A stretch of 64,000 nt of DNA, taken from Dyadobacter flavalbus. GTDB taxonomy: Bacteria > Bacteroidota > Bacteroidia > Cytophagales > Spirosomataceae. Positions 1 through 64,000 of this stretch are shown here, in pieces. The stretch's first letter is position 1, and each line of letters starts with the position of its first letter. Position numbers and translations under genes: made by a program. The stretch covers positions 124,001-188,000 of the forward strand of contig NZ_VBSN01000076.1 in the NCBI RefSeq assembly GCF_006149045.1, written 5' to 3'. The notes beneath the pieces were generated by a model that ran no database searches, had not been told where the DNA came from, and saw only the letters and a program-made list of their open reading frames with translations.

Positions 1-2
1 AA

Positions 3-2093
3 ATTAAATTGGCAAGTCAGGTGATTTGGGAAGAAACCCCGGTGCTGAAAGCCGGCAATATTTACGATAACGAAAAAGGTCGCTACGTTCAGGGCGATTT
101 CCTGAATATATTTTCTTTTGATCTCAGCCAGGGCAATGCCGCTACTGCATTGAAGCGCCCGGACGGGATTGTGATATCAAAAAAACTGGCTGAAAAGTAT
201 TTTAAAGGTCAGGATGCAATGGGTAAAGCCATGCGCGTTGATAACAAGGATGATGTGATCGTAACGGGTATTTTAGAAGAACTCTCTCCTTACTCATCCA
301 TGAAATTCGATTTCCTGATGAGCTACGACCATTGGAGGAAAAGCAATCAATGGGCAAAGGAATGGGGAAATAACGGTCCGCGCTGCGTTGTATTGCTGGC
401 TGAGAATGCTTCTGTTGACAAAGTCAATGCCAAGATCAAGGGTTATCTGAAAACCAAGAATAAAGACAGTAACATAGATATATTCCTGGTCAATTACGGG
501 CAGTCGTATCTTTATTCCAAATGGGATTCAGGCAGACAAAACGGCGGACGAATCGAATATGTGCGTCTTTTTACAATTGTTGCCGTTTTTATACTGATTA
601 TTGCATGCATCAATTTCATGAATCTGGCCACTGCCCGTTCTGTGAAAAGAGGCAAGGAAGTAGGGCTGCGAAAAGTTGTGGGCGCCTATAAAGCCAGCCT
701 TATCGGCCAGTTTATGGGAGAATCCATACTGATCACGCTGATTGCACTTTTCTTTGCCCTGGCCATTGTACTTATTTTACTTCCTTCGTTCAATTCATTA
801 ACGGAAAAACAGCTGTCACTGGATTTTCTTAATCCGTCGTTGCTTTTACTCCTACTTGGACTTACGGTTATAACCGGAATTGTGGCAGGCAGTTATCCTG
901 CATTATTTATGTCGTCGCTCAATCCGGTTGTTGTACTGAAAGGTGCACTGAAATTCAAGCCGAGTGCGGCCTATTTTCGTCAGGGGCTGGTTGTATTCCA
1001 GTTCGGGCTGTCAATTCTTTTGATACTTTCCATGATTGTGGTTTATCGCCAGATTCAGTTTATCCAGAACAAAAATCTTGGTTTTGACAGGGAAAACCTG
1101 CTTTACATCAATAATGTGGAGAAAAGCATTGAAAAGAATTTTGAGGCATTCAAGCAGGCGCTGGAAAATGAGCCCGGCATCAAGTCGGTAACGTGCTCCC
1201 AGTCTGATCCGATCAATTATGGAAGTTCTACGATGGGCGTTACATGGCCTGGAAAAGATACGACGCAAAAAATCCTGTTCAGCGTAAATACGATTGGCTA
1301 TGATTTTATAAAGACAATGGGCATAACGTTGCTGGACGGCCGCGATTTCAACCCCGAATTTGGAACGGATACGACCAACTTTATTATTAATGAAGCTGCT
1401 GCCAGGAAAATGGGATTCAAAGATCCTGTTGGAAAAGAGCTGACCATTTTTGATAGGAAAGGGAAAATAATCGGGCTTATGAAGGATTTTCATATAGGTT
1501 CTCTACATGTAGCCATTGAACCTCTGATTATCGGGTTCCAGTCAAGAAATTCATACCGCGGCGCTGTGCTGATCCGGACAGAAGCCGGCAAAACCAGGCT
1601 TGCCATTCAGAATATTGAGAAGGTTTACAAACAGTTTAGCCCGGGGTTTCCTTTCAAGTACCGCTTTACAGATGAAGAATTCGGAAATCTTTACAAAGCG
1701 GAAAATGTAGTCAGCCGGTTAGCCAATTATTTTGCATTTCTGGCCATATTCATTTCCTGCCTGGGCCTGTTCGGATTGGCAGCATTTACCTCGGAGCAGC
1801 GGACCAAGGAAATAGGTGTCAGAAAAGTGCTGGGTGCAAGTGTTGCCAACCTTGTTGGCATGCTTTCCATGGATTTTGTAAAGCTCGTGGCAATTGCAGC
1901 AGTCATTTCGTTCCCGGTTGCAGGATATTTTCTGCATGGATGGCTTGAAAAGTATGCTTACCGCATTGAAATGGAATGGTGGTATTTTCTGGTTGCAGGC
2001 ATTGCAGCATTGCTGATTGCATTATTTACTGTCAGTTTTCAGGCTGTAAAAGCAGCTTTGATGAATCCTGTGAAGTCGTTGAAAACGGAATAA
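3..2093 (+). CDS. FtsX/MacB-type ABC permease, 5'-truncated (array copy 1)
   Basis: This is the C-terminal seven-eighths of an inner-membrane ABC permease. The frame is open to the window edge; the TTG at position 9 is not a credible start, because full-length paralogues in the array begin about 100 residues earlier with a first membrane helix that is missing here. What remains is the end of the first periplasmic domain, a first FtsX domain (helix with IIACINFMNLATA, then EVGLRKVVGA), a second helix plus periplasmic domain, and a second FtsX domain with the FISCLGLFGL and EIGVRKVLGAS signatures. It ends in the array-typical MNPVKSLKTE. The next permease starts 43 bp downstream, so the two are probably cotranscribed. 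No ATP-binding domain is present. Substrate is unknown; MacB relatives export peptides, lipoproteins or drugs. Confidence 0.93.
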   Translation: MKLASQVIWEETPVLKAGNIYDNEKGRYVQGDFLNIFSFDLSQGNAATALKRPDGIVISKKLAEKYFKGQDAMGKAMRVDNKDDVIVTGILEELSPYSSMKFDFLMSYDHWRKSNQWAKEWGNNGPRCVVLLAENASVDKVNAKIKGYLKTKNKDSNIDIFLVNYGQSYLYSKWDSGRQNGGRIEYVRLFTIVAVFILIIACINFMNLATARSVKRGKEVGLRKVVGAYKASLIGQFMGESILITLIALFFALAIVLILLPSFNSLTEKQLSLDFLNPSLLLLLLGLTVITGIVAGSYPALFMSSLNPVVVLKGALKFKPSAAYFRQGLVVFQFGLSILLILSMIVVYRQIQFIQNKNLGFDRENLLYINNVEKSIEKNFEAFKQALENEPGIKSVTCSQSDPINYGSSTMGVTWPGKDTTQKILFSVNTIGYDFIKTMGITLLDGRDFNPEFGTDTTNFIINEAAARKMGFKDPVGKELTIFDRKGKIIGLMKDFHIGSLHVAIEPLIIGFQSRNSYRGAVLIRTEAGKTRLAIQNIEKVYKQFSPGFPFKYRFTDEEFGNLYKAENVVSRLANYFAFLAIFISCLGLFGLAAFTSEQRTKEIGVRKVLGASVANLVGMLSMDFVKLVAIAAVISFPVAGYFLHGWLEKYAYRIEMEWWYFLVAGIAALLIALFTVSFQAVKAALMNPVKSLKTE

Positions 2094-2136
2094 TAGACAG
2101 TTTACTTTCCATGTATTTTACCTGAACCTTAAAGCC

Positions 2137-4521
2137 ATGATCAAAAACTATCTGAAAATTGCTTTCCGGAACCTGACGAGGAACAAGGTATTTTCACTCA
2201 TCAACATTGCCGGTCTTTCGCTCGGGCTTACGTGCTGCATGCTGATTGTCCTTTATACAAAGGATGAAATAAGTTTTGACCGCTTTCAGGAAAAAAAAGA
2301 TCATTTGTACAGGATAAAAGTAACCATATCCGATTACACGGAAACGCGTGTAATCGGCAGTACCAATGCCGTTCACGGACCTTCGTTCAAGCAGGAAATT
2401 CCGGAAATACTTCAAATTGTGAGGACACAAAGCAGCTCGTTTGTTGTCAAGAAAGACAATGAACTGCTGAATGAAGATATACTTTTTGCCGATAGCAACT
2501 TTTTCAGCGTTTTTACAATGCCCTTGCTGGCCGGCGATCCGAAAACAGTCCTGAAAGACCTGCATTCGATCGTTCTGGCAGAACAGGTTGCGGAGAAATA
2601 TTTTAACACAAAAGATGCCGTCGGAAAAACGCTGGAACTGAAAATCGGTGATGTGTTTGAAACGTTTACCGTTTCGGGTGTAGCCAGAAAATGCCCGCAG
2701 AATTCATCCGTGCAGTTTGAAGCGGTTTTGCCGTTTCAGTTTCAGGAGGCCAGAGGCTGGACGGACAATGCATGGCTGGGTTTTTATATGAACACCTTTG
2801 TTTTGCTGCATGACAAAGCAAATTACCGAACGGTTATTCCAAAGCTCAATCAGGTTTTCAAAAGCAAATCGGCGGATGAGATCGGCAAGATCAAGGATTT
2901 TAATCAGAAAATCAGTTTCAGTCTTCAGCCTTTCATGGAAGTTCATCTGGACAGCGAATCGAGCGAACTCCGGAACGGGCTCGGACGCGGCAGCAGCCCG
3001 GTTTATTCCTATATCCTGTCCGGAATTGCCGTTTTTATACTGCTGATTGCGTGTATCAATTTTGTTAATCTTACCGTTGCCAGATCGCTTAACCGCGCCA
3101 AGGAAATCGGGGTCCGAAAAGTAGTCGGCAGCCAGCGCAAGCAGCTGATGATCCAGTTTCTGGGAGAATCTTTCCTGCTGTCTTTTATTGCATTCAGTTT
3201 TGCGCTTTTACTGACAAAGTTTATTTTGCCGACCTTTAATATATTGGCCAACAAGGAACTGTCGCTTTCTTATCTTCTTGACGTACAGCTTGTAACGGGT
3301 TATTTACTGCTTTTTTTAATGACCGGAATGATTGCAGGATTTTACCCGGCTTTGGTGCTGTCGGGATTCAGTCCTGCCCAGACGCTTTACAACCGTACCC
3401 GCCTGACACAAAAAAATTACCTTACAAAAAGTCTGGTTGTATTTCAGTTTGCCTTGTCTGTATTTCTGCTGATCGGTACGCTGGTTATTTATGCCCAGTT
3501 CCGGTATCTGATCAGCAAGAAACTCGGGTATAATGACAAGAATCTGATGAGTTTCAGTACCGGCCGGGGCGGACCGGGCAATGAAACACTTGCAACGATC
3601 ATGGAAGAACTGAAAAATACGACCGGTATTGAGTCCGTTGCTGCTTTCAATGGCAATTACAACGGAACCGGTGCAGAAGTGAACGGCAAGAGAATGGATT
3701 TTGGGTACATTGGTGTAGACGATCATTTTCTTTCAACATTGCAGATTCCACTGATAAAAGGACGTAATTTTTCCCGGAGTTATCCTTCCGATCCGCTGCA
3801 ATCCGTTGTGGTGAACGAAGCTTTTGTAAAAGAAGCCGGCTGGCGTGACCCGATTGGCAAGGAAGTGAACTTTGAATGGAAAAACCAGAAACTGAAGGTG
3901 ATCGGAGTAATCCGGGATTATCATTATGCTTCACTGAAAGACACAATCAAGCCGTTATTATTGACGCAGGATCCGAATTACCGCCTGGGAACCGTATATC
4001 TCAAACTGAATGCTCAAAATATTCCGGGGACAATCAGAACCGTGGAAAAGATATTCCGCAAGCACGTTCCGTTTATGCCGTTTGAATACAATTTTGAAGA
4101 TGCTGCCAATTACAAAAGGTACGAATCCGAGGCCCGGTGGAAACAGATGATTACACTTGCCGCGGCACTTTCCATTTTTGTTTCCTGCATTGGTCTGTTT
4201 GGCCTGGCAACCTTCAATGCGGAAACAAGGGTTAAGGAAGTCGGGATCAGGAAAGTACTTGGCGCGTCGGTTTCGAGCATTGCGGCTTTATTATCCACGG
4301 ATTTTGTAAAGCTGGTTTTGCTCGCGATTGTCATTGCGCTGCCGTTTTCCTATTATGCCGTAAATGTCTGGCTTCAGAACTTTCCATATCGTATCAATCT
4401 TACGTCGTGGTATTTTGTTTCTGCTGCATCCATCGCCATTTCTGTCGCCATCCTTACTGTGGGTATTCAAAGTGTAAAAACAGCGTTGCTTGATCCGGTA
4501 AAATCGCTAAGGAGTGAGTAA
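2137..4521 (+). CDS. FtsX/MacB-type ABC permease (array copy 2)
   Basis: Full-length inner-membrane permease of 794 residues with two fused MacB-like halves. Helix 1 (about residues 18-40) is followed by a periplasmic MacB_PCD domain and three helices of the first FtsX domain (about 289-408). A fifth helix (about 430-452) leads to a second periplasmic domain and a second FtsX domain (about 669-782). Visible signatures are LLIACINFVNLT, EIGVRKVVGS, FVSCIGLFGLATF and EVGIRKVLGAS. One chain thus supplies what two MacB or LolC-type subunits normally provide. The ATG starts MIKNYLKIAFRNL, the family's usual first residues. It follows copy 1 by 43 bp. The C-terminus (TALLDPVKSLRSE) departs slightly from the MNPVKSL consensus. 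No ATPase is nearby. Confidence 0.95.
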   Translation: MIKNYLKIAFRNLTRNKVFSLINIAGLSLGLTCCMLIVLYTKDEISFDRFQEKKDHLYRIKVTISDYTETRVIGSTNAVHGPSFKQEIPEILQIVRTQSSSFVVKKDNELLNEDILFADSNFFSVFTMPLLAGDPKTVLKDLHSIVLAEQVAEKYFNTKDAVGKTLELKIGDVFETFTVSGVARKCPQNSSVQFEAVLPFQFQEARGWTDNAWLGFYMNTFVLLHDKANYRTVIPKLNQVFKSKSADEIGKIKDFNQKISFSLQPFMEVHLDSESSELRNGLGRGSSPVYSYILSGIAVFILLIACINFVNLTVARSLNRAKEIGVRKVVGSQRKQLMIQFLGESFLLSFIAFSFALLLTKFILPTFNILANKELSLSYLLDVQLVTGYLLLFLMTGMIAGFYPALVLSGFSPAQTLYNRTRLTQKNYLTKSLVVFQFALSVFLLIGTLVIYAQFRYLISKKLGYNDKNLMSFSTGRGGPGNETLATIMEELKNTTGIESVAAFNGNYNGTGAEVNGKRMDFGYIGVDDHFLSTLQIPLIKGRNFSRSYPSDPLQSVVVNEAFVKEAGWRDPIGKEVNFEWKNQKLKVIGVIRDYHYASLKDTIKPLLLTQDPNYRLGTVYLKLNAQNIPGTIRTVEKIFRKHVPFMPFEYNFEDAANYKRYESEARWKQMITLAAALSIFVSCIGLFGLATFNAETRVKEVGIRKVLGASVSSIAALLSTDFVKLVLLAIVIALPFSYYAVNVWLQNFPYRINLTSWYFVSAASIAISVAILTVGIQSVKTALLDPVKSLRSE

Positions 4522-4612
4522 AAGTACATTTCAGTAAACAGGTTTGGAAACTATTGCGACAGTTTGCCGGATACCGGACCTTTTCGCCCTGGTAGGTTTT
4601 TTGCCCTGCTTC

Positions 4613-4689
4613 TTACCGATCTGGCCGTAATTTTTCAAAGTATCAAAGCCGCTTTGATGAACCCGGTAAAGAGTTTGAGAAGCGAGTAA
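4613..4689 (+). pseudogene. C-terminal relic of an array permease
   Basis: Read in frame to the TAA at 4687-4689, this stretch ends with FQSIKAALMNPVKSLRSE, which is the C-terminus of the neighbouring permeases almost letter for letter. The frame stays open upstream to about 4561, but permease-like sequence fades within roughly 25 codons and no start or membrane helices precede it. It is best read as the stump of an eleventh permease copy lost by deletion between copies 2 and 3. The last 18 codons are the firm part; the exact left edge is a guess. Confidence 0.8.
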
Positions 4690-4726
4690 ACGGAAGTGTC
4701 GGGATTATGGTTATATTTGATAAAAC

Positions 4727-4963
4727 ATGTTTGATATGAAACTGGACCATATAACATTTGATCCCCAGATTATGGGAGGAAAGCCATGTGTCAGGGGAAT
4801 GCGGATTACAGTAGGAACTATCGTCGGACTTGTTGCTTCGGGAAAAAGTTTTGAAGAAATTCTTGAATATTACCCTTATCTGGAAATGGAAGACATCAGG
4901 CAGGCTTTGGCTTATGCAGCCTGGCGTTCCGAAGAAATTGAAGTCCCGTTTGTTGCTGCATGA
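4727..4963 (+). CDS. DUF433 family antitoxin-like protein
   Basis: A 78-residue protein matching the DUF433 pattern: an opening ITFDPQIMGGKPCVRGMRI block, then a short helical segment (VGLVASGKSFEEIL, YPYLEMEDIRQALAYA) that resembles a helix-turn-helix. DUF433 proteins are usually the antitoxin or DNA-binding partner of a PIN-like DUF5615 toxin. No such toxin gene is visible on either side; the gene sits alone between a permease relic and the next permease. An ATG four codons in (4736, MKLDHI) is an equally possible start. A long-armed hairpin at 5001-5032 followed by T residues could terminate it. Confidence 0.85.
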   Translation: MFDMKLDHITFDPQIMGGKPCVRGMRITVGTIVGLVASGKSFEEILEYYPYLEMEDIRQALAYAAWRSEEIEVPFVAA

Positions 4964-4988
4964 ATGTTTACACCATAACTCCAAGCCA

Positions 4989-5107
4989 AGTCCAATACCG
5001 AACAAAAGTGTCCGCTTACGGACACTTTTGTTGTTTTTATATCTGTATAATTATCTGATTATCAGTATATATTTGAATGTTTTACGGCGCTGGTACAATA
5101 TTCATTG
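4989..5107 (+). promoter_or_regulatory. Palindromic operator pair and GG promoter element upstream of permease copy 3 (site A)
   Basis: Two inverted repeats of the form NGTYC-N6-GRACA stand 20 bp apart: AGTCC-AATACC-GAACA (4989-5004) and TGTCC-GCTTAC-GGACA (5009-5024). A TGGTACAATATTC element starts at 5091, 67 bp past the second palindrome and 63 bp before the ATG at 5154. Similar modules occur upstream of six other genes in the window. The second palindrome extends to 14-bp arms (5001-5014 with 5019-5032) followed by a T-rich run, so it may also terminate transcription from the DUF433 gene. Confidence 0.7.
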
Positions 5108-5153
5108 CATAATAGCCGAACCTATGCAACAATGCGTTTGCAATCTGTTAGCC

Positions 5154-7613
5154 ATGATAAAAAATTATTTGAAGATCGCCTGGCGGAACGTGCTTAAAAG
5201 CAAGCTTTTTTCTGCCATTAATGTTTTTGGCCTGTCCGTAGGGATGACCTGCTGCATGCTGCTTTTGCTGTACATTTTAAGTGAAGTTTCTTTTGACAGC
5301 CATCATGAGTTTGGCAAAGATATTTATCTGGTCAGAAGCGTTCGTATTCAGTCCAACGGAGAGAAAATGGATAATCCGCGTGCGCCTTCGCCGTATGCAC
5401 GCGCTATTCAATCAGAATTTCCGGAAGTAAAACAGGTTACAAGATTGTGGCAGAATTTTCTGGAAAACAAAACGCTGCTCAGCGTGGAGGAATCCGGCAA
5501 GTCTGTAAAATCATTTTATGAAACCCGTGGATATCATGTTGATTCTACTTTTTTCGACGTTTTTACCTATCAGTTTCTGGAAGGTGATGCCAATACGGCA
5601 CTCGATGACGCGCATGCGGTTGTTCTGTCGGAAGAAGTGGCCAGAAACCTGTTCGGCAATGCTACTGCGCTCAACAAAATAATCCGTCTGGGCGGTACAA
5701 CGGGAAATGGTGAAAATTTCAGGGTTACAGGTGTTTACAAAGATGAAAGTGCACGTTCGCATATTGATGCCCGTTTTTTTGTTTCGATGAATGCCGGCTG
5801 GGTTGGCGGTTTTCTGAGAGAGCAGAAGCAGGATTTTACCAACAACAATATGTTTTATACATACGTCAGACTGGCGCCCGGAACGGATGCTTCCCGATTT
5901 GAAAAGAAATTGCCTGCATTTATCAATAAATATGCGCGGCAGGATCTGAAGGCGGCGGGTGTTGACAAGCAAATGGCTTTGCTTGCAGTGAACGACATTC
6001 ACCTTTTCAACCAGATTGAAAGCATTGTAACGCCGACGACGAGCTCCACATATCTTTACGTGCTGGCATCCATTGCATTGTTTACGCTCCTTATTGCCTG
6101 CATCAACTTCATGAATCTGGCAACAGCCCGTTCTGCAAAACGTGCAGCCGAAGTGGGCATCCGTAAAGTGATGGGTGCCGGAAAAGGCGGGCTGGTCGGA
6201 CAGTTTCTGGGTGAATCCATGGTGCTTACCTTTATTGCACTGGCTGTGGCCGCGGTGCTCGTTGCATTGTCTTTGCCCGTTTTTAACGAGCTTTCAGGCA
6301 AATCGCTGGAATTCAATGAACTGCTTAAACCTGAAATTATTCTGGCTTTTATCATGCTGGCCTTTGTAACCGGATTGCTGGCGGGCAGTTATCCTGCGTT
6401 TTATTTATCTGTTTTCAACCCGCTTGATGTAATTAAAGGAAAATTTGTCAACTCTGTTTCGGCTACGACTCTGCGTAAAGGGCTTGTTGTGGTGCAGTTT
6501 GTCATTTCCACCGGGCTCGTGGTGGCGACGCTGGTTATTCAGACCCAGATGAAATACATGCGGGAACAGCCGCTTGGCTTTACCAAAGATCAGCAGCTTG
6601 TGATTCCTTTGCGAACCGATGCGGCAAAGCACGCGTATACAGCTTTACGTAATGAGCTTCTGCAGAATAACCAGATTGAAGGCGCTTCCGGAACTTCCTA
6701 CTATCCGGGCATCCTGAACCCGAGCGATATGTCTCTTTATCCGTCAGATCAAAGCATCAACGAGGCAAAATTGGTTAAAACCAACTGGGTAGCTCCCGAT
6801 TTCATGAAAACAATGGGATTTGAAATGGCTGCGGGCCGGATGCTTTCAGCTGATTTTCCCGGAGATACCAATTATAAAATGGTTGTGAATGAGGCAACTA
6901 TACGAAAAATGGGCATTTCGATTAACAAAGCAGTCGGCAGCAGGCTCAATTTCAAAAGCAATACGGACGGCGTAATACATCCTCTGGAAATTGTGGGCGT
7001 TGTAAAGGATTTCCACTTTGCCGATCTGCATCAGGCCATTGAGCCTTATGCCTTGTTCCTGAATATGAACTCCGATTTTAACTACATCGTTACGCATGTC
7101 AGTTCCAGAGACGTCAGCAAAGTGCTTCCGTTTATTGAAAGCAAATGGAAGTCGCTGGTTCCGGACGAACCTTTTACATACAGTTTTCTTGATCAGGATT
7201 TTCAGAATAACTATGCTGCTGATGCCCGTACTTCCCGCATTGTCAATTCTTTCACGCTGATTTCCATTGTTATTTCCTGCCTTGGCCTGTTCGGACTTGC
7301 GGCATTTGCAGCACAGCAGAGGATCAAGGAAATAGGAGTAAGAAAAGTACTGGGTGCTTCTGTGACGAGCATTGTGGCATTGCTTTCGGGCGATTTTGTC
7401 AAACTGGTCATTGTTTCCATTGTCATTGCCACGCCGCTTACATGGTATGTGATGGACAAATGGCTGCAGGGATTTGCTTACAAGATCAGCATTCAGTGGT
7501 GGATGTTTGTGCTGGCCGGCGCGCTTGCCGTTGTTATTGCAATCATTACCGTAAGCACGCAGGCGATTAAAGCAGCCGTTACAAATCCGGTGAAGTCGCT
7601 GAAAAGTGAGTAG
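5154..7613 (+). CDS. FtsX/MacB-type ABC permease (array copy 3)
   Basis: Inner-membrane permease of 819 residues, the longest complete copy in the array. The open frame runs back to 4830 through the DUF433 gene, but the ATG at 5154 gives MIKNYLKIAWRNV, the start shared by the paralogues. Two MacB_PCD plus FtsX halves are present, with LIACINFMNLATARS and EVGIRKVMGAG in the first and VISCLGLFGLAAFAAQ and EIGVRKVLGASV in the second. The C-terminus reads AAVTNPVKSLKSE. Its upstream region carries operator pair A, so it probably starts its own transcript. The 3' flank is a field of short degenerate repeats. It lacks its own nucleotide-binding subunit. Confidence 0.95.
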   Translation: MIKNYLKIAWRNVLKSKLFSAINVFGLSVGMTCCMLLLLYILSEVSFDSHHEFGKDIYLVRSVRIQSNGEKMDNPRAPSPYARAIQSEFPEVKQVTRLWQNFLENKTLLSVEESGKSVKSFYETRGYHVDSTFFDVFTYQFLEGDANTALDDAHAVVLSEEVARNLFGNATALNKIIRLGGTTGNGENFRVTGVYKDESARSHIDARFFVSMNAGWVGGFLREQKQDFTNNNMFYTYVRLAPGTDASRFEKKLPAFINKYARQDLKAAGVDKQMALLAVNDIHLFNQIESIVTPTTSSTYLYVLASIALFTLLIACINFMNLATARSAKRAAEVGIRKVMGAGKGGLVGQFLGESMVLTFIALAVAAVLVALSLPVFNELSGKSLEFNELLKPEIILAFIMLAFVTGLLAGSYPAFYLSVFNPLDVIKGKFVNSVSATTLRKGLVVVQFVISTGLVVATLVIQTQMKYMREQPLGFTKDQQLVIPLRTDAAKHAYTALRNELLQNNQIEGASGTSYYPGILNPSDMSLYPSDQSINEAKLVKTNWVAPDFMKTMGFEMAAGRMLSADFPGDTNYKMVVNEATIRKMGISINKAVGSRLNFKSNTDGVIHPLEIVGVVKDFHFADLHQAIEPYALFLNMNSDFNYIVTHVSSRDVSKVLPFIESKWKSLVPDEPFTYSFLDQDFQNNYAADARTSRIVNSFTLISIVISCLGLFGLAAFAAQQRIKEIGVRKVLGASVTSIVALLSGDFVKLVIVSIVIATPLTWYVMDKWLQGFAYKISIQWWMFVLAGALAVVIAIITVSTQAIKAAVTNPVKSLKSE

Positions 7614-7617
7614 CGCA

Positions 7618-7712
7618 GGAGTTGTGAGATGTAGAATGTGAAATGTGAAATGTAAGATGAAGTTGATGGCTAAGATAAGAGCTGCTGGCTAGAAGCTGAC
7701 AGCTATTAGCTT
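7618..7712. repeat. Degenerate word repeats (ATGTGAAATG and AGCTATTAGC types)
   Basis: Non-coding stretch made of recurring short words: first GTGAGATGT, GTGAAATGTGAAATG and GTAAGATG, then GGCTAAGA, GCTGGCTAGAAGCTG and AGCTATTAGCT. The same vocabulary fills the 3' flanks of several other permease genes. AGCTATTAGC and its complement GCTAATAGCT are nearly the same word, so the region can fold on itself. No gene is seen in it. Confidence 0.7.
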
Positions 7713-7732
7713 TCATTATCTTGTAAATTACC

Positions 7733-7850
7733 CGGACGCAAATGAACAAAAGTGTTCGCTTTTGAACATTGAAAATTTACAGTTCTTGATTTAATTTATT
7801 GATTGTAACCCGTTTATGTTTGTTGATTTATTTTGGTATAATATTCTTTA
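7733..7850 (+). promoter_or_regulatory. Operator pair and GG promoter element upstream of permease copies 4-6 (site B)
   Basis: A clean inverted repeat TGTTC-GCTTTT-GAACA lies at 7753-7768. Twenty bases upstream is a half-matching partner, CGGAC-GCAAAT-GAACA (7733-7748). A TGGTATAATATTC element begins at 7834, 66 bp after the palindrome and 76 bp before the ATG at 7910. That element is almost identical to the one at site A (TGGTACAATATTC). Confidence 0.7.
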
Positions 7851-7909
7851 AAATGAAGCTGATGAATCGTAGCAATCCCTGCTGCCTGTATATTTAGCCA
7901 AGAAAAACC

Positions 7910-10330
7910 ATGTTTAAAAGTTACCTTAAAATCGCCTTTCGTAACCTCTGGAAAAGCAAGGGTTATGCTTTTATCAATATCGCAGGACTTGCCGTGGCAT
8001 TCTGCATCAGTACTTTTTTGTTTCTGACCGCATACTTTGCCTTGTCTTTCGATAATTTTCACAAGGACAATGAACGGTTGTACCAGGTTTACTTTTTCTC
8101 GAACGAGCCGGAAAGAGCAGAAAAAATCGGCTCGATGCCATTTCCGATCACGCCTGCGCTTAAAGCCGAATTTCCCGAAATAGAAGGCGTTACAAGGGTT
8201 CTGAACGGCAGCAACGTGGTGGAATACAAAGGAAAATATTTTGATAAGCAGGTTCTGTTTACAGATCCGGATTTTCTGAAAATCTTTACGTTTCCGCTTG
8301 TAAAAGGCAGTGCGGAAACGGCGCTTCAGGATCTGAGCAGCATTATCATTTCCGAAAATATGGCCAAAGCAGTGTTCGGAAATGAAGATCCAATGGGCAA
8401 GCCGCTCGATGTGGGTCTGGACGGCAATAAAAAGCAATATGTTGTAACGGGAGTTTTAAAGGATTTTCCTGAAAATTCATCCATCAAGTTTGATGCTTTT
8501 ATCAGGAGTGAAAATGCAGAAAATTATCAGAATCAAAAGGATCAGTGGGATGCCTATTCGCATCGCGTATTTTTGAAGTTAAGCCCGAATACAGATCAGG
8601 CTGCTCTTGAAAAGCGTCTTAAACCCTTTTCAGCCAAATATTTCGCTGAAAATATCGCTTCATTAAAAAAGAAAGGAGCAAAGCCGGATGAAAAAGGAGA
8701 TTTGTTCGCAGTAAGAATAGAGCAGATCCGAAACGTGCATTTTGATTCGCAGATATCCGGCGGAGGCAGTGCGCCGCTTGCGCTTGTGTATGCGCTGATG
8801 GGAATCGGTTTTTTCATCCTGCTCATTGCCTGTATCAACTTCATCAACCTGAACGTTGCAAGATCTTTTGTCCGTGCGCGCGAAGTAGGGGTCCGCAAGT
8901 CACTCGGCGCATTGAAAAACCAGCTTTTTCTTCAGATTTGGGGAGAAGCCGGCATCATCTGTTTTTTGGGATTTCTGTCGGGAGTTATCCTGGCGGTTCT
9001 GCTGCTGCCTGCTTTTAACGCCACTTTCCAGGGAAAATTAACACTGGATTATTTACTTCAGCCGGATAAAATAGCCATTCTGCTGGGGCTTTTCATTCTT
9101 GTAACCTTGCTTGCCGGCGGTTATCCTGCGTGGCAGATGTCCAAGTTCAACGCGGTGGAAGTGCTGAAAGGAAAAGTTTCCTTAAAGAAACCCGGCGTAT
9201 TGCGTAACTCGCTGATCGTGGCGCAGTTTACTTTGTCCAGCCTGCTGATCTGCTGCACCGTTATCGCCATCCAGCAAGTGGATCATCTGAGAAAGCAGCC
9301 GCTGGGTTTCCAGAAAGAACAGGTCATCAGCATTCCGGTCGGGAAAAAGGTAAACGGGCGTCAGGTGCTGATGCGGATGCGGAACAAGCTGGAAGGTGAT
9401 CCTCATGTACTCGGTATTACCGGAAGCGGTGTGAACCTCGGCGTAGGAATAGACAGAAGTACTTCAAGAAGCATTCTCGGATTTACATATAAAGAGAAGG
9501 AAGTCACAACAGACTGGCTGCATGTGGATTATGATTATCTGAAAACGCTGAATATCAAATTACTGGCTGGACGCGAGTTCAATCCGGCTTACCCTTCGGA
9601 TACGCTTGACCGGGTTATTATTACGGAAAGTATGGCTAAAATGATCTCGGAACCGGAGCCTGTCGGTAAGTTTTTCCAGACGGATACAGCCGGCGCCAAA
9701 TACCAGATCATCGGCCTCATTCCCGACTTCAACCTTTATTCTTCCAAAAATGAAAAGAAGCCGATCACCATGCATGTTTCGGGTTCGGAAGCGATCAATT
9801 ACATATTCGTACGTGTTACGCCGCAGAGCCTCAAAGGTGCCATGGACAAGTTCAGGAAAATCTGGGATGAGGTTGCGCCCGGATCTGCATTCATAGGCAC
9901 TTATGTGGACGAAAATACAAATGCATGGTACCGCGAGGAAGAGCAGCTTTCGCAGGTTTTCAGTCTGGCTTCCGGCATTGCCATTATGCTTTCCTGCCTC
10001 GGCCTTTTTGCCGTTGCACTGATTGTCATCGAGCAGCGTACCAAAGAAATCGGCGTTCGTAAAGTGCTGGGCGCAAGCATCTCCAGTCTGGTTTTTGTGC
10101 TGTCGCGTGACTTTGTGAAACTGGTGCTGGTTGCTATTTTCATTGCATCGCCGCTCGCGTGGTTTTTTATGCAGAAATGGCTGGATCATTATCCGTACCG
10201 CATTGAAATAAATCCGTTGATATTTATTCTGGTCGGGCTTTCCGCCATTATCGTGGCAGTCGTTACCGTCAGTTTTCAGAGTATCAAGGCAGCCTTGATG
10301 AATCCGGTCAATTCTCTAAAACGCGAATAA
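7910..10330 (+). CDS. FtsX/MacB-type ABC permease (array copy 4)
   Basis: Complete 806-residue permease beginning MFKSYLKIAFRNLWKSKG. It keeps the two-half layout: helix 1, periplasmic domain, first FtsX domain (LLIACINFINLNVARS, EVGVRKSLGA), second periplasmic domain, second FtsX domain (MLSCLGLFAVALIVIEQ, EIGVRKVLGAS). The first half has RKSLG where most copies have RKVVG. It ends AALMNPVNSLKRE. Copy 5 starts 12 bp after its stop and copy 6 thirty bp after that, so copies 4-6 form the clearest operon in the array, headed by operator site B. Confidence 0.95.
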   Translation: MFKSYLKIAFRNLWKSKGYAFINIAGLAVAFCISTFLFLTAYFALSFDNFHKDNERLYQVYFFSNEPERAEKIGSMPFPITPALKAEFPEIEGVTRVLNGSNVVEYKGKYFDKQVLFTDPDFLKIFTFPLVKGSAETALQDLSSIIISENMAKAVFGNEDPMGKPLDVGLDGNKKQYVVTGVLKDFPENSSIKFDAFIRSENAENYQNQKDQWDAYSHRVFLKLSPNTDQAALEKRLKPFSAKYFAENIASLKKKGAKPDEKGDLFAVRIEQIRNVHFDSQISGGGSAPLALVYALMGIGFFILLIACINFINLNVARSFVRAREVGVRKSLGALKNQLFLQIWGEAGIICFLGFLSGVILAVLLLPAFNATFQGKLTLDYLLQPDKIAILLGLFILVTLLAGGYPAWQMSKFNAVEVLKGKVSLKKPGVLRNSLIVAQFTLSSLLICCTVIAIQQVDHLRKQPLGFQKEQVISIPVGKKVNGRQVLMRMRNKLEGDPHVLGITGSGVNLGVGIDRSTSRSILGFTYKEKEVTTDWLHVDYDYLKTLNIKLLAGREFNPAYPSDTLDRVIITESMAKMISEPEPVGKFFQTDTAGAKYQIIGLIPDFNLYSSKNEKKPITMHVSGSEAINYIFVRVTPQSLKGAMDKFRKIWDEVAPGSAFIGTYVDENTNAWYREEEQLSQVFSLASGIAIMLSCLGLFAVALIVIEQRTKEIGVRKVLGASISSLVFVLSRDFVKLVLVAIFIASPLAWFFMQKWLDHYPYRIEINPLIFILVGLSAIIVAVVTVSFQSIKAALMNPVNSLKRE

Positions 10331-10341
10331 ATTGCAGCATC

Positions 10342-12756
10342 ATGATCAGAAACTATTTTGTTACTTCTTTCAGAAATTTAAGGCGTAACTGGAATTTCAC
10401 AATCCTTAATGTGGTCGGGTTAACGCTTGGCATTGCCTGTTGTCTGCTGATATTCTTTACGGTACGTTACGAGCTGAGTTTTGACAGCCATCACAGGAAT
10501 ATGGATCGTATATTCCGGATTGTCAAGTATAACAAATCGCTTGGTGACAAAGGTTACAATACCGGCATGCCGCTTCCTGCACTGGCTGCACTGCGCAATG
10601 ATTTTCCTGAATTGAAAAACCAGGTAACCTGCACGTATGCCATGCGTGAAACTTTGGTTACAGTCAAAAAAGGCGCAAAACGGGAAAAACATGCGGACCA
10701 GTCCAATACCGTTTCGTTCATAGGCCCGGAATATTTCCGGATGTTCGATTATACATGGATAAAAGGTTCGCCTTCTACTTCACTTGCCAATCCGGGATCG
10801 GTTGTACTGTCAGAAAGCCAGGCCATAAAGTATTTCGGCCATGCCGATCCGATGGGAAAAACAATAAATGTTAACAATCAAATGGATTTTCTGGTGACGG
10901 GAATCGTAAAAGATCCGCCTGCAACCACCAATTTCCCTTTTCATACCATGCTTTCTTTCTCATCCCTGAAAGAATACGGCGCTTTTACAAACTGGGACGA
11001 CTGGGCAAGTTCGTACGGAGGAGGGCAAATGTATTTAATGCTGCCGGAAGCGGTCAGTCAGAAAAAGATGGAACAGCAACTGGTTTTATTTGGAAAAAAG
11101 TACCGAGAACCCAAGCAGGCCGCTACCGAGGATTTCGTATTGCAGCCGGTAAAAGATATTCATTTTGATACCAAAACTTCCAATTATACCGGCCGCTCAA
11201 TCAGTAAGGGAATGATCTGGTCCATGGTTATGGTCGGGGTTTTTATCCTGGTCACAGCTTGCGTCAATTTTGTAAACCTGGCTACTGCGCAGGCATTGAG
11301 GCGTGCAAAGGAAGTAGGTGTAAGAAAAGTGCTTGGCAGCACCCGCGGACAGTTGCTTCGTCAGTACTTTTCCGAAACGGCTGTTATTACCGTCACCTCT
11401 GTATTTTTTGCACTGGCCATTGCACAGTATGTTTTGCCTTATGTTGCCGGTACTTTAAATGTCAGACCGGATGGCGTAGTGTTTTTTACAGATTTGCCTG
11501 TTCTCGGATTTTTAGCAGTTCTTGCTGTTCTCACTACTTTGCTGGCAGGTTTTTACCCGGCAATCGTCGTTTCAGGTTATCAGCCGGTTCTTGCACTGAA
11601 AGGTAAAATGCGGACAGCCGGAAACAGGCAGTCTCATTTGCGTTCCGGACTGATCGTTCTCCAATTTACCATATCACAGATCGTGCTGATCGGGACGCTG
11701 ATCGCTTACAGCCAGATGAAATATTTCCGCACCATTGATCTTGGCTTTCAGAAAGATGAAATCATCAGTATGCCTGTTTACGGGCAGGAGCCGGAAAAGC
11801 TGAATGCTTTAAAAACCAGGCTGGTTAACGAACCCGGCATTATATCTATGAGTTACAGCGCATTTACGCCGATGTCCAGAAGCAACTGGCAAACCGGGTT
11901 TAAATTCGAAAATGATGCCGAAATGCTGGATTTTGATATTGTAATGCGCCCGGCGGATACGGCTTATGTGAAAACCTACGGCCTTACGCTGCTTGCCGGA
12001 AGAATGTATCTGCCGGCAGATACCATGCGTGAATATGTAGTCAATGAAGCTTTTGTGAAGAAGCTCGGGCTTAAAGATCCGAATGATATTCTGGGCAAGC
12101 GCATGGCGATCGGCGGATCGGGAGTAAAGCTGCCGATTGTCGGGGTTGTTAAGAATTTTAATACATTCAGTCTGCACCGGGAGATTATCCCTTGTGTCCT
12201 CACAACGGACATCAACAATTATCTGACCCTGAATATTAAACTTGCATCCAGTGCAGACAGGCGGCTTATTGATAAAATAGAAAAAGCCTGGACTGCTACT
12301 TTCCCGGATTATCTGTTCAGCTATCATTACTTTGATCAGACATTAAGCAGTTTTTACGAAAAAGAAGAGAAGCTGTTCGCTTTGTTCAGGATACTGACCG
12401 GAATTGCCATATTTATCGGATGCCTTGGTCTTTACGGCGTCGTTGCATTCATGGCAGAATCACGGATCAAGGAAATGGGCATACGAAAAGCAGTCGGAGC
12501 ATCTGCCATGAACATCTTCGGCTTGTTTTCCATTGATTTTGTTAAACTGGTGATCATTGCACTGGTCATTGCGTCACCCGTCGCATGGTATGTAATGAAC
12601 GAATGGCTTCAGGGATTTACCTATCAGGTCCATATCAGCTGGTGGCTGTATGTGCTGGCAGGCATGGCGGCCATTGTGATCGCATTGGTTACAACCAGTT
12701 TCCAGAGTATAAAGGCTGCCTTTGTAAACCCGGTTACGGCATTGAAAAGCGAATAG
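10342..12756 (+). CDS. FtsX/MacB-type ABC permease (array copy 5)
   Basis: Complete 804-residue permease. Its N-terminus (MIRNYFVTSFRNLRRNWNF) is among the most divergent in the array: the usual LKIA after NY is replaced by FVTS. The first FtsX domain has VTACVNFVNLATAQA and EVGVRKVLGSTRG; the second has FIGCLGLYGVVAFMAES and EMGIRKAVGASA. The second-half substitutions (GLYGV, RKAVG) suggest long independent evolution rather than a recent duplicate. The C-terminus is AAFVNPVTALKSE. It lies 12 bp after copy 4 with no room for a separate promoter. Confidence 0.95.
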   Translation: MIRNYFVTSFRNLRRNWNFTILNVVGLTLGIACCLLIFFTVRYELSFDSHHRNMDRIFRIVKYNKSLGDKGYNTGMPLPALAALRNDFPELKNQVTCTYAMRETLVTVKKGAKREKHADQSNTVSFIGPEYFRMFDYTWIKGSPSTSLANPGSVVLSESQAIKYFGHADPMGKTINVNNQMDFLVTGIVKDPPATTNFPFHTMLSFSSLKEYGAFTNWDDWASSYGGGQMYLMLPEAVSQKKMEQQLVLFGKKYREPKQAATEDFVLQPVKDIHFDTKTSNYTGRSISKGMIWSMVMVGVFILVTACVNFVNLATAQALRRAKEVGVRKVLGSTRGQLLRQYFSETAVITVTSVFFALAIAQYVLPYVAGTLNVRPDGVVFFTDLPVLGFLAVLAVLTTLLAGFYPAIVVSGYQPVLALKGKMRTAGNRQSHLRSGLIVLQFTISQIVLIGTLIAYSQMKYFRTIDLGFQKDEIISMPVYGQEPEKLNALKTRLVNEPGIISMSYSAFTPMSRSNWQTGFKFENDAEMLDFDIVMRPADTAYVKTYGLTLLAGRMYLPADTMREYVVNEAFVKKLGLKDPNDILGKRMAIGGSGVKLPIVGVVKNFNTFSLHREIIPCVLTTDINNYLTLNIKLASSADRRLIDKIEKAWTATFPDYLFSYHYFDQTLSSFYEKEEKLFALFRILTGIAIFIGCLGLYGVVAFMAESRIKEMGIRKAVGASAMNIFGLFSIDFVKLVIIALVIASPVAWYVMNEWLQGFTYQVHISWWLYVLAGMAAIVIALVTTSFQSIKAAFVNPVTALKSE

Positions 12757-12786
12757 AATCCCAACCCATAATCATTTCGTAAAGCC

Positions 12787-15165
12787 ATGATCAAGAATTA
12801 TCTGCTGATTGCACTTCGCAATCTTGCCAAAAACAAGGTCTATTCATTTATCAATATCACTGGTCTTGCCGTCGGGATTGCCATTGCCATGCTGATCGGA
12901 CTTTGGGTATGGGATGAACTTTCGTATAATAAATATCACAGGAATTACGACAGGATTGTGCAGGCATGGGTAAGCCAGACTTTCAATGGACAAACGGGTA
13001 GCGGTACGGCCGTTTCCATTCCTGCGGCTGTTGAAATGACAACCAAATACCCGGCCGATTTCAAATATACATCGCTGGCTTCCTGGAATAACAGTCATTT
13101 ACTTACGAACGGCGAGAAGAAAATCAATAAACCGGGCATGTACGCGCAGCCGGATTTTCCTGAAATGCTTTCTTTGAAAATGATCCGGGGCGATTATGCA
13201 AGTGCATTGAGAAATCCGGGTTCCATCATTATTGCGGAATCTGTGGCCAAAGCGCTTTTCGGAAATGAAGACCCGCTGAACAAAACGCTGAAACTGGATA
13301 TCAGGAAAGATGTTAAAGTAACCGGCGTTTACGAAGATGTTCCGTTCAATTCCGATTTTAATGAATTGATGCTCGTTTTGCCGTGGAGCGATTATCTGGT
13401 TTCAGAAAACTGGATTAAAAATGCGCAGACGCAATGGGGAAATCATTCGTTCCAGTTTTTTGCGCAGGTTGCGGATCAGGCGGATATCGGTAAAGTTTCG
13501 CTTAAAATAAAGGATGTGGAGCTGCCGCATGCATTTTCCAAAACGGACAAGCCGCAGTATTTCCTGCACCCGATGAGCCGCTGGCACTTGTATTCCGAGT
13601 TTAAAGACGGCAAAAACATAGGCGGAAGTATACAGTTTGTATGGCTGTTCAGCATCATCGGCATTTTTGTGCTGCTGCTTGCCTGCATTAATTTCATGAA
13701 CCTGAGCACTGCACGTTCCGAAAAGCGTGCAAAGGAAGTCGGCATCAGGAAATCTATCGGTTCATTCAGAAGTCAGCTGATTTTCCAGTTTCTCAGCGAA
13801 TCTTTTCTGGTTGTCATTTTCGCGCTTGTACTCGCTGTTCTGATTGTTTTACTGGCGCTTCCTGCCTTTAATGAATTGTCCGGCAAACATGTAAGCCTTC
13901 CGTTTGCCCATTACCAGTTCTGGCTGGCCATTCTTGTATTTGCTTTGTTTACCGGCCTTATTTCAGGAAGTTACCCGGCTTTCTACCTTTCTTCTTTCAA
14001 CCCGCTTGCTGTTCTGAAAGGCACATTTAAAGTTGGCAAATGGTCGGCCGTACCGCGCAAAGTAATGGTTGTCATGCAGTTTACTGTTTCCATCACGCTT
14101 ATAATCGGTACAATTATCGTTTTTCAGCAAATTCAGCATGCCAAAAACCGCCCGGTTGGTTATGACAGGCAGGGATTGCTTCAGATCCGTATTTCGCCAA
14201 ATATCTTCGGGAAGTATTACCCGCTTCGGGATGATCTTTTAAAAACCGGCGTTGTAAACGAAATGAGCGAATCTTCAAGCCCGACAACGGATATTTATTC
14301 CAATCAGATCGGCTTTGAATGGGAAGGAATGACGCCCGGCTCCGTGCCGCTTTTCGGGACAATCGCATGTACGCATGATTTTGGGAAAACAATCGGATGG
14401 AAAATCATAGAAGGAAGGGATTTTTCACGTGAATATTCCACCGATACAGCCGCATTCATATTAAACGAATCGGCGGTTAAACTGACGGGAATCAAAAACA
14501 TCATCGGCAAAACAATCCGGTTCAACGGCAAGCCGCGGCAGGTTGTAGGCGTCATTAAGGATATGGTCATGCAGTCGCCGTATGAGCCGGCCATGCCGAC
14601 CGTTTTTCTCATGGATTACGAATGGGCCAATCTGATCAATATCAAGCTTGCGCCGGGCGTACCGGTTGACAAAGCACTGAAAAGGGTAGAGGCTGTTTTC
14701 CGCAAGCACGATCCGGATTCGCCGTTCGAGTTCAAGTTTGCCGATGAGGAATATGATGCCAAGTTCCGTTCGGAAGAAAGGATCGGAAAGCTGGCCCGGG
14801 TTTTTGCCGTGCTGGCCGTATTTATTTCCTGCCTCGGCCTGTTCGGACTTGCCGCTTACACGGCCGAGCAGCGTACAAAGGAAATCGGGATCCGGAAGGC
14901 GCTTGGTGCAAGCGTAACGCAGATGTGGGCCATGCTGTCCAGGGAATTTGTTTACCTTGTTTCTATTTCCTGTATCATTGCTTCGCCGATTGCCTTGTAT
15001 TTTCTGAACGACTGGCTTCAAAAATATCAGTATCATATCGAACTGAGCTGGGTTGTGTTCGCTGTTTCTGCATTTACCGCCATCGTCATAACGCTTTTGA
15101 CCGTAAGTTTTCAGGCTATCAAAGCAGCATTGATGAACCCGGTGAAATCCTTGCGCAGCGAATAA
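12787..15165 (+). CDS. FtsX/MacB-type ABC permease (array copy 6)
   Basis: Complete 792-residue permease starting MIKNYLLIALRNLAKNK. After helix 1 comes a tryptophan-rich LWVWDELSYNKYH turn where most copies have a less aromatic stretch. The first FtsX domain has LLACINFMNLSTARSEKRA and EVGIRKSIGSF; the second has FISCLGLFGLAAYTAEQ and EIGIRKALGAS. It ends AALMNPVKSLRSE. It is the last permease of the copy 4-6 operon, starting 30 bp after copy 5. A small exported protein gene follows 150 bp later. Confidence 0.95.
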   Translation: MIKNYLLIALRNLAKNKVYSFINITGLAVGIAIAMLIGLWVWDELSYNKYHRNYDRIVQAWVSQTFNGQTGSGTAVSIPAAVEMTTKYPADFKYTSLASWNNSHLLTNGEKKINKPGMYAQPDFPEMLSLKMIRGDYASALRNPGSIIIAESVAKALFGNEDPLNKTLKLDIRKDVKVTGVYEDVPFNSDFNELMLVLPWSDYLVSENWIKNAQTQWGNHSFQFFAQVADQADIGKVSLKIKDVELPHAFSKTDKPQYFLHPMSRWHLYSEFKDGKNIGGSIQFVWLFSIIGIFVLLLACINFMNLSTARSEKRAKEVGIRKSIGSFRSQLIFQFLSESFLVVIFALVLAVLIVLLALPAFNELSGKHVSLPFAHYQFWLAILVFALFTGLISGSYPAFYLSSFNPLAVLKGTFKVGKWSAVPRKVMVVMQFTVSITLIIGTIIVFQQIQHAKNRPVGYDRQGLLQIRISPNIFGKYYPLRDDLLKTGVVNEMSESSSPTTDIYSNQIGFEWEGMTPGSVPLFGTIACTHDFGKTIGWKIIEGRDFSREYSTDTAAFILNESAVKLTGIKNIIGKTIRFNGKPRQVVGVIKDMVMQSPYEPAMPTVFLMDYEWANLINIKLAPGVPVDKALKRVEAVFRKHDPDSPFEFKFADEEYDAKFRSEERIGKLARVFAVLAVFISCLGLFGLAAYTAEQRTKEIGIRKALGASVTQMWAMLSREFVYLVSISCIIASPIALYFLNDWLQKYQYHIELSWVVFAVSAFTAIVITLLTVSFQAIKAALMNPVKSLRSE

Positions 15166-15258
15166 TTTTTTAGTTGGAAAAAACGGTTCGTCGATAAAAA
15201 CAGGCATACTGTCTGCCAGCAGAGGTCATTGGCAGATCGGGTTTCAAGTGCATTAAAC

Positions 15259-15292
15259 GTTTATGAAAAAAGGCCCTCTAACCTTCATAAAC
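15259..15292 (+). other. Hairpin upstream of the Spy-like gene
   Basis: An inverted repeat with perfect 9-bp arms, GTTTATGAA (15259-15267) and TTCATAAAC (15284-15292), extended inside by GG pairing with CC. It ends 23 bp before the ATG at 15316, so it could lie in the leader of that gene or act as a processing or termination signal after permease copy 6. There is no clear T run. Confidence 0.45.
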
Positions 15293-15315
15293 AAACACTT
15301 TAATACTTGGAAACC

Positions 15316-15702
15316 ATGAAAAAGACCATTTTGGCCATCGCAGCAGTAATCGCTCTGACAGCAGGAAGCAGCTTTGCACAACGCGCATATGAAAGGCATG
15401 AAATTCCGGCTGCAAGAAATTCCCGGATAGACGATATCAATGAGAATATCCGGATCAGCAAGCTGAACGAAATTGTAAACCTTTCCCGCAAGCAGGAAAA
15501 ACAGCTGAAAAAGATTGAAGACCATTATGACCGCCTTCAATCCTCAAACAGAAGATACAATTCGCATCAGGCTTCCCGGCGGCTGGAAACCCAGAAGCAA
15601 CAGGAAATACTTTCCGTACTGACTCCGGTTCAGCGTCAGCGTTTGTACGCATATCAGCATGCCAACCGCTTTGATAATAAATACCGCAATCACAGAGGAT
15701 AA
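15316..15702 (+). CDS. Small exported Spy/CpxP-like protein
   Basis: A 128-residue protein with a Sec signal peptide (MKKTILAIAAVIALTAGSSFAQ, cut after about residue 22), followed by a charged, almost wholly helical mature part. It contains KQEKQLKKIEDHYDR and a later LTPVQRQRL, reminiscent of the LTxxQ motif of periplasmic Spy/CpxP chaperones. The resemblance is to the general pattern only. The ATG at 15316 is chosen over an upstream in-frame TTG because it begins the signal peptide. It lies 150 bp downstream of permease copy 6, in the same direction, and is followed by a strong terminator. A role as a periplasmic stress or helper protein is an inference. Confidence 0.75.
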   Translation: MKKTILAIAAVIALTAGSSFAQRAYERHEIPAARNSRIDDINENIRISKLNEIVNLSRKQEKQLKKIEDHYDRLQSSNRRYNSHQASRRLETQKQQEILSVLTPVQRQRLYAYQHANRFDNKYRNHRG

Positions 15703-15732
15703 ATAGAGCAAGGCATTAATCATCAGTCAAAA

Positions 15733-15779
15733 AGCAACCCGCGCCAGGCAAATTTATGCAGGTGCGGGTTGCTTTTTTA
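15733..15779 (+). terminator. Rho-independent terminator after the Spy-like gene
   Basis: A 13-bp stem (AGCAACCCGCGCC with GGTGCGGGTTGCT, one G-T pair) with an 18-base loop, followed by a T run (TTTTTTAT). It closes the transcript 31 bp after the small exported protein. Confidence 0.9.
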
Positions 15780-15874
15780 TAATCAGCCTGTTTGCAAAGG
15801 AAAACGAGATTTACAAAGACTTGCCATTCAAAATTAATATATGCCGTTTAACATTATTGTCCAATAATTGCACC

Positions 15875-15912
15875 AAGTACCTTGCATCACAAAGTACCTT
15901 AGTATACATTTG
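15875..15912 (+). promoter_or_regulatory. Bacteroidota promoter overlapped by a direct repeat
   Basis: A TTG at 15882-15884 and TACATTTG at 15905-15912 are 20 bp apart, matching the Bacteroidota -33/-7 pattern TTG-N20-TAnnTTTG. Two copies of AAGTACCTT (15875-15883 and 15892-15900, 17 bp apart) cover the -33 element and the spacer. A repressor binding these repeats would block the promoter. The promoter would drive the receptor gene at 16043 with a leader of roughly 125 bases. The rest of the 340-bp gap holds the preceding terminator and nothing else recognised. Confidence 0.65.
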
Positions 15913-16042
15913 TTTATCATTTGATAGTCGATGTGAAGTGATGTAAATCCGGCCTTTCTGAATATCCTTTTTAAAAGAGCCATAGGCACTTACCGGATTT
16001 GCTATGCCTTTTTGAATCTGTTAGCCATCAAAAAAATTAGCC

Positions 16043-18481
16043 ATGAAGACACTTTTTTCTTACTTGCTTTCCCTGTTAATTCTTGGTCTGGTCTGTGTCA
16101 GCAAGCCTGCAATTGGCCAGGCGGTTCATTCCGGAGGTGCAATTTCAGGCGTTGTCAAAGATTCGGTCAGTGGAAAGCCGCTCGATTATATCACAGTCAA
16201 TCTGATGACGGACAAAAACGTTGCCGTGAAAGCTGATTTTACCAAAACCGACGGGTCATTTGCTTTCCGGAACCTTAAACCGGGAAAGTATACGGTTGTG
16301 ATTGTGGGCGTCGGTTACCGGAACAAATCAATTGAGGCCGATCTTTCGGACAGTACAAAAAAGCAAATTGAGCTTGGGCCTGTTTTCATCACACAAAGTG
16401 TCACCGGCCTGAAAGAAGTAACGGTAACAAGTATCAAGCCCATTGTAAAACAGGAAGTTGACCGTATGTCGTACGACCTGCAGGCCGACCCGGAAAGCAA
16501 GGTTTTCAGTGTACTGGAAATGATGCGAAAAGTGCCTTTTCTTTCACTGGATGCGGACGATAATATTTATCTGAAGGGAAATGCAGATTTCAAGATCCTG
16601 ATTAACGGAAAGCCGTCGAGCATGGTGGAAAGGAGTTACAAGGAAGTTCTGAGGAGTATGCCTGCGTCTTCCATTCAGCGGATCGAAGTCATTACGACGC
16701 CGCCTGCCAAGTACGATGCGGAAGGTTTGGCGGGCATCATCAATATTATCACAAACAAGAAAATTGATAACGGTTACAGCGGCACCATCAACGTCAACGA
16801 GCGTTTCCCGATCGGCGGGCCGGGATTTGGCGGTTCGCTTTCAGTAAAATTGGGCAAGCTGGGAATGACGGCACTTGCCGGCGGCAGTCAGTATAACATG
16901 CCTTCCACGCAGAATCTGCTTCATCAGAAAAATTTTGGCCCTGAACCGACAAACCTGTTTCAGAACGGAGCTTCAAAATCGGCGAGCAGGAACGGTTATA
17001 TCGGTTATGAAGTAACTTATGAAATGGACAGTCTGAACCTTTTCAGCGCACAGATCAATCTGAACGGAAGCAGATCGGACGGTTCCGGGTTTCAGCGATC
17101 CGCACTCAACGGCAGTAACGGAATTTTGCAGGGATATGAAATCATCAATAACAACGACGGAAAAGGAAGCGGTATGGATGCTGCGCTGAATTACCAAAAG
17201 GGTTTTAAAGCCGATAAAAACAGGCTGCTCACTTTTTCTTACCGTTACTATGGTTTTAACAATCTTCAGAACAGCAATCTTTCCATTTTTGACCGGATCA
17301 ATTATGAAACGCCGGATTACCGGCAGATCAATGACCAGCGCTTTTCAGAGCAGACATTCCAGATCGATTTTGTTTATCCGGTAAAAAAACTGAGTATCGA
17401 AGCCGGTTTGAAAGGCATTATGCGCGACAATAACAGCGATTTCCGTTACAGCATTTTCAATGCCGAAAGCAAAATGTTCGAGATTGATCCGGGTATGAGC
17501 AACATGTTCAGCAACACGCAGAATGTATTCGGCGCTTACAATACCTATCAGTATAATTTCAAGAAATGGGGGTTAAAAGCGGGTGCCAGAATTGAACAGA
17601 CCGTCGTAAATGCCGATTTCATATCTACGGATTCCAGAGTAAAACAAAATTATTTCAATGTGATTCCGTCTGTTTCCATTAACCGCAAGATGAAGGACAA
17701 CAGCGGTCTGAACTTCGGTTATACGCAGAGAATACAGCGGCCGGGCATTTATCAGCTGAATCCGTTTATCGACCGTTCCAATCCGAGTTTTGAAAGAACA
17801 GGCAATCCGGGCTTGCGGCCGGCGTTCGTGCACGATATGCAGCTTGGTTACAGCAAGTCCAAGAAAGCATCCGTTAATTTCGGTATAGGATATACGCAGT
17901 TTAAAGACCTGATTTTTGGCGTAGCTGTTTTCAATCCGGAAACCAGCATTACCCGCACGTCTTTTGGAAATACAGGCCGGGCACGATTGATCAGCGCAAA
18001 CCTTAACCTGAATTATCCGATTACAAAGGAATGGAATTTCAGTGTGAACATGCGGCTGGCGCATGGAAAAGTAGAAGGGATTGTGAACAGCGCACGGATC
18101 ACAAACAGCGGATTACTGTATCAATTGTCGGCTTCCAGCGGTTACCGGCTTCAAAAAGACTGGCGTGTTAATGCCAATCTGAACATCTACGGTCCGAGCG
18201 TGAATTTGCAGGGAACATCCAATTCCATGGTCAGTCCGTCTTTCAGTATCAATAAAGATGTTATCAAAGACAAGCTTACCTTTTCTGCTGCTGCGAACAA
18301 TCCGTTTACCAAATTCCGGAAATACCACACAGAAACTTCCGGGCCGGATTTTTCGCAATACAATGACAGAAGAGATTATTTCCGGTCATTTAACCTGAGC
18401 GTAAATTACAAATTCGGCCGTCTGAAAGAAGCAATCCAGAAAAACAAACGCAGCATCCGCAACGACGACGTGCAGAACTGA
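16043..18481 (+). CDS. Outer-membrane beta-barrel receptor (TonB-receptor-like, CarboxypepD_reg domain)
   Basis: An 812-residue outer-membrane protein. A signal peptide (about residues 1-26) precedes a carboxypeptidase-regulatory-like domain (about 33-115: GVVKDSVSGKPLDYITV, FRNLKPGKYTVVIVGVGY). Next comes a plug-like region with RIEVITTPPAKYDAEGLAGI (about 215-235), then a long barrel rich in alternating Tyr/Asn/Gly/Phe strands. This is the OMP_b-brl_3 group related to TonB-dependent receptors; a classical TonB box is not evident. Members often act as receptors or in envelope remodelling; the ligand is unknown. It has its own promoter and sits inside the permease array, so it may serve the same stress response, but no regulon palindrome precedes it. 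Confidence 0.9.
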   Translation: MKTLFSYLLSLLILGLVCVSKPAIGQAVHSGGAISGVVKDSVSGKPLDYITVNLMTDKNVAVKADFTKTDGSFAFRNLKPGKYTVVIVGVGYRNKSIEADLSDSTKKQIELGPVFITQSVTGLKEVTVTSIKPIVKQEVDRMSYDLQADPESKVFSVLEMMRKVPFLSLDADDNIYLKGNADFKILINGKPSSMVERSYKEVLRSMPASSIQRIEVITTPPAKYDAEGLAGIINIITNKKIDNGYSGTINVNERFPIGGPGFGGSLSVKLGKLGMTALAGGSQYNMPSTQNLLHQKNFGPEPTNLFQNGASKSASRNGYIGYEVTYEMDSLNLFSAQINLNGSRSDGSGFQRSALNGSNGILQGYEIINNNDGKGSGMDAALNYQKGFKADKNRLLTFSYRYYGFNNLQNSNLSIFDRINYETPDYRQINDQRFSEQTFQIDFVYPVKKLSIEAGLKGIMRDNNSDFRYSIFNAESKMFEIDPGMSNMFSNTQNVFGAYNTYQYNFKKWGLKAGARIEQTVVNADFISTDSRVKQNYFNVIPSVSINRKMKDNSGLNFGYTQRIQRPGIYQLNPFIDRSNPSFERTGNPGLRPAFVHDMQLGYSKSKKASVNFGIGYTQFKDLIFGVAVFNPETSITRTSFGNTGRARLISANLNLNYPITKEWNFSVNMRLAHGKVEGIVNSARITNSGLLYQLSASSGYRLQKDWRVNANLNIYGPSVNLQGTSNSMVSPSFSINKDVIKDKLTFSAAANNPFTKFRKYHTETSGPDFSQYNDRRDYFRSFNLSVNYKFGRLKEAIQKNKRSIRNDDVQN

Positions 18482-18554
18482 GGGGAATGCTGCAGGTGTT
18501 TTTTATTAAAGTCCGGAAATATTTATTAATCAGATAGTTTCAGAAAACAGTAAC

Positions 18555-19196
18555 GCCGCTTCGCGGCGGGTCGTAAATTATGAGGGTTTATTTTGCATAT
18601 GTAAAATCAGCTCCGGAGGAGCTAACTGTTTATAGCAAAGGAGATTTGAGCGAGTTTTTTTGTTGCTCTAAAGGAGCTTCCTTGGATTGGCAAATGATAA
18701 GAAGGCCCCGCCGGGGCCCAATGGTATTTGTGGCAATGCTATTGCTACAAACAGGGAGCCGCTCTGCGGCAGGCCTTAAACAATGAAGGGCTTTTTTGCA
18801 TATGTAAAATCAGCTCCGGAGGAGCTAACTGTTTATAGCAAAGGAGATTTGTGCGAGTTTTTTTGTTGCTCTGAAGGAGCATTCTTGAATTAACGTATAA
18901 TCAGGAGGCCCCGCCGGGGCCAATGTTGTTTTTGGCAATGCTATTGCTACAAACAGGAAGCCGCTCTGCGGCGGGTCGTAAACAATGAAGAGATTTTTTG
19001 AAATGCGTAAAGTTAGCTCCGGAGGAGCTGCCTGTTTGTAGCAAAGAGATTCGTGCGAGTTTTTTATTGCTCCAGAGGAGCATCCTTGAATGAACGTATA
19101 ACAAGGAGGCCCCGCCGGGGCCAATGTTATCTTTGGAAACGCTATTGCTATAAACAGGAAGCCGCTCTGCGGCGGACCGTAAACAATGAAGGCCTT
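18555..19196. repeat. Three tandem 203-bp units, each with several palindromes
   Basis: Non-coding array of three units of 201-203 bp. Each holds AGCTCCGGAGGAGCT (18609, 18812, 19015), a GCTC..AGGAGC hairpin, GGCCCCGCCGGGGCC (18704, 18907, 19108) and GCCGCTCTGCGGC (18758, 18960, 19161; a variant at 18555 marks a partial left unit). CTGTTTRTAGCAA near the start of each unit is the inverse of TTGCTACAAACAG near its end, so a whole unit could fold as one large branched structure. It resembles REP/BIME-type elements. No transposase is nearby. Reverse-strand open frames here are translated repeat. Confidence 0.9.
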
Positions 19197-19227
19197 AATT
19201 ACCGGATCAAGCATTTAGATTAATGCG

Positions 19228-19333
19228 CGTTCAGCGCTGTACAAACTGTTCAATATCGAACAAATTATTTTATCAATTATTTATATAAGTATCTGATAAT
19301 TAAGTTTTTATATAAGTGGTACAGGATTTATAC
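19228..19333 (+). promoter_or_regulatory. Operator pair and GG promoter element upstream of permease copies 7-9 (site C)
   Basis: Two palindromes 19 bp apart: CGTTC-AGCGCT-GTACA (19228-19243) and TGTTC-AATATC-GAACA (19247-19262). A TGGTACAGGATTTAT element starts at 19317, exactly 55 bp after the second palindrome and 77 bp before the ATG at 19394. The GG matches a sigma-54 -24 box; the expected GC of the -12 box is not present. Confidence 0.7.
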
Positions 19334-19393
19334 TTCTGGATGTATGAAAGTTGGATCTTTCTTAAACCTGATTAATTATTTTCCTGAAAAGCC

Positions 19394-21820
19394 ATGACCC
19401 GTAACTACCTTAAAATTGCATGGCGTAACCTTTTTCGCAACAAGGTTTACAGCTTTATAAACATTGCCGGACTCGCCATGGGAATTTCCGCTTTCCTGCT
19501 GATCCTGGAATATGTGAGTTTTGAAAAAAGTGTAAACCAGTTTCATGCCAGCCTTCCGGATATGTACCGGATGCTGAACATCAATCCGAAAGGTGAAACC
19601 TGGGCGGAAGTGGAACCGGGCTGGGCCGCAAGGGCAAAACAGAATTTTCCGGAAATAAAGGCATACTGCCGTTTTGCAGAAGGTTCTGCAAGAGGTATTG
19701 TGAAAAGAGCAGATGCAAAGGCGGAACCATTTCGCGAAGCGGGCATCGGATATGCAGAAGGTAACTTTTTTGACTTTTTCAGTTTTCCGTTACTGGCCGG
19801 GAACAAGGCTGCACTCGGCAAGCCGAAAGTAGTTTTTATCTCAAAGAAAACAGCAGCCAAATATTTCGGGAATGACGATCCGATCGGTAAAGTACTGACG
19901 CTTTCGAACCAGTTCGGAACGCTTTCCTATTCTGTAGAGGGAATTTACGAAATACCTGCCAATTCCGACATTCAGTTTGATATGGTGTTCTCCATGAAAA
20001 CGCTTGACAATCCTGCAAACCTTAACGGAAATGACTGGGCAACGCTGGATAATCTGGATTCCCAGTTTTTGAGTACGTACTTTTTGCTTGCGCCAAATAC
20101 AAATATTAAAAGTCTTGAAAACAAGCTGAGCAAGTTGCGTGATGAGCTGAAAACGGATAAAGACGGTGTGAAATTCGGATTGCAGGCATTTGAAAATGTG
20201 CATCTTTCTGAAAAACTGGGCGATACTTACCAAACCAGCGGCAACCTGAAATATGTTTATATGCTGCTGATCATTGCCGTTCTCATTCTGCTGATCGCAT
20301 GGTTCAATTACATCAATCTTTCTACGGCGAATGCGCTTAAACGGGCGAATGAAGTGGGAGTCCGCAAAGTAATCGGTGCTACGCCGGGCAATCTGATCGC
20401 GCAGTTTCTCGGAGAATCCATGCTGGTGAACATGCTTGCGGTTTCCTCGGCCGTATTGCTGATCAGTATTCTTCAGCCGTTTTTTAATGAACTGATCGGC
20501 AAGGAACTTTCACTGGCAACGCTGGGCAATTCTTCCATGTGGCTGGCAGCCGTCTGCATTTTATTATCGGGCTCGGCTATTTCCGGCGTGTATACGGCTT
20601 ACGCATTATCCAGATTCAATCCGGTTAAGATCCTGAAAGGAAGTCTGGTGAAATCGTCCAAAGGCATTTTGCTCAGAAAGTCACTCGTGATTTCACAGTT
20701 TACGATTTCCATTGTGCTTATCCTTGCAACGATTGTGATTTACGCTCAGCTGCGGTTCATGCAAAGCCGGAATTTAGGTATAAGAACGGACCGGTTACTG
20801 GTTGTACGCGGCCCGGAAGCAGGCAATGACAGTACGTATAAAATGCGGCAGGCTGCTTTTTACAATGAACTAGGCCAGCAGAGCTATGTGAAAGATTACA
20901 GCCTTTCCGGAACGGTGCCGGGAAACTGGTACAATTTCATGACTTCCGGTTTTACGCAGTCAGGTTCCAGGCCGGGCGATGAATTCAAAACCTATTCATT
21001 TGCGATTATCGACAACCATTATCTTGATACGTACGGCATACAACTGAAAGCAGGAAGAAATTTCACGCCGCAGGAAGCCCGGGTGGAATGGAATAATAAC
21101 AGCAAAGTAATCCTGAATGAAAAGGCCGTGGCGCAGTTTGGTTTCAAGTCCGCCGAAGAAGCCGTTCAGAATAAAATCAAATGGGATGAAAGATATCTGG
21201 AAGTGATCGGCGTTGCCAAGAATTATCATCATATGGGCTTGCAGCGCGCCATTGACCCGATTATCTTTTATCCTCAGAACAACAGCAACTACATCACGAT
21301 CAGGCTCGTGCCGGGGCCTATTCAGGACAAAATGGCCCGGATGGAAAGCATTTACAAAAACTACTTTGCCGGCAATCCGTTCGATTACTTTTTTGCGGAT
21401 GAAAACTTTAACAAACAGTATGTTTCTGAAAAGCAATATGGCAAAATGTTTACTTCTGCATCGGTTTGGGCCATTTTCATTGCCTGCATGGGATTGTTCG
21501 GACTGGCTACATTTATGGTCGAAACCCGGACCAAAGAAATCGGAATCCGAAAAGTGCTCGGCGCTTCGGTGGCCAGCATAGCCGGTTTGCTGTCAGCCGA
21601 TTTTCTCAAACTTGTTTTTGCTGCCATTGTCATTGCAAGTCCGCTCGCGTGGTATTTTATGAGCAATTGGCTGAAAAGTTTTGAATATCAGGTTCAATTG
21701 AGCTGGTGGATTTTTGCAGCCGGAGGCATTACAGCCATTCTGATCGCCATACTGACAATCGGTTTTCAAAGCATCAAAGCCGCACTAGTAAATCCGGTCA
21801 AGTCGTTGAGGAGTGATTGA
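19394..21820 (+). CDS. FtsX/MacB-type ABC permease (array copy 7)
   Basis: Complete 808-residue permease starting MTRNYLKIAWRNLFRNK, the first copy after the receptor and repeat block. The first FtsX domain has LLIAWFNYINLSTANA, where most copies have ACINFMNLATAR, and EVGVRKVIGATPG; the second has FIACMGLFGLATFMVET and EIGIRKVLGASVA. The C-terminus reads AALVNPVKSLRSD. It is preceded by operator pair C and probably heads a transcript that continues into copy 8 (218 bp on) and copy 9; the gaps between them hold degenerate repeats and no operator. Confidence 0.95.
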   Translation: MTRNYLKIAWRNLFRNKVYSFINIAGLAMGISAFLLILEYVSFEKSVNQFHASLPDMYRMLNINPKGETWAEVEPGWAARAKQNFPEIKAYCRFAEGSARGIVKRADAKAEPFREAGIGYAEGNFFDFFSFPLLAGNKAALGKPKVVFISKKTAAKYFGNDDPIGKVLTLSNQFGTLSYSVEGIYEIPANSDIQFDMVFSMKTLDNPANLNGNDWATLDNLDSQFLSTYFLLAPNTNIKSLENKLSKLRDELKTDKDGVKFGLQAFENVHLSEKLGDTYQTSGNLKYVYMLLIIAVLILLIAWFNYINLSTANALKRANEVGVRKVIGATPGNLIAQFLGESMLVNMLAVSSAVLLISILQPFFNELIGKELSLATLGNSSMWLAAVCILLSGSAISGVYTAYALSRFNPVKILKGSLVKSSKGILLRKSLVISQFTISIVLILATIVIYAQLRFMQSRNLGIRTDRLLVVRGPEAGNDSTYKMRQAAFYNELGQQSYVKDYSLSGTVPGNWYNFMTSGFTQSGSRPGDEFKTYSFAIIDNHYLDTYGIQLKAGRNFTPQEARVEWNNNSKVILNEKAVAQFGFKSAEEAVQNKIKWDERYLEVIGVAKNYHHMGLQRAIDPIIFYPQNNSNYITIRLVPGPIQDKMARMESIYKNYFAGNPFDYFFADENFNKQYVSEKQYGKMFTSASVWAIFIACMGLFGLATFMVETRTKEIGIRKVLGASVASIAGLLSADFLKLVFAAIVIASPLAWYFMSNWLKSFEYQVQLSWWIFAAGGITAILIAILTIGFQSIKAALVNPVKSLRSD

Positions 21821-21871
21821 TGAAAGCTGTTGGCTATTAGCTGTTAGCTTTAAACCAATCGCTAGTAGCCT

Positions 21872-22024
21872 GTTACAAATCGCTGACCTTTTAATTCAGA
21901 AATTTATATCTAACCAATAACCGCTAATAGCCAATCGCTAAAAGCCAGTTACAAATTGTTGCCATTTTAATTCAGGAATTTTATATCGAATCAATAACAG
22001 CTAATAGCCGATCGCTAAAAGCTA
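21872..22024. repeat. Two tandem 76-bp repeats between permease copies 7 and 8
   Basis: GTTACAAAT at 21872 recurs at 21948 and the following bases match over about 76 bp with scattered substitutions: TTTTAATTCAG, ATTT-TATATC, CAATAAC-GCTAATAGCC and ATCGCTAAAAGC appear in both. The units are built from the same AGCTATTAGC-like words seen in other permease flanks, and the flanking sequence (21821-21871) continues in that vocabulary. No gene or operator is visible. Confidence 0.8.
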
Positions 22025-22037
22025 AGAGCCAAAAGCC

Positions 22038-24440
22038 ATGTTAAAAAACTATCTCAAAATCGCATTCCGGAACCTTGTCAAACATAAAGCGTTCAGCTTC
22101 ATTAACATTGCCGGTATAGCCATCGGACTGGCTTGTTTTCTGTTGCTTTCCCTTTATGTAAAAGATGAGCTGAGCTATGATCGTCACCATGCCAATGCAG
22201 ACCGGATTTACCGGCTTTCACGCACATTTATTTCCAATGACGGCACAGAATCACTGCGGCTCGGACAAGCTGCCCCGCCGTTCGGCCCGCTTGTAAAGCA
22301 GAATTTTCCGCAGGTGGAAGAAGTCGTGCGGTTACTTCATATGGGTGCGCTTTTCAGGTACGGCGACAAGGTTTTCGAAGAAGAAGACCTGTTTGTAGCG
22401 GAACCGGCTATTTTCAGGATATTTACTTTTAAAGTGCTGCAGGGAAATCCGGCAAGCGCGCTGGAAAACCCTTTTTCTGTTATGTTTTCAAAACCGATGG
22501 CAGAAAAATACTTTGGAAACGAAAATCCGATAGGAAAGACCGTGCGGCTGGATAACCAGTTTGATTATACCGTTACCGGGGTTTTCGAGCCGCTTCCTTC
22601 GCAGTCACATTTCCATCCGCAATTTCTGGTTTCCTTTTCCTCGCTGAACGACGACCGCGTTTATGGCGCCGAAAATCTGCGGACCAACTGGGGCAATAAC
22701 GCTTTTTCAACTTTTCTGCTGCTTCCCGAAAATTACAATCCGCAGAGTCTCGTGAATGCCTTTCCGGCGTTTCAAAACCGGCATATAGAACCCAATGCAT
22801 CCAAGTATTCGCGCCTTGACCTTATGAAGCTGACCGATATTCACCTGCATTCGCATACGGACTCTGAAATCGAGGCAAATGGCGATATTCAGTATGTGTA
22901 CCTGTTCTCGGCGATTGCACTTTTTATCCTGATCATTGCGTGCATCAATTACATGAACCTTGCTACGGCGCGCTCGGCAATGCGCGCGAAGGAAGTCGGT
23001 ATGCGTAAAGTTATCGGTGCGGTGCGGTATCAGCTTATCCGTCAGTTTCTGAGTGAATCCCTGCTGTTGGTTGTCATTGGTCTGCTGCTGGCCATTGTAA
23101 TCATCGTTGTTTGTCTTCCTTATCTCAATTCATTTACACAAAAACAGTTAACGTTCAGGTCGCTGCTTGATCCGGTATTTCTGTCCATTGTGGTCTGCAT
23201 TACTTTGTTCACGGGTCTGATTGCCGGCAGTTATCCCGCTTTTTTCATGACATCGTTTCAGCCGCTCAGCGTTTTCAGAGGAAAGATCACAACGGCACTG
23301 AAAAAAGGAAATCTGCGTCAGGTGCTCGTCGTGACACAATTTGCAATTGCCGTTGTACTCATCATCAGTACGGCAGTGGTTTACAAGCAAATGCAGTACA
23401 TCAGAAATTACGAGTTGGGTTATGCCAAAGACCAGGTTGTACTGCTGCGTGCGGGAAACGATACGACCACCAATTTTGAAAGTCTGAAACAGCGTTTCAA
23501 AGCAAACAGCAATATCCTGGAAGTCGGCCGGTCGTCACGCATTCCTTCCGGCAGGCTGCTCGATTCCTGGGAAGCCTATGTTTCCAAAGGCGATTCCCTG
23601 GCGCCGAGCAACATTAATATAAAGTCGTTATCTGTGGATGAGGATTTTATATCCGCTTACGAAATTGAAATGGCTGCCGGCCGAAATTTCTCACGCGAAT
23701 TTTCTACCGACAAAACAAACGGTTTTATCCTGAACGAAACGGCCGTAAAGCTGATGGGATATAAAAATCCGGCAAGCGCAATAGGCGACCGTTTCGGTTA
23801 CGGCCGGATACGCGGTCAGATTATCGGTGTTACCAGAGATTACCATTTTGAATCGCTCCATCAGAAAGTGGCGCCCATTGTCATGTTCCGGCAGGATGAA
23901 CGCCTCGGCTGGATGTCGGTGCACATAGCGGGCAGAAACATTAAAGAATCTCTTGCGCATATCAAGGCAGTTTGGCAGCAGGAGTTTCCGGACCGTCCGT
24001 TCAATTACGAGTTTTTGGATCAGCGGTTTGGCGAACTTTATGCACGTGAACAGACGCAGCAACTGCTCTTTGGCATTTTTGCAGGCATTGCCATTTTTAT
24101 TTCCTGCCTCGGACTGCTCGGACTTTCCATGTTCATGGCCGAAATCAGGATCAAAGAAATCGGTGTGCGCAAAGTGCTCGGGGCTTCTGTGACCAGTCTG
24201 GTTATTTTACTTTCCAATGATTTTCTGAAACTGGTCGTTATTGCCATTCTGATTGCATCGCCGGTTGCCTGGTATGCCATGAACAGCTGGCTGCAGGATT
24301 TTGCCTATCATACGGAAATTCAATGGCCTGTTTTCGCTTTTGCCGCCATTATATCCATCGCCATTGCATTGTTCACCATCAGTTTCCAGAGTATAAAAGC
24401 AGCATTGATGAATCCGGTGAAGTCGCTGAAGAGCGAATAG
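22038..24440 (+). CDS. FtsX/MacB-type ABC permease (array copy 8)
   Basis: Complete 800-residue permease beginning MLKNYLKIAFRNLVKHKAF. The layout is helix 1, periplasmic domain, first FtsX domain (LIIACINYMNLATARSAMRA, EVGMRKVIGA), helix 5, second periplasmic domain, second FtsX domain (FISCLGLLGLSMFMAE, EIGVRKVLGASV). It ends AALMNPVKSLKSE. It follows copy 7 after 217 bp of tandem repeats with no TGTYC-N6-GRACA palindrome, so it most likely depends on readthrough from copy 7 or on a weak promoter that was not recognised. Confidence 0.95.
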   Translation: MLKNYLKIAFRNLVKHKAFSFINIAGIAIGLACFLLLSLYVKDELSYDRHHANADRIYRLSRTFISNDGTESLRLGQAAPPFGPLVKQNFPQVEEVVRLLHMGALFRYGDKVFEEEDLFVAEPAIFRIFTFKVLQGNPASALENPFSVMFSKPMAEKYFGNENPIGKTVRLDNQFDYTVTGVFEPLPSQSHFHPQFLVSFSSLNDDRVYGAENLRTNWGNNAFSTFLLLPENYNPQSLVNAFPAFQNRHIEPNASKYSRLDLMKLTDIHLHSHTDSEIEANGDIQYVYLFSAIALFILIIACINYMNLATARSAMRAKEVGMRKVIGAVRYQLIRQFLSESLLLVVIGLLLAIVIIVVCLPYLNSFTQKQLTFRSLLDPVFLSIVVCITLFTGLIAGSYPAFFMTSFQPLSVFRGKITTALKKGNLRQVLVVTQFAIAVVLIISTAVVYKQMQYIRNYELGYAKDQVVLLRAGNDTTTNFESLKQRFKANSNILEVGRSSRIPSGRLLDSWEAYVSKGDSLAPSNINIKSLSVDEDFISAYEIEMAAGRNFSREFSTDKTNGFILNETAVKLMGYKNPASAIGDRFGYGRIRGQIIGVTRDYHFESLHQKVAPIVMFRQDERLGWMSVHIAGRNIKESLAHIKAVWQQEFPDRPFNYEFLDQRFGELYAREQTQQLLFGIFAGIAIFISCLGLLGLSMFMAEIRIKEIGVRKVLGASVTSLVILLSNDFLKLVVIAILIASPVAWYAMNSWLQDFAYHTEIQWPVFAFAAIISIAIALFTISFQSIKAALMNPVKSLKSE

Positions 24441-24672
24441 GTGTGAGCTGGTGAGTGTGAAATGTGAGATGTTTTTTGGCTTTTGACGACTAGCTTTTGG
24501 CTACTAGCTTTTAGCCATTAGCTTTTGGTTATGATAATTGTTAATAGTTATAAAAAATTTCAGGTCGCCAGCAATCCATTGCCAGTTATTAATTGCTAAC
24601 GAATATTTCAAACCTCCAACCTCCAACCTCTCACATTTTACATCTGACATTCAACCGCCAACCGCCAGAAAC
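24441..24672. repeat. Degenerate word repeats between permease copies 8 and 9
   Basis: The left part (24441-24534) contains GTGTGAAATGTGAGATG and then a run of TAGCTTTTGGC and TAGCCATTAGC words. The right part (24612-24672) contains CCTCCAACC repeats, CTCACATTTTACATC and ACCGCCAACCGCC. CTCACATTTTACATC is close to the inverse complement of the left-hand GTGAAATGTGAGATG words, so the two ends could pair. No operator palindrome was found; an upstream in-frame TTG at 24593 falls here and is not a gene start. Confidence 0.65.
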
Positions 24673-24685
24673 CCATCAGAAACCC

Positions 24686-27061
24686 ATGCTAACGAACTAT
24701 CTGAAAATCGCTTTAAGGAATCTTGTCAAGAACAAAACTTATTCCCTGATCAATATCATCGGGTTGGCGCTGGGAATGGCGGTTTCTGTGCTGATGCTTA
24801 TTTTCGTCATGCACGAGTTCAGTTACGACAAATTTCATATCAACAATGCGCGTATTTATCGGATTCTTGCGCAGATCAAAATGGGCGACAGCGACATGCA
24901 GTTTACGTCGTTTTCGGCCAAACTGGGTCCGGCACTGAAAGAATACAACCCGCAGGTTCAGGATTATGTAAGAGTGAAACCTGCTTATCAGAAAGTAGTC
25001 ATCAGAAATCCGGAAAAAGGCGGCGAGCTGTTTTACGAGCAGCATTTTCTGTTTGCCGACCCTTCTTTTTTCAAGGTTTTTTCATTTGAATTAAGAGAAG
25101 GAAATCCGGCCACGATGCTGGAAGGGCCATTTACAATGGTCATATCCGAGCGCGCTGCCCGAAAGTATTTCGGAGATGAGCAAGCAGTGGGAAAAATGCT
25201 GGTTTACGAAGGCAAGCACATGATGCAGATCACCGGCATTGCTCAGGACCCGCCGTCCAATTCCACCTTTGATTTTGATTTTGTTGTTTCCGCGTCCACT
25301 TATCCAAAGCTGAGCGGGGAGGATAAAAAAAACTGGGAAACAGCCGGGATTTTTACAACCTATCTTTTGCTGGATTCAGAAAAATCGAAATCAGTAGTTG
25401 AAAAAAACATTAAAAGAGAAGGAAACAAAACCGGTGCGTTCGACAGTACGGCCGGTTACAAACTGGAAAGTTTCGGCGGCATTCATCTTGGCAACAACTT
25501 CAATGAATCGGGTAATACCAAACTGATCTATATATTCGCCGGCATAGCCGTTGTGATCCTTTTTCTGGCATTGTTCAACTACATGAGCCTTATAACCGCC
25601 CGTGCAACAATGCGTGCAAAGGAAGTGGGCGTAAGGAAAGTGGTTGGCGCCGGTAAAAGTGGTTTGGTCTGGCAGTTTTATGTTGAATCCGTTCTGGTTT
25701 GTACGTTTTCATTTGCGCTTGCTTTTCTGCTGGTGGATTTGTTGCAGCAGCCTTTTTACAATTTGCTTGATCTTCATATCGACTCCTCATTCCTGCTTTC
25801 ACCTGAATTTATCGGTTTTTTAGCTTTGCTGCTTATTGTCAGCGCACTGATCGCCGGCAGCTATCCGGCGCTGATCCTGTCAGGGTTTAGACCGCTGGAA
25901 GTGTTAAAAGGAAAATTTGCTGGCAGTCATAACGGCGCTTCGGTACGGCGCGCATTTATGGTTTTCCAGTTTGCCGTTTCCATTACGCTCATTGTTTGCA
26001 GCCTGGTCGTGCATAATCAGCTGCAATTCATGCAGACCAAAAAACTGGGCCTTTACAAGGATCAGGTGCTGAGCGTTCCTTTGAGCGCAACCATGGCACC
26101 CAATTACTTCCCGTTGCGGAACGAAATCCGTGAACAAACAGGCGTGCAGGATGTGGCTTTTACAAACGCCGGTCTTTTTAAAGGCTACAACATGTTTTTT
26201 CTCAAAAATTTTACAACCGGAAAAGATGTCAGTCTTACCTATATGGTTGTGGATAAAAACTTTACACGGACACTCGGACTGAAATGGAAAACGGAGCCTG
26301 CGGAGGAAATATGGAAAGACCGGAACTATGTGGTCCTGAATGAAACGGCCGTCCGGCAACTGGGCATGAAAGGAAACCCGATCGGGCAGAAAGTAGGGGA
26401 AAATGACGAAGTTGCGGGTGTTTTAAAGGATTTTCATTTTTCATCCGTTCAGAACGAGATCAAGGCAATGGGTCTTTTTGTTGTCAGTGATACTTCCAAT
26501 GTCCTGAAAGTGCCCGGCGCAGCCGGCGTTTTGTACGTCAGGCTGGATCCGAAAGCGAACCTGAAAGAGAAAGTGGCAGCAATCGGCGGAATTTTCAAGA
26601 AATACGATCGTGAGAAGCCGTTCGAATATTATTTTCTGGACGATGCCTTCAATGAAACTTTCAAAACAGAAATCCGCATGTCCCGCATGTTTTCGGTATT
26701 TACGGCATTTGCCATTTTCATTGCCTGCATGGGACTTTTCGGACTGGTGACATTTACAGCCGAAGTCCGGACGAAGGAGATCGGTATCCGCAAAGTGCTG
26801 GGCGCTTCCGTTGCCGGGATCGTTGCGCTGCTTTCCCGCGATTTTATCAGACTTGTGCTTGTAGCCATCGTTCTGGCCATTCCGTCAGCTTATTATTTGA
26901 TGAACAAGTGGCTGCAGGATTTTACTTACCGCATCCAGATTCCGGTATGGATTGCAATTGTTTCAAGCATTTCAGCCATTGCAATTGCATTGCTGACGGT
27001 CAGTTTTCAAAGTATCAAGGCGGCATTGATGAATCCGGTGGAGTCGCTGAAAAGTGATTAG
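24686..27061 (+). CDS. FtsX/MacB-type ABC permease (array copy 9)
   Basis: Complete 791-residue permease. The frame is open back to 24593 through repeat sequence, but the ATG at 24686 gives MLTNYLKIALRNLVKNK, the family start. The first FtsX domain is atypical: FLALFNYMSLITARATMRA replaces the usual IACINFMNLATAR, followed by EVGVRKVVGAG. The second half is standard (FIACMGLFGLVTFTAE, EIGIRKVLGASVA). The C-terminus is AALMNPVESLKSD, with Glu where others have Lys. It lies 245 bp after copy 8 and has no palindromic operator of its own. Confidence 0.95.
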   Translation: MLTNYLKIALRNLVKNKTYSLINIIGLALGMAVSVLMLIFVMHEFSYDKFHINNARIYRILAQIKMGDSDMQFTSFSAKLGPALKEYNPQVQDYVRVKPAYQKVVIRNPEKGGELFYEQHFLFADPSFFKVFSFELREGNPATMLEGPFTMVISERAARKYFGDEQAVGKMLVYEGKHMMQITGIAQDPPSNSTFDFDFVVSASTYPKLSGEDKKNWETAGIFTTYLLLDSEKSKSVVEKNIKREGNKTGAFDSTAGYKLESFGGIHLGNNFNESGNTKLIYIFAGIAVVILFLALFNYMSLITARATMRAKEVGVRKVVGAGKSGLVWQFYVESVLVCTFSFALAFLLVDLLQQPFYNLLDLHIDSSFLLSPEFIGFLALLLIVSALIAGSYPALILSGFRPLEVLKGKFAGSHNGASVRRAFMVFQFAVSITLIVCSLVVHNQLQFMQTKKLGLYKDQVLSVPLSATMAPNYFPLRNEIREQTGVQDVAFTNAGLFKGYNMFFLKNFTTGKDVSLTYMVVDKNFTRTLGLKWKTEPAEEIWKDRNYVVLNETAVRQLGMKGNPIGQKVGENDEVAGVLKDFHFSSVQNEIKAMGLFVVSDTSNVLKVPGAAGVLYVRLDPKANLKEKVAAIGGIFKKYDREKPFEYYFLDDAFNETFKTEIRMSRMFSVFTAFAIFIACMGLFGLVTFTAEVRTKEIGIRKVLGASVAGIVALLSRDFIRLVLVAIVLAIPSAYYLMNKWLQDFTYRIQIPVWIAIVSSISAIAIALLTVSFQSIKAALMNPVESLKSD

Positions 27062-27169
27062 CTGCTGGCTTTTAGCTACTAGCTATTGGCTGTCAGATTA
27101 TTGCTGATTGTCCATGATCAGTTTTTCACAACTAACCACTCGCTGTTAACAGCTTATTGCTAACAGCCA
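27062..27169. repeat. Degenerate AGCTATTGGC-type repeats after permease copy 9
   Basis: Short words such as GCTGCTGGC, TTTTAGCTACTAGC, TATTGGCTGTCAG and TTAACAGC follow the stop codon. A second patch with AGCCAATAGCCAATAG and AACAGCCAACAGCC lies at 27304-27340, just before the next permease, in the opposite sense, so the two patches flank operator site D as loose inverted repeats. No gene is present in the 304-bp gap. Confidence 0.65.
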
Positions 27170-27177
27170 GCAAATAC

Positions 27178-27285
27178 TGTCCGGCGTGAAAGATTTAATG
27201 TTCATTTCTGAACACCTGATTAATGATTTTTTTAAGTTAATCCATTGAATTGTAATTAGTTAAAAATTCGGTACGAGTTTTGTAT
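27178..27285 (+). promoter_or_regulatory. Operator and sigma-54-like promoter upstream of permease copy 10 (site D)
   Basis: A palindrome TGTTC-ATTTCT-GAACA lies at 27199-27214, with a lone TGTCC half-site 21 bp upstream (27178-27182). The element CGGTACGAGTTTTGT starts at 27269, exactly 55 bp after the palindrome and 97 bp before the ATG. It is the best sigma-54 match of the set: GG, ACG and TTG fall at the expected spacing of TGGCACG-N4-TTGC, with GT in place of GC. Confidence 0.7.
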
Positions 27286-27365
27286 TTTAGATAACCAAAT
27301 ACGAACAGCCAATAGCCAATAGTTAACAGCCAACAGCCATAAACAACTTCCAATTCCAACCATCC

Positions 27366-29747
27366 ATGTTAAAGAACTATCTCAAAATTGCATTTCGTAA
27401 CCTTTGGAAGCACAAGGTTTTTTCATTTATCAATATCATGGGGCTTACGGTCGGCATGTCGGCTTGCTTTCTGATATTTTTATATGTCAATTTTGAACTG
27501 AGCTACGACGCCTTCAATTCCAAAGCAGACCGTATTTACAGGCTGGTGACGGACATCAAGACGCCTTCCGAAACCATTAATACGGGTGTAACTTCATGGG
27601 CATTTGCGCCGAGTATTAAAAATGATATGCCGGAAGTCGATGCATTTACACGGGTAAGCGGAGGCAGTTTTCTGGTCCGGAAAGGCGAACTGAAATTTCA
27701 GGAAGAAAAAACGGTTTTTGCCGATTCATCGCTTTTCAGGGTTTTTGATTTCAAACTGATAAAAGGAAACCCGGCTACTGCGCTGAAAGATCAGCTCAGC
27801 CTTGTTTTTACAGAGAAGGCCGCCAAGAAATATTTCGGTGATGCCGATCCGATCGGTCAGACGCTGCTGTTGTCCGGCGAAGGATTTCCAGCCATTGTAA
27901 CGGGTATTATGAAGGATATTCCGGAAAATTCGCAGATCAAAGGCGATATGTTCGTGTCCATGTCGACGCTTACGCAAAAGTTCAACAAAGGGCTGGATGA
28001 ACAATGGGGCAATTTCGGAGCGACAACTTATTTGCTTTTAAAGCCGGGAACCACAGGAAAAGCGCTTGAAAAAAAGCTGCCGGAATTTCTTAGGAACCGT
28101 GCAGGAAAACTCATGAACGAACTGAACATGCATTATACCTTGTTCCTGGAACCGCTCAGGGATGTGCATTTGCTTTCAACCCGCGGGTCGGACGTAGCCG
28201 GAAGCATGAACAACGTATATATATTTTCGGTTGTGGCTGTTTTTATCCTGCTCATTGCCTGCATCAATTTTGTAAACCTGACAACGGCGCGTTCCGTGGA
28301 AAGGGCAAAAGAAGTCGGAATCCGCAAAGTTGTCGGCGCTCCTAAATGGCTGATTGCAAGACAATTTATCAGTGAATCCATTTTGCTGTGTCTGATTGCG
28401 TTTGTGTTTGCCATTGTTTTGTCGGCAGCACTCATTCCGTTATTCAATAATCTGTCGGGCAAGATAATCAGTGACGGTATGCTGGATAACTTGCCTTTTG
28501 TGCTTGGGTTGTTTGTTGCTTCCATTATAATCGGCATACTGGCCGGGATTTACCCGGCGCTTGTTTTGTCATCTTTTGAGCCAGTTGTGGTTTTAAAAGG
28601 ACGTTTTACGACAAGTTTCAAAGGCGCTTTGTTAAGAAAAGGGCTTGTTGCCGTTCAGTTTGCCATTTCCATTGCGCTGATTATTGCCACAATTGTAGTT
28701 TATACCCAAATGAATTTCATGCGCAACCGCGATCTGGGTTTCAGCAAGGATCAGATGCTGATTATCAATTCCGAAGGTGATCCCAAAAAAGAAGCATTCA
28801 AGGAATCTCTGGCCAGTCTGAGCGGTGTAAAATCGACTGCAACATCGTCCAGCGTGCCGGGCAGCGGCAATCCGGGTGCGTATTCGGAGATTGAGAACAA
28901 AAGCGGCGACATGCAGATCGCCAATCTTGACCTTTACTTTGTAGACTTTGACTATATTCCTCAGTTTAAACTGAAAATGGCTGCGGGACGTCCGTTTGCA
29001 AGGGAATTCGGCACGGATACGACGCAGGCGATGGTCATCAATGAAGCAGCAGTAAAATTATTCGGTTACAGTTCGCCGGAGCAGGCAATCGGCAGGCGTT
29101 TCAAGCAATGGGGACGTGAAGGAAAGATCATCGGGGTTGTTAAGGATTTCCATTTCAGAGCATTGCAGGAAGTGATCAAGCCGCTCACCATGCGCATTGA
29201 GCCGAGGAATACGGATCTGGTTTCTGTAAAAATAGACGGCGGAAATATTCAGGGAACCGTTGCGGCCATTGAAAACAAATGGAAATCCATCATGCCGGAC
29301 CGGCCGTTCAGCTATTATTTCATGGACGAGTTTTTCGACCGTCAGTACCGGAGTGAAGAGCGTTTTGAGAAGCTGTTTTTCAACTTTGCCATTCTTGCCA
29401 TTTTTATATCCTGCCTTGGTTTGCTCGGCCTTGCCTCGTACAGCACCATGCAGCGTACAAAGGAAATCGGCGTTCGGAAAGTAATGGGCGCATCCATTGG
29501 AAGTATAGTCGGGCTTTTGTCCAGAGATTTCCTGAAACTGGTTTTAATTGCATTTGTAATTGCTTCACCGATGGCTTATTACGGTATGTACAAGTGGCTG
29601 CAGAACTTCGCTTACCGTACGGATATTCATTGGTGGATCTTTCTGGCAGCAGCTTTGCTTTCGGTTACAATCGCATTCATTACGGTAAGTTTCCAAAGTA
29701 TCAAAGCCGCATTGATGAACCCGGTCAAATCACTGCGGAGTGAATAG
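27366..29747 (+). CDS. FtsX/MacB-type ABC permease (array copy 10)
   Basis: Complete 793-residue permease, last of the array, starting MLKNYLKIAFRNLWKHKVF. The first FtsX domain has LLIACINFVNLTTARSVERA and EVGIRKVVGAP; the second has FISCLGLLGLASYSTMQ and EIGVRKVMGASIG. It ends AALMNPVKSLRSE. Operator site D with a sigma-54-like promoter precedes it, so it is probably a single-gene transcript. Like all copies it has a membrane-only architecture without Walker motifs, and must borrow an ATPase; the nearest candidate is the MacB/LolD-type ATPase gene at 63000-63662. Confidence 0.95.
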   Translation: MLKNYLKIAFRNLWKHKVFSFINIMGLTVGMSACFLIFLYVNFELSYDAFNSKADRIYRLVTDIKTPSETINTGVTSWAFAPSIKNDMPEVDAFTRVSGGSFLVRKGELKFQEEKTVFADSSLFRVFDFKLIKGNPATALKDQLSLVFTEKAAKKYFGDADPIGQTLLLSGEGFPAIVTGIMKDIPENSQIKGDMFVSMSTLTQKFNKGLDEQWGNFGATTYLLLKPGTTGKALEKKLPEFLRNRAGKLMNELNMHYTLFLEPLRDVHLLSTRGSDVAGSMNNVYIFSVVAVFILLIACINFVNLTTARSVERAKEVGIRKVVGAPKWLIARQFISESILLCLIAFVFAIVLSAALIPLFNNLSGKIISDGMLDNLPFVLGLFVASIIIGILAGIYPALVLSSFEPVVVLKGRFTTSFKGALLRKGLVAVQFAISIALIIATIVVYTQMNFMRNRDLGFSKDQMLIINSEGDPKKEAFKESLASLSGVKSTATSSSVPGSGNPGAYSEIENKSGDMQIANLDLYFVDFDYIPQFKLKMAAGRPFAREFGTDTTQAMVINEAAVKLFGYSSPEQAIGRRFKQWGREGKIIGVVKDFHFRALQEVIKPLTMRIEPRNTDLVSVKIDGGNIQGTVAAIENKWKSIMPDRPFSYYFMDEFFDRQYRSEERFEKLFFNFAILAIFISCLGLLGLASYSTMQRTKEIGVRKVMGASIGSIVGLLSRDFLKLVLIAFVIASPMAYYGMYKWLQNFAYRTDIHWWIFLAAALLSVTIAFITVSFQSIKAALMNPVKSLRSE

Positions 29748-29970
29748 GTTTTGGCTATTGGCTGTCAGCGGTTAGCTTGCCGCTTCTGGCATTTGTTTTC
29801 AGAAGAGTTATGAGCCGATGGTTTGTAACTCTTCTGTTATTGGCTATCAGCCGGTAACAAATGGTTTTTATCAAAAAATGGAAGGCAGGGTTTTCTTTGA
29901 TAAACAAAATTTAAAAGCCAATTACTAAAAGCGGACAGCTAAAAGCCGATAGCCAGCAGCTGATTGCCAA
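29748..29970. repeat. Degenerate GGCTATTGGC-type repeats after permease copy 10
   Basis: The 314-bp gap before the Wzi-like gene begins with GGCTATTGGCTGTCAGC and TTATTGGCTATCAGCC and ends near AAAAGCCGATAGCCAGCAG, words of the same type in both orientations. After 29970 the only signal is GGTGTTTATCTTGC at 30023-30036, whose GG and GC are spaced as in a sigma-54 promoter, 26 bp before the next ATG. Confidence 0.6.
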
Positions 29971-30061
29971 AAACTATTAATCTTTTATTAAAATTAATTG
30001 GACTGAGTTATAATTCTGCCGGGGTGTTTATCTTGCAGATCAATACTTTTTACAGTAGGTT

Positions 30062-31552
30062 ATGCCTCAGAGATTTGGTTACAGCACTATATTCCTGTTG
30101 ATTTTTTGTTTTAACACAGTTCGTGCCCAGCAAAAATCGTTTGGTTCATTATTAAGAGCAGATCTGGAAGCAGGAGGCTATGTTTCTTCCGGGAATTTCA
30201 CACCTTTCTGGCTTAGGACCAATCAATTTGGTGCAGTTCCGTTACAGGCTCCGGCAGCGGTAATTCAGGGAAATGTTGGTAAAAGCTATGTGTTTTATGA
30301 TTCCCTCAGACAGCGTCCGAAGAAATTTGACTGGGGTTTTGCCTTCAATCCGGTACTTACTTTTGACAAAAAGGATCATGCAAAACTGTTGTTTCCGGAA
30401 GCACATGTGAAAATCAGGTTTAAAGCGGTGGAGCTATACGCCGGGAGAAGAAAGGAACTGATGGGATTGGGCGATTCTACTTTGTCGTCAGGGTTTTATT
30501 CGGTTTCGGGCAACTCACTTCCAATTCCGAAGATCCAGATCGGAACCATCGGTTTCACGCCGCTGCGGTTTACCGGAAACTTTGTAGCGATACACGCAGG
30601 ATTTGCCCACGGCTGGTTTGGTACGGACTATATTCAGGGCGTACGGCTTCACCAGAAGTTTTTGTATTTCAGGCTCGGCAAAGAACAGTCCAAAAGCAAA
30701 TTCTTTTTCGGGCTTAATCACAATGTGCTTTGGGCCGGCCATGCCGAATACCTGAAAAGATATCCTGAACTGGCTTTGAACGGCGAGCTGCCTTCTTCCT
30801 GGAAATTTTACCCCAATGTTGTGCTTGCTTTCACCTCCAAAAACTGGTTTACCAAAAACGGTTACGGCGCTTTTGACAGTTACCGGCTTGGCAATCATCT
30901 GGGCAGTTATGATCTGGGTTTTGAAACAAAAATCAACGGCAGGAAATTGTGGATTTATCATCAGCATCCGTTTGAAGACGTTTCGAGTATGCTGCTTAAG
31001 AACGTTCCCGACGGACTTTACGGCATCAATTTAAGCGTTAATTCGGTTGCCAATGCAGGTTTCAGGCTGACGCGACTTACAATGGAATTTCTTACAACAA
31101 AAGACCAGTCGGGGGCTACATTCTATATTCCGGGCAGCAAGTTTCAGGGCGCGGATAATTATTTCAATCATACGCAATACTCGGAAGGCTGGTCTTATTA
31201 TGGCCGTACGGTCGGCACGCCGTTTATTGTTCCAGGAAAAGATACGGAACATGCATCGGAAACAAGAAGCAGGTATTTCCCGGACAACCGCGTCAACATG
31301 TGGTACCTGGGTGCTCAGGGATTGCTGGGTAAATCACTGATGTTTACACTGCGTACTTCTTTCAGCCGCAATTTCGGTACACCGGGCGGCAATTTTACAA
31401 AAGTCAAAAACCAGTTTTCTTCCATGATCTCTGCCCGCTATGCGCTTTCAAATGCCAGCAATACAAGCCTTGTACTTCAAGTAGCAACGGACCAGGGAAA
31501 GCTGTTCGGGCAAACGACTGGCGGTTATCTGGGAATCAGGAAAAGCTGGTAA
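30062..31552 (+). CDS. Capsule assembly Wzi-family outer-membrane protein
   Basis: A 496-residue protein with a signal peptide (about residues 1-22, ending VRAQQ) and a beta-barrel pattern throughout. The block LRADLEAGGYVSSGNFTPFW followed by LRTNQFG and the later GFAHGWFGTDYIQ are typical of the Cap_assemb_Wzi family of the Bacteroidota. Wzi-type barrels in the outer membrane help attach capsular or exopolysaccharide to the cell surface. No glycosyltransferase genes are nearby, so the link to capsule rests on family resemblance. It follows permease copy 10 on the same strand after a 314-bp repeat-filled gap and probably has its own promoter. Confidence 0.85.
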   Translation: MPQRFGYSTIFLLIFCFNTVRAQQKSFGSLLRADLEAGGYVSSGNFTPFWLRTNQFGAVPLQAPAAVIQGNVGKSYVFYDSLRQRPKKFDWGFAFNPVLTFDKKDHAKLLFPEAHVKIRFKAVELYAGRRKELMGLGDSTLSSGFYSVSGNSLPIPKIQIGTIGFTPLRFTGNFVAIHAGFAHGWFGTDYIQGVRLHQKFLYFRLGKEQSKSKFFFGLNHNVLWAGHAEYLKRYPELALNGELPSSWKFYPNVVLAFTSKNWFTKNGYGAFDSYRLGNHLGSYDLGFETKINGRKLWIYHQHPFEDVSSMLLKNVPDGLYGINLSVNSVANAGFRLTRLTMEFLTTKDQSGATFYIPGSKFQGADNYFNHTQYSEGWSYYGRTVGTPFIVPGKDTEHASETRSRYFPDNRVNMWYLGAQGLLGKSLMFTLRTSFSRNFGTPGGNFTKVKNQFSSMISARYALSNASNTSLVLQVATDQGKLFGQTTGGYLGIRKSW

Positions 31553-31577
31553 ATGGTTTTATTCCATTGAAAAGTAT

Positions 31578-31684
31578 TGTTCGTCCATGAACAAAGCTGT
31601 TCGAATTCGGACAAAAAATGGCTTCTGCTTTACTATAATCAGTTGAAAATTAAGGTTATGTGCTTTTCGGCATGCATTTAATAT
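31578..31684 (+). promoter_or_regulatory. Perfect operator pair and GG element upstream of the 95-residue protein (site E)
   Basis: The clearest pair in the window: TGTTC-GTCCAT-GAACA (31578-31593) and TGTTC-GAATTC-GGACA (31598-31613), exactly 20 bp apart. A CGGCATGCATT element starts at 31668, 55 bp after the second palindrome, the same offset as at sites C and D. The gene at 31801 is the only downstream candidate on this strand, 133 bp from the GG element. Confidence 0.7.
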
Positions 31685-31800
31685 TGTTCTGCAGAACGGT
31701 AGCTGTTTGTGAACTTTATGCATCCGGTGCCAGACAGCAGGCAATAAAAATGTATTACACTCATACTTTCAATATGTTGAATTTTTAACCATTCGTTACC

Positions 31801-32088
31801 ATGAGCCATATTGCAATCCCGATTCCGCCGCTTCAGGGCAAGCAGGAAATCAAAGTTGAAGTAACGATCAACGGAATCAGGCAGAACCTGTTTTATCGCG
31901 TTGAGCTTTTTTATTGGGAAGACTGCAGCAATCCGGTGGCGCACCGTGCCGACTGCATCAGTGAAATGCTGGCACATCATGATCCCGAATGGACCGTATA
32001 TTATATTGGCGCGCCAAATGATGAGTTTGTCCCGATTACTTTTGTAAAGAAAGAAAGCAGGAACCTGCTTCGGGAAGCAATTGCATAG
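31801..32088 (+). CDS. Small protein of unknown function (95 residues)
   Basis: Family not recognised. The protein is soluble-looking, with no signal peptide or membrane helix. An N-terminal half of short beta strands (KQEIKVEVTINGIRQNLFYR, VELFYW) is followed by a Cys/His-containing stretch (EDCSNP, HRADCISEML, HHDPEW) and a short C-terminal helix. The two Cys and three nearby His might bind a metal, which is speculative. The ATG is well placed and codon use resembles its neighbours. A perfect operator pair of the permease regulon precedes it, making it the most intriguing unknown member of that set. Confidence 0.7.
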   Translation: MSHIAIPIPPLQGKQEIKVEVTINGIRQNLFYRVELFYWEDCSNPVAHRADCISEMLAHHDPEWTVYYIGAPNDEFVPITFVKKESRNLLREAIA

Positions 32089-32098
32089 ATGCCGTTTT

Positions 32099-32131
32099 CA
32101 GGCTTTCCGGATTTCCTGTCTGGAAAGCCTG
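32099..32131. terminator. Hairpin between convergent genes
   Basis: A perfect 10-bp stem, CAGGCTTTCC (32099-32108) with GGAAAGCCTG (32122-32131), lies between the stop codons of the 95-residue gene and the beta-lactamase-like gene. No real T run follows in either direction, so bidirectional termination is only probable. Confidence 0.45.
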
Positions 32132-32134
32132 CAT

Positions 32135-33064
32135 TCAGAACCACCATTTTCCGGAATCCGGAAGCGGTTTCCATTTGCTTTTCGGTTCAAAGTGATTCCA
32201 GATAATTTCTGAAACTTTACGGATCAGCGTATAACCTTCATTGTTCTGCTGCCAGGTTTCATCCTGCTGGTTTTTTGTGGAAACACAAAAAACATAATCC
32301 CCGTGCGGCGCATGCACAACAAGCACTTCCGATCTGGCCTGATTTACCGCACCGCTTTTCGCAGCCGTTTTGATATGGGGCGGAATCTGTGAAAGAGCTT
32401 CTCCGTCCCAGAACTGCATGCCCAGATAACGGTACATCCGCTCGCTCGCAGCTGCATTGATCGCCTTGCCATTCCGGATCATCGCAACGAGTTCCGCCAT
32501 TTCTTTCGGCGTGGTTTGTCCCCAGCCGTATTTCGCCTGACCGTCCTTGCGGCCGGGCGTACGGGAATTGACGCGGATATTTGCAAAGCCGTTTGCATCG
32601 AGCCACTGGTTAATCGTGGCTCCGCCGCCGGCCATAGCCTGCAACCACAAGCTGCCCGTGTTGTCACTGAGTGAAATCATAAGATGCACAACTTTCGGCA
32701 AAGGAATTCTGGTGCTGTCGCGGAATGAACCTACGATGCCGTTGTCATATTTCAGAGAATCGCGGTAAACGAGTTCCTGGTCAAATTTGATTTCCCCTTT
32801 GCTGATTTTGTTAAAAAGACCGCACATGATCGGGACTTTGATCATGCTTGCAGTCGGGAAAATCGAGTCTGCGTGGATGGCTGCGGTCTGATTCGTTTTC
32901 AGGTTACGGACGTACACGCCTGCATTGCCGTGAAAGCCGGCCAATGCCTTTTCCAGCATGGCCGTTAATTTCTTGTCCGTTTTCGTTTTACCGACTGCCG
33001 AAGGCTGCGCGTACAAGCCATGCGCAAGAAGCACAAGCAGAAAGGAACAGCAGAATATTTTCAT
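32135..33064 (-). CDS. Class A beta-lactamase-like serine hydrolase
   Basis: A 309-residue exported protein: signal peptide (residues 1-20, ending GLYAQ), then the class A fold markers. SMIK at 73-76 carries the nucleophile Ser73, SDN is at 133-135 and KSG at 236-238. TTPKEMAEL at 184-192 matches the conserved helix after the omega loop. The omega loop itself (about 165-183, SRTPGRKDGQAKYGWGQ) lacks the ExxLN motif that holds the deacylating glutamate. True class A enzymes need this residue for turnover, so the protein may be a penicillin-binding or peptidoglycan-acting relative rather than an efficient beta-lactamase. It is transcribed toward the preceding convergent gene; the CBM9-like gene starts upstream on the same strand, 20 bp away. 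Confidence 0.88.
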   Translation of the reverse strand: MKIFCCSFLLVLLAHGLYAQPSAVGKTKTDKKLTAMLEKALAGFHGNAGVYVRNLKTNQTAAIHADSIFPTASMIKVPIMCGLFNKISKGEIKFDQELVYRDSLKYDNGIVGSFRDSTRIPLPKVVHLMISLSDNTGSLWLQAMAGGGATINQWLDANGFANIRVNSRTPGRKDGQAKYGWGQTTPKEMAELVAMIRNGKAINAAASERMYRYLGMQFWDGEALSQIPPHIKTAAKSGAVNQARSEVLVVHAPHGDYVFCVSTKNQQDETWQQNNEGYTLIRKVSEIIWNHFEPKSKWKPLPDSGKWWF

Positions 33065-33084
33065 TTTGAATCCGGTTAAAACGG

Positions 33085-33978
33085 TTATTTGCTTTTAGAT
33101 TGCTTCCTGCCCACACTGCCGGCATTAAAATGCAGATAGCCCCAGTATTCCGGAAAATGCATGTTAATAATGCCCTGCGGCGACCATACCCAGTTATATT
33201 CCGGGATCAATTTGTTTGTTTCCTTATTTTTCCTGCGGCTGTATTTGCCGTCGGTTCCGATTTCATGCTGCCAGTTGACACGCGAAAAATTGATGCGCCA
33301 TACGGCATCGTGCACCGGGATTATTGCCGGAATCTTATCATTTGCAAGAGATTGGAACGGAATGGCGATTTCCAGCGTCCAGCTTTTGTCCTTATCCTTG
33401 CCGTCGTTCAGCGTACCATCAATGGAAACAGCCGATTTCAGGCCTTCTATATTCCAGGAAATTTGCGCCTTTCCGCCTTTTTTGTACGTTTTCGGAAGAA
33501 AAAGGTCGAAAGTATTATTGATTGCATTGATTTCCAGCTCGTAGTAATTTTCAGTATCACCGTCGGGATCAATAAAAACCTCGAAGTCGTTTTCGTGAAA
33601 TACAATCTGGTCTTTTTTGTCCTGATATGCCCAGATATGTTCCTCGTCCAGCACAGCGGCAATGTAGAGAAATTCATTGTCCCAAAGCATTTTTACACGC
33701 GTATCCTGCAAAGGCAGCGGCTTTTTGTCGCCTTCAATATCTTTGAATTTTGACGTCCATTCCGCTTTTTTCCACGATTTCTCGTTCAGCTTTCCGTCAA
33801 TGACAATCTTTTCATCCGGTTGGAAACAAATGTAGCTTTCAGGCGGATTCGGGGCTTGGGCAAACCCGCTGTTTGAAATAAGCAAACCGGCAAACAGGAA
33901 AGAGGCCAAAATGGGTAATCCGGGCAGGCGATTCAGGTCAAATCTGTTATTTTCTTTGAACGATTTTAAGTTTTTCAA
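33085..33978 (-). CDS. Carbohydrate-binding family 9-like exported protein
   Basis: A 297-residue protein with an extended N-terminus (about residues 1-24) before a hydrophobic signal segment ending SGFAQA. The remainder follows the CBM9-like pattern: IDGKLNEKSWKKAEW near the start, VKMLWDNEFLYIAAVLDE, then EVFIDPDGDTENYYELEINA and a final WSPQGIINMHFPEYWG. This module occurs alone in many Bacteroidota proteins of uncertain role; some relatives bind reducing ends of sugars. No catalytic domain is attached. It lies 20 bp upstream of the beta-lactamase-like gene on the same strand and the two are probably cotranscribed. A start at a shorter internal position cannot be excluded. Confidence 0.85.
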   Translation of the reverse strand: MKNLKSFKENNRFDLNRLPGLPILASFLFAGLLISNSGFAQAPNPPESYICFQPDEKIVIDGKLNEKSWKKAEWTSKFKDIEGDKKPLPLQDTRVKMLWDNEFLYIAAVLDEEHIWAYQDKKDQIVFHENDFEVFIDPDGDTENYYELEINAINNTFDLFLPKTYKKGGKAQISWNIEGLKSAVSIDGTLNDGKDKDKSWTLEIAIPFQSLANDKIPAIIPVHDAVWRINFSRVNWQHEIGTDGKYSRRKNKETNKLIPEYNWVWSPQGIINMHFPEYWGYLHFNAGSVGRKQSKSK

Positions 33979-34064
33979 GATCAGTAAAGGGAATGAGTTC
34001 GTACGCTCAATATACTTTCAAACCGTTCAAAATCTCAAAAAATACGCCTGTATTTTATTACGGT

Positions 34065-34538
34065 CTATGAAAGTTCTCTTTCAAAATAAAGCACGCCATC
34101 GTACGGATTGTAATTATAAGGCACCGTTTCTCTGAAACCGAAAGATTTGTATAATGCCACGGCAGCCGGCATTTTGGTGCCGAGTGTATCCAGTTTGATG
34201 GTTTTGTAATTCAACATTCTGGCGCGTTCGATGACGCTGGACAGCAATGCTTTTCCGATGCCTTTACCCTGAAATTCCGGCCGGATGTACATGCGCTTGA
34301 CTTCGCAGGTAAAATCGTTTTCAATACGTCTTAATCCGACGGCTCCGATGTACTCGTTTTCATTTTTGACAAGCAGCAGCACGCCGGTCGGTGCGCCGTA
34401 CATGTCAGAAATAATCGTCAGTTCATCATCAAAATTCTGAAAGCAAAGTGTGAAGTCCAGCGAAGCGGCATATTCTTTGAAAAGCGCTGCGCCTGTCTGG
34501 TAATCTGCCGGTGTGGAAGCTTGTATAATCTCAAACAT
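34065..34538 (-). CDS. GNAT-family N-acetyltransferase
   Basis: A 157-residue cytoplasmic acetyltransferase. The core has VKRMYIRPEFQGKGIGKAL (about residues 87-105), which contains the Q/RxxGxG/A acetyl-CoA pyrophosphate-binding loop (QGKGIG), followed by a helix (SSVIERARMLNYKTIKLDT) and the closing ALYKSFGFRET segment typical of the fold. The acceptor substrate cannot be told from sequence. It is a single gene on the reverse strand, 65 bp upstream of which the metallopeptidase gene ends. Confidence 0.9.
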   Translation of the reverse strand: MFEIIQASTPADYQTGAALFKEYAASLDFTLCFQNFDDELTIISDMYGAPTGVLLLVKNENEYIGAVGLRRIENDFTCEVKRMYIRPEFQGKGIGKALLSSVIERARMLNYKTIKLDTLGTKMPAAVALYKSFGFRETVPYNYNPYDGVLYFERELS

Positions 34539-34602
34539 AACTGAACTGCATGGATACTAAAATATGGATTTTTTAAGCTGCTGTTATTTTCTGCGGGTCC
34601 GC

Positions 34603-35922
34603 TTACTGTTTAATCTGTAAATCACTTGCCTTGATCTCGTTGCTCAGCAAATCACCAAATAATTTCCACCGCCGTTCAGGAGCATTGTCGGTGCCGCCTT
34701 TTGCCTCTATGTAATTTTTGACAAGATCCTGGCCGTAATTATAGTTGATGACATAACTGCGGTATTTTTTAATAAACTTTAAATAATCCGCTGCGCCTTT
34801 CGGAGTAAGCAAAGCATAATTTTCGAGCCATTGAATGGCTTGCTCATCCGTCATGGTTTTATTCAGGATTCCTCTTGCTGCTTCGTTGCGTACATAGCCG
34901 AGGCCGGATTTTACGGACAAAGCTTCAAAATAAAGATCTGCTTTTGAGGTGTCCATTTCTGCAAGCGGCATCAGGACTTTTTTACAGAATTCCTTTTGTT
35001 CATTGCCCGGAAAAGCAACGGAAATACCGTAATTCGCACTTCCTTCGGCAATCAGCGACTGCGGGCTGAACAGCGGATAAAGGGAGATTTCAGTCCGGTT
35101 TTTATCCTTGTAAAGATTTTTTTCCAATAAGGAATTATAAACGTGATGCCCGGGATACCCTTCGTGGCAAGCCAGATCAATGGCTCGTTCTATAAAAATA
35201 GGCTGACTGACATTGATCTGAATAACACTTGTGAAATTTCCTTTGTACCAGTTGTAACCCGACCAAGGTTTGTCCCGGACATATTCCAGCGTAAAAGTTT
35301 CACCAGCCGGAAGTTCATAATGCGTTAAAGTCCGTCTTCTGGCTTCGGCAATGGCCGTCCTGAAAACCGTATCAATCTTGTCTTCCGGAATCAGGAAATT
35401 TCCGGCCAGTTTCTGAAAGCGGTCCGAAATGGAACCTTTGCCGGGCAGCAGACTGTCCAGCCGGGCAATTTGTGACTGAAAATGCTTTTCAGGATAAACG
35501 GGCGCAACGGCGTCAAACAATTCCCTGGATTCTTCGTCAAAAGAGACGTTTTCTCCTGAAAATACTTTTATTCTTCTTTCAAATGCCGTCAGTTGCGCAG
35601 AAAGCCATTTTGCCCTTTTACTGGTCGAATCGTTTTTTGATGCAGCGGCAAGGCTGTCAAGTTCTTTTTTCAGACCGGCCGCTTGCATTATAAAGCTGTC
35701 TTTCGGAAAATCCGCACGTTTCGGAGCAGCAGGTTTCAGTGAATCCGGGCCGTAATAGGCATCTACAAAATCCGTATCATACTGACCGATGTTTAAGGCC
35801 AGACGGACATAATCACTGGAAATCCGGTTCAGAGCGTCGTTTTCACTTTTTTCTGTCATTTTGGAAGAACAGGAAACCAGCAATGCAGCAATCAGTATTG
35901 CAGAAAAATATTTTAAAGCCAT
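34603..35922 (-). CDS. DUF885-like metallopeptidase lipoprotein (HEGYPGHH)
   Basis: A 439-residue exported lipoprotein. The start at 35922 (a second ATG lies one codon earlier) gives MALKYFSAILIAALLVSCSS with a lipobox (LVSC), so the mature protein is probably anchored by its first Cys. The central ACHEGYPGHHVYN (about residues 261-273) is the zinc-binding HExxxHH-type motif of DUF885-like peptidases, and the following IAEGSANYG probably supplies the third ligand Glu. The frame continues upstream to 35964 without a better start. Substrate unknown; the long helical C-terminal part is usual for the family. Confidence 0.85.
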   Translation of the reverse strand: MALKYFSAILIAALLVSCSSKMTEKSENDALNRISSDYVRLALNIGQYDTDFVDAYYGPDSLKPAAPKRADFPKDSFIMQAAGLKKELDSLAAASKNDSTSKRAKWLSAQLTAFERRIKVFSGENVSFDEESRELFDAVAPVYPEKHFQSQIARLDSLLPGKGSISDRFQKLAGNFLIPEDKIDTVFRTAIAEARRRTLTHYELPAGETFTLEYVRDKPWSGYNWYKGNFTSVIQINVSQPIFIERAIDLACHEGYPGHHVYNSLLEKNLYKDKNRTEISLYPLFSPQSLIAEGSANYGISVAFPGNEQKEFCKKVLMPLAEMDTSKADLYFEALSVKSGLGYVRNEAARGILNKTMTDEQAIQWLENYALLTPKGAADYLKFIKKYRSYVINYNYGQDLVKNYIEAKGGTDNAPERRWKLFGDLLSNEIKASDLQIKQ

Positions 35923-35988
35923 CATCCTGAAAAATCTGAGATTGAAAGTGTTCGTGTAAAACAAACAGGATTTTCCGGAATTACAGCA

Positions 35989-36219
35989 TTACAGGTCCAG
36001 AATGTCTTTTGCTTCTTTCTCGGTGTAAAAAGGGCCAAGTTCCGCTTCATCAATAATTTCCTGAACCTGCTCTTCCGTTGCGGGTTTTGCGGGTTCGGTA
36101 TTGTTTGCCGGATTGATTTCCCAAAAATCGATAATGCCCTTGTTTTTCAGGGCAACCAGTATTTGTTCTGCCAGATTGTTGTCCGATTCGTTAATTGCTT
36201 TGACATGAAAGGTTTTCAT
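35989..36219 (-). CDS. Small acidic protein, antitoxin-like
   Basis: A 76-residue protein starting MKTFHVKAINESDNNLAEQ. The open frame extends 69 codons further upstream, but that part overlaps a Cys-rich improbable sequence and operator site F, so the ATG at 36219 is preferred. The N-terminal strand followed by helices, and the acidic C-terminus (EEQVQEIIDEAELGPFYTEK), recall small Bacteroidota antitoxins, yet no toxin gene adjoins it. Function is not assignable from sequence. It is divergent from the DUF4097 gene, with 242 bp between the two starts. Confidence 0.65.
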   Translation of the reverse strand: MKTFHVKAINESDNNLAEQILVALKNKGIIDFWEINPANNTEPAKPATEEQVQEIIDEAELGPFYTEKEAKDILDL

Positions 36220-36310
36220 AGAACTGCTGTTTTGTAAATTTATACAAGAACTCAAAAAATCATACCCGTTCAGAGCCTGTAACAGGCAAATACATATCCG
36301 GCGTTTCAAA

Positions 36311-36386
36311 TGTCCGTTTTTGAACAGTGTTTTATGCCTAAACAGCTTACAATCAGTGTACTTTGTTACTGGCTTTGTTTTTGATG
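36311..36386 (+). promoter_or_regulatory. Operator and sigma-54-like promoter upstream of the DUF4097 gene (site F)
   Basis: A single strong palindrome TGTCC-GTTTTT-GAACA lies at 36311-36326; only a weak partner is visible upstream. TGGCTTTGTTTTTGAT starts at 36370, 44 bp after the palindrome, and fits the sigma-54 pattern TGGC-N7-TTG. The ATG of the DUF4097 gene is at 36462. The offset is one helical turn shorter than the 55 bp seen at three other sites. Confidence 0.65.
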
Positions 36387-36461
36387 TATTAAAATTAACG
36401 TTACGCCATGCAACATACGATTTCATTTTGTCATCATTATAAAAATTAACAACACCGGATC

Positions 36462-37502
36462 ATGAAAAAGAAACAGCTACTTGTAATCATGCTTGCAATG
36501 TTCGTTGCCATTGCAGGAAATGCTCAGAACGACAGCGACAAGCCGTATGTAACCAAAAATTTTACAAATGCCTCGCTGAAAGAATTGTCCGTTGAAACTT
36601 CCGGCGGTTCCATTTCGGTAACGGGCGGTGAAAGCAACGGCTTTAAAGTGGAAATGTTTGTAAAACCAAACAACTGGAATGGCAAAAGCGAACTTTCCAA
36701 AGAAGAAATCGAAGACAGACTGGAAGATTACGACATTCTGATCGGTACGGAAGGAGACCGGGTGGTGGCCACAGCAAAGCGAAAAAACAATAATAACCAG
36801 AATAATAACAAAGGCATTTCAATCGGGTTCAAGGTTTATACGCCTAAAAATACAGCCACTTACCTCAAAACAAGCGGCGGAAGTATTCACATCGCTTCAC
36901 TGAACGGCGAACAGAACTTCACGACAAGCGGCGGAAGCCTGCATGTGAATGACCTGAGCGGCATGATCCGCGGCCGTACTTCCGGCGGAAGCATTGAGGT
37001 TGCCAACTGCAGTAAGGACATCGAGCTGCATACCAGCGGCGGAAGCATTAAAGCGAGCGACCTGAAAGGCAAAATTGAACTACAGACCTCCGGCGGAAGC
37101 ATTGCGCTGAATAACCTTGATGGAGAAATTGAAGCGCAGACCAGCGGCGGAAGCATCAAAGGTGAAAACCTGGCCGGCTCGCTGAACACCGGAACTTCGG
37201 GCGGTTCTGTAAGGCTGGCAAATGTTTCGGGAAGCCTGAAAGCCAGTACAAGCGCAGGCAGCATTGAAGTAGAACTGACCAAACTGGGCGAATTTGTAAA
37301 TCTGTCCAGCTCGGCAGGAAGCGTGCGGGTTAAGATGCCGCTGGATAAAGGCGTAGACCTGAACCTGAAAGGCAATAAAGTATCCATCCCGCTGAAAAAC
37401 TTTGACGGCCAAGCAGAAAAAGACCGCGTAAACGGCAAAATGAACGGCGGCGGCATTCCGGTTACACTTTCAGCGAGCAGCGGAAGCGTTTATGTCAATT
37501 AG
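36462..37502 (+). CDS. DUF4097-family beta-helix envelope protein
   Basis: A 346-residue exported protein with a signal peptide (residues 1-21, ending AGNAQ). From about residue 135 onward it consists of 18-residue repeats, each beginning TSGGS (later TSAGS and SSAGS), at least nine in register, plus an isolated TSGGS near residue 47. This predicts a regular right-handed parallel beta-helix or beta-roll, as in DUF4097 (putative adhesin) proteins. An Asn-rich linker (NNNNQNNNK) precedes the repeats. DUF4097 genes often accompany envelope-stress regulators. Here the gene is preceded by an operator of the permease regulon, and its 3' flank has the same AGCTTTAAGC-type words found after permease genes. 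Confidence 0.9.
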   Translation: MKKKQLLVIMLAMFVAIAGNAQNDSDKPYVTKNFTNASLKELSVETSGGSISVTGGESNGFKVEMFVKPNNWNGKSELSKEEIEDRLEDYDILIGTEGDRVVATAKRKNNNNQNNNKGISIGFKVYTPKNTATYLKTSGGSIHIASLNGEQNFTTSGGSLHVNDLSGMIRGRTSGGSIEVANCSKDIELHTSGGSIKASDLKGKIELQTSGGSIALNNLDGEIEAQTSGGSIKGENLAGSLNTGTSGGSVRLANVSGSLKASTSAGSIEVELTKLGEFVNLSSSAGSVRVKMPLDKGVDLNLKGNKVSIPLKNFDGQAEKDRVNGKMNGGGIPVTLSASSGSVYVN

Positions 37503-37504
37503 TG

Positions 37505-37537
37505 AATGGCTTTTGGCAATTAGCTTTAAGCTGTCAG
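37505..37537. repeat. Short AGCTATTAGC-type word cluster
   Basis: GGCTTTTGGCAATTAGC and TTTAAGCTGTCAG directly follow the DUF4097 stop codon, the same vocabulary as the 3' flanks of permease copies 3 and 7-10. It is short, so chance cannot be excluded. Confidence 0.5.
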
Positions 37538-37620
37538 GATCAAAAATGATTAATTCAGAGAAGCTTGTAGAAAATTCAATCCGGATTCATTTCAATCCGT
37601 AACTTGGAAATAGTACTTGT

Positions 37621-37672
37621 AAATGGCGGAAGGACGGAATTTTGACTTCGTTCTTCCGCCATTTTATTTTTT
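37621..37672 (+). terminator. Rho-independent terminator after the DUF4097 gene
   Basis: Perfect 12-bp stem AAATGGCGGAAG (37621-37632) with CTTCCGCCATTT (37653-37664), followed by TATTTTTTT. It lies 119 bp downstream of the DUF4097 stop and before the helix-hairpin-helix gene. Confidence 0.88.
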
Positions 37673-37728
37673 TACAGTAACCATAAACCGGAAAGTGCGT
37701 CTAAAAGAGCAAACCTTTGATCCGACGT

Positions 37729-38688
37729 ATGTTTAGAAATATGGTTACGCACTTGCAGGACTACTTTGGGATTTCCAGAAAGGAAGCACGCGGCGCGCTG
37801 GTTCTGATGGTATTATGCCTGTTTCTGATCTGGACGCCGTTTGTGTTCAGAAGATGGATTTTGCCGATTGTTCCGGTTAACGAGAGTGACGTTGATCTGA
37901 AGAAGCTGGACAGCATTGCAGCTAAACTTGAAAAAGAGAATCAGCTGAAATTTAAAAAGTATAAGAAATATCCTGAAAAAAACGATCATGCAAAATCGGC
38001 CCGTTCGTTCCGCCTTTTTGATTTTGACCCGAATACGGCAACCGTTGATGAACTGACTGAGCTTGGAATTCCCGTTTTTCTGGCAAAAAGAATGGATAAA
38101 TTCAGGAGCAAAGGCGGTAAATTCCGTAAAAAAGAAGATTTGCTTACGATCTATGATTTTCCGGCCAGCCTTTACGAACGACTGGAAAAGCACATTGTAC
38201 TGCCGCCTGCTGCCGGTATAACTCCGGCGAAACCTGCGGAAAAGGAGAAAGCAGCAACTGAGAAAAAGGTTTTTGCAGGAAAGCCGGCTATTTCAGAATT
38301 TGATATTAACAAAGCCGATACGGCGCAGCTTGTTCGGCTCCGCGGAATCGGCAGCAAATTGTCCATGCGGATTCTGAAATTCCGGGACGGGCTTGGCGGG
38401 TTCCATTCTGCAAGCCAGTATGCGGAAATATTCGGGCTTGATTCGCTGGCTTTGTCCGAACTCAACCGTTTTGCAAAAGTGCAGAGTGCCGTAAAAAAGA
38501 TTGATATCAATACGGCGACTGCCGAAGAACTGAACAGCCATACTTATCTTAAAAACAGAAAGATTGCCGCAATTATTGTTAATTACCGCAATCAGCACGG
38601 TGCGTTCCGTTCTGCTGACGATCTGCGGAAAGTAAAAGTCATGGATGAAACCATGATCAGAAAGATCGAGCCGTATCTTTCTTTCTGA
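37729..38688 (+). CDS. Helix-hairpin-helix (ComEA-like) protein
   Basis: A 319-residue protein with an N-terminal membrane anchor (about residues 20-42) and three helix-hairpin-helix segments of the ComEA type: FDPNTATVDELTELGIP (about 102), FDINKADTAQLVRLRGIGSK (about 190) and IDINTATAEELNSHTYLK (about 262). Such modules bind DNA non-specifically; anchored at the membrane they are associated with DNA uptake, though many Bacteroidota copies have no proven role. The ATG at 37729 is preferred to a TTG four codons earlier. It converges on the LOG gene with 15 bp between stops. Confidence 0.88.
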   Translation: MFRNMVTHLQDYFGISRKEARGALVLMVLCLFLIWTPFVFRRWILPIVPVNESDVDLKKLDSIAAKLEKENQLKFKKYKKYPEKNDHAKSARSFRLFDFDPNTATVDELTELGIPVFLAKRMDKFRSKGGKFRKKEDLLTIYDFPASLYERLEKHIVLPPAAGITPAKPAEKEKAATEKKVFAGKPAISEFDINKADTAQLVRLRGIGSKLSMRILKFRDGLGGFHSASQYAEIFGLDSLALSELNRFAKVQSAVKKIDINTATAEELNSHTYLKNRKIAAIIVNYRNQHGAFRSADDLRKVKVMDETMIRKIEPYLSF

Positions 38689-38703
38689 TCAGAATCCATG
38701 ATT

Positions 38704-39474
38704 TTAAAAATTGGGTTTCAGCAGATATTTGGAGTAGAAATTATCGATCACCTTCACCGCTTCATCGGGTGTATCCACAACGCTGATGAGTTTAAGGTCT
38801 TCGGGATTGATATTTCCTTCCGTCAGCATGGTTCCTTTGATCCAGTCGAGCAATCCGGTCCAGTAACTGCTTCCGACAAGCACAATCGGGAAGCGGCCGA
38901 TTTTTTTGGTTTGTATCAAAGTCAATGCCTCAAAAAGCTCATCCAGCGTTCCGAAACCACCCGGCATGACAATAAATCCCTGGGAATATTTTACAAACAT
39001 GACCTTTCTGACGAAGAAAAAGTCAAAGTTGATGTTTTTGTCCGGATCGATGTAAATGTTGCTGTGTTGTTCAAAAGGCAGTTTGATGTTCAGACCGACG
39101 GATTTGCCGCCCTGCTGAAAAGCACCTTTGTTTCCCGCTTCCATGATTCCGGGCCCGCCGCCGGTGATGACACCGTAGCCATGCCTGACCAGTTTTGCCG
39201 CAATTTCTTCGGCGGTTTTATAGTGCGGATTGTCGGCCAGCGTACGGGCAGAACCGAAAAGGGAAACGCACGGACCGATTTTGGCCAGTTTATCAAAACC
39301 CTCAACAAATTCGGCCATTACCTTGAACACAACCCAGGAATCGGCACTTTTTATTTCATTCCAGTTTCTATCTTCAAATGCTTCCTTGATGCGTTTTTCG
39401 TCTTCCGGAACTGCCGGATTGAGGAGGGAAACGTCAATGAGCTGTGCATTTTCTGTTTTTACTTGTTCATCCAT
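38704..39474 (-). CDS. LOG family protein (nucleotide 5'-monophosphate phosphoribohydrolase type)
   Basis: A 256-residue cytoplasmic protein of the LOG/TIGR00730 family. The diagnostic motifs are GGGPGIMEAGNKGA (about residues 113-126) and PGGFGTLDELFEALT (about 176-190), which form the nucleotide-binding and catalytic site of enzymes that split AMP-type nucleotides into base and ribose 5-phosphate. In plants and some bacteria this releases cytokinins; in most bacteria the role is nucleotide salvage or unknown. It is longer than the 190-residue minimal enzymes because of an N-terminal extension. It is a single gene on the reverse strand. Confidence 0.92.
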   Translation of the reverse strand: MDEQVKTENAQLIDVSLLNPAVPEDEKRIKEAFEDRNWNEIKSADSWVVFKVMAEFVEGFDKLAKIGPCVSLFGSARTLADNPHYKTAEEIAAKLVRHGYGVITGGGPGIMEAGNKGAFQQGGKSVGLNIKLPFEQHSNIYIDPDKNINFDFFFVRKVMFVKYSQGFIVMPGGFGTLDELFEALTLIQTKKIGRFPIVLVGSSYWTGLLDWIKGTMLTEGNINPEDLKLISVVDTPDEAVKVIDNFYSKYLLKPNF

Positions 39475-39697
39475 ACTTAAAAATTCAATTTAGTTGTTGA
39501 TTCATATATTGTAGCTTTGCAATTGCCGGAAAGCTGCCGGCAATCCGCTTTAAGCAGTCAGGAAGATCCATTTTTAACAGAGTGTAAATTGTAAAAACGG
39601 ATACTCCCGACTAATTTTAACAATTACTTATTTATAATTATACATTTAAAAACCCTTTTATTTTGCAGATAAACGGGTTACATATAACAAAAAAACA

Positions 39698-40129
39698 ATG
39701 AGAAAAATTGCTATCGGTTCGGATCATGCCGGTTTTCCTTATAAAGAGCCTGTTACACAATGGCTTATTACAAACGGTTTTGAAGTAAAAGATTTTGGTA
39801 CATACAGCGCCGATTCCGCCGACTATGCCGATTTCGCGCATCCGGTTGCAAGTGCCGTGGAAAGCGGGGAATATGAAAAAGGCATTCTGCTGTGCGGAAG
39901 CGGCCAGGGCGTGTGCATTACGGCGAACAAACATGCCGGAATCCGTGCCGCGCTGGTCTGGGATGCGCCGCTGGCGCAGCTGGCACGCCAGCATAACGAT
40001 GCCAATGTGATTTGTTTTCCCGTAAGGTTTATTGAGCTGGAAACTGCGCTGGCAAGCGTGGCAGCATTTCTGAGTACGGAATTCGAAGGCGGCAGGCATC
40101 AGGCGCGCGTAGATAAGATTGCCTGCTAG
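39698..40129 (+). CDS. rpiB: Ribose 5-phosphate isomerase B
   Basis: A 143-residue protein that opens with IAIGSDHAGFPYKEP and carries CGSGQGVCITANKH (about residues 66-79), whose Cys is the catalytic base of RpiB-type isomerases. The enzyme interconverts ribose 5-phosphate and ribulose 5-phosphate in the pentose phosphate pathway. Length and spacing are normal for the family. The last bases overlap the stop region of the convergent membrane-protein gene by 4 bp. Confidence 0.95.
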   Translation: MRKIAIGSDHAGFPYKEPVTQWLITNGFEVKDFGTYSADSADYADFAHPVASAVESGEYEKGILLCGSGQGVCITANKHAGIRAALVWDAPLAQLARQHNDANVICFPVRFIELETALASVAAFLSTEFEGGRHQARVDKIAC

Positions 40130-41538
40130 ATTTTTCTCTGGTAAATGCCTTTCCAGGGACTGGCTTCATACTGTTTTTGTAGTGCCGGAACACGGTTCAG
40201 CAGTTTCGGCATTATATTGACTTTATCAACGACATAATCGGGCGGATCTTTGCGGAAGTTGTCATAAACATGGATGACGCTGTCAAAATTGTCGAGGTTC
40301 ATTAAATCGTAGCTCGCCAGTTCCCAGTTGAGATAAGGCGTTGCCGTGTAATTGTTAATGTACTCTCCCGTATGCTGCCCGAGCACCAGAATGCGTTTGC
40401 TGCGGATCTGGCCGGGCAGGTTTGCCGGCCTGGCTCTCAGATTTTCCAGCTTGCCCATGGCTATCCCTGGCACTACGCCGCGCAATCCCTGATATTGGAT
40501 CAGCAGAATGATCCCGCCCATTAAAGTAAACTGAAGCTCGTCCGAAAAGCTGTTTTTCCTGAAACTCTGAAAATAATGCGTGGCAAAGAAAGCAGCCGGC
40601 GGTACAAATATTACAAACTGCATGGGCGCCAGAAACTGCATGAGCGGAATGGTAAAAACAGCCGTTATGAACCATAAGGCCATCACCTGCTGAATCCGGG
40701 TTTGGTAACTTACAAAACGCATGGTGGTGAAAATCCGCATAAAGCCCATAACGCCAAAACCCAGCGGCAGCAGGAGGGAAGCTATCAGCGAAGTGAAATC
40801 GTTCAGGTTATATTGTTTCACCTGAAAAACGGAAGTGAGCAGATTCCTGTTCAGGCTTTCCATGCCGTTGTTCATGTAAAAAAACAGCACGACCATCAGC
40901 AGCGGAAAAACAGATCCGAACATGCCGAGCAAGTGATGACGGACCGTAGAGCCGGTATAGAAAAGCAGCGCCAGAAAAGCCCATATCATAAACAAAGATG
41001 CCGGAAGATAAAACAGCGTGGCGATTCCGACATACAGGCCCATTTCAAAAACCTGCGGGCTGACTTCCCTTCTTACGAGTATCTTGACAATCGCCCCGAA
41101 CGCAAACAGCAGAAAAGTGTTGGCCATGAGCATGGGCGAAAGCGTACCCATATCAAATGATATATTCAGGAAAAGCGCGTACAAGGCACCGGGAATGAAA
41201 CTGCGTTCCGGAAATACTTCCCTGGAATGGATTACGTAATTGAAATAGATAATCTGGACAATGGAAACGGTAATGGCGGCAAGCTGATAAATCCATTGCG
41301 TCCGCCCGAAAAGGCTGTCGATGAGCCAGTAAGTCAATCCTGAAAAAGGACTTACATTATCCCAGACGTCACGGTAAAGCATAAAGCCGCGGCCCATTTG
41401 TTCGCCGACCAGCATCCAGCTCAGTTCGGGTATAAGCAAAGGTGCGCCGCCCAGAAAAAACGGCAGCCGGAGCAGCAGGAAAAATACAATCAGACTGATG
41501 GTCTGATACCGTGCGTTAACGCGAAAAAAGCTTAACAA
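40126..41538 (-). CDS. Polytopic membrane protein, possibly DUF6427/GT-C-like
   Basis: A 470-residue integral membrane protein with roughly ten hydrophobic helices up to residue 350, then a soluble C-terminal domain of about 110 residues. The N-terminal part includes PLLIPELSWMLVGEQM and FMLYRDVWDNVSPFSGLTYW, reminiscent of the first loop of GT-C-type membrane glycosyltransferases and of DUF6427 proteins in gliding Bacteroidota. No catalytic residue can be fixed, so transferase activity is only a possibility. The gene stands alone on its strand, with a 212-bp gap upstream that holds nothing recognised. Confidence 0.75.
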   Translation of the reverse strand: MLSFFRVNARYQTISLIVFFLLLRLPFFLGGAPLLIPELSWMLVGEQMGRGFMLYRDVWDNVSPFSGLTYWLIDSLFGRTQWIYQLAAITVSIVQIIYFNYVIHSREVFPERSFIPGALYALFLNISFDMGTLSPMLMANTFLLFAFGAIVKILVRREVSPQVFEMGLYVGIATLFYLPASLFMIWAFLALLFYTGSTVRHHLLGMFGSVFPLLMVVLFFYMNNGMESLNRNLLTSVFQVKQYNLNDFTSLIASLLLPLGFGVMGFMRIFTTMRFVSYQTRIQQVMALWFITAVFTIPLMQFLAPMQFVIFVPPAAFFATHYFQSFRKNSFSDELQFTLMGGIILLIQYQGLRGVVPGIAMGKLENLRARPANLPGQIRSKRILVLGQHTGEYINNYTATPYLNWELASYDLMNLDNFDSVIHVYDNFRKDPPDYVVDKVNIMPKLLNRVPALQKQYEASPWKGIYQRKI

Positions 41539-41750
41539 GAAGTTGGCGGATTATAGATCTTAATGGGAATAACTTTCACGAAATTACAACTCCGTATTCT
41601 ACAATAACAAAATAAGTATGGATATTTGTACTTATTATATAGGAGCAGGGGGATTTTGAAGATGCAGTTTTGTTGGCATGACAATTTGCAGAGCAGGGTG
41701 CTCAGGATATTAATTCAGGCAGCTTACCGGCTGACAATGATTTGAAAATT

Positions 41751-42134
41751 ATGGAATCTAAAAGACAACAAAAAGTAGGAAGGCAGATACAGAAGGACCT
41801 TGGTGAAATCATCCAGAAAGATGCGCAGCACCTGACAAACGGATCTTTTGTAACCATAACCGCCGTGCGCGTTACGCCTGACCTCAGCATAGCGAGAGCT
41901 TATCTCAGTTTTTTGCCTGATAAAAACAAAAAGATGCTGCTGGAAACAATCCAGGAAAATACCCGTTTTATCCGTCAGAAACTTGCGGAAAGAGTTCGTC
42001 ATCAGTTACGCATTGTTCCACATCTTCAGTTTTACATGGACGATACGGCGGAATATGCAGCTAAAATGGACTTGCTTTTTTCTGATATCGTCATTCCGCC
42101 GGCGCAGCCCGACAGTGAAGATGAATCTAATTGA
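41751..42134 (+). CDS. rbfA: Ribosome-binding factor A
   Basis: A 127-residue KH-like protein required for late 30S maturation and 16S rRNA 5'-end processing. Family features are RQQKVGRQIQKDLGEIIQ at the start, the VTITAVRVTPDLSIARAYLS strand block and the RHQLRIVPHLQFYMDDT segment. The ATG at 41751 is preferred to a TTG three codons earlier. The permease-like LolC/E gene starts 18 bp after its stop, so the two are cotranscribed, a pairing also common in other Bacteroidota. Confidence 0.95.
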   Translation: MESKRQQKVGRQIQKDLGEIIQKDAQHLTNGSFVTITAVRVTPDLSIARAYLSFLPDKNKKMLLETIQENTRFIRQKLAERVRHQLRIVPHLQFYMDDTAEYAAKMDLLFSDIVIPPAQPDSEDESN

Positions 42135-42152
42135 TTTCAACTGCAGCTTTTG

Positions 42153-43379
42153 ATGGATCTTTCATACAGGATTGCAGTTCGCTATTTTTTTTCCAGAAAC
42201 AAACGCAGTTTTATAAGTCTGATCGCCCGCATTGCCATGGCCGGCGTTGCCGTGGGTACGATGGCGATGATTGTTGTTTTGTCTGTTTTTAACGGAATGG
42301 AAGATCTGAACCGCAAGATTTTTAAAACTTTTGATGCCGACGTGAAAATTTCTCCGCGTGAAGGAAAAAGATTTCAGGTCTCCGATTCATTGATCGCCGC
42401 AATAAAATCGGTGAACGGAGTAAAATCGGTTACACAGGTTATTGAAGACAACGCGTTGGCAAGGTACGGAAGCCAGCAAATGATTGTGAGGCTGAAAGGC
42501 GTGGACGAAGGTTTCGAACAGCAGGGCCAGCTGGATACGGCACTTATCCAGGGTTCGCTGAAGTTGTATGGCCCGAACGGAACGCCTTATGCTGTCATTG
42601 CGGAAGGGATCAGAAACGCATTGTCGATTTCGCTTGAAGATGTCATTGTGCCGCTTGAACTGCTGTACCCGCGTACGGGTACCAAAACGCTGAACGTTAC
42701 GTCTGCCGAAGCTTTTAACCACATTACCTTGCGGCCGGGCGGAATTTTCTTTATCGAGGCGCGCTACGACGATTACGTTATTGCGCCGCTTTCGCTTGTT
42801 TCTACGCTCATGGAATACGGCAGTCAGCGTTCTGCGCTGGAAATAAAGACAATACCGGGTTTTTCGGAGTACAAGATCAGCAGGGCAATCGGAGAAAAAC
42901 TGGGTGAGAAATTTGTGGTAAAAGACCGGGATTCGCTGAATTCGGATCTGCTCCGCGCCATCCGGCTGGAAAAACTTTTTGTAAGCGTAACCTTGTCGCT
43001 GATTATTCTGGTGGCTGCAATCAACATATTTTTTTCATTAAGCATGCTTGCGATTGAAAAGAAAAAAGATGTGGCCATGCTGTATTCGCTCGGAGCCGGG
43101 CCGGCGCTTATCCGGAAAATATTTCTGGCGGAAGGAGCCATTGTTGCATTATCGGGCGCCATATTCGGGCTTTGCGGAGGAATTGTGATTTGCCTTCTTC
43201 AGATCCGGTACGGTTTTGTATCCATGGGCATGACAACTTCGCTGATTGATGCGTATCCGGTCAAATTAATGTGGCAGGATATACTCTACACAGGTATCAT
43301 TGTCGTTATTATTACTATGATCGTTTCTTATATCCCAGCCCGGAGAGCAGCAGACGCAGGCCAGATCTTACGCGTTTAA
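42153..43379 (+). CDS. LolC/LolE-type lipoprotein-releasing permease
   Basis: A 408-residue single-unit ABC permease with four membrane helices: helix 1 at about 20-45 (RIAMAGVAVGTMAMIVVLSV), a periplasmic MacB_PCD domain to about residue 265, then an FtsX domain with three helices (VTLSLIILVAAINIFFSLS, KKDVAMLYSLGAGPALI, and the last near 380). It is the single-unit form, unlike the duplicated 800-residue permeases earlier in the window. LolC/E with the LolD ATPase extract lipoproteins from the inner membrane. The ATG at 42153 is chosen over the overlapping TTG. It follows rbfA by 18 bp. Confidence 0.9.
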   Translation: MDLSYRIAVRYFFSRNKRSFISLIARIAMAGVAVGTMAMIVVLSVFNGMEDLNRKIFKTFDADVKISPREGKRFQVSDSLIAAIKSVNGVKSVTQVIEDNALARYGSQQMIVRLKGVDEGFEQQGQLDTALIQGSLKLYGPNGTPYAVIAEGIRNALSISLEDVIVPLELLYPRTGTKTLNVTSAEAFNHITLRPGGIFFIEARYDDYVIAPLSLVSTLMEYGSQRSALEIKTIPGFSEYKISRAIGEKLGEKFVVKDRDSLNSDLLRAIRLEKLFVSVTLSLIILVAAINIFFSLSMLAIEKKKDVAMLYSLGAGPALIRKIFLAEGAIVALSGAIFGLCGGIVICLLQIRYGFVSMGMTTSLIDAYPVKLMWQDILYTGIIVVIITMIVSYIPARRAADAGQILRV

Positions 43380-43459
43380 CCTGAATTCCGGATTTGAAAA
43401 TGATACTATACCATCTGAATATTTTGACTTACTATCCTGCAATCAATTTAAAAGCAGCT

Positions 43460-46060
43460 ATGACCGGAAAAAATAAAAAGTTCTTCCACAACGGGCTGAT
43501 CTGCATAATCTTTGGAATTTTACTGGTTTCACCGTCGGTTTCCCGTTCCGAAATACACCGCGAAACGGCAGATACACTTTTCAGAAGAACGCCCGGGACC
43601 ATTACGCCGCAAGGACCTTACCGTCCGGAAAGACAGAAAAAAAGCGATATACTTTACACGCGCCTGGATATTCAGTTCGACTGGGTAAAACAGCAGGTTC
43701 CGGCATCTGCGGTGCTGATGTTCAAATCGCATTTCTATCCGCAGAATACGCTGGAACTGGATGCCAAAGGATTTGATATCAAGGAAATAAGCTTGCTGGA
43801 CACGCTTGCGAATTACGGAGACATTGCCGCCGGGGAAATAGCGGGCAAGGTGAAGAAAAAGCTGGAATACACGTATGACAAGCGTAAACTGATTGTTAAG
43901 CTCGGTAAAAACTATACGCGGAAAGATACCCTTTTTATCAAGATCGATTACGTAGCCAGGCCGAATGATGTTCCGAGAGGAAAAACAGACGACAGCGTTT
44001 CGGACAAAGGACTTTATTTTATCAATGCCGACGGAATGGACGAAGGAAAGCCGCGGCAGATATGGACGCAGGGCGAAACCGAAGGAAGTTCCTGCTGGTT
44101 TCCGACCATTGATGCACCCAATCAGAAATTTACGCATGATTTTTACATTACTGTTGACAGTACTTACAAAACCTTGTCTAACGGACTGCTGATTTCGCAG
44201 GAAGAAAAGAAAAAAGGCATGCGTACCGATCACTGGAAACAATCGCTTCCGCATGCGCCGTATCTTGCGATGCTTGCAGTCGGAGATTTTGCCGTTGCCA
44301 AAGACATGATGCCGAACGGTTTGGAACTCAGCTATTATGTAGAGCCGAAATACGGAGCGGATGCACATGCGATTTTCGGACGTACGCCTGAAATGATCGG
44401 TTTTTTCTCCAACGTGTTCGGAATGGATTTCCCGTGGGAAAAGTACGCACAGATTGCAGTAAGGGATTTTGTGGCCGGTGCGATGGAAAATACGACGGCC
44501 ACGGTACATGAAGAAGGCGTGCAAAACGATACGCGCTCGCTTATCGACGGCAATTCGGATGCGGTCATTGCGCATGAACTGGCGCATCACTGGTTTGGCG
44601 ATTACGTTACCTGCGAGGAGTGGGGCCAGCTTCCGCTGAATGAATCATTCGCCAATTATTCCGAATTCCTGTGGAGCGAATACAATAACGGCCGATACGA
44701 GGCGGACTGGCAGAATCTTCAGGAAATGCGTGCATACCTTGCCGAGGCAGAAACCAAGCAGGTCCCGATGATCCGCTATTTTTACAAGGACCGGGAAAAT
44801 ATGTTTGACAGCCATTCCTATGCAAAAGGCGGCCGGATACTGCATATGCTGCGAACTTACGTAGGTGATGACGCTTTTTTTGCATCACTTCAGAATTACC
44901 TGAAAACACATGCATTCGGAACAGCGGAAATTGATGATCTGAGAATGTCATTTGAAAAAGTAACAGGGCAGGATATGAACTGGTTTTTTGATCAGTGGTT
45001 CCACAAGCCGGGGCATCCCGTTTTGAAAATACAGCAGGAATATGCAATTGCGGGCGGAGGAAAGGTTCTTTTGAAAGTAAAACAGGCACAGGATACGCTT
45101 GCTGCAACGGTTTACCGCTTGCCGCTGAAAGTAGATGTATGGGTGAGCGGCAAGAAAAGCCGGTACGACGTTATGCTGGACAAAGCCTCGCAGACACTGG
45201 AATTTCCGGCTGCCAAAAAACCCGACCTTGTTATTTTTGATGCGGATGCACAGTTGCTCGGCGTAATCGAGCACGAAAAATCACGCAAGGAAATGCAGTT
45301 TCAATACCTGAACGCCGACCGGTTTCTGCACAAATATGAGGCGCTTACTTCACTGGAAGGCGGAATGGCCGATTCCACAGTCAAGAATATTCTGGTAAAG
45401 GCAATGAACGATCCGTTCTGGAAATTGCGCCAAATGGCCATCAGTAATTTTGCCGAGTATGACGGCACCGGGTTTGTAGACATTGAAAAAGTAATCCAGG
45501 ATCGCGCCAGGCTTGATCCGCATCCGCAGGTCCGTACGGAGGCCATTATTACGCTCGCATCTTTTGGCGACAACAACAACGATTCCATTTTCCGGGAAGC
45601 TTTGAGCGACAGCTCTTATCAGGTTGTTTCGGTAGCAATGGAAAAATACCTGATGGGTCAGCCGGATGATGCAAGCAGCATTGCGGCTCAGTTCGAAAAT
45701 TCTCCGAATGACGCGATTGTCACTTCCGTTGCCAATTATTATGCCGGACTCGCGCAGCCTGAAAGATTTGAATGGTTTCTGGAAAAGATGAAGCTGATGA
45801 AACCAACCGAGAAGTATAATTTTCTGCAGGTTTTCGGAAAGTACCTCATTAAGTCAAAACAGGATATTCAAAGAAAAAGCATTCCCGTGCTGGAAGGACT
45901 GGCGCGTGACAATCCTTCGTATTTTGTTAGATTCGGCGCTTTTCAGGCACTCGGGTTGCTGACGGACATTCAGGGCGTTTCTGCTTTGCGTAAAGACATC
46001 CGCTCCAAGGAAACGGAGCCGAAGCTGAAAGAAATGTATAATCAGTTTGGCGATTTATAA
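43460..46060 (+). CDS. M1-family zinc aminopeptidase, exported
   Basis: An 866-residue peptidase starting at the ATG that opens a signal peptide (MTGKNKKFFHNGLICIIF, cleaved after about residue 30); the frame extends back to 43394 with a less likely leader. The GAMEN exopeptidase motif reads AGAMENTTATVHE (about residue 340), and the zinc site is HELAHHWFGDYVTCEEW with the third ligand in LNESFANY. The C-terminal 250 residues form helical HEAT-like repeats. It would cleave N-terminal residues from peptides in the periplasm or outside the cell. It follows the LolC/E-like gene after 80 bp on the same strand. Confidence 0.95.
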   Translation: MTGKNKKFFHNGLICIIFGILLVSPSVSRSEIHRETADTLFRRTPGTITPQGPYRPERQKKSDILYTRLDIQFDWVKQQVPASAVLMFKSHFYPQNTLELDAKGFDIKEISLLDTLANYGDIAAGEIAGKVKKKLEYTYDKRKLIVKLGKNYTRKDTLFIKIDYVARPNDVPRGKTDDSVSDKGLYFINADGMDEGKPRQIWTQGETEGSSCWFPTIDAPNQKFTHDFYITVDSTYKTLSNGLLISQEEKKKGMRTDHWKQSLPHAPYLAMLAVGDFAVAKDMMPNGLELSYYVEPKYGADAHAIFGRTPEMIGFFSNVFGMDFPWEKYAQIAVRDFVAGAMENTTATVHEEGVQNDTRSLIDGNSDAVIAHELAHHWFGDYVTCEEWGQLPLNESFANYSEFLWSEYNNGRYEADWQNLQEMRAYLAEAETKQVPMIRYFYKDRENMFDSHSYAKGGRILHMLRTYVGDDAFFASLQNYLKTHAFGTAEIDDLRMSFEKVTGQDMNWFFDQWFHKPGHPVLKIQQEYAIAGGGKVLLKVKQAQDTLAATVYRLPLKVDVWVSGKKSRYDVMLDKASQTLEFPAAKKPDLVIFDADAQLLGVIEHEKSRKEMQFQYLNADRFLHKYEALTSLEGGMADSTVKNILVKAMNDPFWKLRQMAISNFAEYDGTGFVDIEKVIQDRARLDPHPQVRTEAIITLASFGDNNNDSIFREALSDSSYQVVSVAMEKYLMGQPDDASSIAAQFENSPNDAIVTSVANYYAGLAQPERFEWFLEKMKLMKPTEKYNFLQVFGKYLIKSKQDIQRKSIPVLEGLARDNPSYFVRFGAFQALGLLTDIQGVSALRKDIRSKETEPKLKEMYNQFGDL

Positions 46061-46115
46061 TAAAGGCTACTGAATAGAAGTTCGGCTTTTCAGATTATTT
46101 GCTGTCTTTCGGCAT

Positions 46116-47180
46116 TCATTGCGGATCGAGGTAATAATCCAGGTTTTCCTTTGTAATGATATCCAGCGGCAAAAACTTGATCGGCTGGATTTCTTTTTTA
46201 AAAACAAGATGATTGGCAAGCTGGTGAATTCCCCAGTAACCTTGTCCAAGCGGATTCTGATTGATCAGGAAGTTGATAATTTCCTTGTTTAAATAATTCA
46301 GGTTCGGTTTTAAAAGGTCATATCCGACCAGTTTGATGTGCTTGAGCTGATTTCGTTCCAAGTAAGAGGCAACTTCAAAGGCTTTGGAATTAGTAACATA
46401 GATCGCTTTCAGGCCGGGTTCGTCTTTCAGGATGATTTCCAGTTGCAGGTCAATGGATTCATTTTCGGCATAATTGATTTCCTTGCTGATTACTTTGAAG
46501 CTGCTTTCTTCCGGCAAGGCGTTGAAATAATCCCGGAAACCTTTTTCCTTGGTGATCAGATGCGCGGAATTGGAAATATCCTCGTTAACATGCGCCACCA
46601 GAATACTTCCCGGCGACTGAAGACCGAAGCAAAGTATTTTGGCAGCCAGACAACCGCTTCTGTATGAATCCTGCCCGATATAGCACAGCGGGTTTACAAG
46701 TTCAATCTGTGTGTTGAACAGCACATAAGGAATGTTCAGCGCAGCCCATTCCTTGAAAAACGGCAACGCTTCCTTGTAAAACACCGGCGCAATCAGCAGG
46801 CCGTCCGGATGCTCCCTGGTTACTTCCTGCGCTTTTGCAATAAAAGACTGTTCTTCATGCGGGTTGAAGATATACCGGCTGATGGAAACGCCGTACTGAC
46901 GCAGTTCCTTTTCTGCCTTTTCCATTCCCGTTTCCGGTGCTTCCCAGTAGGAATCCAAATGCGGATCGGGAACAAGTGCGGCTAAGTTGAATGTACGCTG
47001 CGATTTCAGCGACTGCGCAATAAAGTTCGGCTCGTAATTCAGTTCCTTTATAATTTCCAGAATACGCTTGCGAACATCGTCGGCCACTCTTCCGCGGTTA
47101 TGCAGTACCCGGTCAACAGTTCCTTTCGAGGTTTGTGCCTTTTCTGCAATGTCTTTTATCCTTATGATCTTCTTTTTCAC
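46116..47180 (-). CDS. LacI-family transcriptional regulator
   Basis: A 354-residue repressor-type regulator. The N-terminal helix-turn-helix is KDIAEKAQTSKGTVDRVLHN (about residues 7-26) with the hinge region LNYEPNFIAQSLKSQ. The rest is a periplasmic-binding-protein-like sensor domain (LAALVPDPHLDSYWEAPETG and onward) that would bind a sugar or related effector. Of the LacI group it resembles those with a Peripla_BP_4 domain. It has a 400-bp upstream gap and no sugar genes directly beside it, so its target is not evident; the FGGY kinase at 57866 is 10 kb away. Confidence 0.92.
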   Translation of the reverse strand: MKKKIIRIKDIAEKAQTSKGTVDRVLHNRGRVADDVRKRILEIIKELNYEPNFIAQSLKSQRTFNLAALVPDPHLDSYWEAPETGMEKAEKELRQYGVSISRYIFNPHEEQSFIAKAQEVTREHPDGLLIAPVFYKEALPFFKEWAALNIPYVLFNTQIELVNPLCYIGQDSYRSGCLAAKILCFGLQSPGSILVAHVNEDISNSAHLITKEKGFRDYFNALPEESSFKVISKEINYAENESIDLQLEIILKDEPGLKAIYVTNSKAFEVASYLERNQLKHIKLVGYDLLKPNLNYLNKEIINFLINQNPLGQGYWGIHQLANHLVFKKEIQPIKFLPLDIITKENLDYYLDPQ

Positions 47181-47579
47181 TATCGGTATGTATTCGGAAA
47201 AAATATAGATGGTTACTTAGAAGCAAATAACAAGATTTTTCATATTTATTTTATAATAAATGTATGCTTGCAACGCTTGAAACAAAGGTCTGCAAATTGT
47301 ACTGCAAGTATACGGTAAACTGAACGTGTACGAACACGATTGATAAAATCGCGTGTGTGCTCGAACACTTTTTTGAATTATACTTGGAATAACGGATTTA
47401 ACAATTAATTTTGTAATCAGTAATATAAATAGAATATTATTCCTGACCGAGCCACTATTGCATTCCTAATATTTCAGCATTTAATCTATCTGACCTTATT
47501 CCTATCCTTAACCGTTTCTGAATTCCTGCTAATCCTAAATCCTGAATAAAGCGTATGCCGTAAAAAGCGTACGCTTTTG
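47181..47579. other. 399-bp gap upstream of the LacI-type gene
   Basis: No gene is seen. Two signals stand out. One is a GAACAC direct repeat (near 47331 and 47364) flanking CGATT-GATAA-AATCG, which can form a short hairpin. The other is a perfect 8-bp inverted repeat AAAGCGTA (47548-47555) with TACGCTTT (47570-47577) just before the reductase stop codon. Either might be a LacI-type operator or a weak terminator; neither has a clear T run serving the reductase gene. Confidence 0.4.
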
Positions 47580-48638
47580 TTAATTACGGCCGGAAGGAAA
47601 TTCAACTTTTACATCGTCACTGTCTACATAAGCGGAGCAGGTCAGGATCCAGCCTTCTTTGAGGTCGCGGTCTGTTAAAACTTCATTTACGCTCATTCTT
47701 ACTGCGCCGTTTGTGCATATTGCTGCACAGGCAGAACAGCGGCCGCCTTTGCAGCTGTAAGGCAGATGGATTCCCGCAGAAAGTGCGGCATCCAGAATGG
47801 TCGTATGGGCCGGTACAAGCAACCTGTACTCTCTGTTCCTGAAATGTAAATCAATGGTATGCGGAAAAGAAACCGTTTCAGGTTTCGGAACGGCAGGAAT
47901 TACAAAACTTTCTTTCCGGATTTGTGATGAAGTGAAACCCATAAAATGCAGCGTAATTTCTATGGAACGCATCAGTTCGTAAGGTCCGCAGATAAAAAAA
48001 CGCGCGAGTTCAGGCGAAAAAGCGAGTGACTTGCTCACAAGCTGTTCCAGCCGCGTGTTATTGATCCTGCCGCGAATACCCGTCCAGTCGTCTGAGGGCT
48101 GGCTGTGGATTTGTATGACTTTCAGCCGTTCCGGAAACTGTTGCTGCAACTGCTCGATACGTTCCTGAAACAGCGTGCTTTTCGTGTTTCTGCTGGCGTA
48201 AATCAATGTGATCCGGCTTTTGCTCTCATCGGTCAGCGCCTGTTTCATAATAGAGAAAAGAGGCGTTATGCCGCTTCCGGCACCGAGCAGCATAATGTCA
48301 TGCGGTGTCTCATCCGTTTTTTCAAGCACAAAACGGCCTGCTGCAGGCAAGGCTGTAAATACATCTCCGACCTGAACGGAATGTACCCAGAAACGCGAAA
48401 TTTCACCATTGGGAACCCGCTTGACGGTAATGGCCGGAAAGGCATCCGCATCCGGCGCAGAACTCATGGAATAGGAACGCCGTACTTCATGGCCGTGCTG
48501 CGGAATGAGAAACGTAAGAAACTGGCCTGCTTTGTACGTAAACGGCTTTCCGTCGGTTCTTTCAAACAAAAACGTCTTGGTATCTTCACTTTCCGGAATG
48601 ATTTGTCTTACGCGAAGGGAAATGGTGGAGTCGGACAT
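47580..48638 (-). CDS. PaaE-like ferredoxin-NAD(P) reductase with C-terminal 2Fe-2S domain
   Basis: A 352-residue flavin-dependent reductase. In order: a FAD-binding barrel with RRSYSMSSAPD (about residues 53-63), a NAD(P)-binding domain opening LLGAGSGITPLFSIM (about 116-130), and a plant-type 2Fe-2S ferredoxin domain with CKGGRCSACAAIC (about 297-309) and a fourth Cys near 337 (ILTCSAY). It passes electrons from NAD(P)H to a partner oxygenase, desaturase or hydroxylase. The unknown DxDD protein gene ends 12 bp upstream on the same strand, so they are one operon and may work together. No oxygenase gene is nearby. Confidence 0.92.
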   Translation of the reverse strand: MSDSTISLRVRQIIPESEDTKTFLFERTDGKPFTYKAGQFLTFLIPQHGHEVRRSYSMSSAPDADAFPAITVKRVPNGEISRFWVHSVQVGDVFTALPAAGRFVLEKTDETPHDIMLLGAGSGITPLFSIMKQALTDESKSRITLIYASRNTKSTLFQERIEQLQQQFPERLKVIQIHSQPSDDWTGIRGRINNTRLEQLVSKSLAFSPELARFFICGPYELMRSIEITLHFMGFTSSQIRKESFVIPAVPKPETVSFPHTIDLHFRNREYRLLVPAHTTILDAALSAGIHLPYSCKGGRCSACAAICTNGAVRMSVNEVLTDRDLKEGWILTCSAYVDSDDVKVEFPSGRN

Positions 48639-48650
48639 CAGCGGGTGTCT

Positions 48651-49760
48651 TTATTGAATGTTTTTTAAGTAAGACTTTTCAACAAGAAAATTATTCCAGA
48701 CCATTTCGTACTCCGCCAGCAAAGTCCAGCAATGCGCCTCGCAAACCCAGTGCATGTGAAAAAGCGGGCTGACGGAAATCCTGTAAAGCAAAGGATTTTC
48801 ATACGCTGTCAGCAATCCGGCAATGAAGAAGTAAAAACCTTTGAAGTCATGAACCGTATAATCTTCAACGGGAATTCTTTCTGTTTCCACGCCGAGCCGC
48901 ATCAGGGAAGTGGAAAGAATCACTCGGTCCATCGGATTGTCGGTTTTTGCAGCAAGCTGAATCGTGTCTTCAGTCAGTTTCCTTTTAATACTTTGAAGAG
49001 CCGGCGGATCGAAAGCTGCAATCAGCCGTGATACATGATAAATAATCAGCGGCGTTCTCGGATATTGATGTGCACAGCGGAAAGGTGCAGTCCGGTAACG
49101 GTCTGTTTCAATGACCGAACGGATGTAAGCAAGGCTGTCGTGATCGTGCCGGTTCAAAGGCAGGTTATGCCGGAAAATCAGCAGCATCAGATTGCTCAGC
49201 ACGCAGACGTCAAATTCAATATACATATTCTTGCCAAACCATGTGGAGTAAGCCTGCAACGCGCTGTATTCCGGATACGTGTTCCGGATGCGCCGTCCGT
49301 TTCCGCTGGCATGCAGCGGCAGTTTCTGTTTGAGCCAAAGCATTTCATCCGTTGATGCTTTGGAGGTCAGGTAAATGAATGCTGTATCATCAATATCGTC
49401 AGGAATGCGGAAATGGTCAAAATGACGGAATATATGGCCATTCGGAAAATGCATCGAAGGTTTTGTTTTCCAGAAATTATAGGTTTTCAAGCCGTCTTTG
49501 TTCTGAAATGCAGGATAGTTTTTAATAACCTTGCCGCAAATTCTGTCAATCTGGTTTTGAAGTTCAGCGTCCGCCTGATTCCGGACTGATTGCAGCGTAT
49601 AGCAGATAATGGCTGAAAAAAATATGGTCGTATCCGGCCTGTTATAACCAATAACCGGATTAACGCGGTATGCAGGAAAAATACCTTCCGGAAAATAACG
49701 GTTTCCTTCAGATTGCAGACTTTCGGTATGGTCAATGAATTTCCGCAGATTTTGCTTCAT
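48651..49760 (-). CDS. Unknown protein with a class II terpene-cyclase-like DxDDTA motif
   Basis: A 369-residue soluble protein of unrecognised family. It is mostly helical and has no signal peptide or membrane segment. Residues 121-127 read DDIDDTA, the DxDDTA form that holds the catalytic acid of class II terpene cyclases (squalene-hopene cyclase, copalyl diphosphate synthases) and lies in an alpha/alpha barrel. Aromatic residues are frequent (TYNFWKTKPSMHFPNGH, HFDHFRIP, CEAHCWTLLAEYEMVW). At 369 residues it is much shorter than those enzymes, so it could be a single-barrel relative or merely share the fold. It precedes the 2Fe-2S reductase gene by 12 bp in the same operon. A terpenoid role is an inference from one motif. 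Confidence 0.6.
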   Translation of the reverse strand: MKQNLRKFIDHTESLQSEGNRYFPEGIFPAYRVNPVIGYNRPDTTIFFSAIICYTLQSVRNQADAELQNQIDRICGKVIKNYPAFQNKDGLKTYNFWKTKPSMHFPNGHIFRHFDHFRIPDDIDDTAFIYLTSKASTDEMLWLKQKLPLHASGNGRRIRNTYPEYSALQAYSTWFGKNMYIEFDVCVLSNLMLLIFRHNLPLNRHDHDSLAYIRSVIETDRYRTAPFRCAHQYPRTPLIIYHVSRLIAAFDPPALQSIKRKLTEDTIQLAAKTDNPMDRVILSTSLMRLGVETERIPVEDYTVHDFKGFYFFIAGLLTAYENPLLYRISVSPLFHMHWVCEAHCWTLLAEYEMVWNNFLVEKSYLKNIQ

Positions 49761-49784
49761 GTTCCGAAACTAATAAATCACTTT

Positions 49785-49819
49785 AAAAAAAGAAACCCTG
49801 CCTTTCAGACAGGGTTTTT
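49785..49819 (-). terminator. Terminator after the Nfu-like gene
   Basis: Stem AAACCCTG (49793-49800) with CAGGGTTT (49810-49817). On the reverse strand it is followed by a T run (A run at 49785-49791), so it ends the Nfu transcript just before the DxDD gene. A T run on the forward side makes it potentially bidirectional. Confidence 0.8.
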
Positions 49820-49840
49820 GGCAACAATACAATTTAATCT

Positions 49841-50437
49841 TTAAACTCCTTCTGCCACAACCTGTTTTACATCCGGAACCATACGCGTAAGCAGATTTTC
49901 AATTCCGGCTTTCAATGTCAGCGTGGAAGACGGGCAACCGCTGCACGAACCCTGAAGCAATACTTTTACAACGCCGGAATCTTCATTGAACGAATGAAAG
50001 TTAATCGCGCCGCCGTCGGATTCCACCGCCGGGCGTACGTATTGGTCCAGCGCCGCCTTTATTTTCTGAACTGTGTCGGAATCCCTTGAATCTACAATAA
50101 CCGTATTCTTATCAATGGTGCGCTGTTCGAAAACAGGGTGGTTTTCTTCAAAATAAATCTTTATGAACTGCTTTGTATCTCTCAGCACATCTTCCCACGC
50201 AATGGCTTCATCTTTGGTCAGCGTAATGAAGTTACTGGCTATGAAAACCCTTTTAACATGCGGAAACTGAAACAGGTCATAAGCAAGCGGCGAAGCACTG
50301 CCTTCTTCCAGAGCGGCTTCACGCGAAGGGTAATCAAATGAAAGTCCGTCGGGAACCAGTTCGAAATTCAATACAAATTTCATTGAATTCGGATTGGGGC
50401 TTAATTCCGTATATACAAAAACCGGTCGTGTAAGCAT
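49841..50437 (-). CDS. Nfu-type iron-sulfur cluster carrier
   Basis: A 198-residue protein with an N-terminal Nfu_N domain (FVYTELSPNPNSMKFVLN at about residues 6-23, HVKRVFIASNFITLTK at about 59-74) and a C-terminal NifU domain with QGSCSGCPSSTLTLKAGIE; its CxxC carries a bridging 4Fe-4S cluster. Nfu proteins deliver clusters to target apoproteins. The frame extends 31 codons upstream, but the ATG at 50437 matches the usual start. A terminator follows 22 bp after the stop on the reverse strand. It lies downstream of the ribosomal protein genes but is separated from them by another terminator. Confidence 0.92.
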   Translation of the reverse strand: MLTRPVFVYTELSPNPNSMKFVLNFELVPDGLSFDYPSREAALEEGSASPLAYDLFQFPHVKRVFIASNFITLTKDEAIAWEDVLRDTKQFIKIYFEENHPVFEQRTIDKNTVIVDSRDSDTVQKIKAALDQYVRPAVESDGGAINFHSFNEDSGVVKVLLQGSCSGCPSSTLTLKAGIENLLTRMVPDVKQVVAEGV

Positions 50438-50531
50438 TTCTTTTTTATAAAATGATGGGGTAAATAATTCTCTACTGCAATGAACAAGTAAAATGAAGAT
50501 TTGGTTTTCAAATCCGGAAATGCACTGCAAT

Positions 50532-50566
50532 AAAAAAGCCCGTCAGCTATTTCTCTGACGGGCTTT
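50532..50566 (-). terminator. Terminator after rplU-rpmA
   Basis: Perfect 12-bp stem AAAGCCCGTCAG (50535-50546) with CTGACGGGCTTT (50555-50566). On the reverse strand the T run (complement of A32-A37) follows, ending the ribosomal protein transcript 37 bp after the rpmA stop. Confidence 0.9.
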
Positions 50567-50602
50567 CAAGGTTTAGCATGATAAAATGCTGTATTTCATT
50601 TC

Positions 50603-50887
50603 CTAAGCTTCTGCTGTTACAGGCTCAGCTGCTGCGATGGGCTCAATGTGAACGTAAGACTTGTTTTCGCGCGTTTTGCGGAAAACTACATTGCCTTCCA
50701 CCAGTGCAAACAGCGTATGGTCGCGGCCGATGCCTACATTTTTGCCAGGGTTGTGTTTTGTTCCGCGCTGACGGACAAGGATATTGCCTGCTTTGGCAAG
50801 CTGGCCACCGAATAATTTTACTCCAAGACGCTTGCTTTCCGACTCACGTCCGTTTCTCGAGCTACCTACACCTTTCTTATGTGCCAT
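50603..50887 (-). CDS. rpmA: 50S ribosomal protein L27
   Basis: A 94-residue protein with the invariant L27 start [20 protein letters not shown] and the [17 protein letters not shown] and [12 protein letters not shown] blocks. L27 sits at the peptidyl transferase centre and its N-terminus contacts tRNA. There is no extra N-terminal leader of the kind cleaved in Firmicutes. A short Ala/Glu/Pro tail ([10 protein letters not shown]) extends the C-terminus. It follows rplU by 69 bp in the standard order. Confidence 0.98.
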
Positions 50888-50956
50888 GATATCTTAAACT
50901 GATTGTTGTAATTTCTTGATTTAAACAGATACTTGATTTCCGGGATGTGGAACAAC

Positions 50957-51268
50957 TCAGGCTACGATTTCGTCAATGCTGATCTTTGTCAGGTACTGAC
51001 GGTGACCATTTTTAACTCTGTAACCTTTACGTCTTTTCTTTTTGAAGACGATTACTTTTTCACCTTTAAGATGTTCAAGTACAGTTGCTTTTACAGAAGC
51101 GCCGGCTACTGTTGGCAAACCTACCTGTACTGTGCCTCCGTTATCAACGAGAAGGACTTTATCAAACACAAGGGCAGCGTTCACGTCACCTTCAAGCCTG
51201 TGCGTGAAGATAGCGAGACCCTTTTCAACCTTAAATTGCTGACCTGCGATTTCTACAATTGCGTACAT
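50957..51268 (-). CDS. rplU: 50S ribosomal protein L21
   Basis: A 103-residue protein starting [17 protein letters not shown], with the conserved [20 protein letters not shown] block (about residues 71-90) that binds 23S rRNA. Length and start are standard. It heads the rplU-rpmA operon and has a well-formed promoter 40-70 bp upstream. Confidence 0.98.
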
Positions 51269-51307
51269 GTTAATTGATTATGATATACTGAATTTCAAAA
51301 TGAGGTG

Positions 51308-51338
51308 CAAATATAGGCACATAAATGCAGAATAACAA
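51308..51338 (-). promoter_or_regulatory. Bacteroidota promoter of rplU-rpmA
   Basis: On the reverse strand TTG (51336-51338) is followed after 20 bp by TATATTTG (51315 down to 51308), an exact match to the -33/-7 consensus TTG-N20-TAnnTTTG. It lies 40 bp upstream of the rplU ATG. The other half of the 322-bp gap, toward the redoxin gene, shows no clear element. Confidence 0.8.
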
Positions 51339-51590
51339 TGCATTATGCCGTTTATTTGGTACCGCGAGCGGAGCCCGGAAAGAGAATAAAAATGCCGGCC
51401 GGATTATTTGTGCAATTATTTGTATAGATATAGTTAAAGCTGTTCAAACAATTACCTTTATACATCGGATAAAAAGTGCCGTTCACGGAATATTTGTCAA
51501 ATTAAAGGATTAACAAACCTTAACATTCCAAAAATGTTACTTTTATCATTAAATTACGTCTTACCATAGAAATGATTAATAAAATATAAA

Positions 51591-52241
51591 ATGAAAATTG
51601 GTCTGTGGATTTTGATTGCTGTATTTACGGGTTTGACAGGCCGAACGGATGCTTTCGGTTCAGATCCTATTTATCTGAATGATGAAAAACAGGTTTCCTC
51701 AGGTTATCAGATAGGCGATGCCGCGGCTAATTTCCAGCTTAAAAATGCAGACGGCAGCAATGTTTCTTTAAATGATTTTTCGGGTTCAAAAGGCGTTATT
51801 GTTGTTTTTACAAGCAATCACTGTCCGTTTGCAAAGGCTTATGAAGACCGGATTATTGCGCTGAATGATAAATTTGCGTCTCAGGGATTTCCGGTAATTG
51901 CCATCAATCCAAGCGATCCGGGGACGCATCAGGACGATACAGCTGAAAAAATGAAGGAAAGGTCTGCTGCCAAAAGTTACCGGTTTCCATATCTGGTCGA
52001 TAATCTTCAGCAGACAGCCAGGGCGTTTGGAGCCATCCGTATGCCGCAGGTTTATATACTTCAGAAAAACGGCGCCAGATTCCTGGTTCGATATATCGGT
52101 ATGATTGATGACAATCCGCAGGATCCGGGCGGTGTTACAAAATTTTACGTTGATGAAGCCGTAACCAATCTTTTAAGCCAGAAACCGGTTGTGACTACGG
52201 TGACCAAACCCGTCGGATGTGCCATTAAATGGAAAAATTAA
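51591..52241 (+). CDS. Exported thioredoxin-fold redoxin protein
   Basis: A 216-residue protein with a signal peptide (about residues 1-21, ending TDAFG) and a redoxin fold: FQLKNADGSNVSLNDFSG, VIVVFTSNHCPFAKAYED and FGAIRMPQVYIL. The active-site region is HCPFAK, with a single Cys where thioredoxins have CxxC. This is the AhpC/TSA-like form common in Bacteroidota, often placed next to SMP-30 proteins. With one Cys it might act as a peroxidase or thiol-binding protein. The C-terminus (GCAIKWKN) holds one more Cys. The SMP-30 gene starts 24 bp later, so the two are cotranscribed. Confidence 0.85.
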   Translation: MKIGLWILIAVFTGLTGRTDAFGSDPIYLNDEKQVSSGYQIGDAAANFQLKNADGSNVSLNDFSGSKGVIVVFTSNHCPFAKAYEDRIIALNDKFASQGFPVIAINPSDPGTHQDDTAEKMKERSAAKSYRFPYLVDNLQQTARAFGAIRMPQVYILQKNGARFLVRYIGMIDDNPQDPGGVTKFYVDEAVTNLLSQKPVVTTVTKPVGCAIKWKN

Positions 52242-52265
52242 AGAATAAATGATTCATTCAGTCTT

Positions 52266-53174
52266 ATGAACAAACTTATAGCATTCGTCTTTTATGCCAT
52301 TTTGTTATTGCTGGCGCAACCATCCTTTGCACAGACCAAAAGCAAGAACTTTTCCAACGAAGGTGAATTTACAAGCAATTGCGAAGGGCCTGCAGTTGAT
52401 AAGGACGGAAACGTATATGCAGTCAATTTTGCGCGCGACGGTACTATCGCCCAGATCAACAAGAAAGGAAATGCCAGCTTTTTTGTTACGCTTCCCAAAG
52501 GAAGCACCGGGAACGGAATCCGGTTTGGCGATGAAAACACCTTTTATGTAGCTGATTTTACAGGGCACAATGTGCTGAAAGTGAATCTTCTTACAAAAGA
52601 GACGACCGTTTTTGCCAATGAACCGAAAATGAATCAGCCCAACGATCTTGCCATTACAGCCTCCGGGCACATTTTCTGTTCCGATCCGAACTGGAAAGAG
52701 AATACCGGCCAGATCTGGCATGTTTCACCCGATGGTAAAACAAAGATCGCCGCTGAAAACATGGGTACCACCAACGGTATTGACATCAGTCCGGACGAGA
52801 AAAAGCTGTATGTCAATGAAAGCGTCCAGAAAAATGTCTGGGTTTTTGATCTGGCTGAAGACGGCACTTTGTCCAATAAAAAACTGCTTTACCATTTTGA
52901 AGACGGCGGTATGGACGGCATGCGGTGCGACATTCTCGGGAATTTGTACATTGCACGGCACGGCGTCGGTGAAGTAGCCGTTCTTTCACCCGAAGGCAAA
53001 GTAATCCAGACCATTAAAACCATTGGCAAGAAAGTGTCCAATATCTGCTTTGGCGGACGCAATGGAAAAACCTGCTACATTACGCTTCAGGACCGCGGAT
53101 GTCTGGAAAGTTTTCAGGCCAAATCTGCCGGAAGGGAATGGGCCATGATGAAGGCTTTTTCTGAAAAGAAGTAG
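52266..53174 (+). CDS. SMP-30/gluconolactonase-like exported protein
   Basis: A 302-residue protein with a signal peptide (about residues 1-22, ending SFAQ), followed by six-bladed propeller sequence of the SMP-30/gluconolactonase group: EGPAVDKDGNVYAVNF, NDLAITASGHIFCSDPNW, GTTNGIDISPDEKKLYVNES, GMRCDILGNLYIARHGVG. The conserved Glu, Asn and Asp residues of the metal site are in place. Family members hydrolyse sugar lactones or organophosphates; the substrate here is unknown. It follows the redoxin gene by 24 bp. A small hairpin with a T run lies just downstream. Confidence 0.9.
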   Translation: MNKLIAFVFYAILLLLAQPSFAQTKSKNFSNEGEFTSNCEGPAVDKDGNVYAVNFARDGTIAQINKKGNASFFVTLPKGSTGNGIRFGDENTFYVADFTGHNVLKVNLLTKETTVFANEPKMNQPNDLAITASGHIFCSDPNWKENTGQIWHVSPDGKTKIAAENMGTTNGIDISPDEKKLYVNESVQKNVWVFDLAEDGTLSNKKLLYHFEDGGMDGMRCDILGNLYIARHGVGEVAVLSPEGKVIQTIKTIGKKVSNICFGGRNGKTCYITLQDRGCLESFQAKSAGREWAMMKAFSEKK

Positions 53175-53197
53175 AATGATCTTCAACGATCATTTTT
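53175..53197 (+). terminator. Short terminator after the SMP-30 gene
   Basis: Stem AATGATC (53175-53181) with GATCATT (53188-53194), loop of six bases, followed by a short T run. It starts right at the stop codon of the SMP-30 gene. The stem is only 7 bp, so efficiency is uncertain. Confidence 0.6.
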
Positions 53198-53266
53198 GAA
53201 AGTCTTTTTGGTCAGGTTTTCAGCTACTCTTGAATTGCTTCACAGTTCTTTACACACGCTATATTT

Positions 53267-53947
53267 ATGTATGAAAAACAGTTTTGTTTTCTTCAGAGAA
53301 ATCTGAATATTGCCCTGCTTTCCATTGTTTCGTTTTCTGCCGTAGCGCTGCTTGCCTTTCGTATTTACAGCTACGACTGGGATTTTATATTTCTTGTCTG
53401 GAACCTGTTTCTTGCCTGGGTGCCATTGCTGTTTATTCAAATGGTCTGGTCATATGAAATCAGGCGCAGGCTTCCGCTATGGCTGCTGATCGTTTGTTTC
53501 CTGATCTGGCTTCTGTTCTTTCCCAATGCACCTTACATCATAACGGATCTGAAATACGTTCGCAGCGTTCCGCAAAATATGATCTGGTATGATGCACTGA
53601 TGCTTTTCAATTTTTCAGTTGCAGGCTTTCTGGCCGGTCTTTACAGCATCCGGATTGTACACCGCATTTTTGCACATCGCTGGAATCATGCAGTTGCCTG
53701 GCTTGTGGTGATGATTTCTATGCTTCTCGGCGGTTTTGGCGTATACCTGGGCCGGTATGGCAGATGGAACAGCTGGGATATTGTGACGCAGCCGATAGCA
53801 CTTTTACAAGGAATAACAAGCCGTGTGCTGGACCCGTTTGCAATAAAACATACTTTTACGTTTTCGTTCGTAATGATGTTGTTGTACTTTGCGTTCCATA
53901 TTTTCGCCGAACTCAAAAAGCATGAAGGGACCCATAAATATTCTTAA
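53267..53947 (+). CDS. DUF1361 membrane protein
   Basis: A 226-residue integral membrane protein with six to seven hydrophobic helices. The diagnostic DUF1361 segment is LLFFPNAPYIITDLKY (about residues 82-97), with a later GFGVYLGRYGRWNSWD in the second half. Function unknown; the family is widespread in bacteria. Its 3' end overlaps the kinase start by 26 bp in another frame, which points to translational coupling. Confidence 0.9.
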   Translation: MYEKQFCFLQRNLNIALLSIVSFSAVALLAFRIYSYDWDFIFLVWNLFLAWVPLLFIQMVWSYEIRRRLPLWLLIVCFLIWLLFFPNAPYIITDLKYVRSVPQNMIWYDALMLFNFSVAGFLAGLYSIRIVHRIFAHRWNHAVAWLVVMISMLLGGFGVYLGRYGRWNSWDIVTQPIALLQGITSRVLDPFAIKHTFTFSFVMMLLYFAFHIFAELKKHEGTHKYS

Positions 53948-54296
53948 AGCTGTGCGTAGCTTTCGATATGCCGGCGTAGGTATTTATAATTTATTCCGAT
54001 ACGAAAACAACGCCCGCATCCATTTGCTTGCCTGTATATTCGTCGTTATTGCAGGTGTTTACTTTGATATTTCAGCTGCCGAATGGTCATTGCTGGTTAT
54101 CCAGATCGGGCTTGTATGGTCTGCGGAGGCGGTTAATACAGCCGTTGAAAAACTGGCAGACGTCGTTTCACCTGAATATCATCCCGGAATTAAAGTAGTA
54201 AAAGATACAGCCGCTGCCGCAGTGCTTATTCTTGCCATTTCGGCTGTCATTGTAGGCGGAATTATTTTTATCCCGAAAGTACTGCTGTTTTTCTGA
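53922..54296 (+). CDS. Diacylglycerol/undecaprenol kinase family protein
   Basis: A 124-residue inner-membrane kinase of the DgkA/UdpK family with three membrane helices. Key segments are RYENNARIHLLACIFVV (about residues 28-44) and SAEAVNTAVEKLADVVSP (about 67-84), whose Glu and Asn residues bind Mg-ATP, followed by KVVKDTAAAAVLI. It phosphorylates diacylglycerol or undecaprenol, recycling lipid carrier for cell-envelope synthesis. The ATG at 53922 is preferred to a TTG 11 codons upstream because the extra part lies entirely inside DUF1361 codons. It overlaps DUF1361 by 26 bp. Confidence 0.92.
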   Translation: MKGPINILKAVRSFRYAGVGIYNLFRYENNARIHLLACIFVVIAGVYFDISAAEWSLLVIQIGLVWSAEAVNTAVEKLADVVSPEYHPGIKVVKDTAAAAVLILAISAVIVGGIIFIPKVLLFF

Positions 54297-54354
54297 TCCG
54301 GTTATCAAATTCTCAACATTCATGCGCCTTCGGGTGAAACACTTTTAAGCTGCC

Positions 54355-54906
54355 ATGCATCCAGAACAGGATTATCTTCAACAATTACATAGGATTCGCT
54401 GTTTTACAGCACGCTACTTCCAACTGCTGTTCAGCAGTAGGCATAGTCGCAGGCTTGCATGCATAACGGGTGCTTTTGTGTTGCTGACAACCTTCGAAAG
54501 CAGAGCTCAGCTTTCTGCTGACAGCACTTTGCAGCTTACCCGGAAATGGTACGATAAGGAAACGATTTACCTGAGAGGCGGCAACAGCTTTGTAAAAAAC
54601 AATGTCATTTATTCCGGCGGAAAAGCCCTGCGCAGCGAATTCATGATTTCCCCAGGCGGGCTGGAATTATACCTGAAATCAAAACGGACAAGAAATATTG
54701 CTTTGTTAGTTTCACTGGCTGGTTCTGCCGGATCAATTGTTTCGCTTGTCTCAGGCAACAGGGACAATCTGCGTACATTCTTTTGGGTATCGCTGGGAAC
54801 AGGAATAGTTTCCTCCGCTCTGACGATGCAGGCCAATAACCAGCGCGATCAGGCCGTCTGGCTGAGAAACCGTGATGCCATGATTTTAATGAAAGCGGAA
54901 AAGTGA
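54355..54906 (+). CDS. Hypothetical membrane protein (183 residues)
   Basis: Family not recognised. A hydrophobic stretch at about residues 36-50 (LACITGAFVLLTTFESRAQ) looks like a signal segment after an unusually long basic N-terminus, so the real start may be internal, though no good ATG was seen. Residues about 62-105 are polar (WYDKETIYLRGGNSF), and two glycine-rich helices follow (ALLVSLAGSAGSIVSLVSG; FFWVSLGTGIVSSALTMQA). The C-terminus is charged (NQRDQAVWLRNRDAMILMK). The gene lies 58 bp after the kinase on the same strand. Confidence 0.65.
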   Translation: MHPEQDYLQQLHRIRCFTARYFQLLFSSRHSRRLACITGAFVLLTTFESRAQLSADSTLQLTRKWYDKETIYLRGGNSFVKNNVIYSGGKALRSEFMISPGGLELYLKSKRTRNIALLVSLAGSAGSIVSLVSGNRDNLRTFFWVSLGTGIVSSALTMQANNQRDQAVWLRNRDAMILMKAEK

Positions 54907-55052
54907 TTTTGGTGAGATGTATTTTGTAAGATGTAAGAAGAGGTTGACTTTTCTTGATTTTTTACACTGCATTTAAATTGCCGTTTGCTTACAGCTAATA
55001 CAATCTTGCTTTGACTGGAAAAAGGCTGTTCTTGTAATTTTCTCTGCAAAAC

Positions 55053-55087
55053 AAAAATGCCTGCACTTTACAGCACAGGCATTTTTT
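55053..55087. terminator. Bidirectional terminator
   Basis: Stem AAAAATGCCTG (55053-55063) with CAGGCATTTTT (55076-55086), T-rich on both strands. It stands between the forward hypothetical membrane gene and the reverse DUF2911 gene and can serve both. Confidence 0.88.
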
Positions 55088-55105
55088 GCTTCGTAATTAT
55101 AAAAC

Positions 55106-55609
55106 TTAAAATTTCAAGGGAACCGAAAAACCTGATTTATCCCATTGAAAATCAAGAGAATTGTTCTTAACTGTAAAAGTCAGTTTCTCCTGTGAAGACG
55201 GATAAGTCTTGTTTGGAACCGTTACTTTCAGCACATCTTTTCCTTTGATTTCTTCATATTTGTAAGCACCCCATTGGTTTCCTTCGCTGTTCAGGATAAT
55301 GGTCCAGTCTTTTTCGGTTGGAATTGCAAAGAATGTGTAAGTTCCTGCTTTAACTGCCTTGCCGCCAAACATTCCGTCTTTCTTGAACGTGATTGCCGTA
55401 GCGCTGTCGGCACCGATCCGCCATACTTTTCCATAAGGTTCAAGGCTTCCGCTTCCTGCGTTACCAAAAAGCACACGTCCTCTTTTGGATGGCTGGCCAT
55501 AGGCAATGGTTACGTTTTCACCTTTTGCAGTTACTCTGGGGCTTTTTTGTGCAGATGCCCATGTAAATGCAATGAATGTAAGGAACAGCGTTAAAAATGT
55601 TGTTTTCAT
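55106..55609 (-). CDS. DUF2911 exported protein
   Basis: A 167-residue protein with a signal peptide (residues 1-20, ending WASAQ) and the DUF2911 pattern: VTIAYGQPSKRGRVLFG, LEPYGKVWRIGADSATAIT and GGKAVKAGTYTFFAIPTEK. The family is common and highly expressed in Bacteroidota and has no assigned biochemical role. The ATG gives a normal signal peptide. It is transcribed away from recG and ends at a shared bidirectional terminator. Confidence 0.92.
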   Translation of the reverse strand: MKTTFLTLFLTFIAFTWASAQKSPRVTAKGENVTIAYGQPSKRGRVLFGNAGSGSLEPYGKVWRIGADSATAITFKKDGMFGGKAVKAGTYTFFAIPTEKDWTIILNSEGNQWGAYKYEEIKGKDVLKVTVPNKTYPSSQEKLTFTVKNNSLDFQWDKSGFSVPLKF

Positions 55610-55741
55610 AAAATAATGAATAATAAACTGGTTTTGATGAAACTGGATTTTTGCAGTAACGAATTACGCTATTGAAAAGTTGTGAAGCAAGCCTTTTCGC
55701 TTTCATTCCTGATAAGTGATTTTAGATTGTATATTTGAATA

Positions 55742-57862
55742 ATGATTTCTGAAAACAATCCACCGGTACGTACCCGTTTTTTCGATACCAAAATCGAATT
55801 CCTGAAAGGCGTTGGCCCGCAAAAAGCGGCTTTGCTGAATCAGGAACTGAATATCTTTACATACGGAGACCTTATTCAGCATTATCCGTTCCGGCATGAG
55901 GACCGCACTGTTTTTCACAAAATCAGTGAATTGAGCGAGCAGCTTCCCGCAGCGCAGATCAAAGGAAGGCTGCGCGAAATGACAACCGTAGGCGAAGGCG
56001 GAAAAAAACGGCTGGTAGCTTATTTTACGGATGGAACGGGCATCATGGAACTGGTCTGGTTCCAGAGTATCGGATGGTATGAAAAAAGCCTGCGGCCCAA
56101 CTCGGAATACATTGTTTACGGCAAGCCCGTTGCTTTCGGCGGAAGGTGGAGCATGACGCACCCCGACATTGACCTGATGACGCCGGAAAATGAAAACGGT
56201 GGTTTCTGGCAGCCGGTTTATCCACTAACTGAAAAGCTGCGCAAACGCTTTCTGGATAGCCGTACGCTCAGCCGGATAATCCGGAATCTGCTTGAAATTG
56301 CCCATCAGCACATTCGTGAAACACTTCCTGAAAACCTTGTCCAGAAATATCGTTTGGTCTCAAAAGCAGACGCGCTCTGGAATTATCATTTGCCGCAAAG
56401 TCAGCAATGGCTTGTTCAGGCGCAGAGAAGGCTGAAATTTGAAGAGCTTTTTTACAATCAGTTCCGGCTGATCAAAAACAAGCTGCTGCACAAAACCGAA
56501 TACCCGGGCCTTGTTTTCAGTAAGAATGATCTGGTCAGGGAATTTTATGCCAATCATCTGCCATTCAGTCTAACGAATGCACAGATCAGGGTTTTGCAGG
56601 AAATTCATGAAGACCTGAAAACCGGCAAGCAGATGAACAGACTTTTGCAGGGCGATGTAGGCTCGGGAAAAACGATTGTGGCTTTCATCACGATGCTCTT
56701 TGCACTGTCCAACGATGCGCAGGCATGTCTGATGGCACCAACCGAAATTCTTACCGATCAGCATTACATGGGCCTGAAAAAATTTGCGGATTTGCTCGGG
56801 ATCAATCTCGGAAAACTGACGGGATCAACGAAGAAAAAAGATAGAGAAGTAATTCATCAGCAGCTGCTGGACGGTTCCATGCAGGTTTTGGTCGGAACGC
56901 ATGCGCTGATCGAAGACATCGTGCAGTTTAAAAATCTGGGGCTGTGCATTATTGATGAACAACACCGCTTCGGCGTCGCGCAACGGGCAAAATTATGGGC
57001 TAAAAACCCGCGTATCAACCCGCACATGCTTGTGATGACCGCAACGCCTATTCCGAGAACACTTGCGATGACGCTTTACGGGGATCTGGATATTTCAGCC
57101 ATTGATGAGTTGCCGGCAGGACGAAAGCCAATCAAAACGGTGCATCGATATGACGCACACCGCGCCTCTGTTTTCGGGTTCCTGAAAGATGAAATTGCCA
57201 AAGGAAGACAGATTTACATGGTTTATCCGCTGATCGAAGAATCTGAAAAGATGGACCTTAAGGATTTGATGGATGGGTATGAAAGCGTTTCAAGGTCTTT
57301 TCCGGATGTTCCGCTGAGTATTCTGCACGGCAAGATGAAGTCAAAGGATAAAGATTACGAAATGGCGCGTTTTGTTAGTCAGGAAACAAAAATTATGGTC
57401 GCAACTACGGTTATTGAAGTAGGCGTAAACGTTCCCAATGCATCTGTAATGGTCATCGAAAATGCGGAAAGATTCGGTTTGTCGCAGCTTCACCAGTTGC
57501 GCGGAAGGGTAGGGCGCGGCGCGGAGCAATCTTACTGTATCCTGATTACGGATTACAAGATAAGCAAAGACACCAAATTGCGGATTGAAACGATGTGCCG
57601 TACCAACGACGGTTTTGAAATCGCGGAAGTGGATCTTCAGCTCAGAGGCCCGGGTGATCTTTCAGGAACGCAGCAGAGCGGCCTTGTGGATCTGCTGGTT
57701 GCCAATCTTGCGAAGGACGGACAGATTCTGAAAGAAGCCAGGCTTTCGGCAGAAGCCATTCTTGAATCAGATCCCGAGCTGCTCCAGTCAATTAACCAGC
57801 CTATACGCCTTCATCTGGCAAATCTGCGTAAAGAGGAAACGAACTGGAGCAGGATCAGTTAA
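55742..57862 (+). CDS. recG: ATP-dependent DNA helicase RecG
   Basis: A 706-residue helicase that remodels stalled forks and Holliday junctions. After an N-terminal wedge domain (about residues 1-265, with LKGVGPQKAALLNQEL near the start) the motor shows Walker A QGDVGSGKTIVAF (about 301), the DExH-type IIDEQHRFG (about 402), MTATPIPRTLAMT (about 435) and the helicase C block QLHQLRGRVGRGAEQSYCI (about 582). Length and order are standard. TATATTTG ends 5 bp before the ATG, which would make the transcript almost leaderless, but no -33 TTG was found. The FGGY kinase gene ends 4 bp beyond the recG stop on the other strand. Confidence 0.97.
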   Translation: MISENNPPVRTRFFDTKIEFLKGVGPQKAALLNQELNIFTYGDLIQHYPFRHEDRTVFHKISELSEQLPAAQIKGRLREMTTVGEGGKKRLVAYFTDGTGIMELVWFQSIGWYEKSLRPNSEYIVYGKPVAFGGRWSMTHPDIDLMTPENENGGFWQPVYPLTEKLRKRFLDSRTLSRIIRNLLEIAHQHIRETLPENLVQKYRLVSKADALWNYHLPQSQQWLVQAQRRLKFEELFYNQFRLIKNKLLHKTEYPGLVFSKNDLVREFYANHLPFSLTNAQIRVLQEIHEDLKTGKQMNRLLQGDVGSGKTIVAFITMLFALSNDAQACLMAPTEILTDQHYMGLKKFADLLGINLGKLTGSTKKKDREVIHQQLLDGSMQVLVGTHALIEDIVQFKNLGLCIIDEQHRFGVAQRAKLWAKNPRINPHMLVMTATPIPRTLAMTLYGDLDISAIDELPAGRKPIKTVHRYDAHRASVFGFLKDEIAKGRQIYMVYPLIEESEKMDLKDLMDGYESVSRSFPDVPLSILHGKMKSKDKDYEMARFVSQETKIMVATTVIEVGVNVPNASVMVIENAERFGLSQLHQLRGRVGRGAEQSYCILITDYKISKDTKLRIETMCRTNDGFEIAEVDLQLRGPGDLSGTQQSGLVDLLVANLAKDGQILKEARLSAEAILESDPELLQSINQPIRLHLANLRKEETNWSRIS

Positions 57863-57865
57863 CGG

Positions 57866-59209
57866 TTATGCCTTGATTTCCCTGTTGTCATTTAAAAACT
57901 CAAAGTTCTGCGGACGCGTAACATGCAGCGCAGCACCAAGCGAAGTCGCATACGGAAGGTCTGTGGCATGTACGGTATGGTTCGGGAAATTGCGTGCAAT
58001 CAGTCTTGTGAATATTTCATTTCTGGCAAATCCGCCGTCAATGTAAATAGCTTGTACGTCATTTACGCCGACAAGTTCCAGTGAAACAGAAAGCATATCC
58101 GTCAGTCCTTTTAATAAATGATGGTATGCAGCATCTGCGGAAGCAAAAGCACTTACCTGCCATTCCATCGGGCTTGGTTCCGGGAACGGCCCGTTGCCTG
58201 TCATGCAGGCAGGATAAAACTTGGGCGTATCCGCTTTCAGAATTTCATCGTCAAACTTAACACTTTTATAAAAATCCGGTGCGACACGGAAATACTCTGC
58301 AATGCGAGTTACCTGATAATCGTGCTCCCTTCCAAGGAAAAGCCGCGATGCCGTAACGCCGCTGCCTTCGGGCGTAAGGTAATTCATGCAATCCCGTTCG
58401 AGCTGGTAAGAAGTTAAAGGCTTGGAAGTAAAGGAATTGAAATTGATACACCAGGTTCCGGTTGAAAGCAGCACAAACGGCTTTTTAACAGCCATACGGT
58501 ATGGTATCAACGCAGCAGAGCTGTCGTGCAGACCAAATCCTGACTGGATTCCTTTGTCTCCGTTGCGGTAAATAAATGATGAGGAAGCCAGAACGGGCGC
58601 CAGTTTCTTGTGAATGCCTTCTGCTTTTACCCATTCGTGATAATCCCACATTTCAAAACTCCATAATGCCGTATGGCAGCCCAGTGAAGTGTAGTCGCTT
58701 ACTTTTCTTCCGGTCAGCAGATAAAGAATGTATTGCGGCAAATGCAGCGTCATGGCGATCTGCTTGTAAATTTCCGGCTGCGTGTATTTAAGCCAGTAAA
58801 GCTGCATGCCCGAATTCAGCATGCCCATGGCGGGCGAGCCGGTCTGCAATGATATTCGGGTCGGATCGCCGTATGTACTGTAAAACTGGTTCAGCAGAGC
58901 TTCCGGGAATGGCTTCAGGTAAGAGTAAAGCGGTGTAAGCGGTTTGTGCGAAGCATCCAGGTGTACAAGGCTCGCTCCGTAGGCAGCCACATTCACTGCT
59001 TTGATGTCATACTCTGGATTATTCAGCAGATCGGTCCAGCGACTTTTTACCCAGTTGGTCAGAAGTTCTATGTCCTCCGTCGGGAAACCGTCTTCATCGG
59101 TCGTTTCGAGCAGCGACTCGGAGAATTCTTCTACAATCTGATACTTTTCATCAAAAAGTACGTACTTTTTATTGGTCCTGCCAATGTCAAAAACCGCTGT
59201 TAATTTCAT
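57866..59209 (-). CDS. FGGY-family carbohydrate kinase
   Basis: A 447-residue sugar kinase of the actin-like ATPase fold. The N-terminal phosphate loop is FDIGRTNKKYVLFD (about residues 8-21); the C-terminal half has LLSTGTWCINF (about 246) and IYIDGGFARNEIFTRLIA (about 393), the adenosine-binding segment. Overall shape suggests the rhamnulokinase or fuculokinase side of the family, but the acceptor sugar cannot be named. It is somewhat shorter than typical 480-500 residue members. It runs convergent with recG; the SGNH lipoprotein gene lies 117 bp upstream. Confidence 0.9.
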   Translation of the reverse strand: MKLTAVFDIGRTNKKYVLFDEKYQIVEEFSESLLETTDEDGFPTEDIELLTNWVKSRWTDLLNNPEYDIKAVNVAAYGASLVHLDASHKPLTPLYSYLKPFPEALLNQFYSTYGDPTRISLQTGSPAMGMLNSGMQLYWLKYTQPEIYKQIAMTLHLPQYILYLLTGRKVSDYTSLGCHTALWSFEMWDYHEWVKAEGIHKKLAPVLASSSFIYRNGDKGIQSGFGLHDSSAALIPYRMAVKKPFVLLSTGTWCINFNSFTSKPLTSYQLERDCMNYLTPEGSGVTASRLFLGREHDYQVTRIAEYFRVAPDFYKSVKFDDEILKADTPKFYPACMTGNGPFPEPSPMEWQVSAFASADAAYHHLLKGLTDMLSVSLELVGVNDVQAIYIDGGFARNEIFTRLIARNFPNHTVHATDLPYATSLGAALHVTRPQNFEFLNDNREIKA

Positions 59210-59326
59210 TAATTTAAATGCTATGCCACTTCAAACCCGGAGAATGTTTCCGTTCTTATGTGACTTACGTTAAAACGAATACCCTTACTTCTTTAACTTT
59301 CTGAATTCACCGTCAGCCCTGGATTT

Positions 59327-60022
59327 TCAGGCTGTTTTTTCAAGAACCGGTTTCAGGACTTTGGTCCAGCGCCGGTAACCTTCGTCGTTCATATGCAAGC
59401 TGTCGCTTACGAAAATAGCCGGGTCCGGCCTTCCGTCTTTCAGCATAACAGGCCATACGTCGATATATCCGTGCCTACGGTCCTTTTTTATATAATCCTG
59501 AATAAGCTTGTTTGCCTTGATGACATCATCCCGCTTTGCCCATCTGGAAGGGGAAGGTTTCAGTGAAACGCCGTAAAGCTGGACGTCCGGCAATTTATCG
59601 CGGATCAGTTTAACAAGCGTGACATAAGCATCCCGGACTTGTTCCGGCGTTTTTGCTTTCGAGCCAAACATATCGTTTTCGCAGTAAATTACCACGGTTT
59701 TCGGCTTATATTTCGTGATCGTACGATCGGCATAATAAATGACTTCCGGAAAAGTGGAACCCCCAAAACCACGGTTGATAATTGGTAACGGCGCCAGATC
59801 TTTGCCGGCAGATTTCCATTTTGTAAAAGACGAACTTCCGGTCAGGACAATTCCGCCGGCCGCCGGCATCTGCTGCATATCCTGATTTTCAAATTCCCTG
59901 ATCGCATTCTCTGACCTGTCAACCTTGTAATCCGGTTCCCACGGCGTACTCAGATTTGTGTAACTGGGTTTATGACAAGCATTTAGCCAGAGTAAGGCAA
60001 AAATCAAAAGGTATTTTTTCAT
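59327..60022 (-). CDS. SGNH/GDSL-family hydrolase lipoprotein
   Basis: A 231-residue lipoprotein with a lipobox (LNAC, Cys16) after a short signal peptide. The four SGNH blocks are seen: GSSSFTKW (Ser nucleophile, about residue 63), RGFGGSTF (Gly, about 85), YCENDMFG (Asn, about 113) and SDSLHMNDEGY (Asp and His, about 208). It would hydrolyse ester bonds, for instance acetyl groups on polysaccharide or lipid, at the cell surface or in the periplasm. It lies 87 bp downstream of a beta-barrel gene on the same strand and may be cotranscribed with it. Confidence 0.9.
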   Translation of the reverse strand: MKKYLLIFALLWLNACHKPSYTNLSTPWEPDYKVDRSENAIREFENQDMQQMPAAGGIVLTGSSSFTKWKSAGKDLAPLPIINRGFGGSTFPEVIYYADRTITKYKPKTVVIYCENDMFGSKAKTPEQVRDAYVTLVKLIRDKLPDVQLYGVSLKPSPSRWAKRDDVIKANKLIQDYIKKDRRHGYIDVWPVMLKDGRPDPAIFVSDSLHMNDEGYRRWTKVLKPVLEKTA

Positions 60023-60109
60023 TATTCATAAAATGGATATAGCAAATAAGGCATATATGTCCACTTTTTAATGATCCCGGGCCGAAAAATTGAAGAAACA
60101 CCCAAGTTT

Positions 60110-60787
60110 TTACTCTTTCAGGAAATACCGGAAACCAAGTCCTACCGCAGGAAAATTGATAGCGGGTGCAAATTTGTAATTGAAAGTATTTGTCAGGATC
60201 GTTTCATCCGTTCCCTGCTGTGTTGATTCAAAAGCCGAATAGGATACGAAAACCGGGTTTGAAAATGCAAGCGAAGCCGTTATCCACCATTTTTCCGACA
60301 GTTGATAATACATTCCGGCACTAAGCCCGGCCGTAAGCGCAATCGTGTGGCCTTGGGTGTTGGGAAGGTTATATTCTGAACTCGGGCCTTTTGCAAAAGT
60401 ATAGCCAAGGTCTATGTTCGGTCCTGCAAATACACCCAGTTTGTTGTTGAAATGCTTGTAATATTGCCAGAAGCGGCCAATGCTAAAACCCAGACTGTTG
60501 ATGCCTTTATAAGTTTCCACGTTTTCATTATTGTTGAAAACTGTTTTTCCGCCGGTTAAAGAATGGCTGAGGTTCCAGCCGCTGGCTCTTGTTTCGGATT
60601 TGAATTTTCCGGCCTGAATACTGATGTTATAATTATATCCGTTTGTGGAAGCTGTCAGATCGGGATTGTGGTTGAAAAAATCAATGCTGGCTGCACCGGA
60701 AATAAATTTTTTTCCTGCAAACTGCGCATGTATGTAGCCGGCTGTACAGAACAGCAGCATAAGGGTAAAAATGAAGATCTTTTTCAT
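60110..60787 (-). CDS. Outer-membrane beta-barrel protein (paralogue 2)
   Basis: A 225-residue protein with a signal peptide (about residues 1-21, ending IHAQ) and a mature part of alternating polar/hydrophobic strands ending in an aromatic-rich strand (AVGLGFRYFLKE), typical of an eight-stranded outer-membrane barrel. No enzyme motif is visible. It starts 7 bp after the stop of a gene of the same type, so the two are translationally close and probably arose by duplication. Confidence 0.82.
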   Translation of the reverse strand: MKKIFIFTLMLLFCTAGYIHAQFAGKKFISGAASIDFFNHNPDLTASTNGYNYNISIQAGKFKSETRASGWNLSHSLTGGKTVFNNNENVETYKGINSLGFSIGRFWQYYKHFNNKLGVFAGPNIDLGYTFAKGPSSEYNLPNTQGHTIALTAGLSAGMYYQLSEKWWITASLAFSNPVFVSYSAFESTQQGTDETILTNTFNYKFAPAINFPAVGLGFRYFLKE

Positions 60788-60794
60788 AGCTGAG

Positions 60795-61454
60795 TTAGTT
60801 TGCTTTTTGAATATACCACGATGCCCTTAAAGAAAAATAGCTTGTCAGTCCGGTTGTTACAGCTGAATTAAAAGTGATGGAGTTAGTGTCGTTCATATGT
60901 CTGTACCCGATTCCCAGTGACAGTAAGTTCACATCCGCTTCCAGCGCAAACCTTGATTTGAGACGATAAGCAATGCCGGGCACAACGCTTAGCCCGGCAG
61001 CGTAACCGTTTTTAGTATACTTTTCCATTATATCGTTACTCAGCAGTGCTGACCTCAGATAAGAACCATAAACCGAAGTATTCAGGAAGGCATACCATTT
61101 TTCATTTAATGTTTTGTAATGCCGGATAAAAGGCGATAAAGTGTATGCCGCATTGATGTAACGGCGGTTCATATCCTCGTTTGGAGCCGTGTCTGTTCCT
61201 TTTAAAAAATCGAAATTTGCACCCAGGCCAAGACCCAGCATTTTATTGTTGCCGGTAAACCTGCCAAACTGAACAGAAGGACTGAAAGATACAGAACTGT
61301 TTCTGCTGTCAGAAAAAGCATTTTTGCCTTTTTGATGAGAGCCCTGAAAGCTCAGCGTGGCGGCACGATACCGCGTTCCCGCGGGAATTTGCGCCATTGT
61401 TTCACCTGCAAGGCAAAATATGCCGAGCAGGCCAATTAGAAGAAGTTTTTTCAT
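60795..61454 (-). CDS. Outer-membrane beta-barrel protein (paralogue 1)
   Basis: A 219-residue protein; the ATG at 61454 begins the signal peptide MKKLLLIGLLGIFCLAG and is preferred to an in-frame ATG nine codons upstream. The mature protein has barrel-type strands such as AATLSFQGSHQKGKN, SVSFSPSVQFGRF and a closing SYFSLRASWYIQKAN. It resembles the following gene in length, strand pattern and ending. It is the first gene of a short operon (this gene, its paralogue, perhaps the SGNH lipoprotein). Confidence 0.82.
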   Translation of the reverse strand: MKKLLLIGLLGIFCLAGETMAQIPAGTRYRAATLSFQGSHQKGKNAFSDSRNSSVSFSPSVQFGRFTGNNKMLGLGLGANFDFLKGTDTAPNEDMNRRYINAAYTLSPFIRHYKTLNEKWYAFLNTSVYGSYLRSALLSNDIMEKYTKNGYAAGLSVVPGIAYRLKSRFALEADVNLLSLGIGYRHMNDTNSITFNSAVTTGLTSYFSLRASWYIQKAN

Positions 61455-61534
61455 GACCGTTGTTTTAGTTGATACAAGCAAGATACAGATGTTTAAGTAA
61501 CTGTATTATTATTTAGCTTTATTTAACAAAAAAT

Positions 61535-61566
61535 ATAATAAAAGAGGCAGCCAATAAGCTGCCTCT
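61535..61566 (-). terminator. Terminator after the ABC ATPase-TolC operon
   Basis: Perfect 9-bp stem AGAGGCAGC (61543-61551) with GCTGCCTCT (61558-61566); on the reverse strand a T-rich run follows. It lies 91 bp after the TolC stop codon and separates that operon from the beta-barrel genes. Confidence 0.85.
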
Positions 61567-61656
61567 AAAAATTACCGATACCAAATTTAACCTAACTGTC
61601 TGTGCAAAACATTGGCCGGCGGTTTCCCGGCATTTATAATGCTGTATTTTTCAAGG

Positions 61657-62967
61657 TCAGAAAACGCCTTCCCAGTTTCCCTGACGATAATATTGTAACA
61701 ACCTCTGCTGCATCAGAAAACCGTATTTTGCCTGAATGGCATTTGCCTGTGCTTTGGCCAGATTGGCTTTGGCAAGTGAGTACTCAAAAATGTTTGCGAC
61801 TCCGGCGTTCAGCTTGCTTTCCACAACTGCAAAGCTGGCAGTAAGCGATTCCACCTGTCCCTGCGCCGCGGCGTATTTGTCGGCCATTGCGTTCAGGTTC
61901 AGTACGGCCAGTTCTATGGCCTGCCGCAATTGCTGGTTGGTCACATCGAGTGTGTTCTGCGCCTGCCGTTCCTGTACTTTCGCAAGTTCGATTCTCGGGC
62001 GCGTAACCCAGCGGCCCATAATCGGAATGTTGAGGCTCAGGCTTAAAGATCCGTTTCGGGTTGCGTTCAGTTGCTTGAAGTAATCCAGGTTCGTGTTGGT
62101 GGAAGCGTAAAAAGCCCGGATATTGGTGCCCATGAATATGGAAGGATAATTTTCGGCTTTTATGGATTTTACCTGATATACAAAGCTCTGGCGGTACAGT
62201 TCGGCGCTGCGCAGTTCGGGAAACGTTTTTTGCGCATCTTCAAAAATGGCAACTGCATTGTCGGAGTGCTGCGTAGTATCTTTCGGGGCAAGCGATTCAA
62301 ATTCCACATTGTCGTCGGGCGCAATGTTGATCCGCTGAAACAAGGCGAGCCGCGCCGTACGGTAATTGTTCAGTGCCGTAACCTGATCAAAACGGTCGTT
62401 GGCAAGCTGCGCCTTGATCTCGAACAACAGATTGGAGGCTGCGACGCCGGCATTCACCTGTTTTTCAACACGGTCCACCTGCTGCTGTGAAGATGCAACC
62501 TGCTGGTCCGCAGCTTCAAGCAATGACTTGGTCGCCAGCACATTTACATAACCCTGCATGAGCAGTACTGTTTGTGCATTCAGGACCGCCGTTCTGTTTT
62601 CCTCAAAGGATTCTTTCAGCAGCACACCCTGACGAATCTGGTTCTGAAGTTTAAATCCCTGAAAAACCGGAATTCTCAGCCCGGTTCCGATGGCGTTGTA
62701 ACTGTAAACCTCGTCTATATACGCATTGGTATACTGGTCAATACTGCGCCCGACGTTCAGGCTCTGGTCTGCGGCAATGTAGATCTGCGGCAATATCTGT
62801 GACCTTGTCTGCTTCAGCTGTGCCTGTGAAGCTTCGGCCTGTAAATTGCTCTGCTGATAGGTAAGGTTGTTTTTTACCAGAAGGTCCACGCATTCGGCGA
62901 GGCTCAGCGTATTCTGTGCCTTTGTAAACAGCGGCAGCAGACAGAAAAGTAAAAGTAAATGTTTCAT
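61657..62967 (-). CDS. TolC-family outer-membrane efflux protein
   Basis: A 436-residue outer-membrane channel. A signal peptide (about residues 1-17, ending FTKAQ) is followed by the TolC repeat pattern: LSLAECVDLLVKNNLTYQQS, long coiled-coil helices (ANDRFDQVTALNNYRTAR) and the second-repeat end YSLAKANLAKAQANAIQAKY. TolC trimers span the outer membrane and periplasm and accept cargo from inner-membrane pumps. An earlier ATG at 63003 overlaps the stop codon of the ATPase gene as ATGA, so translation may be coupled; the ATG at 62967 gives a cleaner signal peptide. No periplasmic adaptor gene is in the window. Confidence 0.93.
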   Translation of the reverse strand: MKHLLLLFCLLPLFTKAQNTLSLAECVDLLVKNNLTYQQSNLQAEASQAQLKQTRSQILPQIYIAADQSLNVGRSIDQYTNAYIDEVYSYNAIGTGLRIPVFQGFKLQNQIRQGVLLKESFEENRTAVLNAQTVLLMQGYVNVLATKSLLEAADQQVASSQQQVDRVEKQVNAGVAASNLLFEIKAQLANDRFDQVTALNNYRTARLALFQRINIAPDDNVEFESLAPKDTTQHSDNAVAIFEDAQKTFPELRSAELYRQSFVYQVKSIKAENYPSIFMGTNIRAFYASTNTNLDYFKQLNATRNGSLSLSLNIPIMGRWVTRPRIELAKVQERQAQNTLDVTNQQLRQAIELAVLNLNAMADKYAAAQGQVESLTASFAVVESKLNAGVANIFEYSLAKANLAKAQANAIQAKYGFLMQQRLLQYYRQGNWEGVF

Positions 62968-62999
62968 AGCTGTTAAATTTTTTTGAAGCTCGTAGCGTC

Positions 63000-63662
63000 T
63001 CATGCCAGCCAGCCGTCTTTCAACCGCACGGTCCGGTTTCCGTAACCTGCATTTACTTCCGAGTGCGTCACCTGAACAATGGTCACTTTGTCTTCCTTGT
63101 TGAGTTTCTGAAATAATTCCATGATTTCAATGGCTTGTTCGGAATGCAGGTTTCCGGTCGGTTCGTCGGCATAAATTACTTTCGGGTTGTGTACAATGGC
63201 TCTTGCCACGCCCACCAGCTGCTGTTGTCCGCCTGAAAGCTGATGCGGAAAAAGGTCTTTTTTGGCAACCATATTAAAGCGGTCGAGCAGTTCAGCAATG
63301 CGGCTTTTTCGTTCCGAAGACGGAGTTCCTTTGTAAAGCAATGGCGTTTCAATGTTTTCATAGACCGTCAGTTCGTCAATCAGGTGATATGCCTGAAAAA
63401 CAAAGCCGATATGATGGCGGTGCAGCTCCGTGCGTTTCTTTTCGGAAAGTTTCTGAACGGGTTCGTCCATAAAAAGATATTCACCTTCCGAGGGCTCTTC
63501 CAGCAAACCGAGTATATGCAGCAAAGTTGATTTTCCCGAGCCGGACGGCCCCATGATGGATACAAATTCACCTTCTTTGATGTTGAGATCAATGTGGCGC
63601 AGAACATACGTCTTGCCAAAACCTGCCGGATAATACTTCGAAATCTTGTCTAACTTGATCAT
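63000..63662 (-). CDS. ABC transporter ATP-binding protein, MacB/LolD type
   Basis: A 220-residue ATPase. Walker A is GPSGSGKST (about residues 39-47), the signature LSGGQQQ is at about 142-148, and Walker B with the catalytic Glu reads VIYADEPTGNL (about 159-169). Length and the PTGNL sequence are those of the LolD/MacB subfamily, which energises FtsX-type permeases. It is the only free ATPase of this type in the window, so it is the best candidate partner for the ten orphan permeases. The TolC gene overlaps its stop (ATGA). Operator site G lies 129-164 bp upstream. Confidence 0.95.
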   Translation of the reverse strand: MIKLDKISKYYPAGFGKTYVLRHIDLNIKEGEFVSIMGPSGSGKSTLLHILGLLEEPSEGEYLFMDEPVQKLSEKKRTELHRHHIGFVFQAYHLIDELTVYENIETPLLYKGTPSSERKSRIAELLDRFNMVAKKDLFPHQLSGGQQQLVGVARAIVHNPKVIYADEPTGNLHSEQAIEIMELFQKLNKEDKVTIVQVTHSEVNAGYGNRTVRLKDGWLA

Positions 63663-63720
63663 ATAAAAACTGTAATTGAAAATTCAGGTGCAAATACCCG
63701 CTTCTCTGATGACTATCTTT

Positions 63721-63826
63721 TTTAAAAAGGCTTGCCAGAATATTAAGCTGTTGATAGCCAAAGAGTTTCCTTTTGGAGCGGAGTTGTGATCGTTCGGAAT
63801 CGTACAAATGTGTACGGTATCGGACG
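63721..63826 (-). promoter_or_regulatory. Operator pair and GG promoter element upstream of the ABC ATPase-TolC operon (site G)
   Basis: Two palindromes exactly 20 bp apart: CGTTC-GGAATC-GTACA (63791-63806) and TGTAC-GGTATC-GGACG (63811-63826). On the reverse strand TGGCAAGCCTTTTTA starts at 63737, 54 bp beyond the nearer palindrome and 75 bp before the ATG at 63662. Form and spacing match sites C, D and E near the permease genes about 32-45 kb away. The rest of the gap to the window end (63827-64000) shows no gene; a divergent gene may begin beyond it. Confidence 0.7.
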
Positions 63827-64000
63827 AGGTTATTTTCTTGTACCAAAAGCAGTTTTCAGCCTTTTCCACGCATGCCGTTCAGCCGGTTATCCGCGTAAAA
63901 ATACAGTCGCCGGCAGTCATGCAGCCTGGAACAACCGTCTGTTTTTGGTACAAATAATGATTTCCGGTAAATGTAAACGCTGGTATTTATCGTCGTGTAG

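Follow-up and report, generated by a model that had tools for sequence, protein, structure and literature searches.

A putative single-domain class II terpene-cyclase-like protein of Dyadobacter flavalbus and its relatives among Bacteroidota

The window analysed here is a stretch of 64,000 nucleotides from Dyadobacter flavalbus (contig NZ_VBSN01000076.1). On its reverse strand lie two open reading frames with ATG starts: the first (48651..49760) encodes a protein of 369 residues that is described below, on the grounds of its reading frame, conservation, model and profile alignment, as a putative single-domain class II terpene-cyclase-like protein, and the second (47580..48638) encodes a PaaE-like FAD/NAD(P)/2Fe-2S reductase of 352 residues, recognized by its reading frame and domain matches. 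According to the coordinates, 12 bp separate the cyclase gene from the downstream reductase gene, so the arrangement described in an earlier reading of the sequence alone, i.e., a motif-bearing protein of 369 residues followed at that distance by a 2Fe-2S reductase, is indeed present. The pair is flanked by terminator-like elements, both of them consensus matches only: a hairpin with a T run that separates the cyclase gene from the Nfu-like gene upstream of it (49793..49817, reverse strand), and an inverted repeat directly after the reductase stop codon (47548..47577) that is terminator-like on the forward strand only; in the 5.2-kb stretch, ten such sites were found where 6.2 were expected. 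The two genes may be co-transcribed. Elsewhere in the window (2137-29747, forward strand) there is a run of ten ORFs of 792-927 residues, read as a tandemly expanded permease family, the five of the ten that were scanned being MacB_PCD/FtsX permeases.

Residues 121-127 of the putative cyclase read D121-D122-I123-D124-D125-T126-A127. The sequence-only reading had placed a DxDDTA motif, the acid motif of class II terpene cyclases, over that whole span; the letters DDIDDTA are there, but the motif proper occupies residues 122-127 (codons at 49380..49397, reverse strand), and the earlier span was one residue too wide. Within it, D122 is the predicted base and D124 the predicted acid, roles assigned from the alignment with the DxDTT motif of AsDMS, the drimenol synthase of Aquimarina spongiae, and from motif likeness to D271/D273 of the fungal enzyme AstC. 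Variation of the motif among homologues had been named beforehand as a weak point of this assignment, and none was found at either aspartate. The first scan gave 65 full-length proteins (its loci plus the window copy, minus the partial copies L066 and L067), and I119-P120-D121-D122-x-D124-D125-T126 is invariant in all of them. A wider set, which leaves out L066, L067, the truncated L111 and the distant L081, comprises 133 rows, or 108 distinct sequences once one allows for 25 genes from the family of the window that entered twice, from two collections; D122, D124, N190 and Y233 are each conserved in 133/133 rows, D125 in 131 and T126 in 126. Given this invariance across 65/65 proteins and 133/133 rows, the motif is not a chance occurrence. 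The distant relative L081 (931-2007, E 1.7e-8) shows DPDADCT in place of PDDxDDT, reads SPYYP at the Tyr position and adjoins a ribonucleotide reductase small-chain gene.

A fold other than the cyclase barrel, the second weak point named in advance, was not obtained either. The AlphaFold2 model, built on an alignment (A1) of 39 sequences chosen from 67 loci, has a pLDDT of 85.6 and a pTM of 0.88, with residues 99-119, just ahead of the acid motif, below a pLDDT of 50, and the fold predicted in it is that of class II terpene cyclases, an alpha/alpha barrel. In Foldseek against the PDB, the first ten rows are drimenol synthase chains (E 1.2e-9 to 1.5e-8), and then come, at E > 1e-3, MstE, SsDMS and, interspersed with barrels of the alpha-2-macroglobulin type and of sugar enzymes, squalene-hopene cyclase. 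The VIA comparison gives drimenol synthases Z scores of 28.7-29.2 over 282-286 residues (2.6 Å, 16% identity), the best match being the cyclase domain of AsDMS (Foldseek E 1.2e-9; Z 29, 286 residues, 2.6 Å), followed by an Actinoplanes protein (22.8), MstE (22.6), 8paj (22.5), 2sqc (22.1), 8pak (21.8) and SsDMS (20.2), 8paj and 8pak being short chains titled squalene-hopene cyclase, and, at 18.6 (cellobiose 2-epimerase) and less, by sugar epimerases, which share this fold class. Residue 1 of the model aligns with residue 229 or 239 of the drimenol synthase chains, beyond their HAD domain. Since the match begins there, the window protein corresponds to the cyclase domain alone, and its N-terminus shows no HAD phosphatase domain, as judged by the start of the model alignment and by Pfam.

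The sequence relationship behind this structural likeness is a distant one. No Pfam or NCBIfam model, terpene-cyclase models and the Pfam SQHop_cyclase profile included, matches the window protein, and one further member, from the family called f5 below, had no NCBIfam match. The weak Pfam matches scattered among 48 members (to 15 families, none matched by more than two members; lowest E 0.0047) were taken as chance, and so were the single PDB matches obtained with the protein itself (E 0.33) and with the closer alignment A1 (E 0.28). Among the PDB sequence searches, only the wider profile A2, made of 48 sequences including the window's, the others being 27-68% identical to it, reached drimenol synthase: out of 177,635 PDB sequences, 9mhs came first (E 3.2e-4), then two constructs of AstC (E 0.046 and 0.16), then a heat-shock protein (E 0.62).

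On the A2 alignment, D122 and D124 fall on both Asp of the DxDTT motif and Y233 (codon 49062..49064, reverse strand) on the second Tyr of RYYP in 9mhs, which, together with the barrel fold, supports the acid-motif assignment. The entries 9mhs and 9mlo, also drimenol synthases, are offset by 10 residues against those of AsDMS (9m7d/e/f): AsDMS residues D331, D333, Y373, R378, R380, R425, Y426 and Y427 all fit the letters of 9mhs at a shift of 10, also visible in the VIA alignments, and Y233 therefore corresponds to Y427. Counted on the same alignment, N190 (codon 49191..49193, reverse strand) and Y233 fall on residues 337 and 374 of the AstC chain, which a shift of 13 identifies as N324 and Y361. 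The mutational data reported for the two enzymes include these positions: AsDMS loses all activity as D331A/N, D333N or Y427F (PMC12365925), and AstC, whose acid is named as D273, loses its product as D271A/N, T274A, N324A or Y361F (PMC13244436). By alignment only, then, the Asn and Tyr that position the acid appear to be present in the window protein. The diphosphate-binding residues are a different matter. Ala variants of Y373, R378 and Y426 of AsDMS are reported to lose all or 96% of the activity, R380, R425 and R513, which also contact the diphosphate, being dispensable (PMC12365925); the former three align, in a region where the alignment is weak, with W174, M179 and Q232. Seemingly not kept, they suggest that the head group of the substrate is held differently than in AsDMS, unless the alignment is off there.

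The first collection scan returned 66 loci, 34 of them from Dyadobacter and the others from Runella, Telluribacter, Arcicella, Emticicia, Pseudarcicella and further genera, the closest match being that of D. sediminis (92% identity). With the A1 profile, the family was found in 159/200 genomes (31/36 genera) of the window's GTDB family, in 60/294 genomes (27/101 genera) of another family of its class (f5), in all four genomes of a family of another class (f13) and in 14 of 395 genomes spread across the phylum. Two branches can be told apart. All 31 f5 cyclases examined are extended at the N-terminus by a stretch that contains a hydrophobic 11-mer and looks like a Sec signal peptide, a call made with a simple hydropathy rule and not with a signal-peptide predictor. 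The same rule flags none of five f13 rows and 2/97 rows of the window's family; in both, the ORF starts too far upstream, and the duplicates of these rows (L003, L025), which begin at the homologous start, pass unflagged. In a tree of 51 proteins, the 31 f5 rows stand apart from the rest with a support of 100/100. Two f5 genomes hold adjacent cyclase genes (L162, ~3044-5460; G620, contig C76, 6671-8997), and in each pair one copy has one in-frame stop.

How does the reductase fit into this picture? It matches the Pfam domains FAD_binding_6, NAD_binding_1 and Fer2 and scores 223.8 bits on the PaaE model TIGR02160, whose cut-off is 420.8, so that the label PaaE-like given earlier suits it and, judged by these profiles, it is PaaE-like and not PaaE. 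It adjoins the cyclase gene in 34/34 named Dyadobacter loci as well as in the window, the spacing ranging from about -7 to 33 bp and staying below 10 bp in 20 of the 35 loci, some starts being extrapolated from the alignment. In contrast, the adjacency appears in none of the 32 non-Dyadobacter loci, four of which are too short for a full test (L067 ends inside the cyclase gene, and L039, L051 and L056 end less than 0.9 kb downstream). Of the two-gene module conceived in the sequence-only reading, the cyclase part is largely supported, while the pairing is confined to Dyadobacter and makes the module a lineage trait rather than the core of the family. It could even be that the reductase is functionally unrelated to the cyclase and is a stable Dyadobacter neighbour serving an unlinked oxygenase, an explanation compatible with the cyclase reading to which we give somewhat less than an even chance. 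The restriction to one genus fits it, and so do the lack of an oxygenase beside the reductase and the existence elsewhere in the genome of a PaaE-like paralogue (40% identical) adjoining an aminotransferase gene; the short gaps and the hairpins that flank the gene pair, the downstream one on the other strand only, speak against it. Other lineages have other neighbours. In Emticicia (L053) and Pseudarcicella, a close same-strand gene encodes an MDR reductase (Pfam on one member, same cluster), and in an f13 genome (L084:8113-10992) genes for a membrane Acyltransferase_3 protein, the cyclase and a GNAT acetyltransferase follow each other at 1-2 bp; they may be tailoring genes of the particular lineage or neighbours by chance. 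A search of the neighbours in the window's family for a terpenoid cluster gave nothing decisive (among them an outer-membrane barrel, MazG, thiamine pyrophosphokinase and the MDR reductase), and none of those scanned outside Dyadobacter is by name a terpenoid gene.

A cyclase also needs a substrate, and the genome of the window encodes two polyprenyl synthases and one squalene/phytoene synthase, so an isoprenoid chain is available. The latter gene lies beside lycopene-cyclase and amine-oxidase-type genes, the amine-oxidase-type one being read as phytoene-desaturase-like, in what looks like a carotenoid locus. Cyclization of squalene to hopanoids was rejected, since the sole squalene/phytoene synthase sits in that locus and the squalene-hopene cyclase family PF13243 has no match in the genome.

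The search for prenyl-type genes near relatives, proposed together with the initial reading, returned an isoprenoid-synthase-fold protein beside cyclases of f5, though in the window's own GTDB family it occurs in 0/200 genomes. This partner family, of about 330 residues, is present in 101/294 f5 genomes, with genes at L094:8294-9313, L169:4792-5781, L170:4828-5952, L160:4884-5888, L093:10553-11608 and L163:4856-5971. In four fetched loci it precedes the cyclase gene on the same strand (gaps of -83, 3, 8 and 12 bp), and in two it is convergent with it; the ACAD and, by eye, YggS-like neighbours were taken as housekeeping. Its members have no Pfam match above the cut-off, but three of the five scanned reach polyprenyl_synt at E 0.02-0.05. 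The partner model (pLDDT 95.4, 27 sequences) has dehydrosqualene synthase as its best Foldseek row (E 1.6e-3, none below 1e-3), and its top VIA row, tied with others at Z 17.2, is 5yo8, a beta-C25/C30/C35-prene synthase that we take to be the YtpB-type enzyme BalTS. The 50 VIA rows listed (Z 15.1-17.2) are titled isoprenoid synthases, prenyltransferases and terpene synthases, one being titled only Sat1646. The predicted fold of the partner is thus the all-alpha one of class I isoprenoid synthases. Its residues invariant across the 27 sequences (D94, D98 and N213-D214-x-x-D217-x-x-K220-D221) resemble, without matching them, the motifs DYLDNLxD and DY(F,L,W)IDxxED given for class IB, YtpB-type, terpene synthases (PMC7839719).

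Partner and cyclase go together beyond the loci in which they touch. The partner is found in 50/60 f5 genomes with the cyclase and in 51/234 of the others, where it stands without it; by genus, in 26/27 with the cyclase versus 18/74 without (Fisher 2e-11, kinship between genera uncorrected). In 23 of the 60 cyclase genomes, no more than 250 bp separate the matched stretches of partner and cyclase. The 51 f5 genomes with the partner alone, and its absence from the window's own family, count against the link. In the tree, the eight linked cyclases need three changes, of which the well-supported branches force one. Across the phylum sample, the partner occurs in 5/14 genomes with the cyclase versus 4/381 others, three of these four being short partial matches; three of the five co-occurrences are f13 genomes, with the partner on another contig and cyclases without the signal.

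Taken together, the window gene most likely encodes an enzyme that turns chain-like isoprenoids into rings. We regard as probable the whole reading, in which a cytosolic single-domain (beta-type) cyclase works through the proton chemistry of D124, D122, N190 and Y233, perhaps with the assistance of the reductase in Dyadobacter. A linear isoprenoid would be bound in the cavity of the barrel, with its head group held otherwise than in AsDMS; D124, set in position by N190 and Y233, would protonate the terminal double bond, a carbocation cascade would then close at least one ring, and the last proton would go to D122 or to water. In Dyadobacter, the PaaE-like reductase might supply electrons for a last step of product formation, catalysed by a separate oxygenase or desaturase. 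Against this stand the lack of a matching Pfam or NCBIfam terpene-cyclase model, the diphosphate contacts that seem not to be kept, the poorly modelled residues 99-119 and, in the window's family, the neighbours outside Dyadobacter that are not terpenoid genes by name and the absence of the f5 partner. The f5 branch, moreover, looks exported, which fits badly with prenyl diphosphates of the cytosol; a diphosphate-free membrane lipid as the substrate would explain both that signal and the apparently missing diphosphate residues. The protein might also be a class II cyclase by descent only, retaining the Asp acid for another reaction, such as the isomerization of prenyl lipids, hydration or the modification of a membrane lipid or quinone. 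We hold this to be improbable: the seemingly unkept diphosphate contacts, the export-like branch and the lack of a recognized terpenoid gene cluster around the cyclase in the window's family are in its favour, but the full proton-donating set D/D/N/Y is invariant and even the exported branch tracks the isoprenoid-synthase-fold partner. Very improbable is an alpha/alpha-toroid carbohydrate enzyme (an epimerase or GH88/GH105-like hydrolase) that just resembles a terpene cyclase, since, even if exported relatives would suit a glycan enzyme and that fold class occurs lower in the VIA list (the cellobiose 2-epimerase; YteR, Z 17.3), it stays some ten Z units under AsDMS, the first three chain sequences found by the A2 profile are terpene cyclases, and the family co-occurs with an isoprenoid-synthase fold.

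Starting from the cyclase reading, a two-enzyme terpenoid pathway of Bacteroidota can be imagined, in which a cytosolic isoprenoid synthase strips or joins prenyl diphosphates and the cyclase, exported in one branch and cytosolic in that of the window, closes the rings of a diphosphate-free lipid. We think this extension rather unlikely as a whole; if true, it would mean periplasmic terpene cyclization, and a polycyclic membrane lipid or pigment near to the core in the bacterial family to which the window belongs. The export-signal-like branch and the partner family nonetheless suggest that a diphosphate-free lipid may be cyclized outside the cytosol, and a cyclase family so widespread and yet missed by standard models suggests that Bacteroidota have more terpenoid capacity than is counted at present.

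Among the known systems, AsDMS, of the HAD-TCbeta type and from a genus of the same phylum as the window organism, is the closest in fold, and its acid motif and catalytic Tyr align with those of the window protein. Unlike it, the window protein lacks the HAD phosphatase domain, has DxDDT instead of DxDTT, seems not to keep the diphosphate-binding residues in the alignment and is only ~16% identical over the aligned residues. AstC shares the Asn and the Tyr by profile alignment, but it is a fungal HAD-TC with the HAD domain fused and a drimane-type product. MstE, the merosterolic acid synthase from Scytonema (6sbb-6sbg), is a single-domain protein of the same size, structurally further than AsDMS, with complexes whose PDB titles name prenylated dihydroxybenzoate. 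Squalene-hopene cyclase (2sqc; 8paj and 8pak, of 342 and 347 residues) shares the barrel and carries a DxDDTA-type motif, and differs in having the Pfam SQHop_cyclase domain that both the window protein and its genome lack. In the open-access literature, no title or opening abstract among the matches listed deals with such a Bacteroidota cyclase family, its export-signal-like branch or its f5 partner, which to that extent appear to be new. The f5 locus, in which a class II cyclase is joined by an isoprenoid synthase of class I type, follows the logic of YtpB and SqhC of Bacillus subtilis, a C35 sesquarterpene system in which SqhC is a two-domain squalene-hopene-type cyclase; the partner family has motifs of its own. 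There, YtpB is described as ionizing the diphosphate and closing the first ring, and SqhC as closing more (PMC7839719), and by analogy the f5 pair may divide the work alike. The kind of protein is already known, as MstE is a single-domain class II cyclase and, in the view put forward by the AsDMS authors, HAD-TCbeta goes back to a standalone TCbeta enzyme that became fused to a HAD phosphatase (PMC12365925; similarly PMC9128629). With the AsDMS-type barrel as by far the nearest solved structure to a standalone family, that fusion proposal becomes testable.
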